In this document: positions 1-64,000 of the stretch, one piece after another
Layout of the letters: every line of letters begins with the position of its first letter
Position numbering within the stretch: position 1 is the first letter of the stretch
Program-made: the position numbers and the translations under genes
NCBI RefSeq assembly: GCF_017641085.1
Contig: NZ_JAEPPI010000001.1
Location: 62,001 to 126,000 of the forward strand
Length of the DNA: 64,000 nt
Direction of reading: 5' to 3'
Source: Gracilimonas sp.
GTDB taxonomy: Bacteria; Bacteroidota; Rhodothermia; Balneolales; Balneolaceae
The notes under the pieces: generated by a model
What the model was told of the DNA's origin: nothing
Databases searched by the model: none
Seen by the model: only the letters and a program-made list of their open reading frames with translations

Positions 1-3000
1 TTGATCTTCAGCATAAAACACAACGGTTCCGCTAGCCGGAATCCATCGGAACTCAGAAGAGAAAGGATGCACAGACCGGATCTCGTTATTCTCGTCCGGT
101 TTATCGTGAATAAAAAACCCTTCCAGAGAAACGGCGTAATCCGCCCGATTGTAGAATTCCACATATTCGGTTTGATCGGGGAGGTTGTCATCTGAATTAG
201 CCAGAGGGTCGAACAGAATTTCGTTAATCACCACGTTGCCTTTGGAAAGAGGCTGAGACACTTCAATTGACAGCTCCCCGGACGCATTCCCCCGGAAATC
301 AGTTGCCTGCCCAAAAGAAATGGTCAAAGGCTCTCCGGTTGGGTAGGCAACATCCCCGATGATGAGGATATTCGCATTTTCTTCATTGTATTCAGTGATG
401 GTGGCGGGCTCATCATTTACAGTTATTGGTCCCGTACCGGAGGAGCGAACAAATTCTGAAAAAGCCACATAGATTTTACCGTCAGTCTGCAGCCTGGCAA
501 AAACAATTTCAGGTGGGGTTTGGTCGGGTTGATAGATCGAACTTTGTGCACCGGCGCTGCTGCCTGATTCAGAAGTGCTGGAAGCCCAGTTGCCGGCATC
601 GTTCGATGCCGATTCAGGATCTTTTCGTTCCAGTGAAACACCGGGTTCATTTCCTCCCCAGGTCTCCTTGTAAAACAAACTGTCAACAATCATCCCGTTT
701 TCGTCTTTGATGACTATGGCATCTTCATCATCATTCAGGGAAGGAAATCCTGAAAGATAAACCACATTTCCATCTGCTTTAGCTTTGGCAAGGGCGCTGC
801 CTGTGGCAAAATCTTCAGAATCGGTAAGCACCACATACTCATTACTTTTGATAATGGTTCCTTCCGGAATAGTGGCGGAACCGGTGGCATCAGAAAAAAT
901 CCAGCCGGTGAGGTTGAAATTATTGGCCGTTCGGTTGTAGAGCTCGATAAACTCTGCTGATTCTGCACTCGCCCTGCGGTATAGGATTTCATTAATAATG
1001 ACATCCCTTCGGGTAACCGGAGAAAAAACCGTGTACTCAAGATCTGCTGAAGCTGAAGTCATGGTGTTTCCGAAAATATCCCGTTGATTCTGAACGGTAA
1101 TGGTGAACGAGTCGCCACTGGATAAAGAAGTGCTCAGGACTAAGGTCACCCTGTCTCCACCATAGTTTGTCACTTCAGCAATCGATAAAGGTGAGGAGAT
1201 GGTATAGTTGAAAATATCTGTGGCTAAAGCAGAATCAATCCGTTCATTAAAAATCAGTCGAACGGAGTCAGCCGAAGCGATAAACGCACTTTCAAGTACA
1301 GGCGCTTCAGTATCCTGTTCAATCTCGTTAGCGAACCCGGGGGTGGCTTTTACTTCGGAAGGAGAGTCGCCCCAGTTTTCTTTATAAATCGACGGGAAAT
1401 CGGGACTTCTGCGCTCCAACGAAACTCCTTCTCCACCCCAGTCGGATGTATAGGTTAAAGAGTCGATCAATTCTCCGGCAGCGTTGCGGATTACAATGGC
1501 ATCGGTGCTATTATTCAATGAAGGAAACCGGCTGCCGAGAATGATAGTTGGCCGGTTCGGGAAAAGTTCGAGAAAGGAACTGTCCGGGGCAAGAATGAGG
1601 TAGGAGTTAAGGGTGAGTTCAAGGCCGGAAGCGGTAATTTCCCTGCGATTTCCCGTATTGTCATTCACCGTCCAGTTACGCAGGTCGTAGTTTTTGTTGG
1701 TTGGATTATACAGTTCAATAAACTCGGTGTAATTTTCTTCCGGTTCATACATAAACTCGTTTATAACTACATCATCCCTTCCGGCTTCGGCCAGATCGAT
1801 AAGGAAAAATTCAGCTACCAAATCCTCGGAGGTATTTCCAAACACGTCCATTTGACTGCCAACCCTGAGCTGATAGGCAGTTCCGGTTTCTGCTCTGGGG
1901 ATTTTAGCCGGGAAAGAAATTATTACCGTGTCAGGTGCAAGGTAGTTAAATGAATCAGGGCTGACTAAATTACCGGTAGTATTTGAAACGGCGGAGAAAT
2001 CGTAATTTTCGGGATTGGTGGCCGGCACCGGCTGCACCCGTTCGTTAAAAATAAGCTGAAGCGTGCTGTCATTTACAACTAACAACGATTGAATTTCGGG
2101 AGGCTCCTCATCTTGCGGGATTTGATTGGGAACCCCGGGTGTGGCTGCCTCTTCAGCAGGAGAAGTACCCCAGTTTTCTTTAAAAGTTGCAGCGAAATCA
2201 AACGACCTTCGTTCAACAGAAGCTTCGTCTCCGCCCCAGCCGGAGGTGTAAGTAAGGGAATCCAGAAGTGTCCCGGATGCGTCTCGGAATACAATGGCAT
2301 CGGTGGAATTATTAAGCGAAGAAAACCGGCTGCCGATGACGAGAGCAGGAATGCCGGGATAAGATTCAAGCAGGGTACTGTCTGGTGTAAGCACCAGGTA
2401 GGAGTTGGGAGGGAAGGTATAGGTGGTATCCGAGATCCGTCGCCTGTTTCCCGTGTTGTCATTAAAGGTCCACTGTTTCAGGTTAAAGGCGCTGTCGGTT
2501 CGGTTCACCAATTCCACGAATTCCGAAAAACCTTCAGCGGGATCGTACATAAATTCACTGATGGCTACTTCTCCCGAATCAGGATGTGCATATTCAATCA
2601 GGAAAAATGAGGAACTCAGGGAAGACGATACATTGCCAAATACATCGGATTGACCGGAGATGTCGAGTTGATAGTTGGTGCCGGAAGGGTCACTCTCCAA
2701 AACGTTATCAAACTGAAGCAATACCGTATCCGGTGGAAAGAGTGTGGCTGATTGAATACCCGGGATGGCTCCGGTAAAGGAAGATTCGGCAGAGAGATCG
2801 TAGTTATCTGTTGCTGTAGCTGCTTGTGGACTGATTCTCTCTGAGTAGATTACACGGATGGCATCCTCAGCAGTAAGGGAAACATCGGTTATTTGTGGAG
2901 GGGATGAATCTGCGGGGATTTCATTTTCCCGGCCGGGGGTCGCCAGGTTCTCAGAAGGGGAGTTTCCCCAGTTTTCCCGGTAAATTCCGGTTACCGTTTC

Positions 3001-5100
3001 TGTTCTTCTTTCCAGGGAGATTTCCTCACCACCCCAATTGTCTTCATAACTCAGAGAGTCAATAACCAGTCCATTTTGGTTTTTGATGACGATGGCATCG
3101 GAGCTGTTATTCAGGGATGAAAAACGACTTCCCATATCAATGAGCGAAATGTTTGGAAAGGAAACGGCTAAAAGACTATCAGGAGCGAGGACAACATATT
3201 TGCCAGCGGGAAGAACAAAGCTGTTTGTGGTGAGTACTTCATCATCGCCGGTATTGTCACTGAAGGTCCAGTTTTGGAGGTTGAATGAACTGTCCGAATG
3301 GTTGTAAAGCTCCACAAACTCCGAAAATCCGTCACCGGGATCATACATAAATTCATTAATCACCACCTGATTGGGCTCGGCTGAAAAAATCACATAGTAA
3401 TTGAAGTCCGTTTCACGATCAGCACTATTCCCAAAAATATCGGTGAGGTTGCTGACCGCTAATGTCCAGCTGCCATCGTATTCCTGAAGTTCGGTATCCA
3501 GCAAAATACGTAACGAATCCGGTGCTATTTGCTGAATGGATGATATTCCGGGTATGGGTGGTGTTAATGCATCTGCCTCAGGGTTTTGGCTTATGGAATA
3601 GTTGTTGAGGTCCTGCGCTGAGGAAGCTTCTGCCCGTTCAGAAATGACCAAAAGCAAAGTCTGACTGTCTTCCACTTCCAGAGATGAAATGAAAGGCGGT
3701 TTGTTATCGGGCTGAACCTGGTTGGGAAATCCCGGCGTTCCGAAATCTGCGCTCGGGCTGTCTCCCCAGTTCTCTTTATAAACAGAGGAAACCGTTGAGC
3801 TTCTGCGTTCCAGTGCCACATCTTCCCCTCCCCAGTCATCATCATATTCCAGGGAATCGATAAGGCCGCCGGATTCATCAAAAAGTCGAATTTGGTCTCC
3901 GCCATTATTGAAGGCCGGGAGAGAAGCCTGAAGATATACCGCTTCGCCATAGTATGTATTTAAGGCGGAAGTATCGGATGAGATGACTACAAAGCTATCG
4001 GGCAGGAGGGTGAAATTTGAAAAAGAAATGGTACTGAGTGAGTTATTATCTCCAAGCTGCCAGTTCCTCAGATTTAAAAATCGGGAAGAAGTATTTCGAA
4101 GTTCCACATATTCGGCTGTGCCCGGCGGCGGGTCTTTCATGAACTCATTGACGATTACATCCCCGGTTTGGTAACCATCATACACAAAAAACGAGAAGGT
4201 GGTATCGGCTAAGGTGGTTTCATTGGCGCTGTCATCAATACCGGAAATAGTAAGGGAATTTGGTCCGGTGGAGATGGCCGAAGAAAACGTAATACGTGCG
4301 GTATCGCCACTTTGATGACTCACAGATTGAGGAGTTAATTCGCCGGGATTCAAAATAAAATCAGAGGTTTGGACGGAGGAAAAATCAATATCCCTGGAAA
4401 AGATGATATCAACTTCAGTATCACTGACCAAAGAAACGGAAGTAACTTCAACAGGGGGAATGTCAATTTTGAAGTCGTAGTAAAACAGGTTAGAACGGGT
4501 AGAAGAATATGTGTTCTTAAATCCGAAATAAGAGGTGGAAGTATAGGTGTTGTCGGCTCCGGTATCTTCCACGGAAAGCACGCCTGCATAGCCTTCAGCA
4601 ACTTCGAGCGTCCAGTTTCCGGAAGCATTGCGGGTTACTTTTACACGATAATCTCCGCCGGAGCTGATATCGGTAGTTCCGGTCAGCACTTCCGCTGATT
4701 CGCTGCCATTGCTGATTCTGAATAGCCGGAATACATCTCCACTGCCATTTTCGCCACCCCTTAGTTTGTATCCGTTCAGAGAAGATGTCAGGTCCTGATT
4801 GTCGCTCATCAGGTAGATCTCGGCTTTGTTACCGTTTGATGGGCTAAATCCGTCTAAACGAACGAAAAACTCCCAGAAGCCGATGGTATTGGTGGAAGGT
4901 ATGCTCAGGTAAGAAATGCCGGCACCGGATACATTTTGCTGTAGCAGGATGTTTTCGTTTTCTTCTGTGAAGATGAAATTCCCCGTATCACCAGACCAGT
5001 CAGAGATATCCTGATCGGAAAAGTCATCCTCAAAATTTGCCGACTGCCCCAAAATGATGCAGGGCAATCCCCACAATATCATAAAAAAAAGTACCCTCAT
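1..5100 (-). CDS. Giant secreted lamin-tail-domain (LTD) repeat protein, 3' end outside window
   Basis: I read this frame codon by codon on the minus strand from ATG at 5100 to base 1: 1700 codons without a stop, so the protein runs off the window. Residues 1-19 are a signal peptide (hydrophobic stretch ending LGQ). About 25-215 looks like a jelly-roll/LamG-like domain (FEDDFSDQDISDWSG start). After it, Ig-like Big_5/SbsA-type domains (pattern 'ISSLEV...F.ERI') alternate with six LTD modules starting near residues 310, 577, 843, 1105, 1364 and 1620, each opening like VVINEFMYDP and carrying FVELYN, SLNN..DAI and LERR. The unit is about 265 residues. LTDs in secreted bacterial proteins are thought to bind surfaces or DNA, or to anchor nucleases; no catalytic domain is visible here. 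By analogy with the other giants in the window a type IX sorting tail is expected beyond base 1, which is inference. Family certain, role unknown. Confidence 0.9.
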   Translation of the reverse strand, partial: MRVLFFMILWGLPCIILGQSANFEDDFSDQDISDWSGDTGNFIFTEENENILLQQNVSGAGISYLSIPSTNTIGFWEFFVRLDGFSPSNGNKAEIYLMSDNQDLTSSLNGYKLRGGENGSGDVFRLFRISNGSESAEVLTGTTDISSGGDYRVKVTRNASGNWTLEVAEGYAGVLSVEDTGADNTYTSTSYFGFKNTYSSTRSNLFYYDFKIDIPPVEVTSVSLVSDTEVDIIFSRDIDFSSVQTSDFILNPGELTPQSVSHQSGDTARITFSSAISTGPNSLTISGIDDSANETTLADTTFSFFVYDGYQTGDVIVNEFMKDPPPGTAEYVELRNTSSRFLNLRNWQLGDNNSLSTISFSNFTLLPDSFVVISSDTSALNTYYGEAVYLQASLPAFNNGGDQIRLFDESGGLIDSLEYDDDWGGEDVALERRSSTVSSVYKENWGDSPSADFGTPGFPNQVQPDNKPPFISSLEVEDSQTLLLVISERAEASSAQDLNNYSISQNPEADALTPPIPGISSIQQIAPDSLRILLDTELQEYDGSWTLAVSNLTDIFGNSADRETDFNYYVIFSAEPNQVVINEFMYDPGDGFSEFVELYNHSDSSFNLQNWTFSDNTGDDEVLTTNSFVLPAGKYVVLAPDSLLAVSFPNISLIDMGSRFSSLNNSSDAIVIKNQNGLVIDSLSYEDNWGGEEISLERRTETVTGIYRENWGNSPSENLATPGRENEIPADSSPPQITDVSLTAEDAIRVIYSERISPQAATATDNYDLSAESSFTGAIPGIQSATLFPPDTVLLQFDNVLESDPSGTNYQLDISGQSDVFGNVSSSLSSSFFLIEYAHPDSGEVAISEFMYDPAEGFSEFVELVNRTDSAFNLKQWTFNDNTGNRRRISDTTYTFPPNSYLVLTPDSTLLESYPGIPALVIGSRFSSLNNSTDAIVFRDASGTLLDSLTYTSGWGGDEASVERRSFDFAATFKENWGTSPAEEAATPGVPNQIPQDEEPPEIQSLLVVNDSTLQLIFNERVQPVPATNPENYDFSAVSNTTGNLVSPDSFNYLAPDTVIISFPAKIPRAETGTAYQLRVGSQMDVFGNTSEDLVAEFFLIDLAEAGRDDVVINEFMYEPEENYTEFIELYNPTNKNYDLRNWTVNDNTGNRREITASGLELTLNSYLILAPDSSFLELFPNRPTIILGSRFPSLNNSTDAIVIRNAAGELIDSLTYTSDWGGEGVSLERRSPDFPSIYKENWGDSPSEVKATPGFANEIEQDTEAPVLESAFIASADSVRLIFNERIDSALATDIFNYTISSPLSIAEVTNYGGDRVTLVLSTSLSSGDSFTITVQNQRDIFGNTMTSASADLEYTVFSPVTRRDVIINEILYRRASAESAEFIELYNRTANNFNLTGWIFSDATGSATIPEGTIIKSNEYVVLTDSEDFATGSALAKAKADGNVVYLSGFPSLNDDEDAIVIKDENGMIVDSLFYKETWGGNEPGVSLERKDPESASNDAGNWASSTSESGSSAGAQSSIYQPDQTPPEIVFARLQTDGKIYVAFSEFVRSSGTGPITVNDEPATITEYNEENANILIIGDVAYPTGEPLTISFGQATDFRGNASGELSIEVSQPLSKGNVVINEILFDPLANSDDNLPDQTEYVEFYNRADYAVSLEGFFIHDKPDENNEIRSVHPFSSEFRWIPASGTVVFYAEDQ

Positions 5101-5167
5101 GCTCCCGAATATTTGTTTAGCCAATTAAAACAATTGTTTAATGACTTGCAGGAAAAAATATCCCGGT

Positions 5168-5205
5168 AAAAAAAAGAGGGTAAAAGGATGTTCCACCTTT
5201 TACCC
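5168..5205 (-). terminator. Intrinsic terminator in the leader of the LTD gene
   Basis: On the minus strand a perfect 10-bp stem (GGGTAAAAGG, 5178-5187, against its complement 5196-5205, 8-nt loop) is followed by TC and eight T. It points toward the LTD gene and lies 68 bp upstream of its ATG at 5100. No minus-strand gene lies immediately upstream, so it either ends a short untranslated transcript or acts as an attenuator. A second hairpin (9-bp stem, 5217-5225 with 5232-5240) sits just before it. Confidence 0.7.
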
Positions 5206-5370
5206 CTGGAAGGACATTGAGAATGTTGTGTCATTCTCAAGGCAATGATTAGTTTTCTCTTTTGTTAGCTGTTTAGTTAGAGCGATGAAACGCGCACTCC
5301 TTACAGATTTTTTGTACTTTTTTAGAAGTTTTTTCAAACACACCTAAATCATTAAAAATCAGTAACGCAT

Positions 5371-5748
5371 ATGCGAAGTCTTCCTTTTTCTATCGAAAAT
5401 TTAAACGGCGGATTCATGAAAGTGGAGGGAATTCTGCGCGTAGAAGGAGAGAATCTGGTGTTTGAATTCCAGAAAAAAGACGCTGTGGTTGAGGCCTATC
5501 AGTCTGAACTTCGGACTGAAACCATACCGCTATCGGAGCTGGATATGCTGGAGTATAAAAAGGGATGGTTTAGCGGGAAGCTGATTTTGCATGGCAAAAG
5601 GGCATCGTCTTTTGGGGATTTGCCGGGTAAGGAATTAACTGAACGTGTATTAAAAGTGAAACGGAAGCACCGAAATGTAGCAGCCAGCATCTCATCCAAT
5701 CTGAACCTGAAGCTTTCCGAACAAAAACTAAACGAGCTGGAAGATTAA
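5371..5748 (+). CDS. Hypothetical protein, small beta-rich paralogue 1
   Basis: A 125-residue cytoplasmic protein with no signal peptide or membrane segment. Alternating hydrophobic strands (KVEGILRVEGENLVFEFQ, LDMLEYKKGWFSGKLILHG) followed by a C-terminal helix (LNLKLSEQKLNELED) resemble a small PH-like beta barrel capped by a helix; that fold is a guess from the pattern. It is paralogous to the next gene: both share 'EGIL/KGIL ... YKKG ... G.LI' and end 'LNL.lSe.rL.ele'. The two are three bases apart and clearly co-transcribed. The ATG at 5371 is the first in frame; no good Shine-Dalgarno is visible. Function not recognised. Confidence 0.75.
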   Translation: MRSLPFSIENLNGGFMKVEGILRVEGENLVFEFQKKDAVVEAYQSELRTETIPLSELDMLEYKKGWFSGKLILHGKRASSFGDLPGKELTERVLKVKRKHRNVAASISSNLNLKLSEQKLNELED

Positions 5749-5751
5749 ACC

Positions 5752-6147
5752 ATGAGCATTCCTTTTAACTATTCGATGTATGAAACCGAAGATGTAAAAG
5801 TGGAGGTTAAGGAGGTAAAGGGAATTCTGAGCTTCCTGGATGGAGAATTGCTATTTGAATACAAAGTGTATGATATGATGGGGAACGGATTGAGTAACCT
5901 GAGCAAGTTTTCCATACAGCTCGACCACATCAAAAAGATACAGTACAAGAAAGGGCTCCTGTTTTTTACCGGAGGCAAATTGATTATCGAAGCCAACCAA
6001 TGGGCATTTTTTGAACCATTGCCGGGTAGTGAGCAGGGAAAGATTAAATTGAATATCAAACGAAACGATAAGAACGAGGCAATCCGGTTTTCAACCAAAT
6101 TAAACCTGTATATGTCGCAGAAACGCCTTGGGGATATGGAAGAATAA
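5752..6147 (+). CDS. Hypothetical protein, small beta-rich paralogue 2
   Basis: A 131-residue cytoplasmic protein, tandem paralogue of the preceding gene (shared elements: VKEVKGILSFLDGELLFEYK, IKKIQYKKGLLFFTGGKLII and a C-terminal LNLYMSQKRLGDMEE-like helix). It starts three bases after the upstream stop codon, so translation is probably coupled. Strand-strand-helix alternation again suggests a PH-like domain, which I infer only from the pattern. The gene is followed by a hairpin at 6167-6200 that separates it from the convergent asd gene. Function not recognised; a tandem pair of equal size suggests a heterodimer or a recent duplication. Confidence 0.75.
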   Translation: MSIPFNYSMYETEDVKVEVKEVKGILSFLDGELLFEYKVYDMMGNGLSNLSKFSIQLDHIKKIQYKKGLLFFTGGKLIIEANQWAFFEPLPGSEQGKIKLNIKRNDKNEAIRFSTKLNLYMSQKRLGDMEE

Positions 6148-6166
6148 TTCAGTTTGCCCCAATCAA

Positions 6167-6200
6167 ATCATAGAGACACAAGATTTTCTGTCTCTACGAT
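6167..6200. terminator. Hairpin between convergent genes, GTAGAGAC-type repeat
   Basis: Arms 6167-6178 and 6189-6200 pair over 12 bp with one mismatch around a 10-nt loop; the stem contains TAGAGACA/TGTCTCTA. It lies between the convergent hypothetical gene and asd, so it probably serves as a bidirectional terminator. The sequence resembles the GTAGAGAC...GTCTCTAC repeats that I know from Bacteroidota intergenic regions. Confidence 0.5.
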
Positions 6201-6222
6201 GGTTTTCAAGGGCAAAATTATT

Positions 6223-7275
6223 CTATTTCAGGAATCCTTTTTTAGTCAGCAATTCCGCATTTAAAATGGCACCGCCGGCTGCACCCCGAATGGTGTTGTG
6301 AGCCATAGCCACAAAGCTGACATCAAATACTTCGGCTTTTCTCAATCGCCCTAAATGCAGCTGCATCCCATTCTCCCAATCTGCATGGAGGCGGGGTTGT
6401 GGGTAATATTCATTGTCGTGAAGGTTATAGAGTGCTTTCGGTGAGAAAGGCAGATCCAATTCGGAAACAGGATTCTGGTAGTTTTGGTAGGCTTTTTTCA
6501 GCTCGTCCAAATCAGTCGGAGGGTTTTCCAGCTTCACGGTAGCTGAAATCATATGTCCGTTGATAGACGGAACACGGGTTGCTGTCGCCTGAACCTTAAA
6601 TTCGGGAAGGTTAAGGGATTCGCCGGACAAAGTACTCAGTAATTTTCGTGTTTCAGGTCCAACCTTAGGCTCTTCTCCGGAAATAAAAGGAACCACGTTA
6701 CCAAGAATATCCAGGCTGGCCACACCGGGATATCCGGCTCCTGAAACTGCCTGCATGGTTGTAAGGATAAGGGCTTCAATTCCAAATGAATCAAACAATG
6801 GTTTTAGCGCCAGCGATAACGGCACGGCCACACAATTCGGGTTGGTCACAATCCAGCCCTTCCCATCTTTACTGAACGACTGTGTTTTAATAAGGTCGGT
6901 ATGATCCGGGTTGATTTCCGGTATCAGCAGCGGAACCGTGGGGTCCTGCCGGTAGTTTTTTGCATTGGAAATGACCGGAATCCCGGCTTCCGCAAAAGCT
7001 TTTTCGATATCACCGGCAACGGATGAATCCAGCCCGGAAAACACAAAATCCATGTTACTAAATTCGCCGGGTTCACAATTTTTGACAACGGTGTCCATGA
7101 TATGCTCGGGCAACACCACATCTTCAATCCAGTTGGCAGCATCTTTATACTTTTTTCCGGCCGAACGTTCTGAAGCTCCAAGGGCTTCGATTTCAAACCA
7201 GGGGTGCCCCTGAAGCAAGCGAATAAATTTTTGGCCAACAGCGCCTGTAGCGCCCAGAATTCCAACTTTCATCAT
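6223..7275 (-). CDS. asd: Aspartate-semialdehyde dehydrogenase
   Basis: Reduces aspartyl-4-phosphate to aspartate semialdehyde with NADPH, the branch step toward lysine/diaminopimelate, threonine and methionine. At 350 residues it fits the family. The N-terminal Rossmann motif GILGATGAVGQ (residues 5-15) binds NADP. The catalytic cysteine is C148 in VTNPNCVAVPL, and the general-base histidine is probably H241 in SINGHMISATV. The NPNC context and overall layout are those of the archaeal/fungal-type branch rather than the E. coli type. It starts with ATG-ATG; either could be used. It stands alone on the minus strand and converges on the small paralogue pair. Confidence 0.93.
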   Translation of the reverse strand: MMKVGILGATGAVGQKFIRLLQGHPWFEIEALGASERSAGKKYKDAANWIEDVVLPEHIMDTVVKNCEPGEFSNMDFVFSGLDSSVAGDIEKAFAEAGIPVISNAKNYRQDPTVPLLIPEINPDHTDLIKTQSFSKDGKGWIVTNPNCVAVPLSLALKPLFDSFGIEALILTTMQAVSGAGYPGVASLDILGNVVPFISGEEPKVGPETRKLLSTLSGESLNLPEFKVQATATRVPSINGHMISATVKLENPPTDLDELKKAYQNYQNPVSELDLPFSPKALYNLHDNEYYPQPRLHADWENGMQLHLGRLRKAEVFDVSFVAMAHNTIRGAAGGAILNAELLTKKGFLK

Positions 7276-7507
7276 GATTGTTGAGTGAGTGGTTAAATCA
7301 AAATTTTGTGAGCCTTAAAAATAAACATTCTTCACCCTTTATGTGATAGTTTTATTGAAGGTTTTTTTGATTGACATAGGCAGGTAAGAAGGAGTGTATG
7401 TTGTTAAACTGGTCAGTAATAGAACGCGGATGAAACAGGTAGGGCAAATATTCGCGGACTATTAATAGGATATCAGCTATTCTTCATTCATAAACAACAT
7501 TGTCGTC

Positions 7508-7528
7508 ATTCCGGCCCTGAGCCGGAAT
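7508..7528. repeat. REP-like palindrome ATTCCGG..CCGGAAT, copy 1
   Basis: ATTCCGGC-CCTGA-GCCGGAAT, an 8-bp stem with a 5-nt loop, flanked by GTC on the left and CTGAA on the right. The same palindrome with the same flanks occurs at 39898-39918. Confidence 0.65.
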
Positions 7529-7669
7529 CTGAAATAGCCCCGATATTTTGTTGAAACATGATTGGATTTTATCAGCGAACATCAGCCCTATCCACTCATC
7601 CGTGTTCTATAAAGAAGAGACTTGAACCCTGATTTACAGGATAAAGGGAATACAATGATGAATTAACCG

Positions 7670-7706
7670 TTCAACGCTCAATGTTGAATGTTCCTTGTTC
7701 GGTGTT
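7670..7706 (-). repeat. Dispersed GAACAAGGAACA intergenic repeat, solo copy 1
   Basis: Minus strand reads AACACCGAACAAGGAACATT then a CAACATTGA-type arm. It is related to the copies at 44834-44866, 49436-49469 and 49866-49895. It abuts the MFS gene, and the TTG at 7695 lies inside it. Confidence 0.65.
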
Positions 7707-7718
7707 ATCTTTGGAGCC

Positions 7719-8981
7719 ATGAAATTCATATATGAAACGCTCGAAGCTAAATCTCCCAAATTCTATGCCTGGCTGGTGTTGGGGTTACTATCCCTTATCT
7801 ATATCTCCAGCTTTGTGGACCGGCAGATTGTGGCCGTGTTGGGAACGGCCATCCGTGATGACCTTGGCTTCAGCAATACGCAAATCGGGGTGTTGTACGG
7901 GCCGGCTTTTTCCCTGATTTATGCCATCTGCGGAATATTCATGGGATGGTTTGCCGATCAGTTTTCCCGTAAGCGAATTATCCTGACAGGTTTATTAATT
8001 TGGAGCCTGATGACGGTGGCCAGCGGATTTGCCAGCTCGTTCCTTTTTCTGGTTACGGCCCGGTTTTTTGTAGGGGTAAGTCAGTCGGCATTGAGTCCGG
8101 CGGTATATTCGTTGCTGGCCGATTACTTTCCGCCCGAAAAAAGGGCAAGGGTATTCTCATTATATGCATCCGGGATATTTGTAGGGGTAGGACTTTCATT
8201 TCTGATTGGCGGTTCTTTTGCTGAACTCTACGACTGGCGGATAGCCATGAAAACTGTAGGCTGGCCGGGACTGGTTTTAGTAGTCATTGGCTTTTTGTTA
8301 ATTCGTGAGCCGAAACGCAATTCAGGCAAAAGTGAGTGCTCGGCAATGCAATTCTTCAGCGTGCTGAAATTCATTCTCCAAAAGAAAACGGTGCGTTATC
8401 ATCTGGCGGGTTTTTCCCTTCTGGCCCTCAGCGGATACACCATTCTCGCTTTTATCGGGACGGTGCTTAACGACACTTTTGAAATGCCTTCGCTAATTTC
8501 TCAATACGGCTGGTTTATGTTTGCAACCGGGGTTAGTGTAAATGCATCCGGCTGGCTGGCTGATTACTTTGCTAAAAAATGGGGAGCTGAAAAGCGTTTT
8601 GTGATGGGAATCGTAGCAGCCCTGGGTGGACTCCCATTATATTATTTCGGGTTGATGGCCGAGTCGGCTTTGACGGCATTCTTACTGGTGGGATTCGCCA
8701 ACGTCGTATCCTCTTCCTATAACGGAGTGGCCGCTGCGCTCATCCAATATTTTGTAAAATCCGATATGCGCGGGATGGCCGGCGCGGTGTATTTGTTTGT
8801 GGTGAGCATCGTGGGTTTTGGAATTGGTCCTCCCGTAACCGGCTGGATGATCGATCATATTTTTACCGGTGTTTACGGACCCTCGAAAGCACTGCTGTTG
8901 GTATTTACCGTTTGCGGGCTTTTAGCCACCTATTGCTTTATACAGGCTATGAAGAGCTACGCAAAAGATGTGTTGGAATAA
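7719..8981 (+). CDS. Major facilitator superfamily transporter (spinster-like)
   Basis: A 420-residue inner-membrane transporter with about 12 hydrophobic segments. The N-terminal signature (YISSFVDRQIVAVLG, then MGWFADQFSRKRII between TM2 and TM3) and the second-half repeat (WLADYFAKKWGAEKR) are typical of MFS members annotated as spinster-like or sugar-phosphate/organic-anion transporters; the substrate cannot be read from sequence. I start it at ATG 7719, because the only in-frame upstream start is a TTG at 7695 that lies inside a dispersed intergenic repeat. It stands alone between asd and the sensor kinase gene. Confidence 0.88.
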   Translation: MKFIYETLEAKSPKFYAWLVLGLLSLIYISSFVDRQIVAVLGTAIRDDLGFSNTQIGVLYGPAFSLIYAICGIFMGWFADQFSRKRIILTGLLIWSLMTVASGFASSFLFLVTARFFVGVSQSALSPAVYSLLADYFPPEKRARVFSLYASGIFVGVGLSFLIGGSFAELYDWRIAMKTVGWPGLVLVVIGFLLIREPKRNSGKSECSAMQFFSVLKFILQKKTVRYHLAGFSLLALSGYTILAFIGTVLNDTFEMPSLISQYGWFMFATGVSVNASGWLADYFAKKWGAEKRFVMGIVAALGGLPLYYFGLMAESALTAFLLVGFANVVSSSYNGVAAALIQYFVKSDMRGMAGAVYLFVVSIVGFGIGPPVTGWMIDHIFTGVYGPSKALLLVFTVCGLLATYCFIQAMKSYAKDVLE

Positions 8982-9035
8982 GCGATTATGGTTTTGTATG
9001 GGAGTATTAAATTTAGCCAATGATAACGGTTATTA

Positions 9036-9066
9036 TTTGTATTTCATCCCCTCCTGTGTATTTTTG
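9036..9066 (+). promoter_or_regulatory. Bacteroidota-type promoter of the sensor kinase gene
   Basis: TTTG at 9036-9039, 19 bases, then TATTTTTG at 9059-9066. This fits the Bacteroidota -33 TTTG / -7 TAnnTTTG consensus with normal spacing. It would give a very short leader before the ATG at 9084. Confidence 0.5.
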
Positions 9067-9083
9067 CGGCCCATAATTGATGT

Positions 9084-12000
9084 ATGAAGGAAGCAGTATT
9101 ACCCCTTTTCTTATTGTTGGCTTTTCAGGTACTCTGTGCTACAGGTGTGCAAGGCCAAACTATAGGTGAACAGAATTTTGTAGTCACACAGTTTGGTCTT
9201 AAAGACGGGCTTCCCCAAAGCTCCGTTAATGATATCATTCAAACGAAAGATGGTTACCTATGGATGGCTACCTATGGGGGATTGGTGCGTTTTGATGGCA
9301 ATTCATTTACGGTATTCAATAAGTCTAACTTAAAAGGATTGGCGACTGAGCGTATCCTCGAATTATATGAAGACCGGAAGGGGGGGATTTGGTTATTTCT
9401 GGAAGGTGATTTGGGGTATGTACAGCGATATATAGGCGGCAAGATAGAAACGTATGATTTTGGAAAGCAAGGAGGCAGCCGGATTGAGTTAAACGAAGAT
9501 GAGAGGGGAGTGCTCTGGGCGACTGCGTATGGAGATACCTATCGTTTTACAGGAACTGAATTTGAAAAGAAAGAACTAATTGTTGATTCTGATTTAGCCG
9601 AAGTAATCAAGAATGATAGTTCAGGTATTTGGCTTGCATACGAGTATAAAATTGTGAAGACGGCAGGCGACAGTGTTATTCAGATAGAGGATTACGAGAA
9701 CGAGGAAAAGAACGCCCATCTTGGATATATAGAAGTTATTGAATACCCAAAGCACTCAGGCCAGCTGTTCATCGGAACGGTTGATAATGGGGTGCTCATT
9801 CAAAATGGAAATTCCCGTCAGGTATTTGATACAGAAAACGGGGCAAGCAACAATAATTTTGTTCGGTTTGAGAGATTTGATGAAGAGAAACTCATCATTA
9901 ATTTCCCCGGCGACATCCTTATTTGGGAAGAAGATAAATTCAGGCAAATGACCCCGATTCCCGGGCAGCTGAATGTTATTTATCGGAGTGTTTTAAAGGA
10001 TAACGAAGGGAATTATTGGTTTGGGACAGACGGAGATGGATTATTTAAACTCCGGTCAACTCCAATTCATATGATCGACATAGATCAGGGCTTAAATAAT
10101 GAGAAAATGCTTTCTCTGGCTCAATTAAACGATGGAAAAGCTCTTTTTGCAACTAATTGCGGGGGTATTTACTATTGGGACGGACTCAAAGCTACCTATC
10201 CAAATTTAAACGAAATATTCGAAGGAAAATGTAACTGGGCAGTATATCAGGATACAAAAGAAAGAATTTGGATTGGTTCAAATGATTTACGTTATCTCCC
10301 GACTTTGGAAGGACCGGCTAAAACTTTTGGTGATGAAGATGGATTCACTGCAGGTAGAGTTTTTGGAATATCAGAAGATACAAAGGGTCAAATTTGGGTG
10401 CTCACTGATGATGGGGTATTTGTTTACAAGGGAGATTATTTTAAGAATCTGACAATAGAAGACGGGCTTTACTACAATAGTGTCCGAACGATATTTGAAG
10501 ATAGCCGTGGAAGAATGTGGATTGGTACAAGGGCCGGCTTAAACAGAATCGATGGCGGGGAAATGAAAAAAATTGAATTATTGAGTAATGAACCGGGCTC
10601 TTTTCAAGAAAAACAACCACCGGTTCGCGCAATTTTTGAAGATGGCAATGGCTACATCTGGGTAGGAACATATGGCAATGGACTTTTCAGGATTGACGGG
10701 AATGAGGTTTTAAATATTACCGAAGAGGATGGTTTATATGACAATATTATCTCACACATTGTTGAAGATGAAGAGGGTAATTTTTGGATGGGCAGTAATC
10801 GTGGCATATCGAGTGTTAATAGAAGCGACTTGAATGGCTTTTTGGACGGTGAAATTGATCACATACCATCCAATTCTTACGGAGCAGCTGATGGCATGAA
10901 TTCTGCCGAAACAAACGGGGGATTTCAGCCAAGTACTTTTACCGATTCTTTAGGTCGTATTTATTTTCCTACCGTAGCCGGCGTAGCTGTGGTAAACCCC
11001 GGGTTAGTCAGGAAAAATGAGGTGTCACCGCGGGTTTATATCGAAAAGCTAAATACAGATGAGGGGCCTGTTGAGCTTTCTTCTGGTATATCACTATCCT
11101 ACAACACTTCATATTTGGAAATTTTATATACAGCTATAAGCTTTTCAGAACCTGGAAAGGTGGAGTTCCGGTATAAAATGGAAGGTTTGAATGATGACTG
11201 GATCGAGGTAGGAAATCGAAGAGAAGCACTCTACTCAAAGATCCCGCCCGGCAATTATACGTTTAGAGTGATTGCCGGTAATAGCGATGGAGTTTGGAAT
11301 ATGGAGGGAGCTTCATTAGCCATTACGGTTATACCGCCTTTCTGGCAAACAGGCTGGTTCTATACCTTAATGGGGTTATTGATCATTGGTACAATTGGTC
11401 TTATCTATTATTTGAGAATAGAGCAGCTGAAAAGACAGAATGCACGACAAAAGCGCTTTACCGAACAGCTTATTGAATCGGAGGAGCAGGAAAGAAAGCG
11501 GATTGCATCTGAACTACACGATAGTCTTGGCCAGCAAATTTTAGTTATAAAAAACAGGGCAGAGCTTGCTCGAAAATTTGTTGATCAACCTGCGGAACTG
11601 GACGAACAGCTTGATGAAATTATGCAAAGTGCGGTTACCTCTATTGAGGACGTCCGGTCTATTTCTCATGGATTACGTCCGGTTCACCTTGAGAAATTTG
11701 GACTCACTGAAGCTTTGAACAATTTATGCAGTCAGGTTCAGGACTCCTCTTCTATAGAATGGAGTTACCATGTGGACGATATTGATGAGGTGATATCCAA
11801 AGACAAAGAAATCAACTTCTACAGAGTTATTCAGGAAGGGATAACCAATATTTTCAAACATTCAAAAGCTACAGAAGCATCTGTAATTATCCGAAGGGCA
11901 GAACCAGGATTAAAAGCTATGATATGGGATAATGGTATTGGATTTGACCCTGGCGATAAATTAAATGCAGGTGGGCTTGGTCTGTCAGGAATGAATGAAA

Positions 12001-12101
12001 GGGTTGAAACTCTCGGGGGTACCTTATCCGTTAATTCGGGAAAAACGGAAGAAACTACAATTACAATAGTTATACCGGTTAAAGAATGGGCAATGTCGTA
12101 A
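9084..12101 (+). CDS. Two-component-regulator-propeller sensor histidine kinase
   Basis: A 1005-residue inner-membrane sensor. Residues 1-24 form a signal peptide. The periplasmic part holds Reg_prop propeller repeats (DGYLWMATYGGLVRFDG near 60; later YWFGTDGDGLFKL, RMWIGTRAGLNRIDGG, YIWVGTYGNGLFRIDG), then a Y_Y_Y domain (EFRYKMEGLNDDWIEVG near 700). One membrane helix spans about 757-779. A HisKA_3 domain follows with phospho-acceptor H812 in ASELHDSLGQQ, then an HATPase with WDNGIGFD (D949, N950, G951) and GGLGLSGMNER. This is a NarX/DesK-class kinase. It overlaps the downstream NarL-type regulator by 16 bp, so the two form a cognate pair. In Bacteroidota such kinases usually sense polysaccharide fragments; the ligand here is unknown, but the adjacent giant surface genes are plausible targets. 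Confidence 0.93.
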   Translation: MKEAVLPLFLLLAFQVLCATGVQGQTIGEQNFVVTQFGLKDGLPQSSVNDIIQTKDGYLWMATYGGLVRFDGNSFTVFNKSNLKGLATERILELYEDRKGGIWLFLEGDLGYVQRYIGGKIETYDFGKQGGSRIELNEDERGVLWATAYGDTYRFTGTEFEKKELIVDSDLAEVIKNDSSGIWLAYEYKIVKTAGDSVIQIEDYENEEKNAHLGYIEVIEYPKHSGQLFIGTVDNGVLIQNGNSRQVFDTENGASNNNFVRFERFDEEKLIINFPGDILIWEEDKFRQMTPIPGQLNVIYRSVLKDNEGNYWFGTDGDGLFKLRSTPIHMIDIDQGLNNEKMLSLAQLNDGKALFATNCGGIYYWDGLKATYPNLNEIFEGKCNWAVYQDTKERIWIGSNDLRYLPTLEGPAKTFGDEDGFTAGRVFGISEDTKGQIWVLTDDGVFVYKGDYFKNLTIEDGLYYNSVRTIFEDSRGRMWIGTRAGLNRIDGGEMKKIELLSNEPGSFQEKQPPVRAIFEDGNGYIWVGTYGNGLFRIDGNEVLNITEEDGLYDNIISHIVEDEEGNFWMGSNRGISSVNRSDLNGFLDGEIDHIPSNSYGAADGMNSAETNGGFQPSTFTDSLGRIYFPTVAGVAVVNPGLVRKNEVSPRVYIEKLNTDEGPVELSSGISLSYNTSYLEILYTAISFSEPGKVEFRYKMEGLNDDWIEVGNRREALYSKIPPGNYTFRVIAGNSDGVWNMEGASLAITVIPPFWQTGWFYTLMGLLIIGTIGLIYYLRIEQLKRQNARQKRFTEQLIESEEQERKRIASELHDSLGQQILVIKNRAELARKFVDQPAELDEQLDEIMQSAVTSIEDVRSISHGLRPVHLEKFGLTEALNNLCSQVQDSSSIEWSYHVDDIDEVISKDKEINFYRVIQEGITNIFKHSKATEASVIIRRAEPGLKAMIWDNGIGFDPGDKLNAGGLGLSGMNERVETLGGTLSVNSGKTEETTITIVIPVKEWAMS

Positions 12102-12736
12102 AAACGTTGATAGCTGATGACCATCCTCTGATGATGAAAGGACTTCAGCAGGTTTTGGAAGGCCATGAGGATTTTGAAATTATAACTGCCGAGAACGGGA
12201 AGGAGGCTTTGGATCATATTCGCAAACAAAGCCCTCAAATTGCCATACTCGATATTGAAATGCCGGAGCTAACAGGCTTTGAAGTAGCTAAACAGGTGCA
12301 TCAAGAGGGAATTCAGATCGATATCATCTTTCTGACTATGTACAAAGACGAGTCCATGTTTAATAAAGCCATGGATGTTGGGGTAAAAGGGTACGTGCTG
12401 AAGGAAAACACCGCTTTGGAAATTTTTAAATGTATTAAAACAGTATTGAGTGGTAAACACTATTTGAGCCCGGCTTTGTCCGATTTTCTGATCAAACGAA
12501 ATGAAAAGCTTCTTACCCCGGCCACTGACAAGGATGGTTTGAACCTGCTTACTAAAACCGAGAAAAAAGTCATCAAGCAAGTGGCCGATATGAAAACGAG
12601 CCAGGAAATAGCTGATGAATTCAATGTCAGTATAAAAACGGTACAAAATCACCGCAATAATATTTGCAACAAACTTGGACTTAGCGGAGCTCACGCCCTT
12701 CTGAAATTCGCAGTCGAACACGCTTCAAAGGTATAA
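12086..12736 (+). CDS. NarL/LuxR-family response regulator
   Basis: A 216-residue regulator with a receiver domain at 5-125 (acidic D11/D12, phospho-acceptor D56 in AILDIEMPEL, T84, K106) and a LuxR-type helix-turn-helix at about 150-212 (LTKTEKKVIKQVADMKTSQE, recognition helix VKTVQNHRNNICNKLGL). It overlaps the 3' end of the propeller kinase gene by 16 bp and is almost certainly its partner. The first DNA after its stop is copy A of the repeated leader, which carries inverted TAC-type half-sites. I infer that this protein binds leaders A, B and C and so controls the downstream surface-protein genes; direct evidence is lacking. Confidence 0.93.
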   Translation: MGNVVKTLIADDHPLMMKGLQQVLEGHEDFEIITAENGKEALDHIRKQSPQIAILDIEMPELTGFEVAKQVHQEGIQIDIIFLTMYKDESMFNKAMDVGVKGYVLKENTALEIFKCIKTVLSGKHYLSPALSDFLIKRNEKLLTPATDKDGLNLLTKTEKKVIKQVADMKTSQEIADEFNVSIKTVQNHRNNICNKLGLSGAHALLKFAVEHASKV

Positions 12737-12747
12737 TTAACGAATTT

Positions 12748-12883
12748 ATAGGTATAAGTACCTATGCGAATGAGTACTCCTGCCTATTGTATTCGTGGAG
12801 AGAGGAGAGCATTTTAGTTTGATATGGGTAAGGGTTGAAGCCGAAACGTTGGCTCTTTTCGTGTAAAACCCTTCAAAATAAAT
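12748..12883 (+). promoter_or_regulatory. Repeated leader, copy A (operator/leader of the surface locus)
   Basis: First of three matching elements. Block 1: ATAGGTA (12748-12754), TACCTAT (12759-12765), ATGAGTA (12770-12776) and TACTCCT (12775-12781), all fitting TACYYMT or its complement, inside an invariant 21-base core at 12767-12787. CGAAT/ATTCG (12767-12771 and 12791-12795) form an inverted pair. Block 2 (12823-12871): ATGGGTA, CCGAAACGTTGGCTCTTTTC and CCCTTC, able to fold with GGG..CCC outside and CC..GG inside. It follows the NarL-type regulator gene and precedes the PKD lipoprotein. Confidence 0.75.
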
Positions 12884-12890
12884 CCAATGA

Positions 12891-13016
12891 ATGAAAACAA
12901 AGATCAGTCCGAAGTGCGTCGGTGATCCTTGGGAATCATCTCTCCTACGGTGGTCCAACCTTAATAGAAAAACAAATCTGTATGAGTTTCTATGGAAAGA
13001 CAACCAAGGGAACTAA
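12891..13016 (+). pseudogene. Probable decayed 5' remnant of a receiver-domain gene
   Basis: A 41-codon frame starting at the position that corresponds to the start of the receiver gene downstream of leader B. The DNA around both starts aligns (AATGAATGAAAA here, ATTGAATGAAAA there), and further matches follow (TGCGTCG/TGCGACG, then TGGGAATCATCT against TGGGAAACATCT) after a short deletion. The predicted peptide itself has no receiver motifs. I read it as a remnant of a duplicated leader-plus-receiver unit. It could also be a genuine small protein or chance similarity. Confidence 0.35.
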
Positions 13017-13057
13017 AAAGAACTACCAATTAACAATACATACTAATAGGGTATAAA

Positions 13058-15292
13058 ATGAAAATCGATAACATGAAAAACGTTAAAACATTATTAAGCA
13101 TGGTGTTATTTGCGGGGTTGCTGATTACATCCTGTCAAAAATCACCAACCTCTGCAGTTGATGAACCAGAGATGAATGCTGTAAGTGGATTATCTGGTGA
13201 TAATGTTGCTCATAACGAGGCACCCTCAACGGCCTCTTCAAATGGAGTAATCATTATTGATTCTTTTGATGAGGGGGCACAATCTGTTGGCCCACTTACA
13301 GGATTTTTTGCAAGTCAAAGAACCGGTCGTGATTTATACGAAGGATCAGGTCCAATAGGTGACAGAAGAGAATTGGCCGGATCAGAAAACTCACCAGGAA
13401 CAGTCAATTTATCTGTTTCCGGTTCAACTCCAGGGGAAATGGTTGCAGCATACAGCGGCTCATCGACTCACTCATCTTTAATTGACTTACGGTATGGAAG
13501 CTGTTCAGATCCGATCCTTAGCGGTCAAAAAAGAAGCATCGTTTGGGGCGAGGTTACTTGTGACCCTACTACGTATCAACTTAATCTTGATCTTTCGGGC
13601 TTGACAAGTTTTGAAATTGATTTCACCAATATGCAAGGCGGGTCAAAGTGGAGTGCAGGCATTTATCTTTCTTCAGGGACAGGAAATAATTTCTTCTATC
13701 GAGAAGTTGAAATTCCTTTTCAAACAACACCATTTACTTTTACTGTTTCAGCATCTGATTTTTCTGGTATAACAGAAGCAGACCTTGCTGATATAGACGG
13801 TATTATTGTGAATATGGGGAACAATGGTAATGTAGCCAGTGGTGGGAATGTGACCATCAGTGAAGTGCGGGCTAATGTGGAAAGTGCTGAGCCGGTTACA
13901 AATGTGTATATAAGCGATTCTTCGGTGGATACATATGATCCCATATTTCCTTCTTCAGCTGATCCAAATTGGGTAACAACGGTATGTTATCAGGAAAATG
14001 ATTTTGGTCTGACAGCAAACTGGGTAAATCCACATAAAGCATATGAAGTTGGAACACATCCTTGGGAAAATGGAACCGTTGATGCTAAATGGATTAACTC
14101 ATACAACAGCATTGATTCACGAGGTCCTGGTGGGCATAACTGGAGTAAGTACGAGACTAATGTATCCGGAAACGGGGATTTTGTTGTTCAACTAATAGCT
14201 GATAACTGCTCTTGGGTATATCTGTCTGAGCCCGATGGAAGTAATCCTGAATTAGTTGGTTATCAGGCAACATCAAGTCCTGGACAATTCAGCCTAGATT
14301 TAGATGGTGATCATAAACTTACATTTGTCATATTCGATGGTGGTGGACTTGCAGGGGGTAAATTCAGATTGGAAACTACTGAATCGTTCGGCGGAACGCC
14401 TCCTCCTCCAATTGAGCCAACCAATACAGCTCCGATAGCCAACGCCGGCTCCGATATTTCTAAAGATGCGACCGGTTCCACGACACCTGTAACCCTGGAT
14501 GGTTCAGGATCTTCTGACCCGGACGGAGATACTTTAACCTACAGCTGGTCGGATGGTTCATCTGTAGTTTCAACAGATGCTTCCTTTACTGCAGACCTTG
14601 CTGATGGCGAATACACCTTTACCCTCACAGTTTCGGATGGCGAAGCTACTGACTCAGATGATGTGACTGTAACCGTTCTTAATACTACTCCTTCAGCCAA
14701 TGCAGGAGCAGATCAAACAGCAGAAGCAACCGGCCCGACCACCCCCGTTACATTGAGTGGTAGTGGTACTGATGCCGACGGTGACGATCTTACTTACTCT
14801 TGGTCTAATGGTGACACCGGTGCAACTACGATTGTGAATCTGGGTGTAGGTGAACATACCTTTACTCTGACAGTTACTGATGAGCAAGGTGCTGCTGGCA
14901 GCGATGAAGTGATTATTGAAATCACTGATACAACTGCTCCTGTAATTTCTTACAGTCAGCAAACAGATAAGTTGTGGCCACCAAACCATAAAATGGTATT
15001 AGTTGCTACCGGAATTACCGCAACAGACCTTGTAGATGGAGCTGTTGATGTGGAAGTTACCGTGTCAAGCAGCGAATCTTCGAATGGAAAAGGAGACGGT
15101 AATACTGATTCTGATTATGAGATACAGGCTAATCCGAATGGTTCTTATGATGTATATGTACGAGCTGAACGCAGTGGAAAAGGCGGCGGCAGAACCTATT
15201 CCATTCTGATGACTACCATTGATGCAGCCGGAAATGAAAGTTCTGAAAGCTTTGATGTTAGCGTAGCCAAAAGTCAGGGTCGTACTAAATAA
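13058..15292 (+). CDS. PKD-domain surface lipoprotein
   Basis: A 744-residue lipoprotein. The signal sequence ends in a lipobox with the lipidated cysteine at C26 (LLITSC). Residues 70-275 form a beta-rich domain of unknown family. Residues 280-445 form a second beta-rich domain (ANWVNPHKAYEVG, WINSYNSID, WSKYETNVSG) that resembles carbohydrate-binding-like modules. Two PKD domains follow at about 455-545 and 546-627 (ANAGSDISKDATG; ANAGADQTAEATG). A final Ig-like domain at about 628-735 carries the LWPPNHKM motif seen in many secreted proteins. There is no type IX tail, so lipid anchoring in the outer membrane is likely. M6 is a possible alternative start. It is preceded by leader A and followed by a strong terminator, so it is probably a one-gene unit under the adjacent two-component system (inference). 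Confidence 0.85.
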   Translation: MKIDNMKNVKTLLSMVLFAGLLITSCQKSPTSAVDEPEMNAVSGLSGDNVAHNEAPSTASSNGVIIIDSFDEGAQSVGPLTGFFASQRTGRDLYEGSGPIGDRRELAGSENSPGTVNLSVSGSTPGEMVAAYSGSSTHSSLIDLRYGSCSDPILSGQKRSIVWGEVTCDPTTYQLNLDLSGLTSFEIDFTNMQGGSKWSAGIYLSSGTGNNFFYREVEIPFQTTPFTFTVSASDFSGITEADLADIDGIIVNMGNNGNVASGGNVTISEVRANVESAEPVTNVYISDSSVDTYDPIFPSSADPNWVTTVCYQENDFGLTANWVNPHKAYEVGTHPWENGTVDAKWINSYNSIDSRGPGGHNWSKYETNVSGNGDFVVQLIADNCSWVYLSEPDGSNPELVGYQATSSPGQFSLDLDGDHKLTFVIFDGGGLAGGKFRLETTESFGGTPPPPIEPTNTAPIANAGSDISKDATGSTTPVTLDGSGSSDPDGDTLTYSWSDGSSVVSTDASFTADLADGEYTFTLTVSDGEATDSDDVTVTVLNTTPSANAGADQTAEATGPTTPVTLSGSGTDADGDDLTYSWSNGDTGATTIVNLGVGEHTFTLTVTDEQGAAGSDEVIIEITDTTAPVISYSQQTDKLWPPNHKMVLVATGITATDLVDGAVDVEVTVSSSESSNGKGDGNTDSDYEIQANPNGSYDVYVRAERSGKGGGRTYSILMTTIDAAGNESSESFDVSVAKSQGRTK

Positions 15293-15336
15293 ACAAGTTA
15301 GCAGAACTGGCACTATATATTTCTTATAGGCTATTG

Positions 15337-15373
15337 AAAGAGACATTTGCGTAAGCAGATGTCTCTTTTTCTT
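15337..15373 (+). terminator. Terminator of the PKD lipoprotein gene
   Basis: AAAGAGACATTTGC and its partner 15355-15368 pair over 14 bp with one G-T wobble around a GTAA tetraloop. A T-rich tail (TTTTTCTTT) follows. It separates the lipoprotein gene from leader B. Confidence 0.8.
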
Positions 15374-15405
15374 TATGAGGTACTTAGGTGAAAAATCAAC
15401 TTCCT

Positions 15406-15528
15406 GGGTACAAGTACCTATACGAATGAGTACTCCTGCCTATTGTATTCGGGAAGACCTAAGGGGATTTTAAGTTCAAATGGGTAAATACCGAATCGTT
15501 GGCTCTTTTCGTGCATACGCCCTCCTCA
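15406..15528 (+). promoter_or_regulatory. Repeated leader, copy B
   Basis: Hairpin/palindrome GGTAC-AA-GTACC at 15407-15418, the invariant 21-base core at 15423-15443 (contains GAATGAGTACTCCTGCC), ATTCG at 15447-15451, then block 2 with TGGGTAAATACC and CCGAATCGTTGGCTCTTTTC (from 15491). The last ~20 bases run into the start codon of the receiver gene at 15547. It is the copy closest to A across its whole length. Its leftmost half-site (CTGGGTA) misses the TACYYMT complement at one base. Confidence 0.75.
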
Positions 15529-15546
15529 ACGAAATAATTTCATTGA

Positions 15547-15939
15547 ATGAAAATCATGATCGTGGATGATCACGCAGCTATGCGACGACTTCTGGGAAAC
15601 ATCTTAACACTGGGCTATAAGGACTTCTCAAATGGCAAACACACGCTCGAGCTGGTTGAATGCGAGAGCGGTGAAGAAGCTATCGAGCAATTCCCAAAAA
15701 CCCGGCCGGATGTTATACTCATGGATTTTCAACTGACAAAGATGAATGGGATTGAAGCGGCTGAAGCTATTCTTCAACAAGATTCATCAGCTAAAATCCT
15801 GTTTGTAACCAGCTACAATAGTTCCTCATTACGGGACAAAGCAAGACATCTATCCACGTTAGGCTTCATGTCAAAAAATAATCTTTCAGACATCATGCCC
15901 ATGCTGTCTTCTCAACATCATATACCCGATACGTTATGA
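15547..15939 (+). CDS. Stand-alone receiver-domain protein (CheY-like)
   Basis: A 130-residue single receiver domain without output domain: acidic pair D7/D8, phospho-acceptor D60 in VILMDFQLTKMNG, T88 in LFVTSYNSS and K110 in GFMSKNN, so all catalytic positions are kept. It lies directly behind leader B, and its stop overlaps the start of the following 2840-residue surface-protein gene by ATGA, so the two are translationally coupled. Such a pairing is unusual. It may take phosphate from the propeller kinase upstream, compete with the NarL-type regulator, or control secretion or assembly of the giant protein. Family call is firm; role is inference. Confidence 0.88.
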   Translation: MKIMIVDDHAAMRRLLGNILTLGYKDFSNGKHTLELVECESGEEAIEQFPKTRPDVILMDFQLTKMNGIEAAEAILQQDSSAKILFVTSYNSSSLRDKARHLSTLGFMSKNNLSDIMPMLSSQHHIPDTL

Positions 15940-18900
15940 AAAAACTGATCCTTCTTTTATCTCTGTTATTGTTAAATGTTACTTCTTTATGGGCCCAGTT
16001 CGGGCCTCCGCCATCCGGGCCGATTGCTGATTTTGTTGAGATCAGTGGAACCCTGGAAGTCGGTGAAACCCTGACCGGCAGGTATGAATATAATGACCCG
16101 AATGGTTTTCCCGAAGATGGGTCAACCTACCAGTGGTACCGGGCCGATGACGAATTTGGAAGTGGGTGGACGGCAATTACCGGAGCTACGGATACTCTAT
16201 ACACCCTGGTAGTGGCCGATGATGGGAAATACATCAGTTTTGAAGTGACTCCTTCTAACGGCACGGACACCGGTATGCCGGCAGAAAGTATGTTGGAAGG
16301 ACCGGTTGGTGGTGGTTCAGGCGGCGGAGGAAATACCCCTCCGGTGGCTAGCAATGTATCTTTTTCAGGGACTTTAGAAGTGGGATCAACATTAACCGGT
16401 TCCTATGATTATAGCGATGCCGATAGTGATCCCGAAAGTGGCTCTGTATATACATGGAACCGTAGTGATGATGGAGCAGGGAGCGGGAAGACTCCAATTC
16501 CGACAGCCGATGCAGCTACCTACACGTTGACAAGCGCTGATGAAGGTAAATACATTAGTTTTTCGGTGATCCCAGGTGATGGCACCGAAGCAGGTACTCA
16601 GGAGGAAAGTGCACTTCAGGGTCCTGTTGCAGCTGAGCCAACAACACCTGCGGTTAGCTTTGCCGGAGGTACCGGAAGTGAAGCCGACCCATACCAGGTG
16701 GGAACGCTCGAGCAGCTGCAAGCCTTGAAAGACAGCCCTTCTTTACATTTTGTATTGAATAATGATTTGGATGCATCAGCAACCTCCACATGGAACTCAG
16801 GGGAAGGATTTGTACCCATTGGCGGTAGTTCACCCTTTACCGGAAGTTTTGACGGACAGGGATTTGTAATTACAGGATTGACTGTTAACCGCTCCACGGA
16901 AGATTATGCAGGCCTGTTTGCCGTTATTGGTGATGGCGGATCAGTCAAGAACATTGGTTTGGAACAACTTTCAATAACCGGAGGTGGAAATACCGGGGGA
17001 CTGGCCGGTGAGAATAACGGAACCATTTCCGGTAGTTATGCCGATGGAGATGTGGATGGATCAGCGATAGTAGGGGGACTTGTTGGGCTAAACAATTCCA
17101 GTATAACGGAAAGCTATTCAGCCGGAACGGTAGCCGGAACACAAGACATCGGCGGCCTGGTCGGACTTCATAGTCTGGGCACCATCTCAAAAAGTTACTC
17201 TGCCAGTAATGCCACCGGAAGCGCGAATAATGTAGGTGGGCTTATTGGTTTTAGTTATGATAATGTGGAGAACAGTTTCGCCACCGGTTCTGTAAGTGGA
17301 GATACTAATGTAGGTGGTTTTGCGGGTAATTATAACAGCGGAACTGTTACGAAGAGTTTTTCTGCGGGATCTGTTACAGGATCTTCTAATGTTGGGGGTT
17401 TTATTGGTCAAAAATATATCTCTGCAGCAGCCACTAATTCCTTTTGGGATACCCAAAGCAGTGGTCAGGCTGCCGCTACAGGTACTGGTAGTACTACCGG
17501 AATTACTGGTAAAACAACCACCGAAATGCAAACCCAAAGCACCTTCACGGGTGCCGGCTGGGACTTGACCGATATCTGGGTGATGAGCGGATATCCTTCG
17601 CTTAAGGCATTTGTGGGGAATACTGCTCCGGTTGTGACCAATGCCGTTGCGGACTTTTCGGTAAACGAGGATAGCTCTGTAGACCCCATCAATTTCACCG
17701 ATGTATTTAGTGATAACGAAGAAAATGATGCGGATTTGACGTACTCATTGGTATCAAACTCCAATACCTCGTTAGTACTCACCTCGGTTGACAATACGCA
17801 GGATATCCTGGGCTTTCTTTTGCAATCGAATGCTAATGGAACAACTGATATCACGATTCAGGCTGAAGACAGCGAAGGGTTGACCGTACAGGAAAGCTTT
17901 ACGATAACTGTGAACGCGGTTAATGATGGTCCTGTATTTACTTTAGCCGGAGACCAATCTTCTAACGAGGACGCTGGCGAACAAACAGTAGAAAACTTTT
18001 TGACGGTTAGTTCTAAAGGAGCAGCAGACGAGTCTGCGCAGGTTTTAAGTTTAGCTGTTGAGTCGGATAATGAAGCCTTATTCTCAGCTCAGCCATCCAT
18101 TGATCTCAACACAGGAACTCTTAACTACACGGCTTCGTCCGATAGTAGTGGCACGGCTACCGTTACGGTAACACTGAGTGACGACGGCGGTGCAGGAAAT
18201 GGTGGTACCGATCAAACGGTAAAAACATTTCTAATCACAGTAAACCCTGTTAATGATGCGCCATATGCGAAAATTACCTATGGAAACCCTGTTGTTCTAA
18301 ATACTTCAGGGTTATTTTCACAGGCTCTTTTTATAGCATATTTTGAGCCAGGACCTTCTAATGAATCCGGTCAGAAGCCTTTGGAATATGCTGTTAGTAC
18401 TGAGGATTCAAGTTTGTTTGAGGTCCAACCAGAGATCGTAATTGCTGGTACCGGATATTCAGGTGGTTACGAATACGCGGGTACGTTAACATTTACTCCT
18501 TTACAAGATACAACCGGAGTCGCTGTAGTTAGCGTTAAAGTAATTGATGATGGAGGTACAGATAATGGGGGAGAAGATAGTTATGAAATAGGATTTACCA
18601 TCACTATTAATCAGGGTAACAGAGCACCTTTGGCATCCAATGCCGGAATAACCGGCTATCCAAAAACAGGAAAAACCATTGCGGCTACCTATGATTTTAG
18701 TGATGCTGATGGCGATGCGAATGCAGGAGCAAGTTTCCAGTGGTACCGACAAACTACAGAATGGGTTAATTCCAGTGAGGTTAAATCTGAAACAAAGATT
18801 GTCGGGGCGATAGACTCTTTATATACCATCACAACGGAGGATACTTTTAGCGAGTTACGTGTAGAGGTTATCCCATTTGATGGTACGGCTTATGGCGATA

Positions 18901-21900
18901 CCGTTACAAGTGATCATGTAAAGGCAATTCCTTTTGAAGGCGGTACCGGAACGGAAGCTGATCCGTACCTGATCTCCACGGCAGCTCAGCTGAATGCAAT
19001 GAGAGATGTGTATTCCGAACAACCCTATACTTTAGATGGACATTTTAAACTGATAAATGATATCAACCTTAATGTAGCCCCTTATAACCAAGGTGAAGGA
19101 TGGGTTCCTGTTTCAAGAGGTGTGGGTATTAATTTTACAGGGACTTTAGATGGCAATAACCATGCGATTGATGGGCTATACATAAATAATAGTACCAATG
19201 AATATGTTGGGTTGATTGGGTTCCATTTAGGAACTGTACGCGATTTAAAGCTTACAAATGTAAATGTTACAGCCTCTAATGATTATGTTACTGGAGCCAT
19301 TGGCTATGTATCGGGTGGTGTGGTTTCTAATGTGCATGTAACAGGTTCGGTTACATCTACATTCCCTTCCACAGGTGGTGTAGGCGGTATCGCCGGAGCG
19401 CTATGGAATGATGGATCTATTACAGAAAGTTCTTTTGATGGGACGGTTACCGGAACCGAAGTTGGTGGTATTGCCGGTGATATTGAATCTGATGGGGATG
19501 ATAATACATTCATTAGCAAAAGCTATTCAACCGGATCAGTTTCAGGCGAAAGAGCTGGTGGTATTGTAGGTAGTGTAACTGATGGAGGTACAATTTCCGA
19601 CAGTTATTCACTGGCAACAGTATCAGGAAGTACTTTTGAAGGCGGTATTGTTGGCTTTAATGGAGCAACCCAAACCCATAATTACTTTGCAGGCACACTT
19701 TCAGACGTAGAGTCCAACGCCTACTGGAACACAGGTGGTGAGCAAACTACTGATGTTTCCACCGCTGCCATGAAAGACTCTCTTACTTTTTCAAATGCAG
19801 GCTTTGATTTTGCCAATACCTGGGCAATTGTAACAGGAGACTCTGTGAGTTATCCGTATTTACGGGCCAACCTGCAAAACCCCAAGCCGGGAATTCAGTC
19901 TTCAAATACTCCACCGGTTATCACATCCGTGAGTATAGTTGGTGAATTTAAAGTAGGAGAGACGATTACTGCTGAATATACCTATACCGATGCAGACGGC
20001 GACGCTGTATACGCGAGTTATACTTGGAATATCAATGATGGAGGATCCGATACGGAAGTAGGTACGGGGTCAACCTATACGATTAAAGAAAATGATAAGT
20101 TTGATTATATAAGTGTAATAATTCAATTAAGTGATGTTAGATCAACTGTAGTTAAACATTCATCAGAACATTTAGTGCACCTTTTTGAAAGTGGATTAGG
20201 TACAGAGGAAAGCCCATATCTTATTGCCACGGCCGACCAACTCAATGCAATAAGAGATGTGAACAGAACTGGTTTTGGTTTTAATTTGGACCTTCATTAT
20301 AAACTGATTTCGGACATAGATCTAAACGTTTCTCCTTACAACCAAGGTGAAGGGTGGGTTCCACTCTTCGATGAGAATTCTAATGATTTCACAGGTAACC
20401 TAGACGGAAATAATCACTCTATTAGCGGTCTTTTTATCGATATCAACGATGCTGGGAGTGTAGGGTTGGTCGGAAATCTGGAGGGAACAGTTAAAAACTT
20501 GAGGCTTATTGATGTGAATATTTCAAGCTATCAATCTTTAAATACTGGAGCTATTGGTTCAATAAATGGAGGTGAAGTTTCCAATATTCATGTAACTGGT
20601 ACGATAAGTACAACAGGTGCAACAAGTGGATTTGTAGGTGGCATAGCAGGATATTTGAAGAGTAACGGATCCATCACAGAAAGTTTATTTTCCGGTGATG
20701 TTTCAGGTTCAAATATTTATAAATCGGTAGGCGGGCTGGCTGGTCAAATGGTTTCTCTAGATGGAAACACGACCATCAGCAAAAGCTATTCAACAGGATC
20801 AGTTTCAGGGGGGAAACCAGGAGCTATTGTAGGCGATTCCTATGGTGGAACGATCTCTGACAGTTATTCACTTTCCAATATTATAAACACCCTCACTAGT
20901 GATGGTAGTATAATTGGGTCTGGCGATATAACTCTGGCCAATACCTACTTTGCAGGCACACTTTCTGGCGTAGAAACCAATGTCCTTTGGAATTCAAACG
21001 GTATTGAAACTTCGGGATTAACAGAATCGGCAATGAGAGATTCGATTTCATTTGCCAATGCGGGTTTTGATTTCACAAATACCTGGACAATCATGACCGG
21101 AGACTCTGTGAGTTATCCTTACTTACAAAATAATCCTCAGAGCCCAATTCCGGGTAAAGTAGAAGCGATTACAGCTCCTCTTTCATTATCTTTATCAATC
21201 CCAATGAGTGCCGTTCCGGGTTCGGAAATTGTTCTGTATGGCTCCGGGTTTAGCAAATCACCCTCCGAACATTCAGTTATGTTAACAAAAGTTGGAGAAA
21301 CTTCAGGTACCTCTGTAGTTCCCAAATCAGTTGCAGGAACAACACTTTTGACTATTAATCTGCCGGTAAATATGACGGGAGGAAAATATCAGGTCAGTGT
21401 TACCAATGAAAAAGGAACAGCTACTTTAGCAAAGACATTTTCCGTGATCGTTAAAGAAGGTAATGTAAGGTTAGATAGCCTGAATGCATCGGTGGCTGGT
21501 GTTGGTTTGTCAACTTCCAGTTTTGGAGATGTAGATGCAGATGGCGACGATGACCTTTTTATTTCCGGTGTAGATGGCGATAACTCATTTATATCTTCGA
21601 TTTACCTTAATGATGGAGTAGGTCATTTTACCGAAAGCACAAGTGATCTGGTTGGTTTGTACTATGGCTCCTCTGAATTTGGTGATATGGACGGTGATGG
21701 AGATCTGGATATCATCATGACAGGGCAGGAAGAAAATGGTACTCCAAACGCATTAATCTATAAGAATACACCAAGCGGCTTCACAGCCCTGGAAGCAACT
21801 AATTTGGAAGGAGTATTTGGTGGAACATCATCCTGGGGAGATATGGATGGAGATGGTGACCTGGATCTTGTATTGACAGGTAACAATGAGAATGACAGTA

Positions 21901-24458
21901 CGACAACAACGGTTTACCGTAATTTGGGCGATGATTCCTTTACGGCTAACCAATTGAGTGATACAGGATTAATTCTGGGGGCGACAACCTGGGGAGACAT
22001 CGATGGAGATGGTGACCTGGACCTTATCGTAACTGGAAGCAATAATAAAAGCGAATTGTTAACGAACATCTATGAGAATGACGGATCAGGCGCCTTTACA
22101 CTTTTAGAAGCTCAGCTTAAGGGTGTATTGAAAGGCGATATACAATTGGTTGATGTCGATCAAGATGGCATCCGTGACTTGTTACTTGCTGGTATCGATA
22201 CTTCAGCGCAGTTAGTCTCCTACCGTTATAAAAACAACGGAGATGGTTCTTTTACCCTTTTGAACAGCCAAGTCAATTGGATAGAGTTTGATATATTTGC
22301 AGAAGCTGGTTATTCAAAACTAACTGATATCGATGGTGATGGTGATTTGGATATCATGGTCTCCGGTATGATTTCAAAAGAAACTGCCACTACACTTGTC
22401 TCAGGATATACTGACGTGTTTATCAACGATGGATCATATACCTATTCACCACTTGGCCTTGATCTTGAGGATATGTACTACAGTCATTTGAATGTGAACG
22501 ATCTTGACAATGATGGAGATTTAGATCTTTTCATAACAGGGTCAAGTGAAGAAGGAGTTCAAGCTATTATTTATGAAAATACATACGGCGGTAAGTTCTA
22601 TTTCGCAGAAAATGGGGTTACCATCAAGGCCTACCCGGGAACACAGGTAGATGAAAGCGATGTGCTAAACTATGATTTGGATAAAGATGGAGTGGCCGAG
22701 GAAGTGACTTTTACACTTAGAGACCGAGATGGAATTATAAAATTGTTTGAGGCTGGCACTAAAAATCCCGAATTGGCAAGAACGGTTACGACCGGGATAA
22801 CCGATATGAGTGGCCTATTTTCTCCTTATACTAGTTTTAATCAACCTATTGGTCATTGGGATGTTTCTTCGGTAACCGATATGAGTTCTATGTTTAGCGG
22901 ATCATATTTTAACCAACCAATTGGTGATTGGGATGTTTCTTCGGTAACTGATATGAGTTCTATGTTTAGAGGGTCATATTTTGACCAACCAATTGGCGAT
23001 TGGGATGTTTCTTCGGTAACCGATATGAGTTCTATGTTTAGCGGATCATATTTTAACCAACCAATTGGTGATTGGGATGTTTCTTCAGTAACTAATATGA
23101 GTTCTATGTTTAGTGGTAGAACAAGTTTTGATCAACCAATAGGAAAGTGGAATGTTTCTTCGGTAACCGATATGAGTTCTATGTTTAGTTATAGAACAAA
23201 TTTTGATCAACCAATTGGCGATTGGGATGTTTCTTCGGTAACCGATATGAGTTCTATGTTTAGTGATGAAGCACGTTTTGATCAACCAATAGGAAAGTGG
23301 AATGTATCATCTGTAAAGAGCATGAGATCTATGTTTTCTTCCAATTATCTTTTTAATCAAGATCTAAGTTCTTGGGACATATCTGGAGTTGAAAATACTA
23401 ATTTTATGTTTTCAGGGGCATGGTCATTCAACAACGGAAATGCACCTCGGCAGAAAACAAAAATAGTAAATGGCAAAGAATTTGTAAGCACCTTGAATTG
23501 GAATGTCTCGCAGGTTACCAACATGGCCAGCATGTTCCAGGGAGCGAGAGCGTTCAATCAGGACATAAGTTCCTGGGATATTTCCAATGTGAAGTATTTT
23601 GATGCAGCACCGGATACCACAAATAAGCAGGTAAAAGTAAATACTACGACTCCAGGTTCTATTTCCGGATTCCTCGTAGGTTCAGGCTTAAGCTCTGAGA
23701 ATGCCAGCAAGATGTTCGTTGGCTGGAAAGACAAGATTAATAAGGCGGTTCAAAGTATTAATATCGGTAAGATTGAGCTGGATGCGCTGGGTGCAGCAGC
23801 ATTAAACGAAGTGCAGCAAGCTACAGGTATTCAGATCTCATGGGGTGGACAAGAAGGCGTGGACGATGAGCCGGTGTTTGCTGAACTTCCCAATCCGTAC
23901 GAAATTGCTACTGAAGATACCCGGATCCTCAAACTCTGGGAGTATGTAAGTGATGTGGCTACACCAGACAATGAGCTGGAGTTCAAATTCGATATCATTT
24001 CCGACTCGGTAGAAACGATTGGCTTCGATAACACCAACGGAGAACTGGCCATCACGGCCCGGGCCGATGCCGACACTTTCTTTGTAGCTATACAGGTGGC
24101 TAACAACGAGAACATCGTTTCGCTGGATACCCTGGAAGTACGCACCGACCCGAACTTTATAACTTCAGCTGAGCTTATGGCTCAGATTCCGGAGGACTTC
24201 AAATTGCATCAAAACTACCCGAACCCGTTTAACCCGACTACGGTAATTCGATACGGCGTACCGCAAAGCAGTGAGGTCCGCCTTGAAGTATTCGATATGC
24301 TGGGCCGTAAAGTAGCCACCCTGGTGAACGGTGAACGGCAGCGGGCCGGCTGGCATCAGGTTAACTTCGATGCCTCCCGACTGGCTTCGGGCATGTACCT
24401 CTACCGAATCGTGGCCGGTAAGTATGTGCAAACCCGCAAGATGATGCTGATCAAGTAA
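15936..24458 (+). CDS. Giant T9SS-sorted surface protein with GLUG, cadherin-like, FG-GAP and DUF285 repeats
   Basis: 2840 residues. Signal peptide 1-20 (SLWAQ). Two AIR9-like Ig domains at 28-128 and 133-232; GLUG-motif solenoid at 239-560 (GGLVGLNNSSITESYSAGTV style); cadherin-like domains at 562-885; another Ig-like domain and a second GLUG solenoid to about 1317; an Ig-like domain at 1325-1415; a third GLUG solenoid to 1732; an IPT/TIG domain at 1745-1840; FG-GAP/VCBS repeats at about 1847-2222 (DGDGDLDLVLTG, calcium-binding D/N pattern). BspA-type DUF285 leucine-rich repeats lie at about 2288-2560 (FDQPIGDWDVSSVTDMSSMF). A cadherin-like stretch leads to an 85-residue type IX sorting tail (HQNYPNPFNP, GMYLYRIVAG). 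It is a likely adhesin or matrix protein on the outer surface, coupled by ATGA to the receiver gene and led by leader B. Confidence 0.92.
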   Translation: MKKLILLLSLLLLNVTSLWAQFGPPPSGPIADFVEISGTLEVGETLTGRYEYNDPNGFPEDGSTYQWYRADDEFGSGWTAITGATDTLYTLVVADDGKYISFEVTPSNGTDTGMPAESMLEGPVGGGSGGGGNTPPVASNVSFSGTLEVGSTLTGSYDYSDADSDPESGSVYTWNRSDDGAGSGKTPIPTADAATYTLTSADEGKYISFSVIPGDGTEAGTQEESALQGPVAAEPTTPAVSFAGGTGSEADPYQVGTLEQLQALKDSPSLHFVLNNDLDASATSTWNSGEGFVPIGGSSPFTGSFDGQGFVITGLTVNRSTEDYAGLFAVIGDGGSVKNIGLEQLSITGGGNTGGLAGENNGTISGSYADGDVDGSAIVGGLVGLNNSSITESYSAGTVAGTQDIGGLVGLHSLGTISKSYSASNATGSANNVGGLIGFSYDNVENSFATGSVSGDTNVGGFAGNYNSGTVTKSFSAGSVTGSSNVGGFIGQKYISAAATNSFWDTQSSGQAAATGTGSTTGITGKTTTEMQTQSTFTGAGWDLTDIWVMSGYPSLKAFVGNTAPVVTNAVADFSVNEDSSVDPINFTDVFSDNEENDADLTYSLVSNSNTSLVLTSVDNTQDILGFLLQSNANGTTDITIQAEDSEGLTVQESFTITVNAVNDGPVFTLAGDQSSNEDAGEQTVENFLTVSSKGAADESAQVLSLAVESDNEALFSAQPSIDLNTGTLNYTASSDSSGTATVTVTLSDDGGAGNGGTDQTVKTFLITVNPVNDAPYAKITYGNPVVLNTSGLFSQALFIAYFEPGPSNESGQKPLEYAVSTEDSSLFEVQPEIVIAGTGYSGGYEYAGTLTFTPLQDTTGVAVVSVKVIDDGGTDNGGEDSYEIGFTITINQGNRAPLASNAGITGYPKTGKTIAATYDFSDADGDANAGASFQWYRQTTEWVNSSEVKSETKIVGAIDSLYTITTEDTFSELRVEVIPFDGTAYGDTVTSDHVKAIPFEGGTGTEADPYLISTAAQLNAMRDVYSEQPYTLDGHFKLINDINLNVAPYNQGEGWVPVSRGVGINFTGTLDGNNHAIDGLYINNSTNEYVGLIGFHLGTVRDLKLTNVNVTASNDYVTGAIGYVSGGVVSNVHVTGSVTSTFPSTGGVGGIAGALWNDGSITESSFDGTVTGTEVGGIAGDIESDGDDNTFISKSYSTGSVSGERAGGIVGSVTDGGTISDSYSLATVSGSTFEGGIVGFNGATQTHNYFAGTLSDVESNAYWNTGGEQTTDVSTAAMKDSLTFSNAGFDFANTWAIVTGDSVSYPYLRANLQNPKPGIQSSNTPPVITSVSIVGEFKVGETITAEYTYTDADGDAVYASYTWNINDGGSDTEVGTGSTYTIKENDKFDYISVIIQLSDVRSTVVKHSSEHLVHLFESGLGTEESPYLIATADQLNAIRDVNRTGFGFNLDLHYKLISDIDLNVSPYNQGEGWVPLFDENSNDFTGNLDGNNHSISGLFIDINDAGSVGLVGNLEGTVKNLRLIDVNISSYQSLNTGAIGSINGGEVSNIHVTGTISTTGATSGFVGGIAGYLKSNGSITESLFSGDVSGSNIYKSVGGLAGQMVSLDGNTTISKSYSTGSVSGGKPGAIVGDSYGGTISDSYSLSNIINTLTSDGSIIGSGDITLANTYFAGTLSGVETNVLWNSNGIETSGLTESAMRDSISFANAGFDFTNTWTIMTGDSVSYPYLQNNPQSPIPGKVEAITAPLSLSLSIPMSAVPGSEIVLYGSGFSKSPSEHSVMLTKVGETSGTSVVPKSVAGTTLLTINLPVNMTGGKYQVSVTNEKGTATLAKTFSVIVKEGNVRLDSLNASVAGVGLSTSSFGDVDADGDDDLFISGVDGDNSFISSIYLNDGVGHFTESTSDLVGLYYGSSEFGDMDGDGDLDIIMTGQEENGTPNALIYKNTPSGFTALEATNLEGVFGGTSSWGDMDGDGDLDLVLTGNNENDSTTTTVYRNLGDDSFTANQLSDTGLILGATTWGDIDGDGDLDLIVTGSNNKSELLTNIYENDGSGAFTLLEAQLKGVLKGDIQLVDVDQDGIRDLLLAGIDTSAQLVSYRYKNNGDGSFTLLNSQVNWIEFDIFAEAGYSKLTDIDGDGDLDIMVSGMISKETATTLVSGYTDVFINDGSYTYSPLGLDLEDMYYSHLNVNDLDNDGDLDLFITGSSEEGVQAIIYENTYGGKFYFAENGVTIKAYPGTQVDESDVLNYDLDKDGVAEEVTFTLRDRDGIIKLFEAGTKNPELARTVTTGITDMSGLFSPYTSFNQPIGHWDVSSVTDMSSMFSGSYFNQPIGDWDVSSVTDMSSMFRGSYFDQPIGDWDVSSVTDMSSMFSGSYFNQPIGDWDVSSVTNMSSMFSGRTSFDQPIGKWNVSSVTDMSSMFSYRTNFDQPIGDWDVSSVTDMSSMFSDEARFDQPIGKWNVSSVKSMRSMFSSNYLFNQDLSSWDISGVENTNFMFSGAWSFNNGNAPRQKTKIVNGKEFVSTLNWNVSQVTNMASMFQGARAFNQDISSWDISNVKYFDAAPDTTNKQVKVNTTTPGSISGFLVGSGLSSENASKMFVGWKDKINKAVQSINIGKIELDALGAAALNEVQQATGIQISWGGQEGVDDEPVFAELPNPYEIATEDTRILKLWEYVSDVATPDNELEFKFDIISDSVETIGFDNTNGELAITARADADTFFVAIQVANNENIVSLDTLEVRTDPNFITSAELMAQIPEDFKLHQNYPNPFNPTTVIRYGVPQSSEVRLEVFDMLGRKVATLVNGERQRAGWHQVNFDASRLASGMYLYRIVAGKYVQTRKMMLIK
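22830..23330 (+). repeat. Near-identical 72-75-bp DUF285 tandem repeats
   Basis: At least seven consecutive in-frame units of 24-25 codons, each with QPIG.W.VSSV..M.SMF. The DNA of neighbouring units is nearly the same; for example the stretch around GATTGGGATGTTTCTTC recurs almost unchanged. Such a tract can lengthen or shorten by slippage or recombination without a frameshift. Confidence 0.85.
24121..24458 (+). repeat. 3'-end module shared with the second giant gene, copy 1
   Basis: Encodes the type IX sorting tail. Compared by eye with 31708-32045 it shows 14 mismatches in 338 bases, most of them silent, whereas the upstream parts of the two genes are far more divergent. Confidence 0.85.
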
Positions 24459-24486
24459 GCCGAATTCTGATCACAGATCAATTCAA

Positions 24487-24518
24487 GCCTCACTCATTAA
24501 TTTGAGTGAGGCTTTTTT
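24487..24518 (+). terminator. Terminator of the first giant gene
   Basis: GCCTCACTCA-TTAATT-TGAGTGAGGC, a perfect 10-bp stem followed by six T. The loop and inner stem (CTCATTAATTTGAG) recur in the terminator at 32072. Confidence 0.88.
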
Positions 24519-24533
24519 ATAATCATTAAGTGA

Positions 24534-24645
24534 AATATAGGTACTTGTACCTATACGAATGAGTACTCCTGCCTATGGAATAAAAAGCTGATTAGTCGCA
24601 TCATTAAATGGGTATAAACCGGTTTGTTGGCACATAGGGTCAGCC
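24534..24645 (+). promoter_or_regulatory. Repeated leader, copy C
   Basis: ATAGGTA-CTTG-TACCTAT, a perfect inverted repeat at 24537-24554, then the invariant 21-base core at 24556-24576 with ATGAGTA and TACTCCT. Block 2 is more diverged: ATGGGTATAAACC, GTTTGTTGG and CAGCCCTTCATTAAATAAAT. The ATTCG arm of copies A and B is absent. The remaining ~140 bp up to the start at 24789 contain no recognisable gene. Confidence 0.72.
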
Positions 24646-24788
24646 CTTCATTAAATAAATGCTTCCTGAATGCATTAGATGTGATGTAACTCTCCCTTAA
24701 AGATCAAGCATTCCTCCCGCAATAAAGTAGTCACTAAAAATGTCGGGACTTTACTCATTTTTTCTAGAATAAATACATACCAAAGATT

Positions 24789-27700
24789 ATGAAAACCGTT
24801 ATTACGTTGGCGCTTAAGTCTCTCTTTTTTCTGTTATTCATTGGGGCGAATCCGGCCTTTGCTCAGTTCTCGGGCGGGTCCGGAACCGAAGGTGATCCCT
24901 ATCAGGTAGCAACGGCAGCCGACCTGGACAACGTCCGGAATTACCTGGGCAGCCATTTTATTATGACAGCCAATATTGATCTGACTACGGCTACCGGTGA
25001 TCCTTCGGGAGCCTACTGGAACGGAGGAGCCGGCTGGCGAGCCATCGGGGCGGATGATACAGAACTGTTTATGCCCATCCCGTTTACCGGAAGCTTTGAC
25101 GGTAATGGCCATACCATCCTTGGTTTACATATGGATCAGGCCGATAGCGTAGGTGTTGGGTTATTCAAATACCTGGGGAGTCCGGGAGCCATCACCAATG
25201 TAGGGCTGGCGGAAGTGGATATTACCGGTTTTACCAATGTTGGGGGCTTGATTGGCTCAACGGTAGTGGATAACCCGGAAACAGACCCGCTGCCAACGGT
25301 AGATTCGGTGTTTGTGACGGGTTCAGTAACCGGTGGTGATAACGTAGGAGGGGTGATCGGGAACCAGTTTGCCACAAACCTGAGCCACGCATGGTCTACA
25401 GCCACAGTAGTGGGAACCGGAGGGTTTGCCTATTACGGTGGACTTGTTGGATATATCGACGGGGGAAGTATTTCGGAAAGTTATGCCACAGGTACTGTAA
25501 CCGAGACATCAGGTTTTGGAGCTCAGGTAGGTGGACTGGTAGGTGGTGCCGGTGGTGGTATCGCCCTAACCATCAGTAACAGCTTTGCAACCGGGGCGGT
25601 AACGGGTTATGATGATGTAGCGGGCTTGGTTGGTGCGGTATTCGGAGGCGTAACCATTACCAATTCCTATGCCACCGGAGCGGTAAGTGGGGATGTTTCG
25701 GCGGTGAACCTGGGCGGGCTGGTAGGTTTTGAAGATGACTACACGCTGGGAGGCTTAGGCAATACCTACACCAGCAGCTACTGGGACTCTACCACAGCCG
25801 GGCAGGGAAGCAGCACAGGCGGTATGGGTAAAACCACGGCCGAAATGCAGACCCAGGGAACCTTCAGTGGCTGGGACTTTAGTGGCACCTGGGAGATGGA
25901 CGGCTACCCCGCCTTGCGGAATCTGGGCTTCGGGCCAACCAATTTTGCCCCCACAGCCAGTAACCTGGTGGTAAGCAATGACAACGATCCGGGACAGGCT
26001 CCCGAGGAAGGAGATGCCCTGTCGGTAAGCTATGAGTACAACGACGTGGAAGGCGACCTTGAATCGGGAACCACCTTCCAATGGTACCGGGCCGATGACG
26101 GAGCTGGCGCCAATGCGGCAGCTATATCTGGGGCTTTCAGTGACAGTTACACGGTGGCGGGTGCTGATGCCGGGAAGTTCCTGCGGGTTGATATCACCCC
26201 GAATGACGGCACCGATGCGGGAGCCACGGTCTCCAGCAGTTATGTGGAAGTAGTGGCCATAAACTCAGCACCTACTGTTACCAATGTCATTGAAGATTTT
26301 TCGGTAGAGGAAGATGCTACTCTTAGTCCTGTTGACCTTACGTTTATATTCAGTGATGCAGAAGACAACGATGCGGATCTGAACTATTCGGTAACTAACA
26401 GCAACTCATCCATTCTGAATGCAATCATTGATGGTAATAATAACCTGGTAGTGACCCTGGTAGCCGATTCATCAGGAACTGCAGGTGTTACTATTCAGGC
26501 GGAAGACAGTGAAGGACTTACCGCGCAGGATACATTTACCATTACTATCAATCCTGTTAATGATGCACCAGTAGTAAGCACACCAATTGCCGACGTAGCG
26601 GTTGATGAAAACTCTGGGGAATATCAGATTATCCTTAGTACTAGTTTTAGTGATGTTGAGAGTTCACCGGAAACGTTAACCTATAGTGTATCAGCAATTG
26701 ATAATCCATCGTTAGTAGGTGGCTTAATACAAACAGATACACTTCGATTATTCCCACAACAAGATCAGTTTGGTGTAGTAAATATTACGATCAATGCAAG
26801 TGATGGTGAACTTTCGGTTGAAGACACCTTTAAGGTAACCGTGAACGAAGTTCTTTCCGTAGATCCTGCAAATGCTTTCATCACTACATGGACTACTACG
26901 GGTGTAGATGAAACAGTAACTATACCAACAACTGGTGGCACAGAAATTACTGATTTTGAGTTTATTGTTGACTGGGGTGATGGTTCTATTGAGCGAATTA
27001 CAGGAGATGATCCGGATCCTTCCCATACTTACGCTACAGCGGGTACGCATACCATACAAATAGAAGGGACTTTCCCTTACATGAATGCGGGTGCAGATGG
27101 AGATCTGAATCAATTATCTTCTATTGAGCAATGGGGTAATAATGCATGGGAAAACATGGTGAACACCTTCGCCTGGGCACGAAATATGGTATACAATGCC
27201 ACAGATGCACCTAATCTGACGAACGTAACGTCAACTGCGGGAATGTTTTTTTCCGCTGAAAAAGTGAATAGAGATTTAAGTAATTGGAATACCTCCACCA
27301 TCACCGACATGAGCTTTATGTTTGATGGAGCCACCATATTTAATGGCAATATTACCACTTGGGATGTATCTAATGTTACCAATATGAAGGAAATGTTCCA
27401 GAATGCGGATTCCTTGAATCAGGACTTAAGTCAATGGAATGTATCTGCTGTAACCAATATGCAAGGAGTGTTCCAGGATACCGATTCTTTTAATGGCAAT
27501 GTTTCCACTTGGAATACATCGGCTGTAACAAACATGTTTGGTATGTTTGCAAATGCGGCTGCTTTCAATCAGCCTTTAGCAAATTGGGATGTAAGCCAGG
27601 TAACCGACTTTGGGGCAATGTTTTTGAATGCTGTTTCTTTTGATCAAGATATAAGTGATTGGGATATAAGTAGCGCCACCCGCTTGGATAACGGATCTTT

Positions 27701-30700
27701 CGGTTTTCTACAAGGAAGTAGTTTCTCTCAACAGAACTATGACATGCTCCTTCATAAATGGAATCAGTTAGCTAACCTGCCTGAAAATCTTTCGTTGAAT
27801 GTAGGCACTGCAAAATATGGCCCCGCTTCCGCAGCTCATGGTAATTTAACTGGATTTAAAGGTTGGACACTGACCGATGGGGGTCGATACAATATGTTCA
27901 TCTCTATCTGGGAAGTAACTTCAGAGCAACCAACAATTCAACTTGGAGCTAAAGGAGGAGATCAAATTTCTGATTTTGATTTCACTATTGATTGGGGAGA
28001 TGGAACGGTAGAAAAATTTACCGGCGATGCACCGATTATATCTCATACCTATACCGAATTTGGTACCAAAAACATCAGAATAGCCGGCGTTTTTCCTGAG
28101 ATGAATGCAAGTGTGGAAGGAGCTACTATTTCAAATCTTCGCAGTGTGGTTCTATGGGGAGATATCCATTGGGAAAGTATGGCATCGATGTTTGCAGGGG
28201 CTGACAGCCTGGAGTTAAGAAATCTGGATACACCGGATCTTTCCTCCGTTTCAAGTATGGCGTGGATGTTTGCATCATTCACAGAAAATTCAACTTTCAA
28301 TGCAGATATTTCTGATTGGGATGTGTCATCGGTCACTAATATGGAACTGATGTTTGGGGGAGCTAAAGATTTTAATCAGGATATTTCAAGTTGGGAGGTA
28401 AGCTCCGTGACCAATATGGGGGGGATGTTTGCGGCGGCACAAGCATTTGATCAGAATTTGGGCGACTGGGATATCCGAAATGTAGAAACCTTTGATTACT
28501 ATGGTACCATACCGGGTTATTCTGAGCCAATATCTGTTGGTTTTATGACTAACAGTGGTTTAACAACATCAAACTATGATTCTACCCTTATTGGCTGGGC
28601 CGAACAAATCACATCCAACTCCGATATTGAGATTTCGTTTGGGAATTCTTTGCGTTCAATCATTTCAACCTCAAGCTATAATAGCCTTACCGATTTGGGT
28701 TGGACCATTACCGATGGGGGTTCAGCTAATGAATTTACAACGAAATGGGTAACCACTTCGGCAAATGAAACAGTTACCATTCCAACAGGTGGTGGTACCG
28801 AAATTACTGATTTTAATTTCACCATCGATTGGGGGGATGGAACACTGGAAACTTACACCGGCGATGACCCTGATCCTTCACATACGTATGCAACGTCAGG
28901 AACTTATACGGTTACAATTGGAGGAATTTTTCCCCATATGATGCCGGATACCGATGGTGACCTCGATCAGTTGGTATCTTTAGAGAGCTGGGGCTCGATT
29001 AAGTGGGAAGATATGACGCGTATGTTTGCCTGGGCACGAAATATGGAATACAAAGCCACAGATGCTCCTGATCTTAGTAATGTATCTTCGTTAGCCGCTA
29101 TGTTCTTTGCTGCTGAAAATGTGAATGCTGACCTAAATGACTGGGATGTTTCTACCATTACAGACATGAGCTTTATGTTTGACGGGGCAACGGCATTCAA
29201 TGGAGACATCACCGGGTGGAACACAGGGAATGTGACCACCATGCGAGATATGTTTCAGTTTGCATCGGCTTTCAATCAGGATATTTCAGACTGGGATGTA
29301 AGTAAGGTTACAGACCTGAGAAACATGCTGAACAATGCATCGGCATTTGATCAGGATCTGGGTGACTGGCAGATAGAGTCTGTAGAATTTATGCAGGCTG
29401 GATCGCAAGGTTTTCTTGAAGGAACGGCCCTATCGATTATTAACTACGATTCGCTTCTTATCAAATGGTCGGAGCAAGCGCTACCTATGAATCTGACACT
29501 GGATGTAGACAGCACCTATTATTCCCGAAGGTCTGCAAGCAGCCGGCAGAAAATAATCGATGATTTCAACTGGACGATCATTGACGGCGGACTGGGTCTA
29601 AGTGAGGTCACGTTGAAGGTAACTCCGGATAGATTTTCTGCAGATTCCATACTCACAGTTGAACTATTAGGTGATGATGTGCCACTTAACAATGAGGAAG
29701 CGACTATTACATGGAAAGCAATGAATATTGCAGAGGGGATTGATCTGATTGGTTTTAGTGCCCCAACCTATAATGCTGAAAAAGAAATATGGGAGTTGGT
29801 TATGAGAGGAATTCAGATTGCCTTCCCGCAGGGTATTGATTTTAAAGTGGAAGTAACGGTAGAAATACCGGAGTTAAGTGTACTGGAAGTTGCTGAGTCT
29901 GATACCCTAGAGTTATACACAAATTTCAAAGTCCTTGAAAATGGTGTTACTATTGTTGGCAATGATGCCGCAATAGGTGAGAAGGGGTATGCTATTGTTG
30001 GAAAGGGTGATGACAAGGAGGTTTGGGTTGTTACGAGAAGGGATCGAAAGGGAATAGAATCGCTTTTGGAAAGTAATCACAATCATCCTGAACTTGCGAG
30101 AAGTGTAACTACAGGTATAACGGATATGTCCAGGTTATTTTATGGATACAGAATTTTCGACCAGCCGATAGGTAGTTGGGATGTTTCAGACGTCACCACA
30201 ATGGAAGAGATGTTTTCGGGTCCGTTAGTTAGTTCCTCTGGTTTGGTTTGGAATACTTCTACTGCCAATGCCCCTGATTTTAATCAGGATATACGTCACT
30301 GGGATGTATCTTCAGTTGTAAACATGCGTGCTATGTTTCAATATAGCACGAAATTTGACCAACCAATCGGCGAATGGGATGTGTCTTCTGTTACAGATAT
30401 GTCAATGATGTTTAGTAGTGGTGGAGTATTAGTTAACAGAGGTAGAGTAATCTTTAACCAAGATATAAGCAGTTGGGATGTATCTTCTGTTACAAATATG
30501 TCAAGTATGTTTGTTTTTAACCTTGACTTTAATCAACCTATCGGTGGATGGGATGTGTCATCCGTTACAAATATGACTCAAATGTTTACTGCCACAACTT
30601 TTAATCAACCTATCGGTGAATGGGATGTTTCATCTGTAACAACCATGAAATACATGTTTTTGGCTGCTGTTTCTTTTGATCAACCATTAAAAAATTGGGA

Positions 30701-32045
30701 TGTTTCAAATGTTACGGATATGACTCAAATGTTTGATCGTGCTGCTAAATTCAATCAGGCTTTACATTGGGATTTAAGTCATGGCCCAATAATGGATGAA
30801 ATGTTTTTAGGTGCAATATGTTTTAATTTTGGATTCACCCCAAAATATGATGATTGTAATGAAGTAATGGCAAAAGAAATTAGCAGTACATCTTCGATTC
30901 AGGGAATCGGTGACTGGGATGTATCCCAAGTAACAAACATGGGGAGTATGTTCCAGGGGGCCACATCCTTCAATCAGGATATAAGCAGCTGGGATGTTTC
31001 CAATGTAAAATACTTTGATGCAGCTCCGAATGAGGACACTGATGGCACAGATAGCAATCAAAATGCATTGGCTAAAGCCGGCAGCTCAAAAGAGCAGGCA
31101 ATGAACGGTTCGACAGAGATTGACCCGGTGACCGGTAAATTTGCCAATGGCAGAGCCATAAATGGTAAACCTGAAATTACCTCTCCCACAAATCAGAACA
31201 GTTCGGATCTGAACCAAAACAATAACTCTGATGCTAAACCGGATTCCATCGCCGGCTTCCTGGTGGGTTCGGGCTTAAGCTCCGAGAATGCCAGTAAAAT
31301 GTTCGTGGAATGGTCGAAACGAGACCTGCAGGATGGGGTGAGCATTAATATCGGTGCTATCGAATTGGATGAAGCCGGTACCAACGCCATGAAGGCACTG
31401 CGTGAGGCCAACAATATGATCGTTGCCTGGGGGGGGCAGCAGGGGGTAGATGATGAGCCGCAGTTTGAAGGATTGCCAAATCCCTATGAAATAAGAACCG
31501 AAGATACCCGTATTCTCAAACTCTGGGATTACGTAAGTGATGTAGCCACTCCCGATAATGAGCTGGAATTCAAATTCGATATCATTTCCGATTCAGTTGA
31601 AACCGTGGGCTTCGAGAACACCAACGGAGAACTGGCCATCACCGCCCGGGCCGATGCGGACACTTTTTATGTAGCTATACAGGTGGCTAACAACGAGAAC
31701 ATCGTGTCGCTGGATACCCTGGAAGTACGCACCGACCCGAATTTTATAACTTCAGCTGAACTTATGGCTCAGATTCCGGAGGACTTCAAATTGCATCAAA
31801 ACTACCCGAACCCGTTTAACCCTTCCACCATAATTCGCTATGGCGTACCGCAAAGCAGTGAGGTCCGCCTTGAAGTATTCGATATGCTGGGCCGTAAAGT
31901 AGCCACCCTGGTGAACGGTGAACGGCAGCGGGCCGGCTGGCATCAGGTTAACTTCGACGCCTCTCGCCTGGCTTCGGGCATGTACCTCTACCGAATCGTG
32001 GCCGGTAAGTATGTGCAAACCCGCAAGATGATGCTGATTAAATAA
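24789..32045 (+). CDS. Giant T9SS-sorted surface protein with GLUG, PKD-like and DUF285 modules
   Basis: 2418 residues. Signal peptide 1-25 (NPAFA). GLUG solenoid at about 27-375; AIR9-like Ig domain at 380-490; cadherin-like domains to about 690. Three long modules begin near 694, 1035 and 1314. Each has a PKD-like start (FTIDWGDGT...HTYAT.GT), DUF285 leucine-rich repeats (FNQDISDWDVSKVTD..) and a cap (NYDSLLIKWSEQ; TDGG). A beta domain at about 1600-1715 and a last DUF285 array at about 1774-2078 precede a low-complexity N/S/T-rich linker (about 2085-2160) that the first giant lacks. The end is the same cadherin-like stretch and type IX sorting tail (YPNPFNP). It is a likely adhesin; leader C lies upstream and a strong terminator downstream. 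Confidence 0.92.
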   Translation: MKTVITLALKSLFFLLFIGANPAFAQFSGGSGTEGDPYQVATAADLDNVRNYLGSHFIMTANIDLTTATGDPSGAYWNGGAGWRAIGADDTELFMPIPFTGSFDGNGHTILGLHMDQADSVGVGLFKYLGSPGAITNVGLAEVDITGFTNVGGLIGSTVVDNPETDPLPTVDSVFVTGSVTGGDNVGGVIGNQFATNLSHAWSTATVVGTGGFAYYGGLVGYIDGGSISESYATGTVTETSGFGAQVGGLVGGAGGGIALTISNSFATGAVTGYDDVAGLVGAVFGGVTITNSYATGAVSGDVSAVNLGGLVGFEDDYTLGGLGNTYTSSYWDSTTAGQGSSTGGMGKTTAEMQTQGTFSGWDFSGTWEMDGYPALRNLGFGPTNFAPTASNLVVSNDNDPGQAPEEGDALSVSYEYNDVEGDLESGTTFQWYRADDGAGANAAAISGAFSDSYTVAGADAGKFLRVDITPNDGTDAGATVSSSYVEVVAINSAPTVTNVIEDFSVEEDATLSPVDLTFIFSDAEDNDADLNYSVTNSNSSILNAIIDGNNNLVVTLVADSSGTAGVTIQAEDSEGLTAQDTFTITINPVNDAPVVSTPIADVAVDENSGEYQIILSTSFSDVESSPETLTYSVSAIDNPSLVGGLIQTDTLRLFPQQDQFGVVNITINASDGELSVEDTFKVTVNEVLSVDPANAFITTWTTTGVDETVTIPTTGGTEITDFEFIVDWGDGSIERITGDDPDPSHTYATAGTHTIQIEGTFPYMNAGADGDLNQLSSIEQWGNNAWENMVNTFAWARNMVYNATDAPNLTNVTSTAGMFFSAEKVNRDLSNWNTSTITDMSFMFDGATIFNGNITTWDVSNVTNMKEMFQNADSLNQDLSQWNVSAVTNMQGVFQDTDSFNGNVSTWNTSAVTNMFGMFANAAAFNQPLANWDVSQVTDFGAMFLNAVSFDQDISDWDISSATRLDNGSFGFLQGSSFSQQNYDMLLHKWNQLANLPENLSLNVGTAKYGPASAAHGNLTGFKGWTLTDGGRYNMFISIWEVTSEQPTIQLGAKGGDQISDFDFTIDWGDGTVEKFTGDAPIISHTYTEFGTKNIRIAGVFPEMNASVEGATISNLRSVVLWGDIHWESMASMFAGADSLELRNLDTPDLSSVSSMAWMFASFTENSTFNADISDWDVSSVTNMELMFGGAKDFNQDISSWEVSSVTNMGGMFAAAQAFDQNLGDWDIRNVETFDYYGTIPGYSEPISVGFMTNSGLTTSNYDSTLIGWAEQITSNSDIEISFGNSLRSIISTSSYNSLTDLGWTITDGGSANEFTTKWVTTSANETVTIPTGGGTEITDFNFTIDWGDGTLETYTGDDPDPSHTYATSGTYTVTIGGIFPHMMPDTDGDLDQLVSLESWGSIKWEDMTRMFAWARNMEYKATDAPDLSNVSSLAAMFFAAENVNADLNDWDVSTITDMSFMFDGATAFNGDITGWNTGNVTTMRDMFQFASAFNQDISDWDVSKVTDLRNMLNNASAFDQDLGDWQIESVEFMQAGSQGFLEGTALSIINYDSLLIKWSEQALPMNLTLDVDSTYYSRRSASSRQKIIDDFNWTIIDGGLGLSEVTLKVTPDRFSADSILTVELLGDDVPLNNEEATITWKAMNIAEGIDLIGFSAPTYNAEKEIWELVMRGIQIAFPQGIDFKVEVTVEIPELSVLEVAESDTLELYTNFKVLENGVTIVGNDAAIGEKGYAIVGKGDDKEVWVVTRRDRKGIESLLESNHNHPELARSVTTGITDMSRLFYGYRIFDQPIGSWDVSDVTTMEEMFSGPLVSSSGLVWNTSTANAPDFNQDIRHWDVSSVVNMRAMFQYSTKFDQPIGEWDVSSVTDMSMMFSSGGVLVNRGRVIFNQDISSWDVSSVTNMSSMFVFNLDFNQPIGGWDVSSVTNMTQMFTATTFNQPIGEWDVSSVTTMKYMFLAAVSFDQPLKNWDVSNVTDMTQMFDRAAKFNQALHWDLSHGPIMDEMFLGAICFNFGFTPKYDDCNEVMAKEISSTSSIQGIGDWDVSQVTNMGSMFQGATSFNQDISSWDVSNVKYFDAAPNEDTDGTDSNQNALAKAGSSKEQAMNGSTEIDPVTGKFANGRAINGKPEITSPTNQNSSDLNQNNNSDAKPDSIAGFLVGSGLSSENASKMFVEWSKRDLQDGVSINIGAIELDEAGTNAMKALREANNMIVAWGGQQGVDDEPQFEGLPNPYEIRTEDTRILKLWDYVSDVATPDNELEFKFDIISDSVETVGFENTNGELAITARADADTFYVAIQVANNENIVSLDTLEVRTDPNFITSAELMAQIPEDFKLHQNYPNPFNPSTIIRYGVPQSSEVRLEVFDMLGRKVATLVNGERQRAGWHQVNFDASRLASGMYLYRIVAGKYVQTRKMMLIK
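31708..32045 (+). repeat. 3'-end module shared with the first giant gene, copy 2
   Basis: Partner of 24121-24458 (14 mismatches in 338 bases by eye). The similarity continues upstream through the cadherin-like stretch at a lower level. Confidence 0.85.
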
Positions 32046-32071
32046 ATCATCTTCTTAAACATGACCTTTAC

Positions 32072-32105
32072 AAACCCTGCTCATTAATTTGAGCAGGGTT
32101 TTTGT
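32072..32105 (+). terminator. Terminator of the second giant gene
   Basis: A 12-bp perfect stem (AAACCCTGCTCA with 32090-32101) around a TTAATT loop, followed by a T-rich tail. It has the same loop and inner stem as the terminator at 24487. Confidence 0.88.
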
Positions 32106-32400
32106 TTTGTCAATATTTTCTTCGCACTGAGTTTTATACTATTGGTGGCTGAGGGTAATTTTGATAAAACCATTCTGATGGATGCCTGCCTGTAAGGCCG
32201 TTTGACCCTGCTATCAATCAGTAGAAATGATAATGAGACAAGGCAGTCGTCTTACTCCCGGCCTTATTCTCTTTGAATCTTTTCCGGATTTTATCACATT
32301 GGCTTTAGTTAAATACTGTTTAGTACACATGCATCTCGTTGTCAGCAGTAGAAATTAAAAGATAATCTGCCTGAAAAGGCTTCGTAACAAGGAAAGACAA
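32106..32400 (+). other. Intergenic region before the Rieske-GltS gene
   Basis: About 295 bp that should contain the promoter of the following gene. I see no repeat, hairpin or coding frame, and no convincing TTTG/TAnnTTTG pair. Confidence 0.5.
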
Positions 32401-34005
32401 ATGACTAAACTTCATGCAATTGATGATCTTGAAGACCGAAAACCTGTACATAGCCTGCTAAATGGGCTAGACCTTGTGACAATAAAGTATGATGGCAAAA
32501 TTTCGGTACTGTATGGCAGATGTTTGCACCGGGGAGCGCTTATGGCCGACGGATATATTGAAGGTGATAACATTATTTGTGGTGTTCATGGGTGGGACTA
32601 CCGATACGATACAGGCGTTTCGGAATATAATAATGAGGAGGTGCTTCATAAATTTACAGCTGGAATCAAAGATGGATATGTATGGGTAGATGAAGCGGAA
32701 ATCAATGAATACCTTGAGGAACATCCTCAGCCCTTTAACCGGGATGAATACCTTGGACAGTACGCAGATACCCACCCAGAGGATACTGAACCCTATACCG
32801 GTTATATTAAAGAGCTCGCCCAAAACGGGCTGAAGAATTATGGACACCATGGTCCTTCTGCTGCTATGGGGGTAGATCGAAACACTCTGCCCAAATGGGA
32901 GAGTATCCAGTTTCTGCCGGCTCAGCTCGCAACCAGACCGCTCATGGATGAAGAGGAAGTGGACACTACGGTTGTAATTGGCCCTCAGGCAAAAAAACCG
33001 CTAAAACTGAAAATTCCGTTATTTGTATCTGATATGAGTTTCGGAGCATTATCCCGAGAAGCAAAGATTGCTCTTTCCAAAGGAGCAGAGCTTGCAGGTA
33101 CAGGAATCTGCAGTGGTGAAGGAGGTATGCTACCCGAAGAACAGGCCAATAACTCCAAATATTTTTATGAGTTGGCATCCGGTAAATTCGGTTTCTCCTG
33201 GGAAAAAGTTCAAAAAGCTCAGGCATTTCATTTTAAAGGAGGGCAGGGGGCAAAAACCGGAACGGGAGGACATCTGCCTGGAGATAAAGTAACGGAAGAA
33301 ATTGCTGAGGTAAGAGGGTTAGAGGAAGGTGAAACGGCTGTTTCACCGGCAGCTTTTCCCGACTTAAAAACTATTGAAGACTTCAAAGGATTTGCCGATG
33401 AGGTTCGCAAGAAAACTGGAGGTATTCCAGTGGGTTTTAAGATTGCAGCCAGTCATGTTGAGGCCGACCTTGATTTTGCTCTGGAAGTAGGAGTGGACTA
33501 TATAATCCTGGATGGAAGAGGGGGTGGGACCGGTTCTGCACCTACGGTTTTGCGCGATAATATCAATGTGCCCACCATTCCTGCACTGGCCCGGGCCCGT
33601 AAACATCTGGATACATCCGGAGCCAGTGATGTAACGCTGATTATTACGGGGGGATTAAGGGTAGCCGAAGACTTTGCTAAAGCAATGATGCTCGGGGCAG
33701 ACGCCGTTGCAGTTTCAAATGCAGCACTTCAGGCAATTGGATGCCTGGGTATGAGGGCCTGTGACTCCAATAACTGCCCGGTCGGGATAGCTACTCAGAA
33801 AGAAGGCTTGAGAAAAAGACTCATCATAGATCAATCAGCCAGCCAGCTGCAGAATTATTTTGAAGCATCCAGCGAATTGGTCAAAGTTATAGCCCGGGCT
33901 TGCGGTCACGAAAGAGTGAGTGGCTTTAATAAAAACGATCTTTCCACTTATGATTACGAGATGCATCGTCTTACCGGTATCCGTTATGCCGGGGTTATAC
34001 CTTAG
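32401..34005 (+). CDS. Rieske domain-FMN-binding glutamate synthase family fusion
   Basis: A 534-residue cytoplasmic protein. Residues 1-100 are a Rieske-type [2Fe-2S] domain with C41-L-H43 (GRCLHRGA) and C60-x2-H63 (CGVHGW). Residues about 140-534 form the FMN-binding central domain of glutamate synthase (VSDMSFGALSREA, GICSGEGGM, HFKGGQGAKTGTGGHLPG). They keep three cysteines spaced like the 3Fe-4S site (C448, C454, C459 in CLGMRACDSNNCPVG). The amidotransferase and GXGXG domains of full glutamate synthase are absent, so it is not an ordinary GOGAT. Proteins of this stand-alone class are annotated as FMN-binding glutamate synthase family; the true substrate is unknown. It is probably an Fe-S/FMN oxidoreductase with the Rieske domain feeding electrons (inference). 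Confidence 0.88.
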   Translation: MTKLHAIDDLEDRKPVHSLLNGLDLVTIKYDGKISVLYGRCLHRGALMADGYIEGDNIICGVHGWDYRYDTGVSEYNNEEVLHKFTAGIKDGYVWVDEAEINEYLEEHPQPFNRDEYLGQYADTHPEDTEPYTGYIKELAQNGLKNYGHHGPSAAMGVDRNTLPKWESIQFLPAQLATRPLMDEEEVDTTVVIGPQAKKPLKLKIPLFVSDMSFGALSREAKIALSKGAELAGTGICSGEGGMLPEEQANNSKYFYELASGKFGFSWEKVQKAQAFHFKGGQGAKTGTGGHLPGDKVTEEIAEVRGLEEGETAVSPAAFPDLKTIEDFKGFADEVRKKTGGIPVGFKIAASHVEADLDFALEVGVDYIILDGRGGGTGSAPTVLRDNINVPTIPALARARKHLDTSGASDVTLIITGGLRVAEDFAKAMMLGADAVAVSNAALQAIGCLGMRACDSNNCPVGIATQKEGLRKRLIIDQSASQLQNYFEASSELVKVIARACGHERVSGFNKNDLSTYDYEMHRLTGIRYAGVIP

Positions 34006-34097
34006 TAGGTGGTGCCTCATAAATCATACTAAAAATTTTTCCATCCCTCTTGCAGAACTGATATTTTTCATCTACTTTTAAATAAAAAGTACTTTGT

Positions 34098-34703
34098 ATG
34101 AAAGAAGAACAAGATTATATCAAGGACATTGCTGAGATACGCTCGATGATGGAGCGGTCTTCTAAGTTTTTATCACTTTCAGGCTGGGCAGGGATCATGG
34201 CTGGTTTGTATGCCTTGGCCGGTGCCTACATTGCTTACAGCTTATTAGGCTTTAACCCGGATGAGCTTTTTTATACATCCCCGAATTTGGCAAACGTAGT
34301 CTGGCTGGCCATTGGGATTTTAGTGCTGGCTTTGGTGACGGCCATTTACTTCTCCAAACGAAAAGCAGATGGAAACGGAGAAAATATCTGGAATGCCACA
34401 TCACGAAGACTATTGAGCAGCATGGCAACCCCTTTGGCTGCAGGAGGGGTATTGGTTTTGGTGCTCCTCGCAAAAGGACTTATCGGTCTTCTCGCCCCAC
34501 TGATGTTATTGTTCTATGGACTTGCATTGGTAAATGCCGGGCGGTACACCATCCCGGAAGTGAAAATTATGGGCTTTGTGCAGATCGCATTGGGATTGGT
34601 GAGCACCTGGTTTATTGAATATGGCTTGCTGTTGTGGGCAGTGGGCTTTGGTGCAGTTCATATGATGTATGGAATTTACATGTATTTCAGCTACGAGCGG
34701 TGA
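34098..34703 (+). CDS. Multi-pass membrane protein upstream of a winged-helix regulator
   Basis: 201 residues. An N-terminal amphipathic stretch (IAEIRSMMERSSKFLSLSGW) is followed by about six membrane helices (roughly 28-48, 66-86, 108-128, 130-146, 155-171, 174-196). I recognise no catalytic motif. It is followed after six bases by a GTG-started winged-helix regulator, then by another membrane protein and CreD, all on the same strand. I infer that the set forms an envelope-stress cassette, with this protein as a possible partner of the regulator. Function unknown. Confidence 0.75.
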   Translation: MKEEQDYIKDIAEIRSMMERSSKFLSLSGWAGIMAGLYALAGAYIAYSLLGFNPDELFYTSPNLANVVWLAIGILVLALVTAIYFSKRKADGNGENIWNATSRRLLSSMATPLAAGGVLVLVLLAKGLIGLLAPLMLLFYGLALVNAGRYTIPEVKIMGFVQIALGLVSTWFIEYGLLLWAVGFGAVHMMYGIYMYFSYER

Positions 34704-34709
34704 TTAGCA

Positions 34710-35015
34710 GTGAACGTATCTTTTGATGATTTACATAAAGCATTCGAGAGCAGGGTCAGGCTGGGGATTATGTCGGCGCTGGCCGTGAACGATTCGCTCG
34801 ATTTCAGTGCGCTGAAGGAGTTCCTGGATGTAACCGACGGCAACCTGGCCACACACATTAAGAAGCTGGAAAAGGAGGGGTTCATTGAAGTGGAAAAATC
34901 TTTTATCGATAACAAGCCAAACACCAAATATTCCATGACACCGGACGGAAAAAAAGCATTCGGTGACTACCTGAACGTGATGGAAGAAATTATAAAAGCC
35001 CAGAAGAACAGCTAA
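34710..35015 (+). CDS. Winged-helix transcriptional regulator
   Basis: A 101-residue single-domain regulator: helix SRVRLGIMSALAVND, helix-turn-helix DFSALKEFLDVTDGNLATHI with recognition helix ending KKLEKEGF, and a wing (VEKSFIDNKPNTKYSMT). This matches the short MarR/ArsR-like family (HTH_34 type). It starts with GTG six bases after the upstream membrane-protein stop, so the genes are probably co-translated. There are no effector-binding cysteines. In related bacteria such regulators precede creD genes; it likely controls this cassette. Confidence 0.85.
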   Translation: MNVSFDDLHKAFESRVRLGIMSALAVNDSLDFSALKEFLDVTDGNLATHIKKLEKEGFIEVEKSFIDNKPNTKYSMTPDGKKAFGDYLNVMEEIIKAQKNS

Positions 35016-35097
35016 ATTCGCCAACCAAAAAAATTTAACCACTAACTTTGTAATTCAAAGTGCTTTAAATAAATAAACTCTTAAGTGAGGTCAAAAC

Positions 35098-35670
35098 ATG
35101 AATACAGAACAACCCTTATCTAAACACCTAATATATCTTTCTGCCGGAACAGCGATCATTTTGCTGATCCCTTTCACCGCTATGCAATTTACGTCAGAAG
35201 TGATGTGGACCTTAAGCGATTTCATTTTTGCCGGCATACTTATTCTTGGAACAGGTTATACATACCTGTTCGTAACCCGTAAATCCGGTTCCTCTGCTTA
35301 TAGTGCAGCAATAGGACTGGCACTGGGAACAGGATTTGTTCTCACCTGGTCAAACCTGGCGGTTGGAATCATAGGTTCTGAGGACAAACCCATCAACGTA
35401 TGGTATTTTGGGGTGATAGCCATTGGTATCATAGGATCTGTTATTTCTCGATTCAAAGCAGAGGGAATGGTCATCACTCTGTTTGTGGCAGCCTTTACAC
35501 AGGCACTAATTGCGGCCATAGCAATATTCGGAGGTTATTACCAATCGCCTCCAAGCTCAGTGTTAGAAATTTTGGGAGTAAATGGCTTCTTCGTCACACT
35601 TTGGATTGTGTCTGCCTTGATGTTCAAATACGCTGCACAGAAAGAAGCTGAAGACCATCAATCAGAATAA
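35098..35670 (+). CDS. Six-helix membrane protein
   Basis: 190 residues with about six membrane helices (near 10-28, 36-54, 64-84, 98-115, 120-140, 158-178) and short loops. There is no motif I recognise. The start ATG at 35098 follows GAGGT at suitable spacing. A possible -7 box (TAACTTTG, 35043-35050) lies upstream, so it may have its own promoter after the regulator gene. It sits between the winged-helix regulator and creD and is probably part of the same stress cassette. Function unknown. Confidence 0.75.
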   Translation: MNTEQPLSKHLIYLSAGTAIILLIPFTAMQFTSEVMWTLSDFIFAGILILGTGYTYLFVTRKSGSSAYSAAIGLALGTGFVLTWSNLAVGIIGSEDKPINVWYFGVIAIGIIGSVISRFKAEGMVITLFVAAFTQALIAAIAIFGGYYQSPPSSVLEILGVNGFFVTLWIVSALMFKYAAQKEAEDHQSE

Positions 35671-35706
35671 GCTAATAGCGGAAACAGTGTTACTTCTTAA
35701 ATTCAA

Positions 35707-35810
35707 AATGAAAAATGAAAAATTCAAAATGAGGGATTTGTTATTTCTCGATCAGCTCAATATGACAAAAAGAGCCCCCATTTTTAATTTTGAATTTTTC
35801 ATTTTTCATT
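35707..35810. repeat. Perfect 24-bp inverted repeat before creD
   Basis: The arms 35707-35730 and 35787-35810 are exact reverse complements (A/T-rich, AATGAAAAATG... at the left), separated by 56 bases. The left arm is itself part of a longer repetitive AAATTCAAAATG run. It lies between the membrane protein gene and creD and could form a large hairpin in RNA. Confidence 0.85.
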
Positions 35811-35832
35811 CCTCACTCTCAACCCAACCATC

Positions 35833-37140
35833 ATGAAAAACCTCAGAAAATCGCTCGGTACCCGTTTATTCATCATCGCGTTTTTAACGCTGATCCTGCT
35901 TATTCCTTCCCTTTTAATTCAGGGACTGATTTCAGAGCGGGAATACAGAAGGGATTCCGTAGCTGATGAAATCAGCCAAAAATGGGGTGATGAACAAGTT
36001 GTTGTAGGACCTATTATCAGTGTGCCTTACAGGTATTATTTCAACGGCGAGGATAAGGTAGAGCAAACCATTCGTTATGCTCATTTTTTGCCGGAGAACC
36101 TGAATGTAGAAGGAGCCATAACCCCGGAAATTCGGTATCGGGGCATTTATAAAGTGATTGTATATAACAGCAGCTTGTCGGTATCCGGAAATTTCCCGGC
36201 CATTGATTTGAGCGGGTTTAAAGTGCCGGTGGAAGACTTCCTTATTGAAGATGCCTTTGTTTCGGTAGGGATTTCAGATATGACCGGAATCAAAGACTTT
36301 GTGAATATAAAGTGGAATGAGAGTGAATTTTTGGCGAATCCGGGTATTGAATCCAATGATGTTCTGGCCTCCGGAATTTCTATTGCACCCGATCTTACCA
36401 CCGGCGAGGCCTATGATTTTAGCTTTGATCTGAATTTAAACGGAAGTACAGGGCTTCATTTTTCACCGGTAGGTAAGCAAACAAATGTCGCACTCAAATC
36501 AGACTGGTCAAACCCAAGCTTTACGGGTAATTTTTTACCAGCTGAGCGGGAAGTCACAGATGCCGGATTTGATTCCGAATGGAATGTATTACACCTGAAC
36601 CGGAATTTTGCTCAGCAATGGCAGGGACCCAATCAGGAAGTGACCAATACGCTTTTCGGGGTTGAACTGCTGCTGGCTGTGGATGAATATCAGAAAACCA
36701 TGCGGACGGCAAAGTATGCCATCATGTTTATCTCGCTGACTTTCCTGACCTTCTTTATGATCGAATTGCTGAGCAAGAAAATCATTCACCCCATTCAGTA
36801 TTTATTAATCGGCTTCGCCCTGCTGATATTTTACACACTGCTTCTGTCAATTTCAGAATATGTGGTGTTCCAGTTAGCATATATAATTGCTGCCGCCGCT
36901 ATCATTGGGTTGATCACGATCTACTCCTACAGCGTTTTATCCGATAAGCTGAAATCAGGAATCATCTTTGGGGTGTTAATCATCCTGTATGGCTACCTCT
37001 ACATTCTGCTGCAATTGCAGGATTATGCGCTCTTGTTAGGAAGCCTTGGATTATTTGTCGTGCTATCTGTGGTGATGTACCTGACCCGAAACATCAACTG
37101 GTTTGAAATTATGAGCACCGAGGATGAACCAACCGCTTAG
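35833..37140 (+). CDS. creD: CreD family inner-membrane protein
   Basis: A 435-residue envelope protein. One N-terminal membrane helix (about 11-30) is followed by IQGLISEREYRRDSVADEIS, the hallmark opening of CreD, and QKWGDEQVVVGPIISVPY. A periplasmic beta-rich domain runs to about 285; the sequence EVTNTLFGVELLLAVDEYQK before the first C-terminal helix is also typical. Five membrane helices follow (about 292-420). E. coli CreD belongs to the CreBC regulon and affects envelope integrity and beta-lactam response. Here no CreBC is present and the adjacent winged-helix protein is the likely regulator. Confidence 0.9.
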   Translation: MKNLRKSLGTRLFIIAFLTLILLIPSLLIQGLISEREYRRDSVADEISQKWGDEQVVVGPIISVPYRYYFNGEDKVEQTIRYAHFLPENLNVEGAITPEIRYRGIYKVIVYNSSLSVSGNFPAIDLSGFKVPVEDFLIEDAFVSVGISDMTGIKDFVNIKWNESEFLANPGIESNDVLASGISIAPDLTTGEAYDFSFDLNLNGSTGLHFSPVGKQTNVALKSDWSNPSFTGNFLPAEREVTDAGFDSEWNVLHLNRNFAQQWQGPNQEVTNTLFGVELLLAVDEYQKTMRTAKYAIMFISLTFLTFFMIELLSKKIIHPIQYLLIGFALLIFYTLLLSISEYVVFQLAYIIAAAAIIGLITIYSYSVLSDKLKSGIIFGVLIILYGYLYILLQLQDYALLLGSLGLFVVLSVVMYLTRNINWFEIMSTEDEPTA

Positions 37141-37193
37141 TAGAACCTGCAAGCATCCAAAGATCCTTGCAGCGTTCTGGGGTAAGAATAGTG

Positions 37194-39773
37194 CTATTTG
37201 GTGTATTGTTTAATCTCATTAGCCCGGAACATCGTGTCGGCTGCCTGAAGAATTTTCATTTTCAGCTGATGATTGTAATCCGGGTTATTATCCAGAAATG
37301 TGCGCACCGTTTTCACAGCTTCATCTGATGAATGGTTGCCAAGGGTAACATCCAGCCAGCGCTTGGGGAAGAAGATGTCTCCGGTAGTTTGAATTTCCCG
37401 AAGCAGCTTCAGGCTTGGCAGAATATATTTTTCTGATTCATCTACACGAAGCGGGTGGTGCAGGTATCCGATCGCACTTAAAACCCAGGATTCTGTTTTT
37501 CGGTTTTCCTCATCCTTTAAAGATTCAAAAAAGGAGTCGCGTACATTTTGATCTGCTGACAGAGCAGGCTGAATAAACTCAAACCGGCGTTTGCGGTCAG
37601 GGTTTTCAATTCGGCTGAGTTGTTCCGAAATGATAGATGTTGCTAAATCAGGTCGTTTAATTGCAAGGTCTCCGGCCATGCTGATGAAATCTGTTTCCGC
37701 AAGATTAAGCCCATCAATTTCAAGTTCCCCGCTCCAGATATCATATACTTTTTGGACCTGATTATCAGACAGGGCAATATCTCTGAAGGTGTTGAAGAAT
37801 GTTTTCTTTGTACTGCTTTCGGTTTGTTCCAGCATCTCATTCCAGAGCAAATCTTCAAGATCAGCCTGAACTTCATTTCTCTGTTCTTCCGTTAGCAGTT
37901 TCCAGTAAATGGTTTCAATATGCCCAAGCGCCAGATTCAGCAATAACTGGTTCTCCTCGGTTTGAACAATCCCGACCAATTCATCCAGGTATGAATCCGG
38001 AAATACTTCATTCTGCTCCAGCATATTCTCATACAGGTTGATGAGGTGAGAGCCTTTCCGTACATCCCGCATGTGTTCCCAATGCTGAAGGGTTTTAAGG
38101 TCTGCAGGGAACAGACCATAGCCGCGCCCATTGGCATTAAACACTCTTGTTTCTGCCCTAAGCTTATTCAGGGTAGCAAATTTCTTCTGCCCGTCACTCA
38201 GAATATCAAAAAATTTGAACGAGCTGTCTTTCGGGCTGATGGTCCAGATACCCACCTGTTGTGGCCACACTCTTTCCAAACCGGCCGGGTCGCTTTGCAC
38301 CAAAACGTCATACTTCAATGGCTCGCGGCCGGGAAGGTCATCTTCATGGAACTCCACAGAAAAATGAGGACGGCCGGCGGTATTCACCCAAACTTCACTC
38401 CATGCATGCAGGTCCTGTTCGGTCTTTTGATCCAGAATGGTAATCAGGTCTGGCCAGGTGGCATTGCCGAAAGAGTAGGTGCTTAAATATTCACGTAATC
38501 CTTCTTTAAAAAGTTCTTCCCCAACCAGTAACTCAAGCTGGCGCATCATGATGGGTGCTTTATTATAGATGATGGCTCCATACATCTGCCCGGCTTCGTT
38601 CAAATTCTTAAGATGCTGGCGGATGGGATTAGCACCTTCAGTTCGATCCACGGAATAAGCGCTGGGATGATGACGAAGTACAAAATTCAGATCATGATCA
38701 ATATCGGGGAAGTTGGGATTCATGATTTTGGCAGCCATGAAATTGGCAAACACTTCTTTAGTCCATACGTCATTAAACCACTCCATGGTGACCAAGTCTC
38801 CGAACCACATGTGGGCGGTTTCGTGGGCTATGAGGCTGGCCCGGCTGAGGAGTTGAGACTCAGATGGATCTTCATCCAGGAACAAGGAGGATGCACGGTA
38901 TTGAATGGCCCCCACGTGTTCCATGCCTCCATATTGGAAGGTAGGTATGAGAGCGAAATCGAACTTCTGAAAGGGGTAGTCTATACCGGTGTATTCTTCC
39001 AGCCAGTTGAGTGAGGCTGCGTGGAGTTCAAAAATGTCATCGATATTCCGGGCTACTTTTTCCTCGTCCGTTTCACGGTGCAGCATGGTCATTTCACGAC
39101 CGTCCACCGTACGTGATACAGCTTCAAAATCGCCGGCAACAAAGGAAAAAAGGTAGGAACTGATTAAATCTGACGTAGCAAACTCAAGGGTTTTAGCAGA
39201 ATCGTTTTCGGTTACGGAAGCCAGCGGTGCATTTGAAATAGCCTCCCAGGATACCGGGATTTCTAAGGTCAGATCATAGGTTGCTTTCAGGTCAGGCTGA
39301 TCGAAAAGGGGAAAGGCGGTTCGGGCACGATCCGGAACAAACAGGGTATAAAGGTAATCAGGGTTTCGGTTGAGTGAAGATTCACCCGCAATAAAATCAA
39401 TGGTTACCGAATTCGGCCCTTCTTTCAGCAGGTGGGACGGTAAAATCAGATGTTCGTGCTCAAACTGAAACTCACTTTCCGTTCCGTTTATGGTAAGTGA
39501 TTTCAGTAATTCAGCAGACTCGCGAAAATCCAGCTGAATGTTGTGCCCACTTTCTTTAAGGGTAAAGGTGATGGTTTCAGAAGCAGATATTTCCTGGGTT
39601 TCTTCAGCAGGGATGTGAAAGAATAACTCGTAATTAACATCCGAGATCAGGGCTTTTCTGAATTTTGCGAGTTCAAGGGAAACACCGGGCTCAACCTTTG
39701 GGGATGTTGAGCATCCCAGGGTTCCAAAAATCAAAAGAGAGATAAACAGGGTGTAAATCTTAGGCATTTTCAT
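37194..39773 (-). CDS. M1-family zinc aminopeptidase, lipoprotein
   Basis: 859 residues, with a lipoprotein signal ending at C21 (IFGTLGC). The gluzincin motif is H317-E-T-A-H321 with the third zinc ligand E340 exactly 18 residues later. Two oddities: the substrate-binding GAMEN motif reads GGMEH (282-286), and the residue after the zinc-ligand glutamate is V (KEVFANF) where EGFA is usual. The N-terminal M1 beta domain and a long C-terminal helical ERAP1-like domain (about 530-859) complete the fold. It probably trims peptides at the cell surface or in the periplasm. It is a single gene convergent with creD. The family call is firm; substrate range may be altered by the GGMEH change. Confidence 0.92.
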   Translation of the reverse strand: MKMPKIYTLFISLLIFGTLGCSTSPKVEPGVSLELAKFRKALISDVNYELFFHIPAEETQEISASETITFTLKESGHNIQLDFRESAELLKSLTINGTESEFQFEHEHLILPSHLLKEGPNSVTIDFIAGESSLNRNPDYLYTLFVPDRARTAFPLFDQPDLKATYDLTLEIPVSWEAISNAPLASVTENDSAKTLEFATSDLISSYLFSFVAGDFEAVSRTVDGREMTMLHRETDEEKVARNIDDIFELHAASLNWLEEYTGIDYPFQKFDFALIPTFQYGGMEHVGAIQYRASSLFLDEDPSESQLLSRASLIAHETAHMWFGDLVTMEWFNDVWTKEVFANFMAAKIMNPNFPDIDHDLNFVLRHHPSAYSVDRTEGANPIRQHLKNLNEAGQMYGAIIYNKAPIMMRQLELLVGEELFKEGLREYLSTYSFGNATWPDLITILDQKTEQDLHAWSEVWVNTAGRPHFSVEFHEDDLPGREPLKYDVLVQSDPAGLERVWPQQVGIWTISPKDSSFKFFDILSDGQKKFATLNKLRAETRVFNANGRGYGLFPADLKTLQHWEHMRDVRKGSHLINLYENMLEQNEVFPDSYLDELVGIVQTEENQLLLNLALGHIETIYWKLLTEEQRNEVQADLEDLLWNEMLEQTESSTKKTFFNTFRDIALSDNQVQKVYDIWSGELEIDGLNLAETDFISMAGDLAIKRPDLATSIISEQLSRIENPDRKRRFEFIQPALSADQNVRDSFFESLKDEENRKTESWVLSAIGYLHHPLRVDESEKYILPSLKLLREIQTTGDIFFPKRWLDVTLGNHSSDEAVKTVRTFLDNNPDYNHQLKMKILQAADTMFRANEIKQYTK

Positions 39774-39897
39774 AAGTCTGATTTTAATTTTTGGACGCAG
39801 GCAAAAGTACCAACATTCATAAAGAATTCAAGCCCCGATTTTGTAAAGAATAGTGACAGGCTGATAGGAACGAGCGCCAATAACACTAAAGGTTGTC

Positions 39898-39918
39898 ATT
39901 CCGGACTTGATCCGGAAT
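39898..39918. repeat. REP-like palindrome ATTCCGG..CCGGAAT, copy 2
   Basis: ATTCCGGA-CTTGA-TCCGGAAT with the same flanks (TTGTC before, CTGAA after) as copy 1 at 7508-7528. The stem's inner base pair has changed on both sides (C-G to A-T), which keeps pairing. Confidence 0.65.
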
Positions 39919-39963
39919 CTGAATATGCATGGACGTGAAAACTGAGTACATTTCAGAATAAAA

Positions 39964-39995
39964 TAAAAAAAGCAGCCTGAACTAAATCAGGCTGC
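39964..39995 (-). terminator. Terminator of katG
   Basis: GCAGCCTGA (39972-39980) pairs perfectly with 39987-39995 around a 6-nt loop. On the minus strand it is followed by eight T. It lies 35 bp past the katG stop. Confidence 0.85.
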
Positions 39996-40029
39996 CTTTA
40001 AAAGTATTGTTGAGATATGAAGGATCAGA

Positions 40030-42411
<2,382 letters not shown>

Positions 42412-42918
42412 CTAAAAAACCCGGGCCAGGCTGACTTCAAAAATAAGGTTGGCGTTAGGTGGGATATCATCCCCGGCGCCCCGGCTTCCATATCCATAAG
42501 AGGATGGCACGTAAAGGGTAATGCTTCCGCCTTCTTCAATTAAAGGAATGCCAACCTGCCACCCGATGATCAATCGGCTGAGGGGGAAGGCTACATTTTT
42601 GCCGTCACTGTCATCAAATACACTGCCGTCCGAAAGCAAACGTCCTTCATAACTGATCGTGATTTGGTCGCAAAGGGTGGCTGTTTTACCGTCCCCGGGT
42701 TCATTGATCACATACCGCAGGCCGGATTCATGAACTTCAGCTTCAATATTATTTTCGGTGAGATAGGCTTCAATTTCATCAATATCTAACTGCAGCTGGG
42801 CCTGATTTACTGCCGTATTGGGCTTCTGATTGCACCCGCTGTCATCAGAGCAGGAAACGGTGACAAAAAACAGAAACAGTACCGGAATAAATAGTCGGAT
42901 AAATTTAGTAGATGGCAT
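42412..42918 (-). CDS. FKBP-type peptidyl-prolyl isomerase, lipoprotein
   Basis: 168 residues. The lipoprotein signal ends at C23 (FFVTVSC). The FKBP domain spans about 60-168: DQITISYEGRLLSDGSVFD, FPLSRLIIGWQVGIPLIEEG and YVPSSYGYGSRGAGDDIPPN, with the family's aromatic pocket residues (W in GWQVG, Y in YGYG). It catalyses cis-trans isomerisation of proline bonds and assists folding of exported proteins, here anchored in the envelope. The gene lies upstream of katG on the same strand, but 115 bp apart from it, so linkage is uncertain. Confidence 0.9.
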   Translation of the reverse strand: MPSTKFIRLFIPVLFLFFVTVSCSDDSGCNQKPNTAVNQAQLQLDIDEIEAYLTENNIEAEVHESGLRYVINEPGDGKTATLCDQITISYEGRLLSDGSVFDDSDGKNVAFPLSRLIIGWQVGIPLIEEGGSITLYVPSSYGYGSRGAGDDIPPNANLIFEVSLARVF

Positions 42919-43106
42919 GTGTGATAATCTAATAGTCAGTTTGTCTTGAAATGCTGAAATGAAAAGATAAGCGGTTCTGAAATAAGAATGGCAATTATCT
43001 GTAAAAACCTCACTTCAATAAAGAACGCAGGAGCGAGGCTGAAGTAAGTACTTGAGTGTTGTTTGACTGGGGTGATTCGCAAAATCAGCGATATGCGTGT
43101 TCCATT

Positions 43107-44525
43107 CTAAACGTTATTCAATGCTTCATTCAGAGCCTGCAAACTCTTCTTGGCATCCCCAAAAAACATTTGGTTCTTCTCGTCATAAAACAACGGATTA
43201 TCGATGCCGGCATAACCGGGGCTTAAACTTCGCTTAAAGACCACCGTTCGTTTGGCTTCATCCACATTAAGTATAGGCATACCATAGATGGGGCTGCCGG
43301 GCTCGGTTTTAGCGACAGGATTTACGACATCATTGGCTCCAATCACCAATACCACATCCGTCGATTTAAATTCCGGGTTGATTTGATCCATGTCCAACAG
43401 CTGGTCGTAGGGGACATCGGCTTCGGCTAAAAGTACGTTCATGTGTCCGGGCATGCGTCCGGCTACAGGGTGAATCCCGTATTTAACCTGCACACCGCGC
43501 TCTTCGAGTTTTCCGGCCACTTCTTTAATAACATGCTGGGCCTGGGCAACAGCCAATCCATATCCCGGTACAATCACAACTTTTGAAGCATACGCAACCT
43601 GAATAGCTAAATCTTCCGCAGAGGTTTCGCGAACAGTTTTGTCTCCTTCTTCGCCACTTGCAGTTCCGCCTGCTTCGCCCCCAAAGGCTCCAAATATTAC
43701 GTTGGTTAACGAGCGGTTCATAGCCTTGCACATAATTTGGGTAAGGATGAGTCCGGCTGCACCAACCAGCGCTCCGGCAATAATCAGGAGGTTGTTGCCA
43801 ATAACAAAGCCGGCCATGGAGGCGGCAATGCCTGAATAGGAGTTAAGCAGGGAAATAACAACCGGCATGTCTGCTCCGCCAATGGGGATGACGGAGGTGA
43901 TTCCAATCAATAGTGAAAGCCCGAGAATAATCCAGAAGATGGTTTGATTAGTGGGATCGAAAGTGAAGACTCCGATCAGAACCACCACACCAATCATGGA
44001 CCCGATATTAATAACGTTCAGTCCTGGAAAGGTGATGGCGTTTCCGGAAATAAATCCTTTCAGTTTACCAAAGGCGATAAAACTGCCGGTGAAGGTTAAG
44101 GCTCCGATGAAGATGCCTAAGCCTGTGGTAACCAAACTGTCAGGTGTCATAACGGTGGGATCGGTCAGCCTGGAAAATTCTCCCCAGGCGACTAAAGCTG
44201 ATGCACCACCACCAAATCCATTAAACACAGCTACAAGTTCCGGCATGGCTGTCATAGCTACTTTTTTGGCAAGCACAGCGCCGATCAAACCGCCAATAAC
44301 TACACCGGCTACAATCCATTCAAAAGAAATAATTTGCTGATCGAAAAGAGTGACGGCAATACCAATTAACATCCCAATAGCTGCATATTGATTTCCCTTT
44401 CGGGCTGTGGCGGGAGAGTTCAGCAACTTCAACCCACGAATAAAAAAGAAGGTCGCAATCAGGTATATAATCTGGATGACATCGGGTACAAAAGGCAAAA
44501 AGCTTTCAGGTAAAAACTGGCTCAT
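43107..44525 (-). CDS. pntB: NAD(P) transhydrogenase subunit beta
   Basis: 472 residues. Forms the proton channel (about eight helices in 1-265) and the NADP(H)-binding domain III (about 295-472; VIVPGYGLAVAQAQHVIKEV is the dinucleotide fold, GRMPGHMNVLLAEADVPYD and VLVIGANDVVNPVA are family signatures). With PntA1 and PntA2 it uses the proton-motive force to make NADPH from NADH. It overlaps pntA2 by ATGA, so translation is coupled. It is the last gene of the three-gene pnt operon. Confidence 0.96.
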   Translation of the reverse strand: MSQFLPESFLPFVPDVIQIIYLIATFFFIRGLKLLNSPATARKGNQYAAIGMLIGIAVTLFDQQIISFEWIVAGVVIGGLIGAVLAKKVAMTAMPELVAVFNGFGGGASALVAWGEFSRLTDPTVMTPDSLVTTGLGIFIGALTFTGSFIAFGKLKGFISGNAITFPGLNVINIGSMIGVVVLIGVFTFDPTNQTIFWIILGLSLLIGITSVIPIGGADMPVVISLLNSYSGIAASMAGFVIGNNLLIIAGALVGAAGLILTQIMCKAMNRSLTNVIFGAFGGEAGGTASGEEGDKTVRETSAEDLAIQVAYASKVVIVPGYGLAVAQAQHVIKEVAGKLEERGVQVKYGIHPVAGRMPGHMNVLLAEADVPYDQLLDMDQINPEFKSTDVVLVIGANDVVNPVAKTEPGSPIYGMPILNVDEAKRTVVFKRSLSPGYAGIDNPLFYDEKNQMFFGDAKKSLQALNEALNNV

Positions 44526-44818
44526 TTGTCATCCTCCTTTTTCTTGAACATCTCCAGCATGCGATCGGTAACCATAAAACCGCCCACCACATTAATAGTG
44601 GCAAATACGATGGCAACAAAACCGATGATTTGACTCATCTGAGAATCCACACCCGAATGGCCGGCTACAATTAGCGCCCCTACAATGGTGATGCCTGAAA
44701 TGGCATTTGCCCCAGACATAAGCGGAGTATGCAGGGTTGGGGGTACTTTTGAAATAAGTTCAAACCCAATAAAACAGGCCAGAACAAATATGAATAAAGA
44801 AAAAATTAAAGCTGACAT
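44522..44818 (-). CDS. pntA2: NAD(P) transhydrogenase subunit alpha part 2
   Basis: A 98-residue membrane part of the alpha subunit with three helices (about 3-22, 35-56, 64-84), including SKVPPTLHTPLMSGANAISG, the conserved start of domain II. In E. coli this stretch is fused to the NAD-binding domain; here, as in Rhodospirillum rubrum, it is a separate small protein. It overlaps pntB by four bases; the gap to pntA1 contains a dispersed repeat. Confidence 0.95.
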   Translation of the reverse strand: MSALIFSLFIFVLACFIGFELISKVPPTLHTPLMSGANAISGITIVGALIVAGHSGVDSQMSQIIGFVAIVFATINVVGGFMVTDRMLEMFKKKEDDK

Positions 44819-44833
44819 AGCAGTATGAGTTTT

Positions 44834-44866
44834 GAACTTCGAAGTTCGGTGTTCCTTGTTCGATGT
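44834..44866 (-). repeat. Dispersed GAACAAGGAACA intergenic repeat, solo copy 2
   Basis: Minus strand reads AACATCGAACAAGGAACACC followed by GAACTTCGAAGTTC, itself a palindrome (44834-44847). It abuts the pntA1 stop inside the pnt operon. Confidence 0.65.
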
Positions 44867-45985
44867 TTATTTCAACATTGGACTGATTGTTTTGCCCTGA
44901 TGGGTAATGGTGGTTTTAAGCAGAATCTCGTCTTCAAAATCAAAATTTGCTTTTCCTTCTTTAATAAGAAGATTTAGTAGAGCGTACATATTCTTTGAAT
45001 AAAGCTTGCTGGCATGATGAGAAAGCCGGCTCGGTAAATTTACAGGGCCCACAATTTTAACATCATGTTTGATGACAGTTTTTCCGGCCTCGGTCAGTTC
45101 ACAATTTCCGCCGTTTTCAGCAGCTATATCAACGATCACAGAACCCGGGGCCATATCTTTCACCATCTGCTCGGTGATAAGAAGCGGTGCGGGCCTGCCC
45201 GGTATCAAAGCAGTAGTGATGATGATGTCTGACTTCTTCGCGTGCTTATGTATGGCTTCACGCTGGAGGTCTTGCTTACTTTTATCCAGCTCTTTGGCAT
45301 AACCTCCTTCGGTTTGTGTGTCTTCTTCACCAAGTTCAACTTCAACGAACTTGGCCCCCAAGCTTTCTACCTGTTCTTTTACTTCCGGGCGGATGTCAAA
45401 AGCTTCAACCACAGATCCCAGTCGTTTGCAGGTTGCAATAGCCTGAAGACCGGCAACTCCGGCCCCTAAAACGAGGGCTTTGGATGGTGGGATAGTTCCG
45501 GCTGCGGTCATCATCATGGGTAAATATTTGTCCAGCTCATTGGCCGCAATCAGAGCAGACTTATACCCGGCAATGGAGCTCATGGAAGACAATGCATCCA
45601 TATTTTGCGCTCGCGATATGCGGGGGATGGCATCCATCCCAAGCGAAGAAATTTCCAGTTCTTTGAGATCTTTTACCAACTCAGGGTGCTGTAGAGCCCA
45701 GAGAAAGCAAATGAGAATGGCTCCTTTTTTTAACTTCTTAAGTTCTTCTTTGGAAGGAGTTTGAATAGTAAGGAGGATGTCTGTTTGGGTGAGGATTTCA
45801 TCCCTGCCGGACACTACTTTAGCTCCTGAATCTTTGTAATGTTGGTCTAAAAAGTTGGATGCGAGTCCGGCATCTTCTTCAACCCAAACTTCCAGGCCCT
45901 GTTTAATCAGTTGGTCAGTGACTTCGGGCGTAAGTGCAACCCGACGTTCATGTTCAGCCGTTTCCTTTAAAACTCCAACAATCAC
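44867..45985 (-). CDS. pntA1: NAD(P) transhydrogenase subunit alpha part 1 (NAD-binding)
   Basis: 372 residues from a GTG start: it reads IVGVLKET..ERRVALTPEV, the typical opening of PntA/alanine dehydrogenase. The NAD-binding Rossmann motif is LVLGAGVAGLQAIATCKRLG, and domain Ib includes DIRPEVKEQVESLGAKFVEV. I chose GTG 45985, because a full GGAGG lies eight bases upstream and because the region further upstream has no family resemblance. It supplies the NADH site of the transhydrogenase. It is divergent from trxB, which depends on NADPH, so the two may be linked in redox homeostasis. Confidence 0.94.
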   Translation of the reverse strand: MIVGVLKETAEHERRVALTPEVTDQLIKQGLEVWVEEDAGLASNFLDQHYKDSGAKVVSGRDEILTQTDILLTIQTPSKEELKKLKKGAILICFLWALQHPELVKDLKELEISSLGMDAIPRISRAQNMDALSSMSSIAGYKSALIAANELDKYLPMMMTAAGTIPPSKALVLGAGVAGLQAIATCKRLGSVVEAFDIRPEVKEQVESLGAKFVEVELGEEDTQTEGGYAKELDKSKQDLQREAIHKHAKKSDIIITTALIPGRPAPLLITEQMVKDMAPGSVIVDIAAENGGNCELTEAGKTVIKHDVKIVGPVNLPSRLSHHASKLYSKNMYALLNLLIKEGKANFDFEDEILLKTTITHQGKTISPMLK

Positions 45986-45993
45986 TTTTTTAT

Positions 45994-45998
45994 CCTCC
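45994..45998 (-). promoter_or_regulatory. Ribosome binding site that decides the pntA1 GTG start
   Basis: GGAGG (CCTCC on the plus strand) eight bases before GTG at 45985. It is one of the strongest Shine-Dalgarno matches in the window. Confidence 0.75.
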
Positions 45999-46276
45999 GT
46001 TAAAACATTTTGATTAACATAATGAAATCGGTGAATATCACAAATGCTATTGGGTATGCTTTTTTGTGAGAATTGAAAAGGGGTTGATACTCTTTGAGCG
46101 TGGGGTCTTAAGAAAAGTAAGAACTCGTGTTGGAAATGCATCTCTAAAGCGAAAATATAAGCTGAGCAGTTTGAGGTTTAGCATAAGCTTGATCTATGAA
46201 TACAATAGAGAATTAGACAGATTATTTTGTTCTCAAAACCTTATAATTGGAGTCGAATTAACCAAAGATTTGAGAT

Positions 46277-47254
46277 ATGGAAGATATTGCCGGAAAAACA
46301 TTTGACGTTGTAATTGTGGGAAGTGGTCCTGCAGGTTTAACTGCTGCTTTATATGCAGCCAGAGCCGATTTAAGTCCATTGGTATTTGAAGGTCCTGAGC
46401 CCGGTGGTCAGCTTATGACAACCACCGATGTAGAAAATTTTCCCGGCTATCCGGAAGGAGTAATGGGACCGAAAATGATGCAGGACTTCCGAGAGCAGGC
46501 TACCCGATTTGGAGCCGATTGTCGCTACGGTTTTGTATCTGATATCGACTTCAGCAAACGTCCCTATAAAATCACTGTTGATGAAAAAACCGAGGTGTAC
46601 GCGAATGCAATTATTGCATCCACCGGCGCTTCAGCTAAATGGCTGCACCTTGAAAGCGAGCAGAAGCTGAGAGGTAAAGGCGTATCAGCCTGTGCAACTT
46701 GCGACGGTGCATTCTTCCGGGATCAACATGTAGTAGTAGTTGGTGGCGGTGATACAGCCATGGAAGAAGCCACCTTCCTGACTAAATTTGCCAGTAAAGT
46801 TACCGTGGTTCATCGTCGGGACGAACTCCGTGCTTCCAAGGCAATGCAAACCCGCGCATTCAATAACGATAAGATTGAGTTTATGTGGGACAGCGAGCTG
46901 ATTGAAGTACTCGGCGACAAGGTTGTTGAGGGAGTGAAAATAAAGAATAATAATACCGATGAAGTAACTACTCTGGATGATGTGACCGGCGTTTTTGTAG
47001 CTATCGGTCACAAGCCAAACACGGACCTTTTTAAAGGTGTGGTGGAAATGGATGACGTAGGCTACATCAAAACAAAAGGTCAATCAACCGAAACCGACCT
47101 ACCCGGATTGTTTGCTTGCGGAGATGCTATGGATGCCGTTTATCGACAGGCAGTAACTGCAGCAGGAACCGGATGTAAAGCCGCTCTTGATGCCGAACGC
47201 TATTTAGGTGAGCTTGAAAGCGAAGAAGCCATCGCCGAATCTCATTGGAAGTAA
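46277..47254 (+). CDS. trxB: Thioredoxin reductase
   Basis: A 325-residue FAD/NADPH flavoprotein that reduces thioredoxin. The FAD motif is VVIVGSGPAGLTAALYAARA (11-30); the redox-active disulfide is C139-A-T-C142 followed by DG; the NADPH motif is VVVVGGGDTAMEEA, with HRRDELRA marking NADPH preference. The C-terminal FAD motif is GLFACGDAMDAVYRQAVTAA. Length and order are those of the low-molecular-weight bacterial enzyme. It is divergent from the pnt operon and ends at a large inverted repeat shared with the convergent DUF4342 gene. Confidence 0.96.
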   Translation: MEDIAGKTFDVVIVGSGPAGLTAALYAARADLSPLVFEGPEPGGQLMTTTDVENFPGYPEGVMGPKMMQDFREQATRFGADCRYGFVSDIDFSKRPYKITVDEKTEVYANAIIASTGASAKWLHLESEQKLRGKGVSACATCDGAFFRDQHVVVVGGGDTAMEEATFLTKFASKVTVVHRRDELRASKAMQTRAFNNDKIEFMWDSELIEVLGDKVVEGVKIKNNNTDEVTTLDDVTGVFVAIGHKPNTDLFKGVVEMDDVGYIKTKGQSTETDLPGLFACGDAMDAVYRQAVTAAGTGCKAALDAERYLGELESEEAIAESHWK

Positions 47255-47277
47255 GTGATCAGGTGGTTAGGTGATTA

Positions 47278-47341
47278 GGTGATAAAGTGGTTAAGTGATT
47301 TGTTGAGGAGTTTATGGACATCACCTAATCACTTTATCACC
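47278..47341. repeat. 22-bp imperfect inverted repeat (GGTGATAAAGTG family) between convergent genes
   Basis: Arms 47278-47299 and 47320-47341 match at 20 of 22 positions, loop 20 nt. The surrounding bases are further GTGATTAGGTG-type half repeats. It lies between trxB and the convergent DUF4342 gene and could terminate both. Confidence 0.75.
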
Positions 47342-47355
47342 ATGTCACTACATCA

Positions 47356-47802
47356 TCACTTCTTTTTCTTCCCAACCGTTTTTTCTTCCTTTTCCTCTTC
47401 TTCTTCGGAATCCGAATCTTCTTTTTTAGACTTTGACTTGGCTTTCGGCTTTTCTTCTTCCGCCTCGTCCTCATCTTTAATGTCTATAAATTCAGCATCC
47501 ACCGAATACTCATCATCATCGGTAACTTCGCGTTCTACAATAATCTGGTAATCGTTGATGAACATGGCAAACATCCCGATAGCTGAAATGACGGGTGCCA
47601 TCGCTCCTATAAGTGCAGCCCCGCTTACACCAAAAGCCAGCTGAGTCTGAAATTTAATTTCGCCTTCCTTGTCCTTAATAATCAGCTTACGGGCGCTTCC
47701 TTCTTTAATCAAATTCCGGATCTGCTTGATCACCTCATTTACGCCGCCCTGTATTTCCTGATAAATGGTTTTTGCCTTCTCTTTAGCTTCTTCTTTTTTC
47801 AT
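47356..47802 (-). CDS. DUF4342 domain protein with charged tail
   Basis: 148 residues. Residues 10-90 match DUF4342: an N-terminal helix (VNEVIKQIRNLIKEGSARKL), IIKDKEGEIKFQTQLAFGV, then a hydrophobic hairpin (about 52-82) that may enter the membrane, then IIVEREV. The last 60 residues are a low-complexity acidic-lysine tail (EEEEEKEEK, ending GKKKK), probably disordered. DUF4342 proteins have no established function. The gene converges on trxB. Confidence 0.82.
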   Translation of the reverse strand: MKKEEAKEKAKTIYQEIQGGVNEVIKQIRNLIKEGSARKLIIKDKEGEIKFQTQLAFGVSGAALIGAMAPVISAIGMFAMFINDYQIIVEREVTDDDEYSVDAEFIDIKDEDEAEEEKPKAKSKSKKEDSDSEEEEEKEEKTVGKKKK

Positions 47803-47894
47803 GATATGTATGATTTATGAAATTTTTTTGTAAGGAATTGGATTCTCACCGCTCTAACTACGTAAACACAATAAAAAAGATTCAGGTACAAAAC

Positions 47895-49436
47895 ATGCTT
47901 TCAAGAGTTTACTGTGCATCTACAGTGGGGGTGGATGCAAAGATTATTGACGTAGAAACACATCACACCAATGGAATGGTTAAGTTCTTTTTGGTGGGAT
48001 TGCCGGACCGCGCCGTAAAAGAATCAAGAGACCGGGTAGAAGCAGCCATTCGGAATACGGGCTCTTATTATCCATTGGGAAGAATCACAGCAAACCTGGC
48101 TCCGGCCGACTTACCTAAAGAAGGAAATGGATTTGATCTGCCACTGGCCATCGGAATTTTGAATATGTCTGGGCAAATCCATACCGACAAACTGGACGAT
48201 ACCGTAATGCTGGGAGAGTTGGCACTGGATGGAAAAATACGTCCGGTCAAAGGAGTACTTCCGGTTGCCGTTGAGGCTGCCAAAAAAGGATTCAAATACC
48301 TGGTTGTTCCCAAAGAAAATGGCGGAGAAGCAGCAGTTGTGGAGGGGATTGAAGTGTTCCCGTTTGAGCATCTGAACCAGGTGAAAGACTGGCTCGAAAA
48401 CCGCGGGAATATCGACCCATTGAGAAGTAATGTGCAGGAATATTTTCACCAGAACGGGAAACACAACCCGCTGGATTTCAGTGATGTCCGTGGACAGGAA
48501 AATGTAAAACGAGCCCTGGAGATTGCTGCTGCCGGTGGACATAATGTAATTATGGTAGGTCCTCCGGGTTCAGGAAAAACCATGATGGCCCGCCGAATAC
48601 CAACGATTCTGCCGCCGCTGACTTTAGAGGAAGCGCTCGAAACAACCAAAATCCATTCGGTTTCAGGGATTTTAGAATCGGGAAAAGCACTGATTACCAA
48701 ACGTCAGTTTCGGTCTCCTCATCACACGGTATCGGATGTGGCTTTAGTGGGAGGGGGGAGCATCCCCATGCCCGGCGAGATTTCGATGGCGCATAACGGA
48801 GTTTTGTTCTTAGATGAACTGCCGGAGTTTAAGCGTAGTGCGCTCGAAGTAATGCGCCAGCCGCTGGAAGATGGCAGTGTATCCATTTCACGGGCCCGAA
48901 TGAGCGTGACCTATCCGAGCCGGGTGATGCTGGTGGCTTCGATGAATCCTTCTCCATCAGGTGATTGGTATGATCCACAAGAAATGAATGGCACCAGTTC
49001 GATGCAGATGCAGAGATATCTGAGCAAAATCAGCGGGCCACTGCTGGATCGGATTGATTTGCATATTGAAGTGCATAAGGTGAGTTATGAAGAACTATCG
49101 GGCAAGGCAAAAGGGGAGTCTTCTAAAGATATTCGGGAGCGGGTAGTGGAAGCCCGAAAAATTCAGTCCAAACGGTTTATGGGGATGAAAGGTGTTTATT
49201 GCAATGCCCAAATGAGTACCCGTACCGTCCGGAAAGTCTGCAAGCTGGATGATGCCGGCTCATCCATCCTCAAAAAAGCGATTACCTCCCTGGGACTTTC
49301 GGCCCGTGCCTACGATCGTATCCTGAAAGTATCAAGGACAGTAGCCGATCTGGATCACTCCGAAGAAATCAAATCAAACCATGTGGCTGAAGCCATCCAA
49401 TACAGAAGCCTGGACCGAGAAGGATGGCTGGGGTAG
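47895..49436 (+). CDS. comM: YifB/ComM-family AAA ATPase (Mg-chelatase-like)
   Basis: 513 residues from ATG 47895; the upstream 26 codons of the longer frame do not resemble the family, which usually opens like [22 protein letters not shown]-terminal ComM domain ([21 protein letters not shown]), central AAA domain with Walker A GPPGSGKT (222-229), Walker B-type [10 protein letters not shown] and a C-terminal Mg-chelatase helical domain ([17 protein letters not shown]). ComM is a branch-migration helicase that helps integrate transformed DNA, so natural competence is plausible but not shown. It is followed directly by a repeat that touches its stop codon. Confidence 0.93.
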
Positions 49437-49469
49437 AACACTGAACAAGGAACATCGAATGTTGAACTT
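49436..49469 (+). repeat. GAACAAGGAACA repeat, left arm flanking the S23 gene
   Basis: GAACACTGAACAAGGAACAT then a CGAATGTTGAAC arm. It is in inverted orientation to the copy at 49866-49895 and overlaps the last base of the comM stop. Confidence 0.75.
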
Positions 49470-49494
49470 TAAACTATAACTTAAACGAAGACTT

Positions 49495-49866
49495 ATGAGA
49501 AATGTGAAATATGATTTACAGGAAAGGCTGATAAATTTTTCAGTTATGGTACTGGAAATTGTTGATCAGCTGCCTAAAACAGTTATGGGAATCCATTTTG
49601 CTAAGCAATTAGTAAAAAGTGGAACATCACCGGCATTTCATCATGGTGAAGCTCAAAGTGCGGAATCAAGAAAAGATTTTATTCATAAACTGAAAATTGG
49701 CGCCAAAGAACTTAGAGAGACGCAGGTAAATATTTCTATTCTCAAAAAGAGAAGAATACTTGCTGACCTAATCTTGGATGAAACATTGAAAGAAAACAAT
49801 GAACTCATTGCAATATTTGTGAAGAGCATCCAAACAGCAACGCACAACTTTAGAAAAGAAACTTAA
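49495..49866 (+). CDS. Four-helix-bundle protein, S23/IVP family
   Basis: 123 residues of the S23 (23S rRNA intervening-sequence protein) family: MVLEIVDQLPKTVMGIHFAK, then QLVKSGTSPAFHHGEAQSAE, the family's hallmark 'QL..S.tS...N..EA..A.S..dF', and DFIHKLKIGAKELRETQ. It forms a four-helix bundle and probably a pentamer or dimer. It has no catalytic motif. In other bacteria S23 genes lie inside intervening sequences of 23S rRNA whose ends are complementary. Here the gene is intergenic and boxed by an inverted pair of short repeats, so it looks like a freestanding version of that arrangement. It is related to Avd of diversity-generating retroelements in fold only; no reverse transcriptase is nearby. 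Confidence 0.88.
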   Translation: MRNVKYDLQERLINFSVMVLEIVDQLPKTVMGIHFAKQLVKSGTSPAFHHGEAQSAESRKDFIHKLKIGAKELRETQVNISILKKRRILADLILDETLKENNELIAIFVKSIQTATHNFRKET

Positions 49867-49895
49867 ACGTTGGGTGTTCCTTGTTCAATGTTCAC
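49866..49895 (-). repeat. GAACAAGGAACA repeat, right arm flanking the S23 gene
   Basis: Minus strand reads GTGAACATTGAACAAGGAAC and continues with ACCCAACGTT. It overlaps the S23 stop codon and is inverted relative to 49436-49469. Confidence 0.75.
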
Positions 49896-49992
49896 ATGTT
49901 CATGTGGTGTTTGGAGAGAATGATTTAATTAAAATTGGAGTTGATGAAACTAAATCTGTCATCAGCGGTAAATAGTTAGACAGGAGACGGTT

Positions 49993-50082
49993 ATGAGAAA
50001 CAGAACGGCATATTGGAGAGGCGGACTGGTATTTAGCTTACCGGTACTTATTATTCTGATTTATTTACTGGTGGTTCTATAA
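49993..50082 (+). CDS. 29-residue single-helix membrane peptide
   Basis: A short gene with a strong ribosome site (AGGAG at 49982-49986, six bases before ATG). The product starts with a basic region (MRNRTAYWRGG) followed by one hydrophobic helix (LPVLIILIYLLVVL). It lies between the S23 element and priA. The combination of a Shine-Dalgarno match rare in this window and a clean membrane-helix sequence supports it as real. Function unknown. Confidence 0.55.
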   Translation: MRNRTAYWRGGLVFSLPVLIILIYLLVVL

Positions 50083-50156
50083 ATTGGTTGATTCAGGCGT
50101 TGAAATTGGATAAGCTTTCCTTCCTTTATTCATGAAACCAAGATCACACCGATATT

Positions 50157-52592
50157 TTGTCCACTTTTGTTGATGTAGCTTTACCGGCAGCGGTCCGAAA
50201 GCAGTTTACTTATCACGTACCTAAAGAGCTTATGGCTTCTGTACAGCCCGGACAGCGCGTGTGGATACCATTCAGAAACTACTATGCCATTGGTGTGATT
50301 GTGGGTGTTCATAATCAAACTCCTTCTTTCAAAACAAAGCCCCTGCGAAAAATACTGGATGAGGATCCTCTTCTGTCGCAGGAGCTTTTGAAGCTTACCC
50401 AATGGATTTCAAGGTTCTATTATAGCAGCTGGGGAGAAACCATTCAGGCTGCACTGCCCGCGGGTTTGAACTTCGTTTCCCGCAAATACCTGAGAGTATC
50501 TGAATCGGTTGATGATGCAGGATTGAGCGAAGATCAAAAGGAAATTATTGAAGACCTTCAACAATCAGAAACAACGCTGAATGAAGCCAAGAAAAGGTAT
50601 AAGGGAACGGGTTTAAATAAAGTATTCTCAAAGCTGCTTAAAAAGAAAGTAATCGAGATTTGGGAAGAGCCAGACCTGAAGGTGACGGTAGCTACAGAGC
50701 GGCAATGGATATGGGCTGAAGGGAGAAATAAAGAGGCAGCACAAGAGTTTTTAGAAAGTGATGGTGCTAACAGTGAATTGAAGTGGATAGAAGCACTTGC
50801 TCATATCGCAGAAAAAATTCCTATCCGACAATCTGAGATTTCCGGGGAGTCGGTTCTGACTTCATACACTCTTAAAAAGCTGCGTGACGAAGGCTGGATT
50901 ACCTATCAGGATGTGGAGAAGAAAACCGAAATCGATCACCTATCTCATGAACCGGAATCCATAAAAACCCTGAATGAAGACCAGGAAAAAGCCTTTGAGA
51001 AAATAAGTGAATCACTGACGAAAGAAGAGTTTGCCAATTATTTGCTGTTTGGAATTACAGGAAGTGGAAAGACCGAAGTATATATCCATGCGCTCAAACA
51101 AGTGGTGGAGAATGGTAAAGGCGGCATTGTTTTAGTTCCTGAGATTGCACTCACCCCGCAAACGGTATCCCGGTTCTACCGCATTTTTGGTAATCAGATT
51201 GCTGTTCTGCATAGCCGAATGACAAACCGTGAACGGCTGCAGGCGTGGAAAGATCTGAATTCAGGGAAAAAGAACATCGCCATTGGGCCACGGTCAGCAG
51301 TGTTTGCTCCGGTACAAAATCTTGGGCTTATTATTCTGGATGAAGAACACGACAGCTCGTACAAGCAAATAGATCCCGCTCCCAGGTATCATGCCCGGGA
51401 AACGGCGATTGTGAGAGCCAGAGAAAATGAAGCCGTTGTCATTATGGGGTCGGCTACGCCAAGTATGCAGGCATTGAATATGGCGGCCAAAGGGAAGTGT
51501 GATATGCTGGAGCTTAAAAAGCGCCATGCAGAAGCAAAGCTACCCGAAGTGGAGGTGCTGGATCTAAAACAGTATAAAGGAGCGATGCGAGGCGAACTGG
51601 CGGTTCCTCTTTTTATGGAGATGGAAGAAGCTTTGGAAAAAGGAGAGCAAATTATCTTGTTGTACAACCGGCGCGGCTATGCCAGTTATCTGCAATGTGA
51701 AGATTGCGGGCATATCCCCCAAAGCCCGGAATGTTCGGTTAGCCTGACGTATCACAAGCGAAAAAACCTGTTGATGTGCCACTACTCCGGGTATTCCCGT
51801 AGGGCTGACACCAACTGCGAGCATTGCGGTTCTTCAAACCTGAAAGTACAAGGATCGGGAACGCAAAATATCGAAGAACAACTCGGAGATTTGTTCCCTG
51901 AGGCAAGCGTAATCCGGTTTGATCGAGACTCTACCTCCCGAAAAGGGGCCCATGAACAGATTCTGAATACATTCGGGGAAGGTGAAGCAGATATATTAAT
52001 AGGAACTCAATTAGTGGCCAAAGGACTCGATTTCCCAAATGTAACGGTGGTAGGGGTGATTGATACCGATACGGAATTGGCCTTTCCTTCATTCCAGGCA
52101 ACGGAAAGGATGTACCAACTGCTGAGCCAGGTTTCGGGAAGGTCGGGGCGAGGAGAGAAGGCCGGCACCGTATTTCTGCAAAGCCGGCAGCCGGAAAATC
52201 CGGCCATCCAGTTTGCTAAAGAACACGATCACCGGGGTTTTGCAAGGCAGGAGATGGAATTCAGGAAACCGCTTTATTATCCGCCTTATTCACGCCTTAT
52301 ACAGTTTGAGCTTAAATCAACAAAGGAACAAGAAGTGAGTCAGGCGGCCCATCAGCTAACCTCATCAATTGGCAGAGTGGTTCCTGAATTAGCTGTTTTA
52401 GGGCCTTCGCCGGGTGCCATTCCCTGGATGAATAAGAAGTACATTTGGGAGGTAACGCTGAAGATTGACCCTGAAAAAGGAGCGGGTTATATCGAAGCGG
52501 TGGTGGAGAAAATTATGGGAGTATATGAAGCAGAAACCAAAGGCAGATTCTCATCGGTGAGGGTAAATGTAAACGTGGACGCCATTCAGTAA
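50157..52592 (+). CDS. priA: Primosomal protein N' (PriA helicase) with altered zinc site
   Basis: An 811-residue helicase that restarts stalled replication forks. 3'-end-binding domain at the N-terminus (FVDVALPAAVRKQFTYHVP), Walker A GITGSGKT (299-306), DEEH 395-398, HSRMTNRERL, and GTQLVAKGLDFPNVTVV with SGRSGRG in the C-terminal half. Of the eight family cysteines only C514, C517, C526, C541, C554 and C557 remain. The third and sixth are serines (S523, S544), each one base from a Cys codon. By comparison with E. coli PriA, one zinc site is intact and the other lost. I keep the TTG start at 50157, because an in-frame stop lies just upstream and the next residues fit the family. Confidence 0.93.
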   Translation: MSTFVDVALPAAVRKQFTYHVPKELMASVQPGQRVWIPFRNYYAIGVIVGVHNQTPSFKTKPLRKILDEDPLLSQELLKLTQWISRFYYSSWGETIQAALPAGLNFVSRKYLRVSESVDDAGLSEDQKEIIEDLQQSETTLNEAKKRYKGTGLNKVFSKLLKKKVIEIWEEPDLKVTVATERQWIWAEGRNKEAAQEFLESDGANSELKWIEALAHIAEKIPIRQSEISGESVLTSYTLKKLRDEGWITYQDVEKKTEIDHLSHEPESIKTLNEDQEKAFEKISESLTKEEFANYLLFGITGSGKTEVYIHALKQVVENGKGGIVLVPEIALTPQTVSRFYRIFGNQIAVLHSRMTNRERLQAWKDLNSGKKNIAIGPRSAVFAPVQNLGLIILDEEHDSSYKQIDPAPRYHARETAIVRARENEAVVIMGSATPSMQALNMAAKGKCDMLELKKRHAEAKLPEVEVLDLKQYKGAMRGELAVPLFMEMEEALEKGEQIILLYNRRGYASYLQCEDCGHIPQSPECSVSLTYHKRKNLLMCHYSGYSRRADTNCEHCGSSNLKVQGSGTQNIEEQLGDLFPEASVIRFDRDSTSRKGAHEQILNTFGEGEADILIGTQLVAKGLDFPNVTVVGVIDTDTELAFPSFQATERMYQLLSQVSGRSGRGEKAGTVFLQSRQPENPAIQFAKEHDHRGFARQEMEFRKPLYYPPYSRLIQFELKSTKEQEVSQAAHQLTSSIGRVVPELAVLGPSPGAIPWMNKKYIWEVTLKIDPEKGAGYIEAVVEKIMGVYEAETKGRFSSVRVNVNVDAIQ

Positions 52593-52679
52593 AAAAGCTC
52601 CTTCAAAAAACTTGCAAAAGGGTACGCAAAGTCGGTATTTAAGGGTGAATGAAATTCAACCCATCTAACGGAACAGACT

Positions 52680-54599
52680 ATGGGAGAAGAGCGCGTAAAG
52701 CTTGCTGACGATAACGAACAGGTGCAGAACTTCATGAAGCATGTGTTCCGCGATATGCGGGCCTTGAAAACCATGCTTGAAAATGACTGGTTTGAAACCG
52801 ATACCATTCGAATTGGTGCTGAACAGGAGCTTTGTTTAGTAGATCAAAACGTAAAAGCTTTTCCAAAGTCGATCGAAGTACTTGAGAACCTGGGGGAAGG
52901 AAATTATACCACCGAGTTTGCCAAGTTTAATCTTGAGATTAACATGGACCCGCTGACTTTTACAGGGAACTGTTTGTCTGAGATGGAGCATAATCTGCAT
53001 AGAGATGTGGAGCATGTCAGAAAAACCGTCAGGGAATTAGGTGGAGACATATTGCTGACCGGAATCCTGCCAACTATCCGGAAAATGGATGTGGATATGA
53101 AAAACCTGACTCCACTTCAGCGATATGAAGCCCTGTGCAAAGCCATAAATAAATTGCGGGGCAAAGAATTTGAGCTTCGGATTCAGGGAATGGATGAGTT
53201 ATTGATGCGGTTTGACTCACCCTTATTGGAAGCCTGTAATACAGGTTTTCAGGTTCATTTGCAGGTTAAACCTGATGAATTTGTGAATCGATACAACATT
53301 GCACAAGCGGTTACCGCTCCGGTTTTAGCTTGTGCAGTAAATTCTCCGGTATTGTTTGGGAAACGACTTTGGGCTGAAACCAGGGTAGCCCTATTTCATC
53401 AGTCTATTGATACACGGCAGGTGGGAGAACATTTGCGTGATTCCAGCCCGCGTGTGACATTTGGGAACGAATGGTTGCAAGACAGCATACTGGATATCTA
53501 TAAAGAAGACATCTCCAGGTATCGGGTTATGCTAAGTGCTGAAGTAGAAGAAGAAGTGGAGAAACTAATTGAGGAAGGTACAGCTCCGGAACTTATGGCG
53601 CTTAAAGTGCATAATTCTTCAGTGTACAGGTGGAACAGGCCTTGTTATGGTATTAGTAACGGAAAACCTCATTTAAGAATTGAAAACCGAATATTTCCAT
53701 CGGGACCCACAGTTGTAGATGAAGTGTCAAATGCAGCTTTTTGGCTTGGACTTCTGAATGGTTTTGAAGATGAGTATAAAGATATTACCGAAGAACTTGA
53801 TTTTGATAACGCCCGGATGAACTTTTTTGCAGCATCCAAAATGGGACTGGATACCAAATTTATGTGGACCGGTGACCGGAAAGTATCGGCGGTTGATTTG
53901 ATTAAAGATGAACTGTTACCGATTGCACGGAACGGATTAATGAAAGCTGATATCAATTCTTCTGACATTGATACCTACCTTGGTGTGATAGAGGAGAGAG
54001 TGAATTCAGCCCAAACCGGTTCTTATTGGGTGGTAAAATCGTATGGAAATTTAGTTAAAGAGAGTAACAGAGACCAGGCACTTACAGCCATCACTTCAGC
54101 AATGATGAAAAATCAAAACAAAGGAGAACCTGTTCATAAATGGGGGTTAGCAAAGTTGGAAGATTTGGAAAACTGGAAACCGTCATCCCTGATGGTTGAA
54201 GAGTTTATGACTACCGACCTGTTTACCGTTCATAAAGATGATATACTCGAATTTGTTGCAAACCTGTTAGACTGGCGAAAGATCAGGTATTTACCCGTAG
54301 AAGATGATCAGAAGCACTTAATAGGGTTGATCACCATGAGGCAGTTGTTACGGGAATACTCAAAAGCTGAAGGGGAAGGCGAAGACACAGGTACCAAAAC
54401 CGTAAGCAATATCATGCTTCAGAATCCCATTACGATTCACCCGGAAGCATCTATAATGGAGGCTATGAGAATACTGAGGGAGCAAAAGATTGGTTGTCTC
54501 CCGGTAGTGAAAAACAGCCGGCTTATAGGAATAATATCGGAGGGTAACTTTATGAAGATTACCATTCGTCTTCTGAAAACACTTGAAAACCAAAAATAA
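52680..54599 (+). CDS. Glutamate-cysteine ligase-like (GCS2) protein with tandem CBS domains
   Basis: 639 residues. About 30-430 match the carboxylate-amine ligase GCS2 family: IGAEQELCLVDQN (metal/ATP-binding glutamates), FNLEINMDPL, ACNTGFQVHLQV, and ENRIFPSGPTVVDEV. Two CBS domains follow at about 505-560 (MTTDLFTVHKDDILEFV) and 575-630 (MLQNPITIHPEASIMEAM), likely sensing an adenine nucleotide. The reaction is probably ATP-dependent joining of an amine to a gamma-carboxyl group; the substrate is unknown. It is followed after 32 bp by an aspartoacylase-like hydrolase gene, a likely partner that breaks an amide bond. Confidence 0.88.
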   Translation: MGEERVKLADDNEQVQNFMKHVFRDMRALKTMLENDWFETDTIRIGAEQELCLVDQNVKAFPKSIEVLENLGEGNYTTEFAKFNLEINMDPLTFTGNCLSEMEHNLHRDVEHVRKTVRELGGDILLTGILPTIRKMDVDMKNLTPLQRYEALCKAINKLRGKEFELRIQGMDELLMRFDSPLLEACNTGFQVHLQVKPDEFVNRYNIAQAVTAPVLACAVNSPVLFGKRLWAETRVALFHQSIDTRQVGEHLRDSSPRVTFGNEWLQDSILDIYKEDISRYRVMLSAEVEEEVEKLIEEGTAPELMALKVHNSSVYRWNRPCYGISNGKPHLRIENRIFPSGPTVVDEVSNAAFWLGLLNGFEDEYKDITEELDFDNARMNFFAASKMGLDTKFMWTGDRKVSAVDLIKDELLPIARNGLMKADINSSDIDTYLGVIEERVNSAQTGSYWVVKSYGNLVKESNRDQALTAITSAMMKNQNKGEPVHKWGLAKLEDLENWKPSSLMVEEFMTTDLFTVHKDDILEFVANLLDWRKIRYLPVEDDQKHLIGLITMRQLLREYSKAEGEGEDTGTKTVSNIMLQNPITIHPEASIMEAMRILREQKIGCLPVVKNSRLIGIISEGNFMKITIRLLKTLENQK

Positions 54600-54631
54600 T
54601 TATCAGCACCGAAGTATTGACCGTCAACTTA

Positions 54632-55774
54632 ATGCACATCGAAAAGGAAACAGAACAAAAAAAAGATGATACAAGCAGGATAATATGGAGTCATGAAGCA
54701 GAAGTAGGTCCCATATTTGTGGTTTTTGCGGGAGTGCATGGAAATGAAACGGCAGGGATAAATGCTTGCAAGCAGATTGCCAATTCCCTGGAATCCATGA
54801 AAGGTGATATACAGGGTTCGGTGTATATGATAAGCGGTAACAAAACTGCGATAGAAGAAGGGGTAAGGTATATTGATTTTGACCTGAACCGAATTTGGAA
54901 CGAGCTCGACTCAGGTTCTGAAGAATTGCGTGAATCAGCTGAATGGAAGGAAGCCCTGGAAATAAGGGAGATTATTAAGGGACTGATTGGCAGATACAGT
55001 GATGATATGAAGGAGGTTTACTTCATTGATTTACATACTACATCGGCTAAAAGCTGTGCATTCATTCCTTTTAATGATACGCTTGAAAACCGTAGAATTG
55101 CTTTACGGTTTCCGGTACCCCAAATTCTGGGAATCGAAGAATCTATACACGGAACATTACTCAGTTATATCAACGATTTAGGCTATCCTGCAATTGGTTT
55201 TGAAGCAGGCAGTCACACCGATCCACTATCCATCGAGCGAACCGAAGCCTTTCTTTGGATATATCTCGATTACGTCAATATTGTGAATCTGGGAATTAAG
55301 AAGCTAAGGCACCTTGAGGAGAAACTGAGGCCTGAGTCGGATATTCCCATTAAATACTATGAAATCAATCATCATTATATGGTTGAGGATCCTGAGGTAT
55401 TCAGGATGAAAAAAGGATATGTGAATTTTGACAGTGTCAGAAAAGGAGATTTTCTGGCCTATGACGATTACAAGAGAATACTTGCCCCTGTATCCGGATT
55501 CATATTTATGCCTCTATATCAGAAGAAAGGAAATGACGGCTTTTTTATTCTTAAAGGACGTTCACCTTTCTGGCTCGAAATATCTTCTATTTTCAGAGAC
55601 AGCTTCCTCAACAACTACCTGCACTACCTGCCCGGGGTAGAAGAATTTCAACCCGGTGCTTATTCCGTAAATCTTACCATTGCGCGATTCTTCGTGAAGG
55701 AAATTTTTCACCTTCTGGGCTACAGAGTTATCAGAAAGGATGAAAACAGGTTGATTTGCTACAAACGCATTTAA
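54632..55774 (+). CDS. Succinylglutamate desuccinylase/aspartoacylase family hydrolase
   Basis: 380 residues from ATG 54632; an in-frame TTG at 54617 would add five. Zinc ligands are visible as H and E in FAGVHGNETAG and H in YFIDLHTTSAKS; DLNRIWN supplies the substrate-binding Asn-Arg; GFEAGSHTDP contains the catalytic glutamate. These enzymes remove an acyl group from an amino acid. It is co-directional with the GCS2-CBS gene 32 bp upstream, so the two may make and break the same amide compound (inference). Confidence 0.86.
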   Translation: MHIEKETEQKKDDTSRIIWSHEAEVGPIFVVFAGVHGNETAGINACKQIANSLESMKGDIQGSVYMISGNKTAIEEGVRYIDFDLNRIWNELDSGSEELRESAEWKEALEIREIIKGLIGRYSDDMKEVYFIDLHTTSAKSCAFIPFNDTLENRRIALRFPVPQILGIEESIHGTLLSYINDLGYPAIGFEAGSHTDPLSIERTEAFLWIYLDYVNIVNLGIKKLRHLEEKLRPESDIPIKYYEINHHYMVEDPEVFRMKKGYVNFDSVRKGDFLAYDDYKRILAPVSGFIFMPLYQKKGNDGFFILKGRSPFWLEISSIFRDSFLNNYLHYLPGVEEFQPGAYSVNLTIARFFVKEIFHLLGYRVIRKDENRLICYKRI

Positions 55775-55835
55775 TCTTTCACGGTACAGTTTTTTTGTTA
55801 GCTCTTTATTAGGCTGTATATTAAAATCTTTGTTA

Positions 55836-55857
55836 GCCGGCATTCTGTAAAGCCGGC
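55836..55857 (+). terminator. Hairpin before scpB
   Basis: GCCGGC repeats as both arms (55836-55841, 55852-55857) with a 10-nt loop. AATTTTGAATTTT follows. The stem is short and the T-run weak. Confidence 0.35.
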
Positions 55858-55883
55858 AATTTTGAATTTTATGACCACTTTCG

Positions 55884-56681
55884 ATGAGAAACGATTATGA
55901 ATTTGTTGATGGCACCCGGCTTTCATCGGTGATTGAAGCCCTGATTTTTGCCAGTGAGGAGCCTATTCCCGGTTCCAAAATCCGGGAAATCATTGTTGAT
56001 AATGAAGAACAGATTGAAATTACTGAAGAAACGGTATCTGATTTCGTTGACAAGCTGAACGAACGCTATGATGAAAATGGACTGAGCTTTCGCATCCAGG
56101 CGCTGGGTGGGGGCTATACTTTTGTCACGCAGAAGAAATATCATTACTGGCTCAGTATCTTCCAGCACGAAAATGCCTACCGGAAGTTGTCGCAATCGGC
56201 TATTGAGTCGCTTGCCATAGTAGCTTATCGCCAGCCCATCACCAAGCCGGAAGTGGACCAGATACGAGGTGTTGATTCCGGGTATATCTTGCGTCAGCTA
56301 ATGGAGAAAGCTCTGATTGAAGTTTCCGGCCGCGCCGACAGCCCCGGAAAGCCGCTCTTATACCGAACTACAAAGCATTTTCTGCGTCATTTTGGAATTA
56401 ACTCGGTGGATGAATTGCCGAAGCCACGCGAGATCGATGAAATTCTGAAGGATGATGACATGGCTGAGCATCGTCAGTTATTGATGGAGCGCCAGCTTAT
56501 GATGGAGGAAATGAATGATGAAGATGAAGAAGTAACCAAAGAAGATGTTGCCGAAGAACTGTTGACTGAATACCAGGAAAAGAAGGCAGCCAGAGAATCA
56601 GAAGAACATGAAGAGGTTGAGGAAGAACAAGCTCAACCTGAAAATGAAAATGAAGAAAGAGAAAATAACGAGGAAGAATGA
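55884..56681 (+). CDS. scpB: Segregation and condensation protein B
   Basis: 265 residues. Two winged-helix domains (about 10-95: SSVIEALIFASEEPIPGSKI; 100-175: LSQSAIESLAIVAYRQPITK, VDQIRGVDSGYILRQL) are the core of ScpB, which joins Smc and ScpA in chromosome condensation. The last ~60 residues are a strongly acidic, probably disordered tail (EDEEVTKEDVAEE; ENEEREN) that is longer than in most homologues. Its stop overlaps the start of the rluB gene by ATGA. scpA is not in the window. Confidence 0.93.
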   Translation: MRNDYEFVDGTRLSSVIEALIFASEEPIPGSKIREIIVDNEEQIEITEETVSDFVDKLNERYDENGLSFRIQALGGGYTFVTQKKYHYWLSIFQHENAYRKLSQSAIESLAIVAYRQPITKPEVDQIRGVDSGYILRQLMEKALIEVSGRADSPGKPLLYRTTKHFLRHFGINSVDELPKPREIDEILKDDDMAEHRQLLMERQLMMEEMNDEDEEVTKEDVAEELLTEYQEKKAARESEEHEEVEEEQAQPENENEERENNEEE

Positions 56682-57520
56682 GTAACCATAAAGGTGGAAA
56701 TAAATCAGGAAAGAGAAGACCCAAAAATAAGGCGGATTCTAAAAAAGCAGCCACCGCAGACCAGAATTATTCCAAAGACGAGGAAATCAGGTTAAATAAA
56801 TTTATAGCCCATGCCGGGTTTTGCTCGCGCCGTGATGCAGACGAGTATATTTCTGCGGGTAAGGTCCAGGTTAACGGGCAAGTGACTACAGAGTTAGGCA
56901 CAAAGGTCCGGCGCAAAGATTCGGTTGTAGTAGACGGCCAAAACCTGAGTTTGGAACCATTTGTATATCTGCTGCTGCATAAGTCCAAAGATGTAATTAC
57001 CACAACCGATGATGACCGCGACCGGACAACGGTGATGGACCAGATTGAAGATGCCACCGGTTATCGCGTATATCCCGTGGGCCGGCTGGATAGAAACACC
57101 ACCGGGTTACTCGTGTTAACAAACGATGGCGACCTGGCTCACCGGTTGATGCACCCCAGTTATGAAGTTCGAAAAACCTATCAGGTTTCCACTGAAAACC
57201 CTCTTTCGGAAGGGCAGCTTGAGCAGTACCTCGAAGGTGTAGAACTTGAAGACGGGATCGCAAAAGGATATAACATTACCCAATTTGTGGATGACCCATA
57301 TACCTTTGAGATGTCAGTTTTTGAAGGCCGGAACCGATTGATTCGCCGCATGGTAGAATTTCACGGAACAGAAGTAACCAAACTCAAACGGATTGAATAT
57401 GCAGGACTCACGCTAAAAGACGTTCCGATGGGGAGATGGAGATATCTTCGCCAAAATGAAATTAATAACCTGCGAAAATTGGTTAAGCTTGAGACATTAG
57501 ACTTTAATAAAGGCAAATAA
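56678..57520 (+). CDS. rluB: RluB-type 23S rRNA pseudouridine synthase
   Basis: 280 residues. A basic N-terminal tail (1-33) leads to an S4 RNA-binding domain (about 37-85: RLNKFIAHAGFCSRRDADEY) and a RluB/RsuA catalytic domain with D138 in VGRLDRNTTGLLVLTNDG. The C-terminal signature EGRNRLIRRMVEFHG.EV is present. It should convert a uridine near the peptidyl-transferase region of 23S rRNA. It overlaps scpB by four bases; scpB-rluB pairing is widespread in bacteria and supports both calls. Confidence 0.92.
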   Translation: MSNHKGGNKSGKRRPKNKADSKKAATADQNYSKDEEIRLNKFIAHAGFCSRRDADEYISAGKVQVNGQVTTELGTKVRRKDSVVVDGQNLSLEPFVYLLLHKSKDVITTTDDDRDRTTVMDQIEDATGYRVYPVGRLDRNTTGLLVLTNDGDLAHRLMHPSYEVRKTYQVSTENPLSEGQLEQYLEGVELEDGIAKGYNITQFVDDPYTFEMSVFEGRNRLIRRMVEFHGTEVTKLKRIEYAGLTLKDVPMGRWRYLRQNEINNLRKLVKLETLDFNKGK

Positions 57521-57531
57521 ACACATATTAC

Positions 57532-58407
57532 ATGGAGATTAGCAGTATTTCGATTTCATCCGGACAGGTAGAATCTAATGAAGGGTTGCCGATCCGTTAT
57601 GATTTGTATTCACCTATTTCAAGAAACGGACTGAGCTTTCCGGTCATTATTTTCCTGCACGGATTAAAAGGTTTCAAAGACTGGGGGCCATTTCCGGATG
57701 TTTGCGAAGAACTGGCACGGGCCGGGTATGGAGTAGTTGCCATGAATTTTTCACTCAATGGAATCGGAGACAACAAGACCGAATTCACTGAGTTGGAGCT
57801 TTTCGAAAGGGAAACACTTTCTCAGGACCTGGATGATGTAGGAACTGTAATTGATGCGCTGCAAAAAGGTGAGATTACAGATAACCACTCCAATCTAAAT
57901 ACAGATGTGATAGGATTGTTGGGGCATTCCCGTGGTGGGCAAACGGCTATCGCGGCAGCTGTTGAATATGCTCCTGTACACTGTTTGGTCACATGGTCAG
58001 CTGTGGCTGATTATCGAGAGCGCTGGACCGAAGAAATGAAAAAAGATTGGGAAGAACAGGGTTATACTGAAATTGAAAACAGCCGGACCGGACAGAAGAT
58101 GAAGGTCGGGAAAGTGGTATATGAAGACTCCGTGGATAATGCAGAACGGGTTATAGCGATGGAGCGGGTGAAGGATTTGAGAATCCCCACTCTTTTTATT
58201 CATGGCAGAGATGATGAAGCTGTGACTTATACCAACTCTGAAAAACTGCATATTGCATGCGAAGCCCGGGATAAAGAGCTTCGGTTGGTTGCCAATGGCA
58301 CGCATACCTATGGCGCTGCACATCCTTTTGAAGACCAGGATTTCCCCAAACCATTCGCTGAAGTGCTTGAATGGACCGAAGGCTGGTTCGTGGAACACCT
58401 TCGCTGA
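57532..58407 (+). CDS. Alpha/beta hydrolase, dienelactone-hydrolase-like
   Basis: A 291-residue cytoplasmic enzyme. Oxyanion region FLHGLKGFKDWG (42-52), nucleophile S133 in GLLGHSRGGQ, catalytic Asp in LFIHGRDDEAV and His in VANGTHTYGAAHPF. A variable cap lies at about 85-125. The motif HGLKGFKDWG is typical of a bacterial subfamily without known substrate. It starts 11 bases after rluB and probably shares its transcript. Confidence 0.86.
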   Translation: MEISSISISSGQVESNEGLPIRYDLYSPISRNGLSFPVIIFLHGLKGFKDWGPFPDVCEELARAGYGVVAMNFSLNGIGDNKTEFTELELFERETLSQDLDDVGTVIDALQKGEITDNHSNLNTDVIGLLGHSRGGQTAIAAAVEYAPVHCLVTWSAVADYRERWTEEMKKDWEEQGYTEIENSRTGQKMKVGKVVYEDSVDNAERVIAMERVKDLRIPTLFIHGRDDEAVTYTNSEKLHIACEARDKELRLVANGTHTYGAAHPFEDQDFPKPFAEVLEWTEGWFVEHLR

Positions 58408-58522
58408 GAGGGCTCTTTTAATATTTTTACACATCAATTACCCGCTACTACTTGATTAGCAGGCAAAGTAGCCTCACTTTCACCTATCTGATTATTTACC
58501 AATTAAGAACTAACGAGGAACC

Positions 58523-61045
58523 ATGAACTACGGAAAAAATACTTTTACCAAACTTGCCGTATTGCTTCTGAGTTTTACCTTTGTATTTGCAGGGTGTAAA
58601 ACAGCAGAACAAGCAGCAAGTTCTTCAGAAAAATCAACACGAGGAATGCGTGGTGGGCCTGGCAGTGATGACGGGATGAAGAAATACAGTGATGTAATCA
58701 CCAAAGATGCCGAAACAGACGAAGGTCTGTTTGATGTGCATAAAGTTGACGACAAATATTATTACGAAATTCCCGATGACCTTTTAGACCGCGAAATGCT
58801 ATTAGTGAGTCGTATTGCTAAAACGGCTGATAACCTGGGATACGGCGGTGAAAAGCTGAACACCCAAATCGTGCGGTGGCAAAAGAAACAAGACAAGATT
58901 TTGCTCCGCCACGTTTCCTACGAGAACGTCGCCTCAGATACGATGCCTATTTACGAAGCGGTAAGAAATTCGAACTTCGAGCCCATTATCGCAACGTTTG
59001 ATATTGCCGCTCTGAACGAAGACTCAACCGGTTCCGTAGTTGAAATCACCAGCCTGTTTACCGATGACATCCCATCTTTAGGATTGGATAGCGGTGACAG
59101 ACGAGAGTATCAGGTGCGCCGTGTTGATGGCAGCCGAACTTTTATTGAGCACATCAACAGTTACCCTAAGAATATTGAAGCACGGAACCTGATTACCTAT
59201 GACGCCAGTAACCCTCCTTCAAACTCTTCTACCGGAACCATTTCTCTGGAGTTGAACCATAGTATGATTGTACTTCCGGAAGAGGAAATGAGATCTCGTT
59301 CGTACGATCAGCGAGTCGGATTCTTCAGTGTCCAGAAAACCAAGTACACGGATAATGCTCAAAAGGCGAAGCAAATCCGCGATATCACCCGATGGAAACT
59401 GGTTCCTAAAGATAAAGAAGCCTACATCGCATGGTTAAACGGTGAAAGTGATGAGCTGGTAGAGCCTGAAAATCCGATTATTTATTATGTAGATCCGGCT
59501 ACACCTAAGAAATGGAGAGAATATCTGATTCAGGGTGTGGATGACTGGCAAGTGGCTTTTGAGGCCGCCGGTTTCAAAAATGCTATCATGGGTAAACTTC
59601 CTCCTACCAAAGAAGAAGATCCTGAGTTCAGCCCTGAAGATGTGCGCTATTCTGTAATCCGCTACTTCGCATCTCCGGTACAAAATGCCTACGGTCCGCA
59701 TGTACATGACCCAAGAAGCGGACAGATACTGGAAAGTGACATTGGCTGGTACCACAACGTGATGAACCTGCTTCGCAACTGGTTCTTCATTCAAACGGCC
59801 GCAGCCAACCCGGATGCCCGCGGTGTGGAATTTGATGATGAAATTATGGGTGAACTGATTCGATTTGTATCTGCTCACGAAGTAGGTCACACACTTGGTT
59901 TCCCTCACAACTGGGGTTCAAGTTATGCCTACACGGTAGATCAGCTTCGCGATCCTGAGTTTACCTCAAACCACGGAACCGCACCTTCCATTATGGATTA
60001 TGCCCGTTTCAACTATGTGGCTCAGCCCGGTGACGGAGTTACAAACTTCTATCCTGCTGTTGGTGAATATGACAAATGGGTGACCAAATGGGGTTATACC
60101 TGGTTTCCGGATGACATGAGTGACGAAGAAATCGAAGCTACTCTGAATGAGTGGACTATCGAAAGAGCTGACGATCCGGTTTATTTCTATGGTCGTCAGA
60201 CAGGAAGTAAAATTGATCCTCGTTCTCAGAATGAAGACCTCACCAACAACGCTATGGAAGCCGGTGAACTTGGTCTTGCCAACCTTCAGGTTATTACTGA
60301 AAACCTGATTGACTGGACAGAGAGAGATGGAGCTAACTTCGAAGAGCTGGAAGAACTATACGGCAATGTCCTCAGCCAGTGGTACCGTTATATGGGGCAT
60401 GCACTCAGCAATATTGGCGGTGTGTATGAGAACCACAAGACCTATGAGCAGGACGGTGCGGTTTACGAGCCGGTACCCGAAGCCACACAACGTGAAGCCA
60501 TGGAGTTTCTTCAGCAGCATGCATTCAGTTCACCAACCTGGGCATTCAGTGATGAAATCCTGAGCCGCGTGAACCAGTCATCTGCAATTGATAACTTCAG
60601 AAACTACCAGGAGAATGTACTTGGTAGTGTAGCAGATGCTCAACGAATTGCTCGTCTGATTGAATTTGAGCGACGAGCTTCCGGTGATGTTTACACCGCT
60701 TTTGAAATGATGGATGACCTGCGAAACGGTATCTTCACTGAAGTGCGTGCAAACGAAAATATTGACGTGCATCGCAGAAACCTGCAGCGTGCATACATCG
60801 AACAGATGGAATCGCTGATGAACAATGAGCTTCCAAGTATTCCTGCTCAATGGAGACAATTTCTTGGCTGGACCCAGGTTGATGTAAGTCAGTCTGATAT
60901 CCGACCAATCGTTCGAAATCAGCTTACAATTCTGAACCGCGATATCGCTCGTGCGCTCAGAAGTGGTGGATTTGACCGATCAACCCGTGTGCATCTTGAG
61001 GACGCGCAAATGAGAGTTGAAGACATTTTAGATGGTGACGATTAA
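58523..61045 (+). CDS. Zinc-dependent metalloprotease lipoprotein (DUF5117/DUF4953 type)
   Basis: 840 residues. The lipoprotein signal ends at C25 (TFVFAGC). The middle holds the DUF5117-like domain (VDDKYYYEIPDDLLDREML). The active site is H452-E-V-G-H456 with the third ligand H462 (HTLGFPHNW), so it is a metzincin-like HExxHxxGxxH-type zinc centre. SIMDYARFNYVAQPGD downstream gives the Met-turn (MDY). The C-terminal DUF4953-like region runs to the end. It is an envelope protease of unknown target, usual in Bacteroidota-like bacteria. It has a strong terminator and appears monocistronic. Confidence 0.9.
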   Translation: MNYGKNTFTKLAVLLLSFTFVFAGCKTAEQAASSSEKSTRGMRGGPGSDDGMKKYSDVITKDAETDEGLFDVHKVDDKYYYEIPDDLLDREMLLVSRIAKTADNLGYGGEKLNTQIVRWQKKQDKILLRHVSYENVASDTMPIYEAVRNSNFEPIIATFDIAALNEDSTGSVVEITSLFTDDIPSLGLDSGDRREYQVRRVDGSRTFIEHINSYPKNIEARNLITYDASNPPSNSSTGTISLELNHSMIVLPEEEMRSRSYDQRVGFFSVQKTKYTDNAQKAKQIRDITRWKLVPKDKEAYIAWLNGESDELVEPENPIIYYVDPATPKKWREYLIQGVDDWQVAFEAAGFKNAIMGKLPPTKEEDPEFSPEDVRYSVIRYFASPVQNAYGPHVHDPRSGQILESDIGWYHNVMNLLRNWFFIQTAAANPDARGVEFDDEIMGELIRFVSAHEVGHTLGFPHNWGSSYAYTVDQLRDPEFTSNHGTAPSIMDYARFNYVAQPGDGVTNFYPAVGEYDKWVTKWGYTWFPDDMSDEEIEATLNEWTIERADDPVYFYGRQTGSKIDPRSQNEDLTNNAMEAGELGLANLQVITENLIDWTERDGANFEELEELYGNVLSQWYRYMGHALSNIGGVYENHKTYEQDGAVYEPVPEATQREAMEFLQQHAFSSPTWAFSDEILSRVNQSSAIDNFRNYQENVLGSVADAQRIARLIEFERRASGDVYTAFEMMDDLRNGIFTEVRANENIDVHRRNLQRAYIEQMESLMNNELPSIPAQWRQFLGWTQVDVSQSDIRPIVRNQLTILNRDIARALRSGGFDRSTRVHLEDAQMRVEDILDGDD

Positions 61046-61071
61046 TTTCTAAACCAGCTAAGTAATTTTTT

Positions 61072-61107
61072 AGCCCCCGCTCATAATTTTGAGTGGGGGC
61101 TTTTTTT
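61072..61107 (+). terminator. Terminator of the metalloprotease gene
   Basis: A 12-bp stem (AGCCCCCGCTCA with 61090-61101, one G-T wobble) around a 6-nt loop, followed by seven T. The loop region (CTCATAATTTTGAG) is akin to the two giant-gene terminators. Confidence 0.88.
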
Positions 61108-61177
61108 ATGTTTTGATTTTGAAGATCAATCACTGTTTTAGCATCTTTGGCAGGTAGCTAATTATCACTCTGTTTCT

Positions 61178-62047
61178 ATGGAATCATTAATTGAATTTTT
61201 TGAAGATGTCCCCACGGTTTTCCGGGCAGGCATGTTGGTGGGCGGAATTTTTCTGTTCTGGATTATTGAAGGTGTTTTTCCGCTCTTCGAGTTTGGATAT
61301 AAAAAAGTACGCCATGCAGCTATAAACCTGGTGCTGAATGGTTTTTTTGTGGTGATAGGTCTGGGTTTTGCCGGTCTTTTGGTTTGGTCTTCCAATTATG
61401 TGACGACTAACGAATTCGGCGTTCTTCAATGGATTGAAATGCCGGTGTGGGCTCAGGCCATAGTTGGGGTTATGCTGCTCGATTTTTTCGGTGCTTACCT
61501 GATTCACTGGATAGAACATAAAGTTGTGTTCATGTGGAAATTTCATCTCGTTCACCATAGTGATACTACTGTAGATGTAACCACCGGACTCCGTCACCAC
61601 CCCGGCGAAGCTGTTTTTCGAATGATTTTTACCATTATTGGGGTGATAGTTGTAGGTGCGCCAATCTGGATTGTCTTCCTTTATCAAAGTATATCGGCAT
61701 TATTCGCGCATCTAACCCATGCGAACATCAACATGCCAAGAAAGATAGACCGGGCTTTATCATGGGTATTTATCACACCGTTGATGCATAAAGTTCACCA
61801 CCATTATACGCAGCCGTTAACCGATACTAACTATGGGAATATCTTTGCCGTTTGGGACCGTATGTTTGGAACTTTTGCCCAGGTAGATGAGATGACTGAA
61901 CTCAAGTATGGCATCGATACGCATATGGATCCGGCTGAAAATGACAACCTGGGCAATCTGCTTAAAATACCCTTTCAGTCTTATCGCCCACCGGTAGGAT
62001 CTAAGTTTGGGGATGAAGCAGATATCCGTGAATCTGACAATGATTAA
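61178..62047 (+). CDS. Sterol desaturase/fatty acid hydroxylase family protein
   Basis: A 289-residue integral-membrane di-iron enzyme with about five hydrophobic segments. The histidine clusters are H110-x3-H114 (HWIEH), H123-x2-HH (126, 127), HH (140, 141), H181, and H204-x2-HHH (207-209), the full set expected for the non-haem di-iron centre. The family hydroxylates or desaturates lipids such as sterols, carotenoids, sphingolipids or alkylglycerols; the substrate is not readable here. It stands alone between a terminator and two convergent YdeI genes. Confidence 0.87.
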   Translation: MESLIEFFEDVPTVFRAGMLVGGIFLFWIIEGVFPLFEFGYKKVRHAAINLVLNGFFVVIGLGFAGLLVWSSNYVTTNEFGVLQWIEMPVWAQAIVGVMLLDFFGAYLIHWIEHKVVFMWKFHLVHHSDTTVDVTTGLRHHPGEAVFRMIFTIIGVIVVGAPIWIVFLYQSISALFAHLTHANINMPRKIDRALSWVFITPLMHKVHHHYTQPLTDTNYGNIFAVWDRMFGTFAQVDEMTELKYGIDTHMDPAENDNLGNLLKIPFQSYRPPVGSKFGDEADIRESDND

Positions 62048-62050
62048 TCA

Positions 62051-62668
62051 TCAATCATGAAATCCTTTCCCTTCCATGATTTTTGGAATGTATTTCTCAA
62101 TTCTTCGTTGCCGGGTTGAAGACTGCTTAGCTCCGGAGAAGTGAATGATGTAGCCGCGCTGACGTCCGGGCGTTAACGCCTCAAAAGCTTCTTGTAAAAC
62201 AGGATCCTCATCGAATTTTACCTGTAGCTCTTCAGGAAAGGGTTCCGGGTTCTTCTTGAATTTCACCTTCTTTCCGGACTTCTCAATCTCAATAGCTTCC
62301 CGGATATATTCCTTTATACTGTTCTCAGATTCATTGATTTGTTCAACATTCGTGAACTTAAAAAGGCGGGCTGCCTGTGAATTTTTCCCGGGTTTAACAA
62401 GCATCTTGTTTTGATCCTGGAGCAGAGATCCTTTAAAAAAGCTGACCGAACAATAGTTTTTGAAGGCGCTGAGGATAAGTACGTTGCTGCCTTCATAAGT
62501 ATAGCAAGGCACACTCCATTTCACTTCTTCTGTAAGCCCCGATTCAAGGATGATAAGCCGTAGCTGTTTCAGTTCCTCCTGCCAGTCATGGACTTTGCAC
62601 TCGGGAGTGCCGCCCAGCGGACAGCGCCCACAGCCGATATCGAGATATTGATCAACTTCTGGGTTCAT
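62051..62668 (-). CDS. YdeI/DUF1801 family protein, with cysteine-rich N-terminus
   Basis: 205 residues. DUF1801 core (LRLIILESGLTEEVKWSVPCY, VLILSAFKNYCSVSFF) and C-terminal OmdA/YdeI region (ALTPGRQRGYIIHFSGAKQS, then RIEKYIPKIMEGKG). Compared with the paralogue next door it has an extra N-terminal cysteine motif (GCGRCPLGGTPECKVH; C13, C16, C24 plus H) that could bind metal. The tandem paralogue ends six bases upstream, so they are a recent duplication in one operon. No confirmed function for the family. Confidence 0.85.
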   Translation of the reverse strand: MNPEVDQYLDIGCGRCPLGGTPECKVHDWQEELKQLRLIILESGLTEEVKWSVPCYTYEGSNVLILSAFKNYCSVSFFKGSLLQDQNKMLVKPGKNSQAARLFKFTNVEQINESENSIKEYIREAIEIEKSGKKVKFKKNPEPFPEELQVKFDEDPVLQEAFEALTPGRQRGYIIHFSGAKQSSTRQRRIEKYIPKIMEGKGFHD

Positions 62669-62674
62669 TTTTCT

Positions 62675-63253
62675 TTAGTCATGTAATCCTTTTCCCTCCA
62701 GAATGTCTGGAATGGATTTTTCTACTCTTCGAGAACGTGTTTTGGATTGTTTAGCCCCTGAAAAGTGAAGAAGGTATCCGCGCTGACGTCCCGGAGTTAA
62801 CGATTCAAAAGCCTTTTCCAAAGCGGGGTTTTCATCAAGTTTAGATTGAAATTCTTCAGGCACATCAAACTCTGAAGTCTTCTTCATTTTTACTTCTTCT
62901 CCGGATTTCTCCACCTCAACTGCTTCATTGACATAAGCCTGAATGATGTGTTCCTGATCTATAATTTCTTCAGCATTGGTGAATCGAAGCTGGCGGGCTG
63001 ATTGGACATTCTTTGTTTGCTGAACAAGAATGTCCTCAGGGTCTTTCAGCAACACTCCTTTGTGAAACAGAAGAGCACAGTAATCTTTAAACCCATGGAT
63101 GAGTACTACATTATTTTTGTTAACCGTATAACAGGGACAACCCCATTTCAATTCCTCGGTGAGTCCACATTCCAGGAGGAGCATTCTGAGTCTTTCATAT
63201 TCTTGTTTCCATTGAGTGTCTTTCTCAAAAAACCAGTCAACCTCAGGATTCAT
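62675..63253 (-). CDS. YdeI/DUF1801 family protein, paralogue without the cysteine motif
   Basis: 192 residues from ATG 63253, chosen because it aligns with MNPEVD of the paralogue (a start two codons earlier is also possible). DUF1801 core (LRMLLLECGLTEELKWGCPC, NVVLIHGFKDYCALLF) and the same C-terminal region (SLTPGRQRGYLLHFSGAKQS). It is upstream of and co-transcribed with the cysteine-bearing copy. The cysteine segment is replaced by a short EKDTQWKQEYER stretch. Function unknown. Confidence 0.85.
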   Translation of the reverse strand: MNPEVDWFFEKDTQWKQEYERLRMLLLECGLTEELKWGCPCYTVNKNNVVLIHGFKDYCALLFHKGVLLKDPEDILVQQTKNVQSARQLRFTNAEEIIDQEHIIQAYVNEAVEVEKSGEEVKMKKTSEFDVPEEFQSKLDENPALEKAFESLTPGRQRGYLLHFSGAKQSKTRSRRVEKSIPDILEGKGLHD

Positions 63254-63326
63254 AAGCAAACAGCTTGTATTGATGTGTTATTCAAATAATAACAAAATGA
63301 AGAGAAAACTTATGGCAGCAATAATT

Positions 63327-64000
63327 TTACCTATTCTTAAAAGCTATACTCACTAAAAACCCAACCAGAACAACAACTGCCGTTCCCACGGGATTCAGCC
63401 ACAGAAACTCAATGGCTTTGGCGTATCCATCAGGCACCTCATTCCAGGGAAAGATGAATGAATAATCAGCGGTTGTGGCATTGTAGAAAAGCCGGTCGAA
63501 GGTAAAAACGGAGAGCATCCCGGAAATCAAGCCAACCAAAGCACCGGTTCCTGAAGCTCGTTTCACCCAAAGCAGCAGAACAAAAACCCCAAGGATGGAA
63601 CCGTAAAAATAACTACCAATCTGGTTCACCAGTTCGATAATAGATTTCGTTTCCCCAAGTAAGAGGGCAGAGACGGTGGCAATGGCTCCCCACATAAAAG
63701 TGACTCCACGTGATGATTTTACATAGTGTGCTTCGGTATGAACGTCTCCTTTCAGGCGCTGATACCAATCGACGATTGAAACCGTGGTTAATGCATTCAG
63801 TTCACTGTCGATACTACTAAGTGCGGCCGCAAATATTCCGCCCACGATCAACCCGATAATCCCGATGGGCACATGGTTCAGGATGAAATAGGGAAAGATA
63901 TAGTTAGTGTCGTTTACATCAGCCTGTCTGATTTCAGCTTGCAAAGCGAGGTCGGCATGACGAGCTTCATTCATCTCTTTGTCGGCATTGACAAACGCCT
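63327..64000 (-). CDS. Sodium:solute symporter, C-terminal part (5' end outside window)
   Basis: The frame is open to base 64000 (224 codons in the window); the start lies outside. The visible part begins AFVNADKEMNEARHAD, a segment typical of SSS-family transporters, and includes IGLIVGGIFAAALSSIDSEL, the conserved region near the sodium site (TM8), then four to five further helices and a stop at 63327. Substrate unknown (sugar, amino acid or sialic acid type members look alike here). Confidence 0.88.
   Translation of the reverse strand, partial: AFVNADKEMNEARHADLALQAEIRQADVNDTNYIFPYFILNHVPIGIIGLIVGGIFAAALSSIDSELNALTTVSIVDWYQRLKGDVHTEAHYVKSSRGVTFMWGAIATVSALLLGETKSIIELVNQIGSYFYGSILGVFVLLLWVKRASGTGALVGLISGMLSVFTFDRLFYNATTADYSFIFPWNEVPDGYAKAIEFLWLNPVGTAVVVLVGFLVSIAFKNR

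What the first reader, a model, noticed from the sequence alone, without database searches (positions are those of the whole stretch)
51696..51827. PriA has lost two of eight zinc-binding cysteines
The positions of cysteine 3 and 6 read AGC (S523) and TCC (S544), each one base from a Cys codon. Mapped on E. coli PriA both belong to the same zinc site, so one site is intact and the other cannot form normally. The rest of the helicase looks functional.
Basis: partly seen in the sequence, partly recalled or inferred. Interest (0 to 1): 0.5.

Follow-up and report, generated by a model that had tools for sequence, protein, structure and literature searches.

The report
PriA helicase losing one zinc site
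Many members of one bacterial family appear to have rebuilt one of the two zinc-holding sites of the DNA-replication restart enzyme PriA into what looks like a zinc-free site, and the copy in this genome is caught part of the way.

Summary
PriA (50157-52592, +) has Cys1, Cys2, Ser523, Cys4, Cys5, Ser544, Cys7, Cys8. The serines fall on E. coli C445 and C466, in one zinc site. Sequencing error is excluded: the ten genus genomes read all have Ser at position 3 and Ser or Thr at position 6.

It is more than two lost cysteines. In 93 distinct aligned PriA proteins the other site (Cys1, 2, 7, 8) is intact in 93. The affected site is altered in 56, with one replacement set: position 3 to Ser, 4 to Ser, 5 to Asp, 6 to Ser or Thr. 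Five of the ten genus genomes have lost all four. Cys5-to-Asp needs two base changes and arose about five times on my trees. Ser3 comes with Arg548 and Asp551 (55 of 55). The family's Fodinibius branch, other Balneolales and the rest of a phylum sample keep eight cysteines.

Best reading: a zinc clamp at the base of the unwinding hairpin is being replaced by a polar network, as in the adenylate kinase lid (E. coli: His, Ser, Asp, Thr). Zinc loss and network are inferred, not measured.

The parts
50157..52592 (+). priA, replication restart helicase PriA, 811 aa, TTG start as listed
51696..51827 (+). cysteine-rich region (CRR), residues 514-557
   Evidence: equals E. coli PriA 436-479
51696..51707 (+). 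zinc site 1, first knuckle, C514 and C517 (E. coli C436, C439); Cys in 93 of 93 aligned rows
51816..51827 (+). zinc site 1, second knuckle, C554 and C557 (E. coli C476, C479); Cys in 93 of 93 aligned rows
51723..51725 (+). Ser523 (AGC) in place of Cys3 (E. coli C445); Ser in 55 of 56 altered rows
51732..51734 (+). Cys526, Cys4 of site 2 (E. coli C448); Ser in 23 of 56 altered rows
51735..51776 (+). 14-residue segment between Cys4 and Cys5, predicted hairpin (strands 531-533 and 538-540), bracketed by site 2
   Evidence: secondary structure; equation with the E. coli wedge hairpin is inference
51777..51779 (+). Cys541, Cys5 of site 2 (E. coli C463); Asp in 17 of 56 altered rows
51786..51788 (+). 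Ser544 (TCC) in place of Cys6 (E. coli C466); Ser in 50 and Thr in 6 of 56 altered rows
51729..51731 (+). Glu525: Glu or Asp in 53 of 56 altered rows, Asp in 1 of 30 eight-Cys Balneolales rows
51774..51776 (+). Met540: Leu, Met or Ile in 56 of 56 altered rows, Arg in 30 of 30 eight-Cys Balneolales rows
51798..51800 (+). Arg548: in 55 of 56 altered rows (all 55 with Ser3), 11 of 30 eight-Cys Balneolales rows
51807..51809 (+). Asp551: in 55 of 56 altered rows (all 55 with Ser3), 0 of 30 eight-Cys Balneolales rows
51819..51821 (+). Glu555 inside the site 1 knuckle C7-x-x-C8: in 53 of 56 altered rows; Pro, Lys or Ser in 25 of 30 eight-Cys Balneolales rows

Best explanation
In much of the family Balneolaceae one of the two structural Zn(Cys)4 sites of PriA, the one that brackets the CRR hairpin, has been converted from a metal clamp into a zinc-free polar clamp. 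The four ligands become Ser, Ser, Asp and Ser/Thr. A surrounding set (acidic 525, hydrophobic 540, Arg548, Asp551, Glu555) supplies hydrogen bonds, a salt bridge and packing in place of the metal. The window carries an intermediate (Ser, Cys, Cys, Ser): the site can no longer bind zinc in the normal way and two former ligands are left over. Site 1, whose neighbours in sequence form the docking surface for the next primosome protein in E. coli, is kept. PriA should therefore still open forks and load the replisome, with one zinc per molecule instead of two. Shown: the sequence states, their distribution, the repetition of changes, the linked residues. Inferred: zinc loss, the polar network, the role as hairpin clamp, retained helicase activity.
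For: Site 1 intact in 93 of 93, site 2 altered in 56 of 93, with one replacement set only: C3 to Ser (55), C4 to Ser (23), C5 to Asp (17), C6 to Ser (50) or Thr (6). Asp is not one base from Cys, yet all 17 replacements at C5 are Asp. Parsimony gives 5 changes at C5 on both trees; holding the five Asp rows of the Rhodohalobacter-like group together is rejected (AU p 0.031; group named after seeing the tree). Codons move while the residue holds: Ser3 is AGC in 29 and AGT in 26 rows; C6 has six Ser and three Thr codons. C4 or C5 is never changed while C6 is Cys (0 of 93). Ser3 always comes with Arg548 and Asp551 (55 of 55). Precedent: the adenylate kinase lid is held either by a Cys4 metal site or by a hydrogen-bond network that includes the same positions (PMC4155613, passages); E. 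coli AK has H126, S129, D146, T149 there. LigA and ClpX of this genome keep their zinc cysteines, the only two other zinc proteins checked.
Against: No metal analysis and no atomic geometry: the tools gave no coordinates. The single AlphaFold model has low confidence at the two site 2 knuckles (blocks 521-530 and 541-550 at pLDDT 68 and 67, against 88 and 90 at 511-520 and 551-560), and a control model of an eight-Cys relative could not be run. In E. coli the zinc motifs are described as essential (PMC7290993, passage) and Cys-to-Gly mutants as helicase-deficient (title of Zavitz and Marians 1993, seen only in reference lists), so retained activity is an assumption. The new acidic residues could be metal ligands. 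A CRR exchanged by recombination would reduce the number of independent events. L051 (Cys3 kept, Ser6, without Arg548 and Asp551) nests inside the Ser3 rows (placing it outside is rejected, AU p 3.8e-6; long branch), so a simple one-way order is not clean.
Confidence: 0.66

Rival explanations
1. Site 2 still binds a metal with a changed ligand set: C526 and C541 plus new ligands such as E525, D551 or H519, and Asp at position 5 in the later forms.
For: New acidic residues appear together with Ser3; His519 is in 53 of 56 altered rows against 6 of 30; Asp can bind zinc.
Against: 25 of 56 altered rows have lost C4 or C5 as well, and 15 have lost all four, leaving only polar residues that bind zinc weakly. 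D551 and E555 flank site 1, not site 2, in sequence.
Confidence: 0.2
2. Decay: site 2 is dispensable in this family and its residues drift.
For: Four cysteines lost stepwise; three states coexist in one genus.
Against: Drift would not give the same residues each time: 17 of 17 Asp at C5 although it needs two base changes; at C3 only Ser among 55 altered rows, while the whole 93-row tree needs 32 codon changes there and only 3 in the residue; 56 of 56 Ser/Thr at C6.
Confidence: 0.08
3. The CRR was rebuilt for a different partner protein (helicase loader); loss of the metal is a by-product.
For: Conserved new charges lie around site 1 as well (E555, D551); the CRR is the PriB docking surface in E. 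coli (PMC10175261, passages).
Against: Two of the four E. coli docking positions are the same in the window by spacing (D516 for D438, S559 for S481), two are not (S560 for T482, N561 for H483); no partner was examined here.
Confidence: 0.05
4. Sequencing or assembly error.
For: Each serine is one base from Cys.
Against: All 10 genus genomes read share Ser at position 3 and Ser or Thr at position 6, and named isolates such as Gracilimonas amylolytica (L055) and Rhodohalobacter halophilus (L073) show altered sites.
Confidence: 0.01

Closest known systems
Canonical two-zinc PriA (E. coli, Klebsiella; PDB 6dcr, 4nl4, 8fak)
   Same: PriA domains, helicase motifs, zinc site 1, and the spacing of all eight ligand positions
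   Different: Two of the four ligands of site 2 are Ser here, and all four are replaced in five of ten genus genomes
Adenylate kinase lid, Cys4-metal versus hydrogen-bond network (PMC4155613, passages)
   Same: Same kind of exchange: two knuckles, four ligands replaced by hydroxyl and acidic residues at the same positions, neighbours differently constrained; E. coli AK H126, S129, D146, T149 against PriA S, S, D, T
   Different: Unrelated protein; 16 residues between the knuckles there, 14 here; first position His there, Ser here; here partial states survive among close relatives
C+ and C- ribosomal protein paralogues (recalled, not tested)
   Same: Zinc-ribbon cysteines lost in a housekeeping protein
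   Different: There a second gene under zinc control; here one PriA, with a single PriA_C match in the genome

Membership tests
PriA (TIGR00595, NCBIfam equivalog) | Score above curated cut-off | tested here: met
   580.2 bits against 230.35; the narrower PRK05580 models match below their own cut-offs, the nearest being NF004066 with 766 against 813
PriA (TIGR00595, NCBIfam equivalog) | 3' DNA-binding domain, helicase core and PriA C-terminal domain | tested here: met
   PF17764, PF00270, PF00271, PF18074 over cut-off
PriA (TIGR00595, NCBIfam equivalog) | Overall fold of solved PriA | tested here: met
   6dcr_A Z 31.2, rmsd 4.1, 623 aligned; model predicted without templates
Two-zinc PriA | Four cysteines of site 1 | tested here: met
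   C514, C517, C554, C557
Two-zinc PriA | Four cysteines of site 2 | tested here: not met
   S523 and S544
Two-zinc PriA | Two zinc ions bound | not testable with these tools
   needs metal analysis
Adenylate-kinase-like replacement of a metal clamp (works like, not a member) | Replaced ligand positions occupied by residues able to hydrogen-bond | tested here: met
   Every replacement in the 56 altered rows is Ser, Asp or Thr
Adenylate-kinase-like replacement of a metal clamp (works like, not a member) | Actual hydrogen-bond network in the structure | not testable with these tools

The most novel reading that the evidence does not exclude
Balneolaceae PriA is a natural series caught in mid-conversion from a zinc-held to a hydrogen-bond-held domain: CCCC, (CCCS), SCCS, SSCS or SCDS, SSDS, SSDT. 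The same Cys-to-Asp step was taken repeatedly, so evolution has found the adenylate kinase lid solution again in an unrelated replication helicase. Site 2 zinc is then not needed for replication restart as such; a rigid hairpin base is.
Probability: 0.5. Interest if true: 0.68.

Novelty: new variant of a known kind. Interest (0 to 1): 0.52.

Why it matters
In E. coli the two C4 zinc motifs of PriA are described as essential for primosome assembly and recombination-dependent replication (PMC7290993, passage), and the CRR houses the unwinding hairpin and the docking surface for PriB (PMC10175261, passages). A living family that keeps one site and rebuilds the other separates what each site is for. 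It also gives a graded set of natural variants for asking how a protein can lose a structural metal without passing through a dead intermediate. My searches of the paper library (one search listed 20 of 46 papers) listed no title or abstract start about zinc-site loss in PriA; that library lacks most subscription journals.

Tried and rejected
Sequencing error: rejected by relatives. A second, eight-Cys PriA in the genome: PF18074 has one match; of the genome's 4 matches to the PriA protein, three are listed, PriA itself and two weak matches to residues 272-405 in frames of 1124 and 699 aa (Mfd-like and RecG-like by size, my reading); the fourth is not listed. General loss of zinc cysteines: LigA (CPAC...CVNPTC) and ClpX (CSFC...CDRC) are intact; only these two were tested. 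The adenylate kinase lid family PF05191 is not found in this genome, so the AK state could not be compared in the same organism.

One or two origins of the serines: not settled. C6 Ser is TCN in the Gracilimonas/Balneola group (33 rows, Thr codons counted with it) and AGY in the Rhodohalobacter-like group (23 rows, one Thr counted with it), which suggests two origins or a passage through Thr. The data do not reject a single clade of all 36 altered rows in the 52-row tree (AU p 0.583). Shared R548, D551 and E/D525 speak for one origin or for exchange of the CRR by recombination. I had hoped that L051 (CCCS) would be a clean first step; placing it outside the Ser3 rows is rejected, so it may be a partial back-change. 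The groups for these tests were named after seeing the tree.

A survey centred on another phylum failed; outside the window's phylum I saw only scattered named hits. Papers looked into without use: PMC13220808, PMC3787623, PMC8323898; literature searches gave nothing used, and led only to PMC3787623.

Full report
Observation. The window encodes one PriA, 50157-52592 on the + strand. Its cysteine-rich region reads C514, C517, S523, C526, C541, S544, C554, C557; S523 is AGC at 51723-51725 and S544 is TCC at 51786-51788. On E. coli K-12 PriA, read from its genome record, the eight positions are C436, C439, C445, C448, C463, C466, C476 and C479, so the serines replace C445 and C466. The protein is otherwise a complete PriA.

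Relatives. A search of 57 genomes from the window's genus, family and order listed a match in each, though some matches are to other helicases. I read PriA from 50 of the 57 (30 loci, 20). The 7 not read are G024, where no PriA-like match was listed, and G045, G047, G048, G052, G054 and G055, whose matches were split or partial. Of the 50, 22 have eight cysteines and 28 an altered site 2; all 28 are in the window's family, as coded by the tool, and five further members of that family (L021, L022, L023, L026, L035) have eight cysteines. In the genus, 10 of 10 have Ser3 and Ser or Thr at 6: four are SCCS like the window, one is SCDS, five are SSDT and so have no cysteine left in site 2. The named search kept the best 80 of 580 confirmed stretches: 46 have the altered site (L052-L097) and 34 have eight cysteines (L098-L131, among them Fodinibius and Aliifodinibius, Prevotellaceae, Kapabacteria, Globicatella). 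The altered ones are mostly titled Balneola, Gracilimonas, Rhodohalobacter or Balneolaceae; a few bear other labels (Chitinophagaceae bacterium L063 and L075, Rhodothermia bacterium L054, Bacteroidetes bacterium L090, Balneolales bacterium L093 and L094). Several of these loci repeat genomes (27 of 130 loci were duplicates).

Counts. Of 130 loci with a readable CRR, 103 were distinct. I dropped ten distant ones (L102, L105, L107, L110, L111, L113, L117, L120, L124, L127, all eight-Cys) and aligned 93. States at C3-C6: CCCC 37, SCCS 30, SSDS 10, SSCS 7, SSDT 5, SCDS 2, SSCT 1, CCCS 1. C1, C2, C7 and C8 are Cys in 93 of 93. 25 of the 56 altered rows have also lost C4 or C5, and 15 have lost all four. 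No row has C4 or C5 changed with C6 still Cys.

Phylum sample. 147 of 148 genomes matched (some were already). I read 90 of the 147: 30 loci given by the search and 60 fetched to cover the families. 17 are altered, all in the window's family (15 SCCS, 1 SCDS, 1 SSCS); 73 have eight cysteines. Four loci (L154, L155, L161, L192) were read in a wrong frame and re-read. L166 has two extra residues between C4 and C5, and I read its cysteines by eye. The query was the window's Ser-form, so the 30 loci given by the search lean towards it.

Evolution. Trees were built without the CRR columns. Parsimony gives 3, 4, 5 and 5 amino-acid changes at C3, C4, C5 and C6 on the 93-row tree and on the 52-row tree. 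If Cys is never regained, losses number 3 or 4 (C3), 4 (C4), 5 (C5) and 2 (C6). Cys to Asp needs two base changes; with BLOSUM62 odds a change from Cys goes to Asp about 4% of the time, so five of five, or even three of three, is most unlikely by chance (my product; it ignores recombination). The better supported minimum is three origins of Asp: the Gracilimonas group, L094, and the Rhodohalobacter-like group. Codons show constraint on the residue: Ser3 is AGC in 29 and AGT in 26 rows, and C6 uses six Ser and three Thr codons. Whether the serines arose once or twice is open: all altered rows as one clade are not rejected (AU p 0.583), while C6 Ser codons split TCN against AGY by clade.

Linked residues. 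Against 30 eight-Cys Balneolales rows, the 56 altered rows have Leu/Met/Ile at 540 (56 of 56; Arg in 30 of 30 of the others), Asp551 (55; 0 of 30), Arg548 (55; 11 of 30), Glu555 (53), Glu or Asp at 525 (53; 1 of 30) and Asn537 (50). All 55 rows with Ser3 have Arg548 and Asp551. The one altered row with Cys3, L051, has neither. The rows are related, so these are associations, not independent tests; columns outside the CRR also differ between the two sets.

Mechanism. In E. coli the CRR pivots on fork binding, exposes the PriB docking surface (D438, S481, T482, H483, next to site 1 in sequence) and carries a hairpin essential for unwinding (PMC10175261, passages). Site 2 brackets a 14-residue segment that the model predicts as a hairpin (strands 531-533 and 538-540). 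I infer that site 2 is the hairpin's clamp, and that in Balneolaceae it holds by hydrogen bonds and a salt bridge instead of zinc. The adenylate kinase lid shows the same kind of exchange: a metal on four cysteines in gram-positives, a hydrogen-bond network that includes the same positions in gram-negatives, with neighbouring positions differently constrained (PMC4155613, passages). E. coli AK has H126, S129, D146, T149 at these positions (that these residues are the lid positions 4, 7, 24 and 27 of that paper is recalled and fits their spacing), close to the Ser, Ser, Asp, Thr of five genus PriA proteins.

Limits. No metal measurement, no coordinates, one model with low confidence at site 2, no control model. 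Published E. coli work treats the zinc motifs as essential, so activity of the rebuilt form is assumed. The survey covers one phylum and others hardly. The window itself is an intermediate and could in principle hold a metal by C526, C541 and new ligands.

Noticed in passing
L051 (G029, 1.5 Mb genome), CRR: PriA with only Cys6 changed (CCCS), Cys3 kept, without Arg548 and Asp551; either a surviving first step or a partial back-change.
   Followed up: partly
G024 (same family, 96% complete): No PriA-like match listed, only weak matches (best E 2.5e-10) to the helicase core; PriA may be absent or lie in an assembly gap.
   Followed up: no
G163 (same family, 99% complete): The only one of 148 genomes without a match to the PriA CRR query.
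   Followed up: no
G000, whole genome: No match to the adenylate kinase lid family PF05191; the adenylate kinase may be a short form without this lid.
   Followed up: no
49495-49866 (+): 23S_rRNA_IVP family protein directly upstream of priA.
   Followed up: no
52680-54599 (+): GCS2 (glutamate-cysteine ligase type) domain fused to CBS domains, directly downstream of priA.
   Followed up: no
L047 (G034): The PriA match is listed with one in-frame TAA.
   Followed up: no
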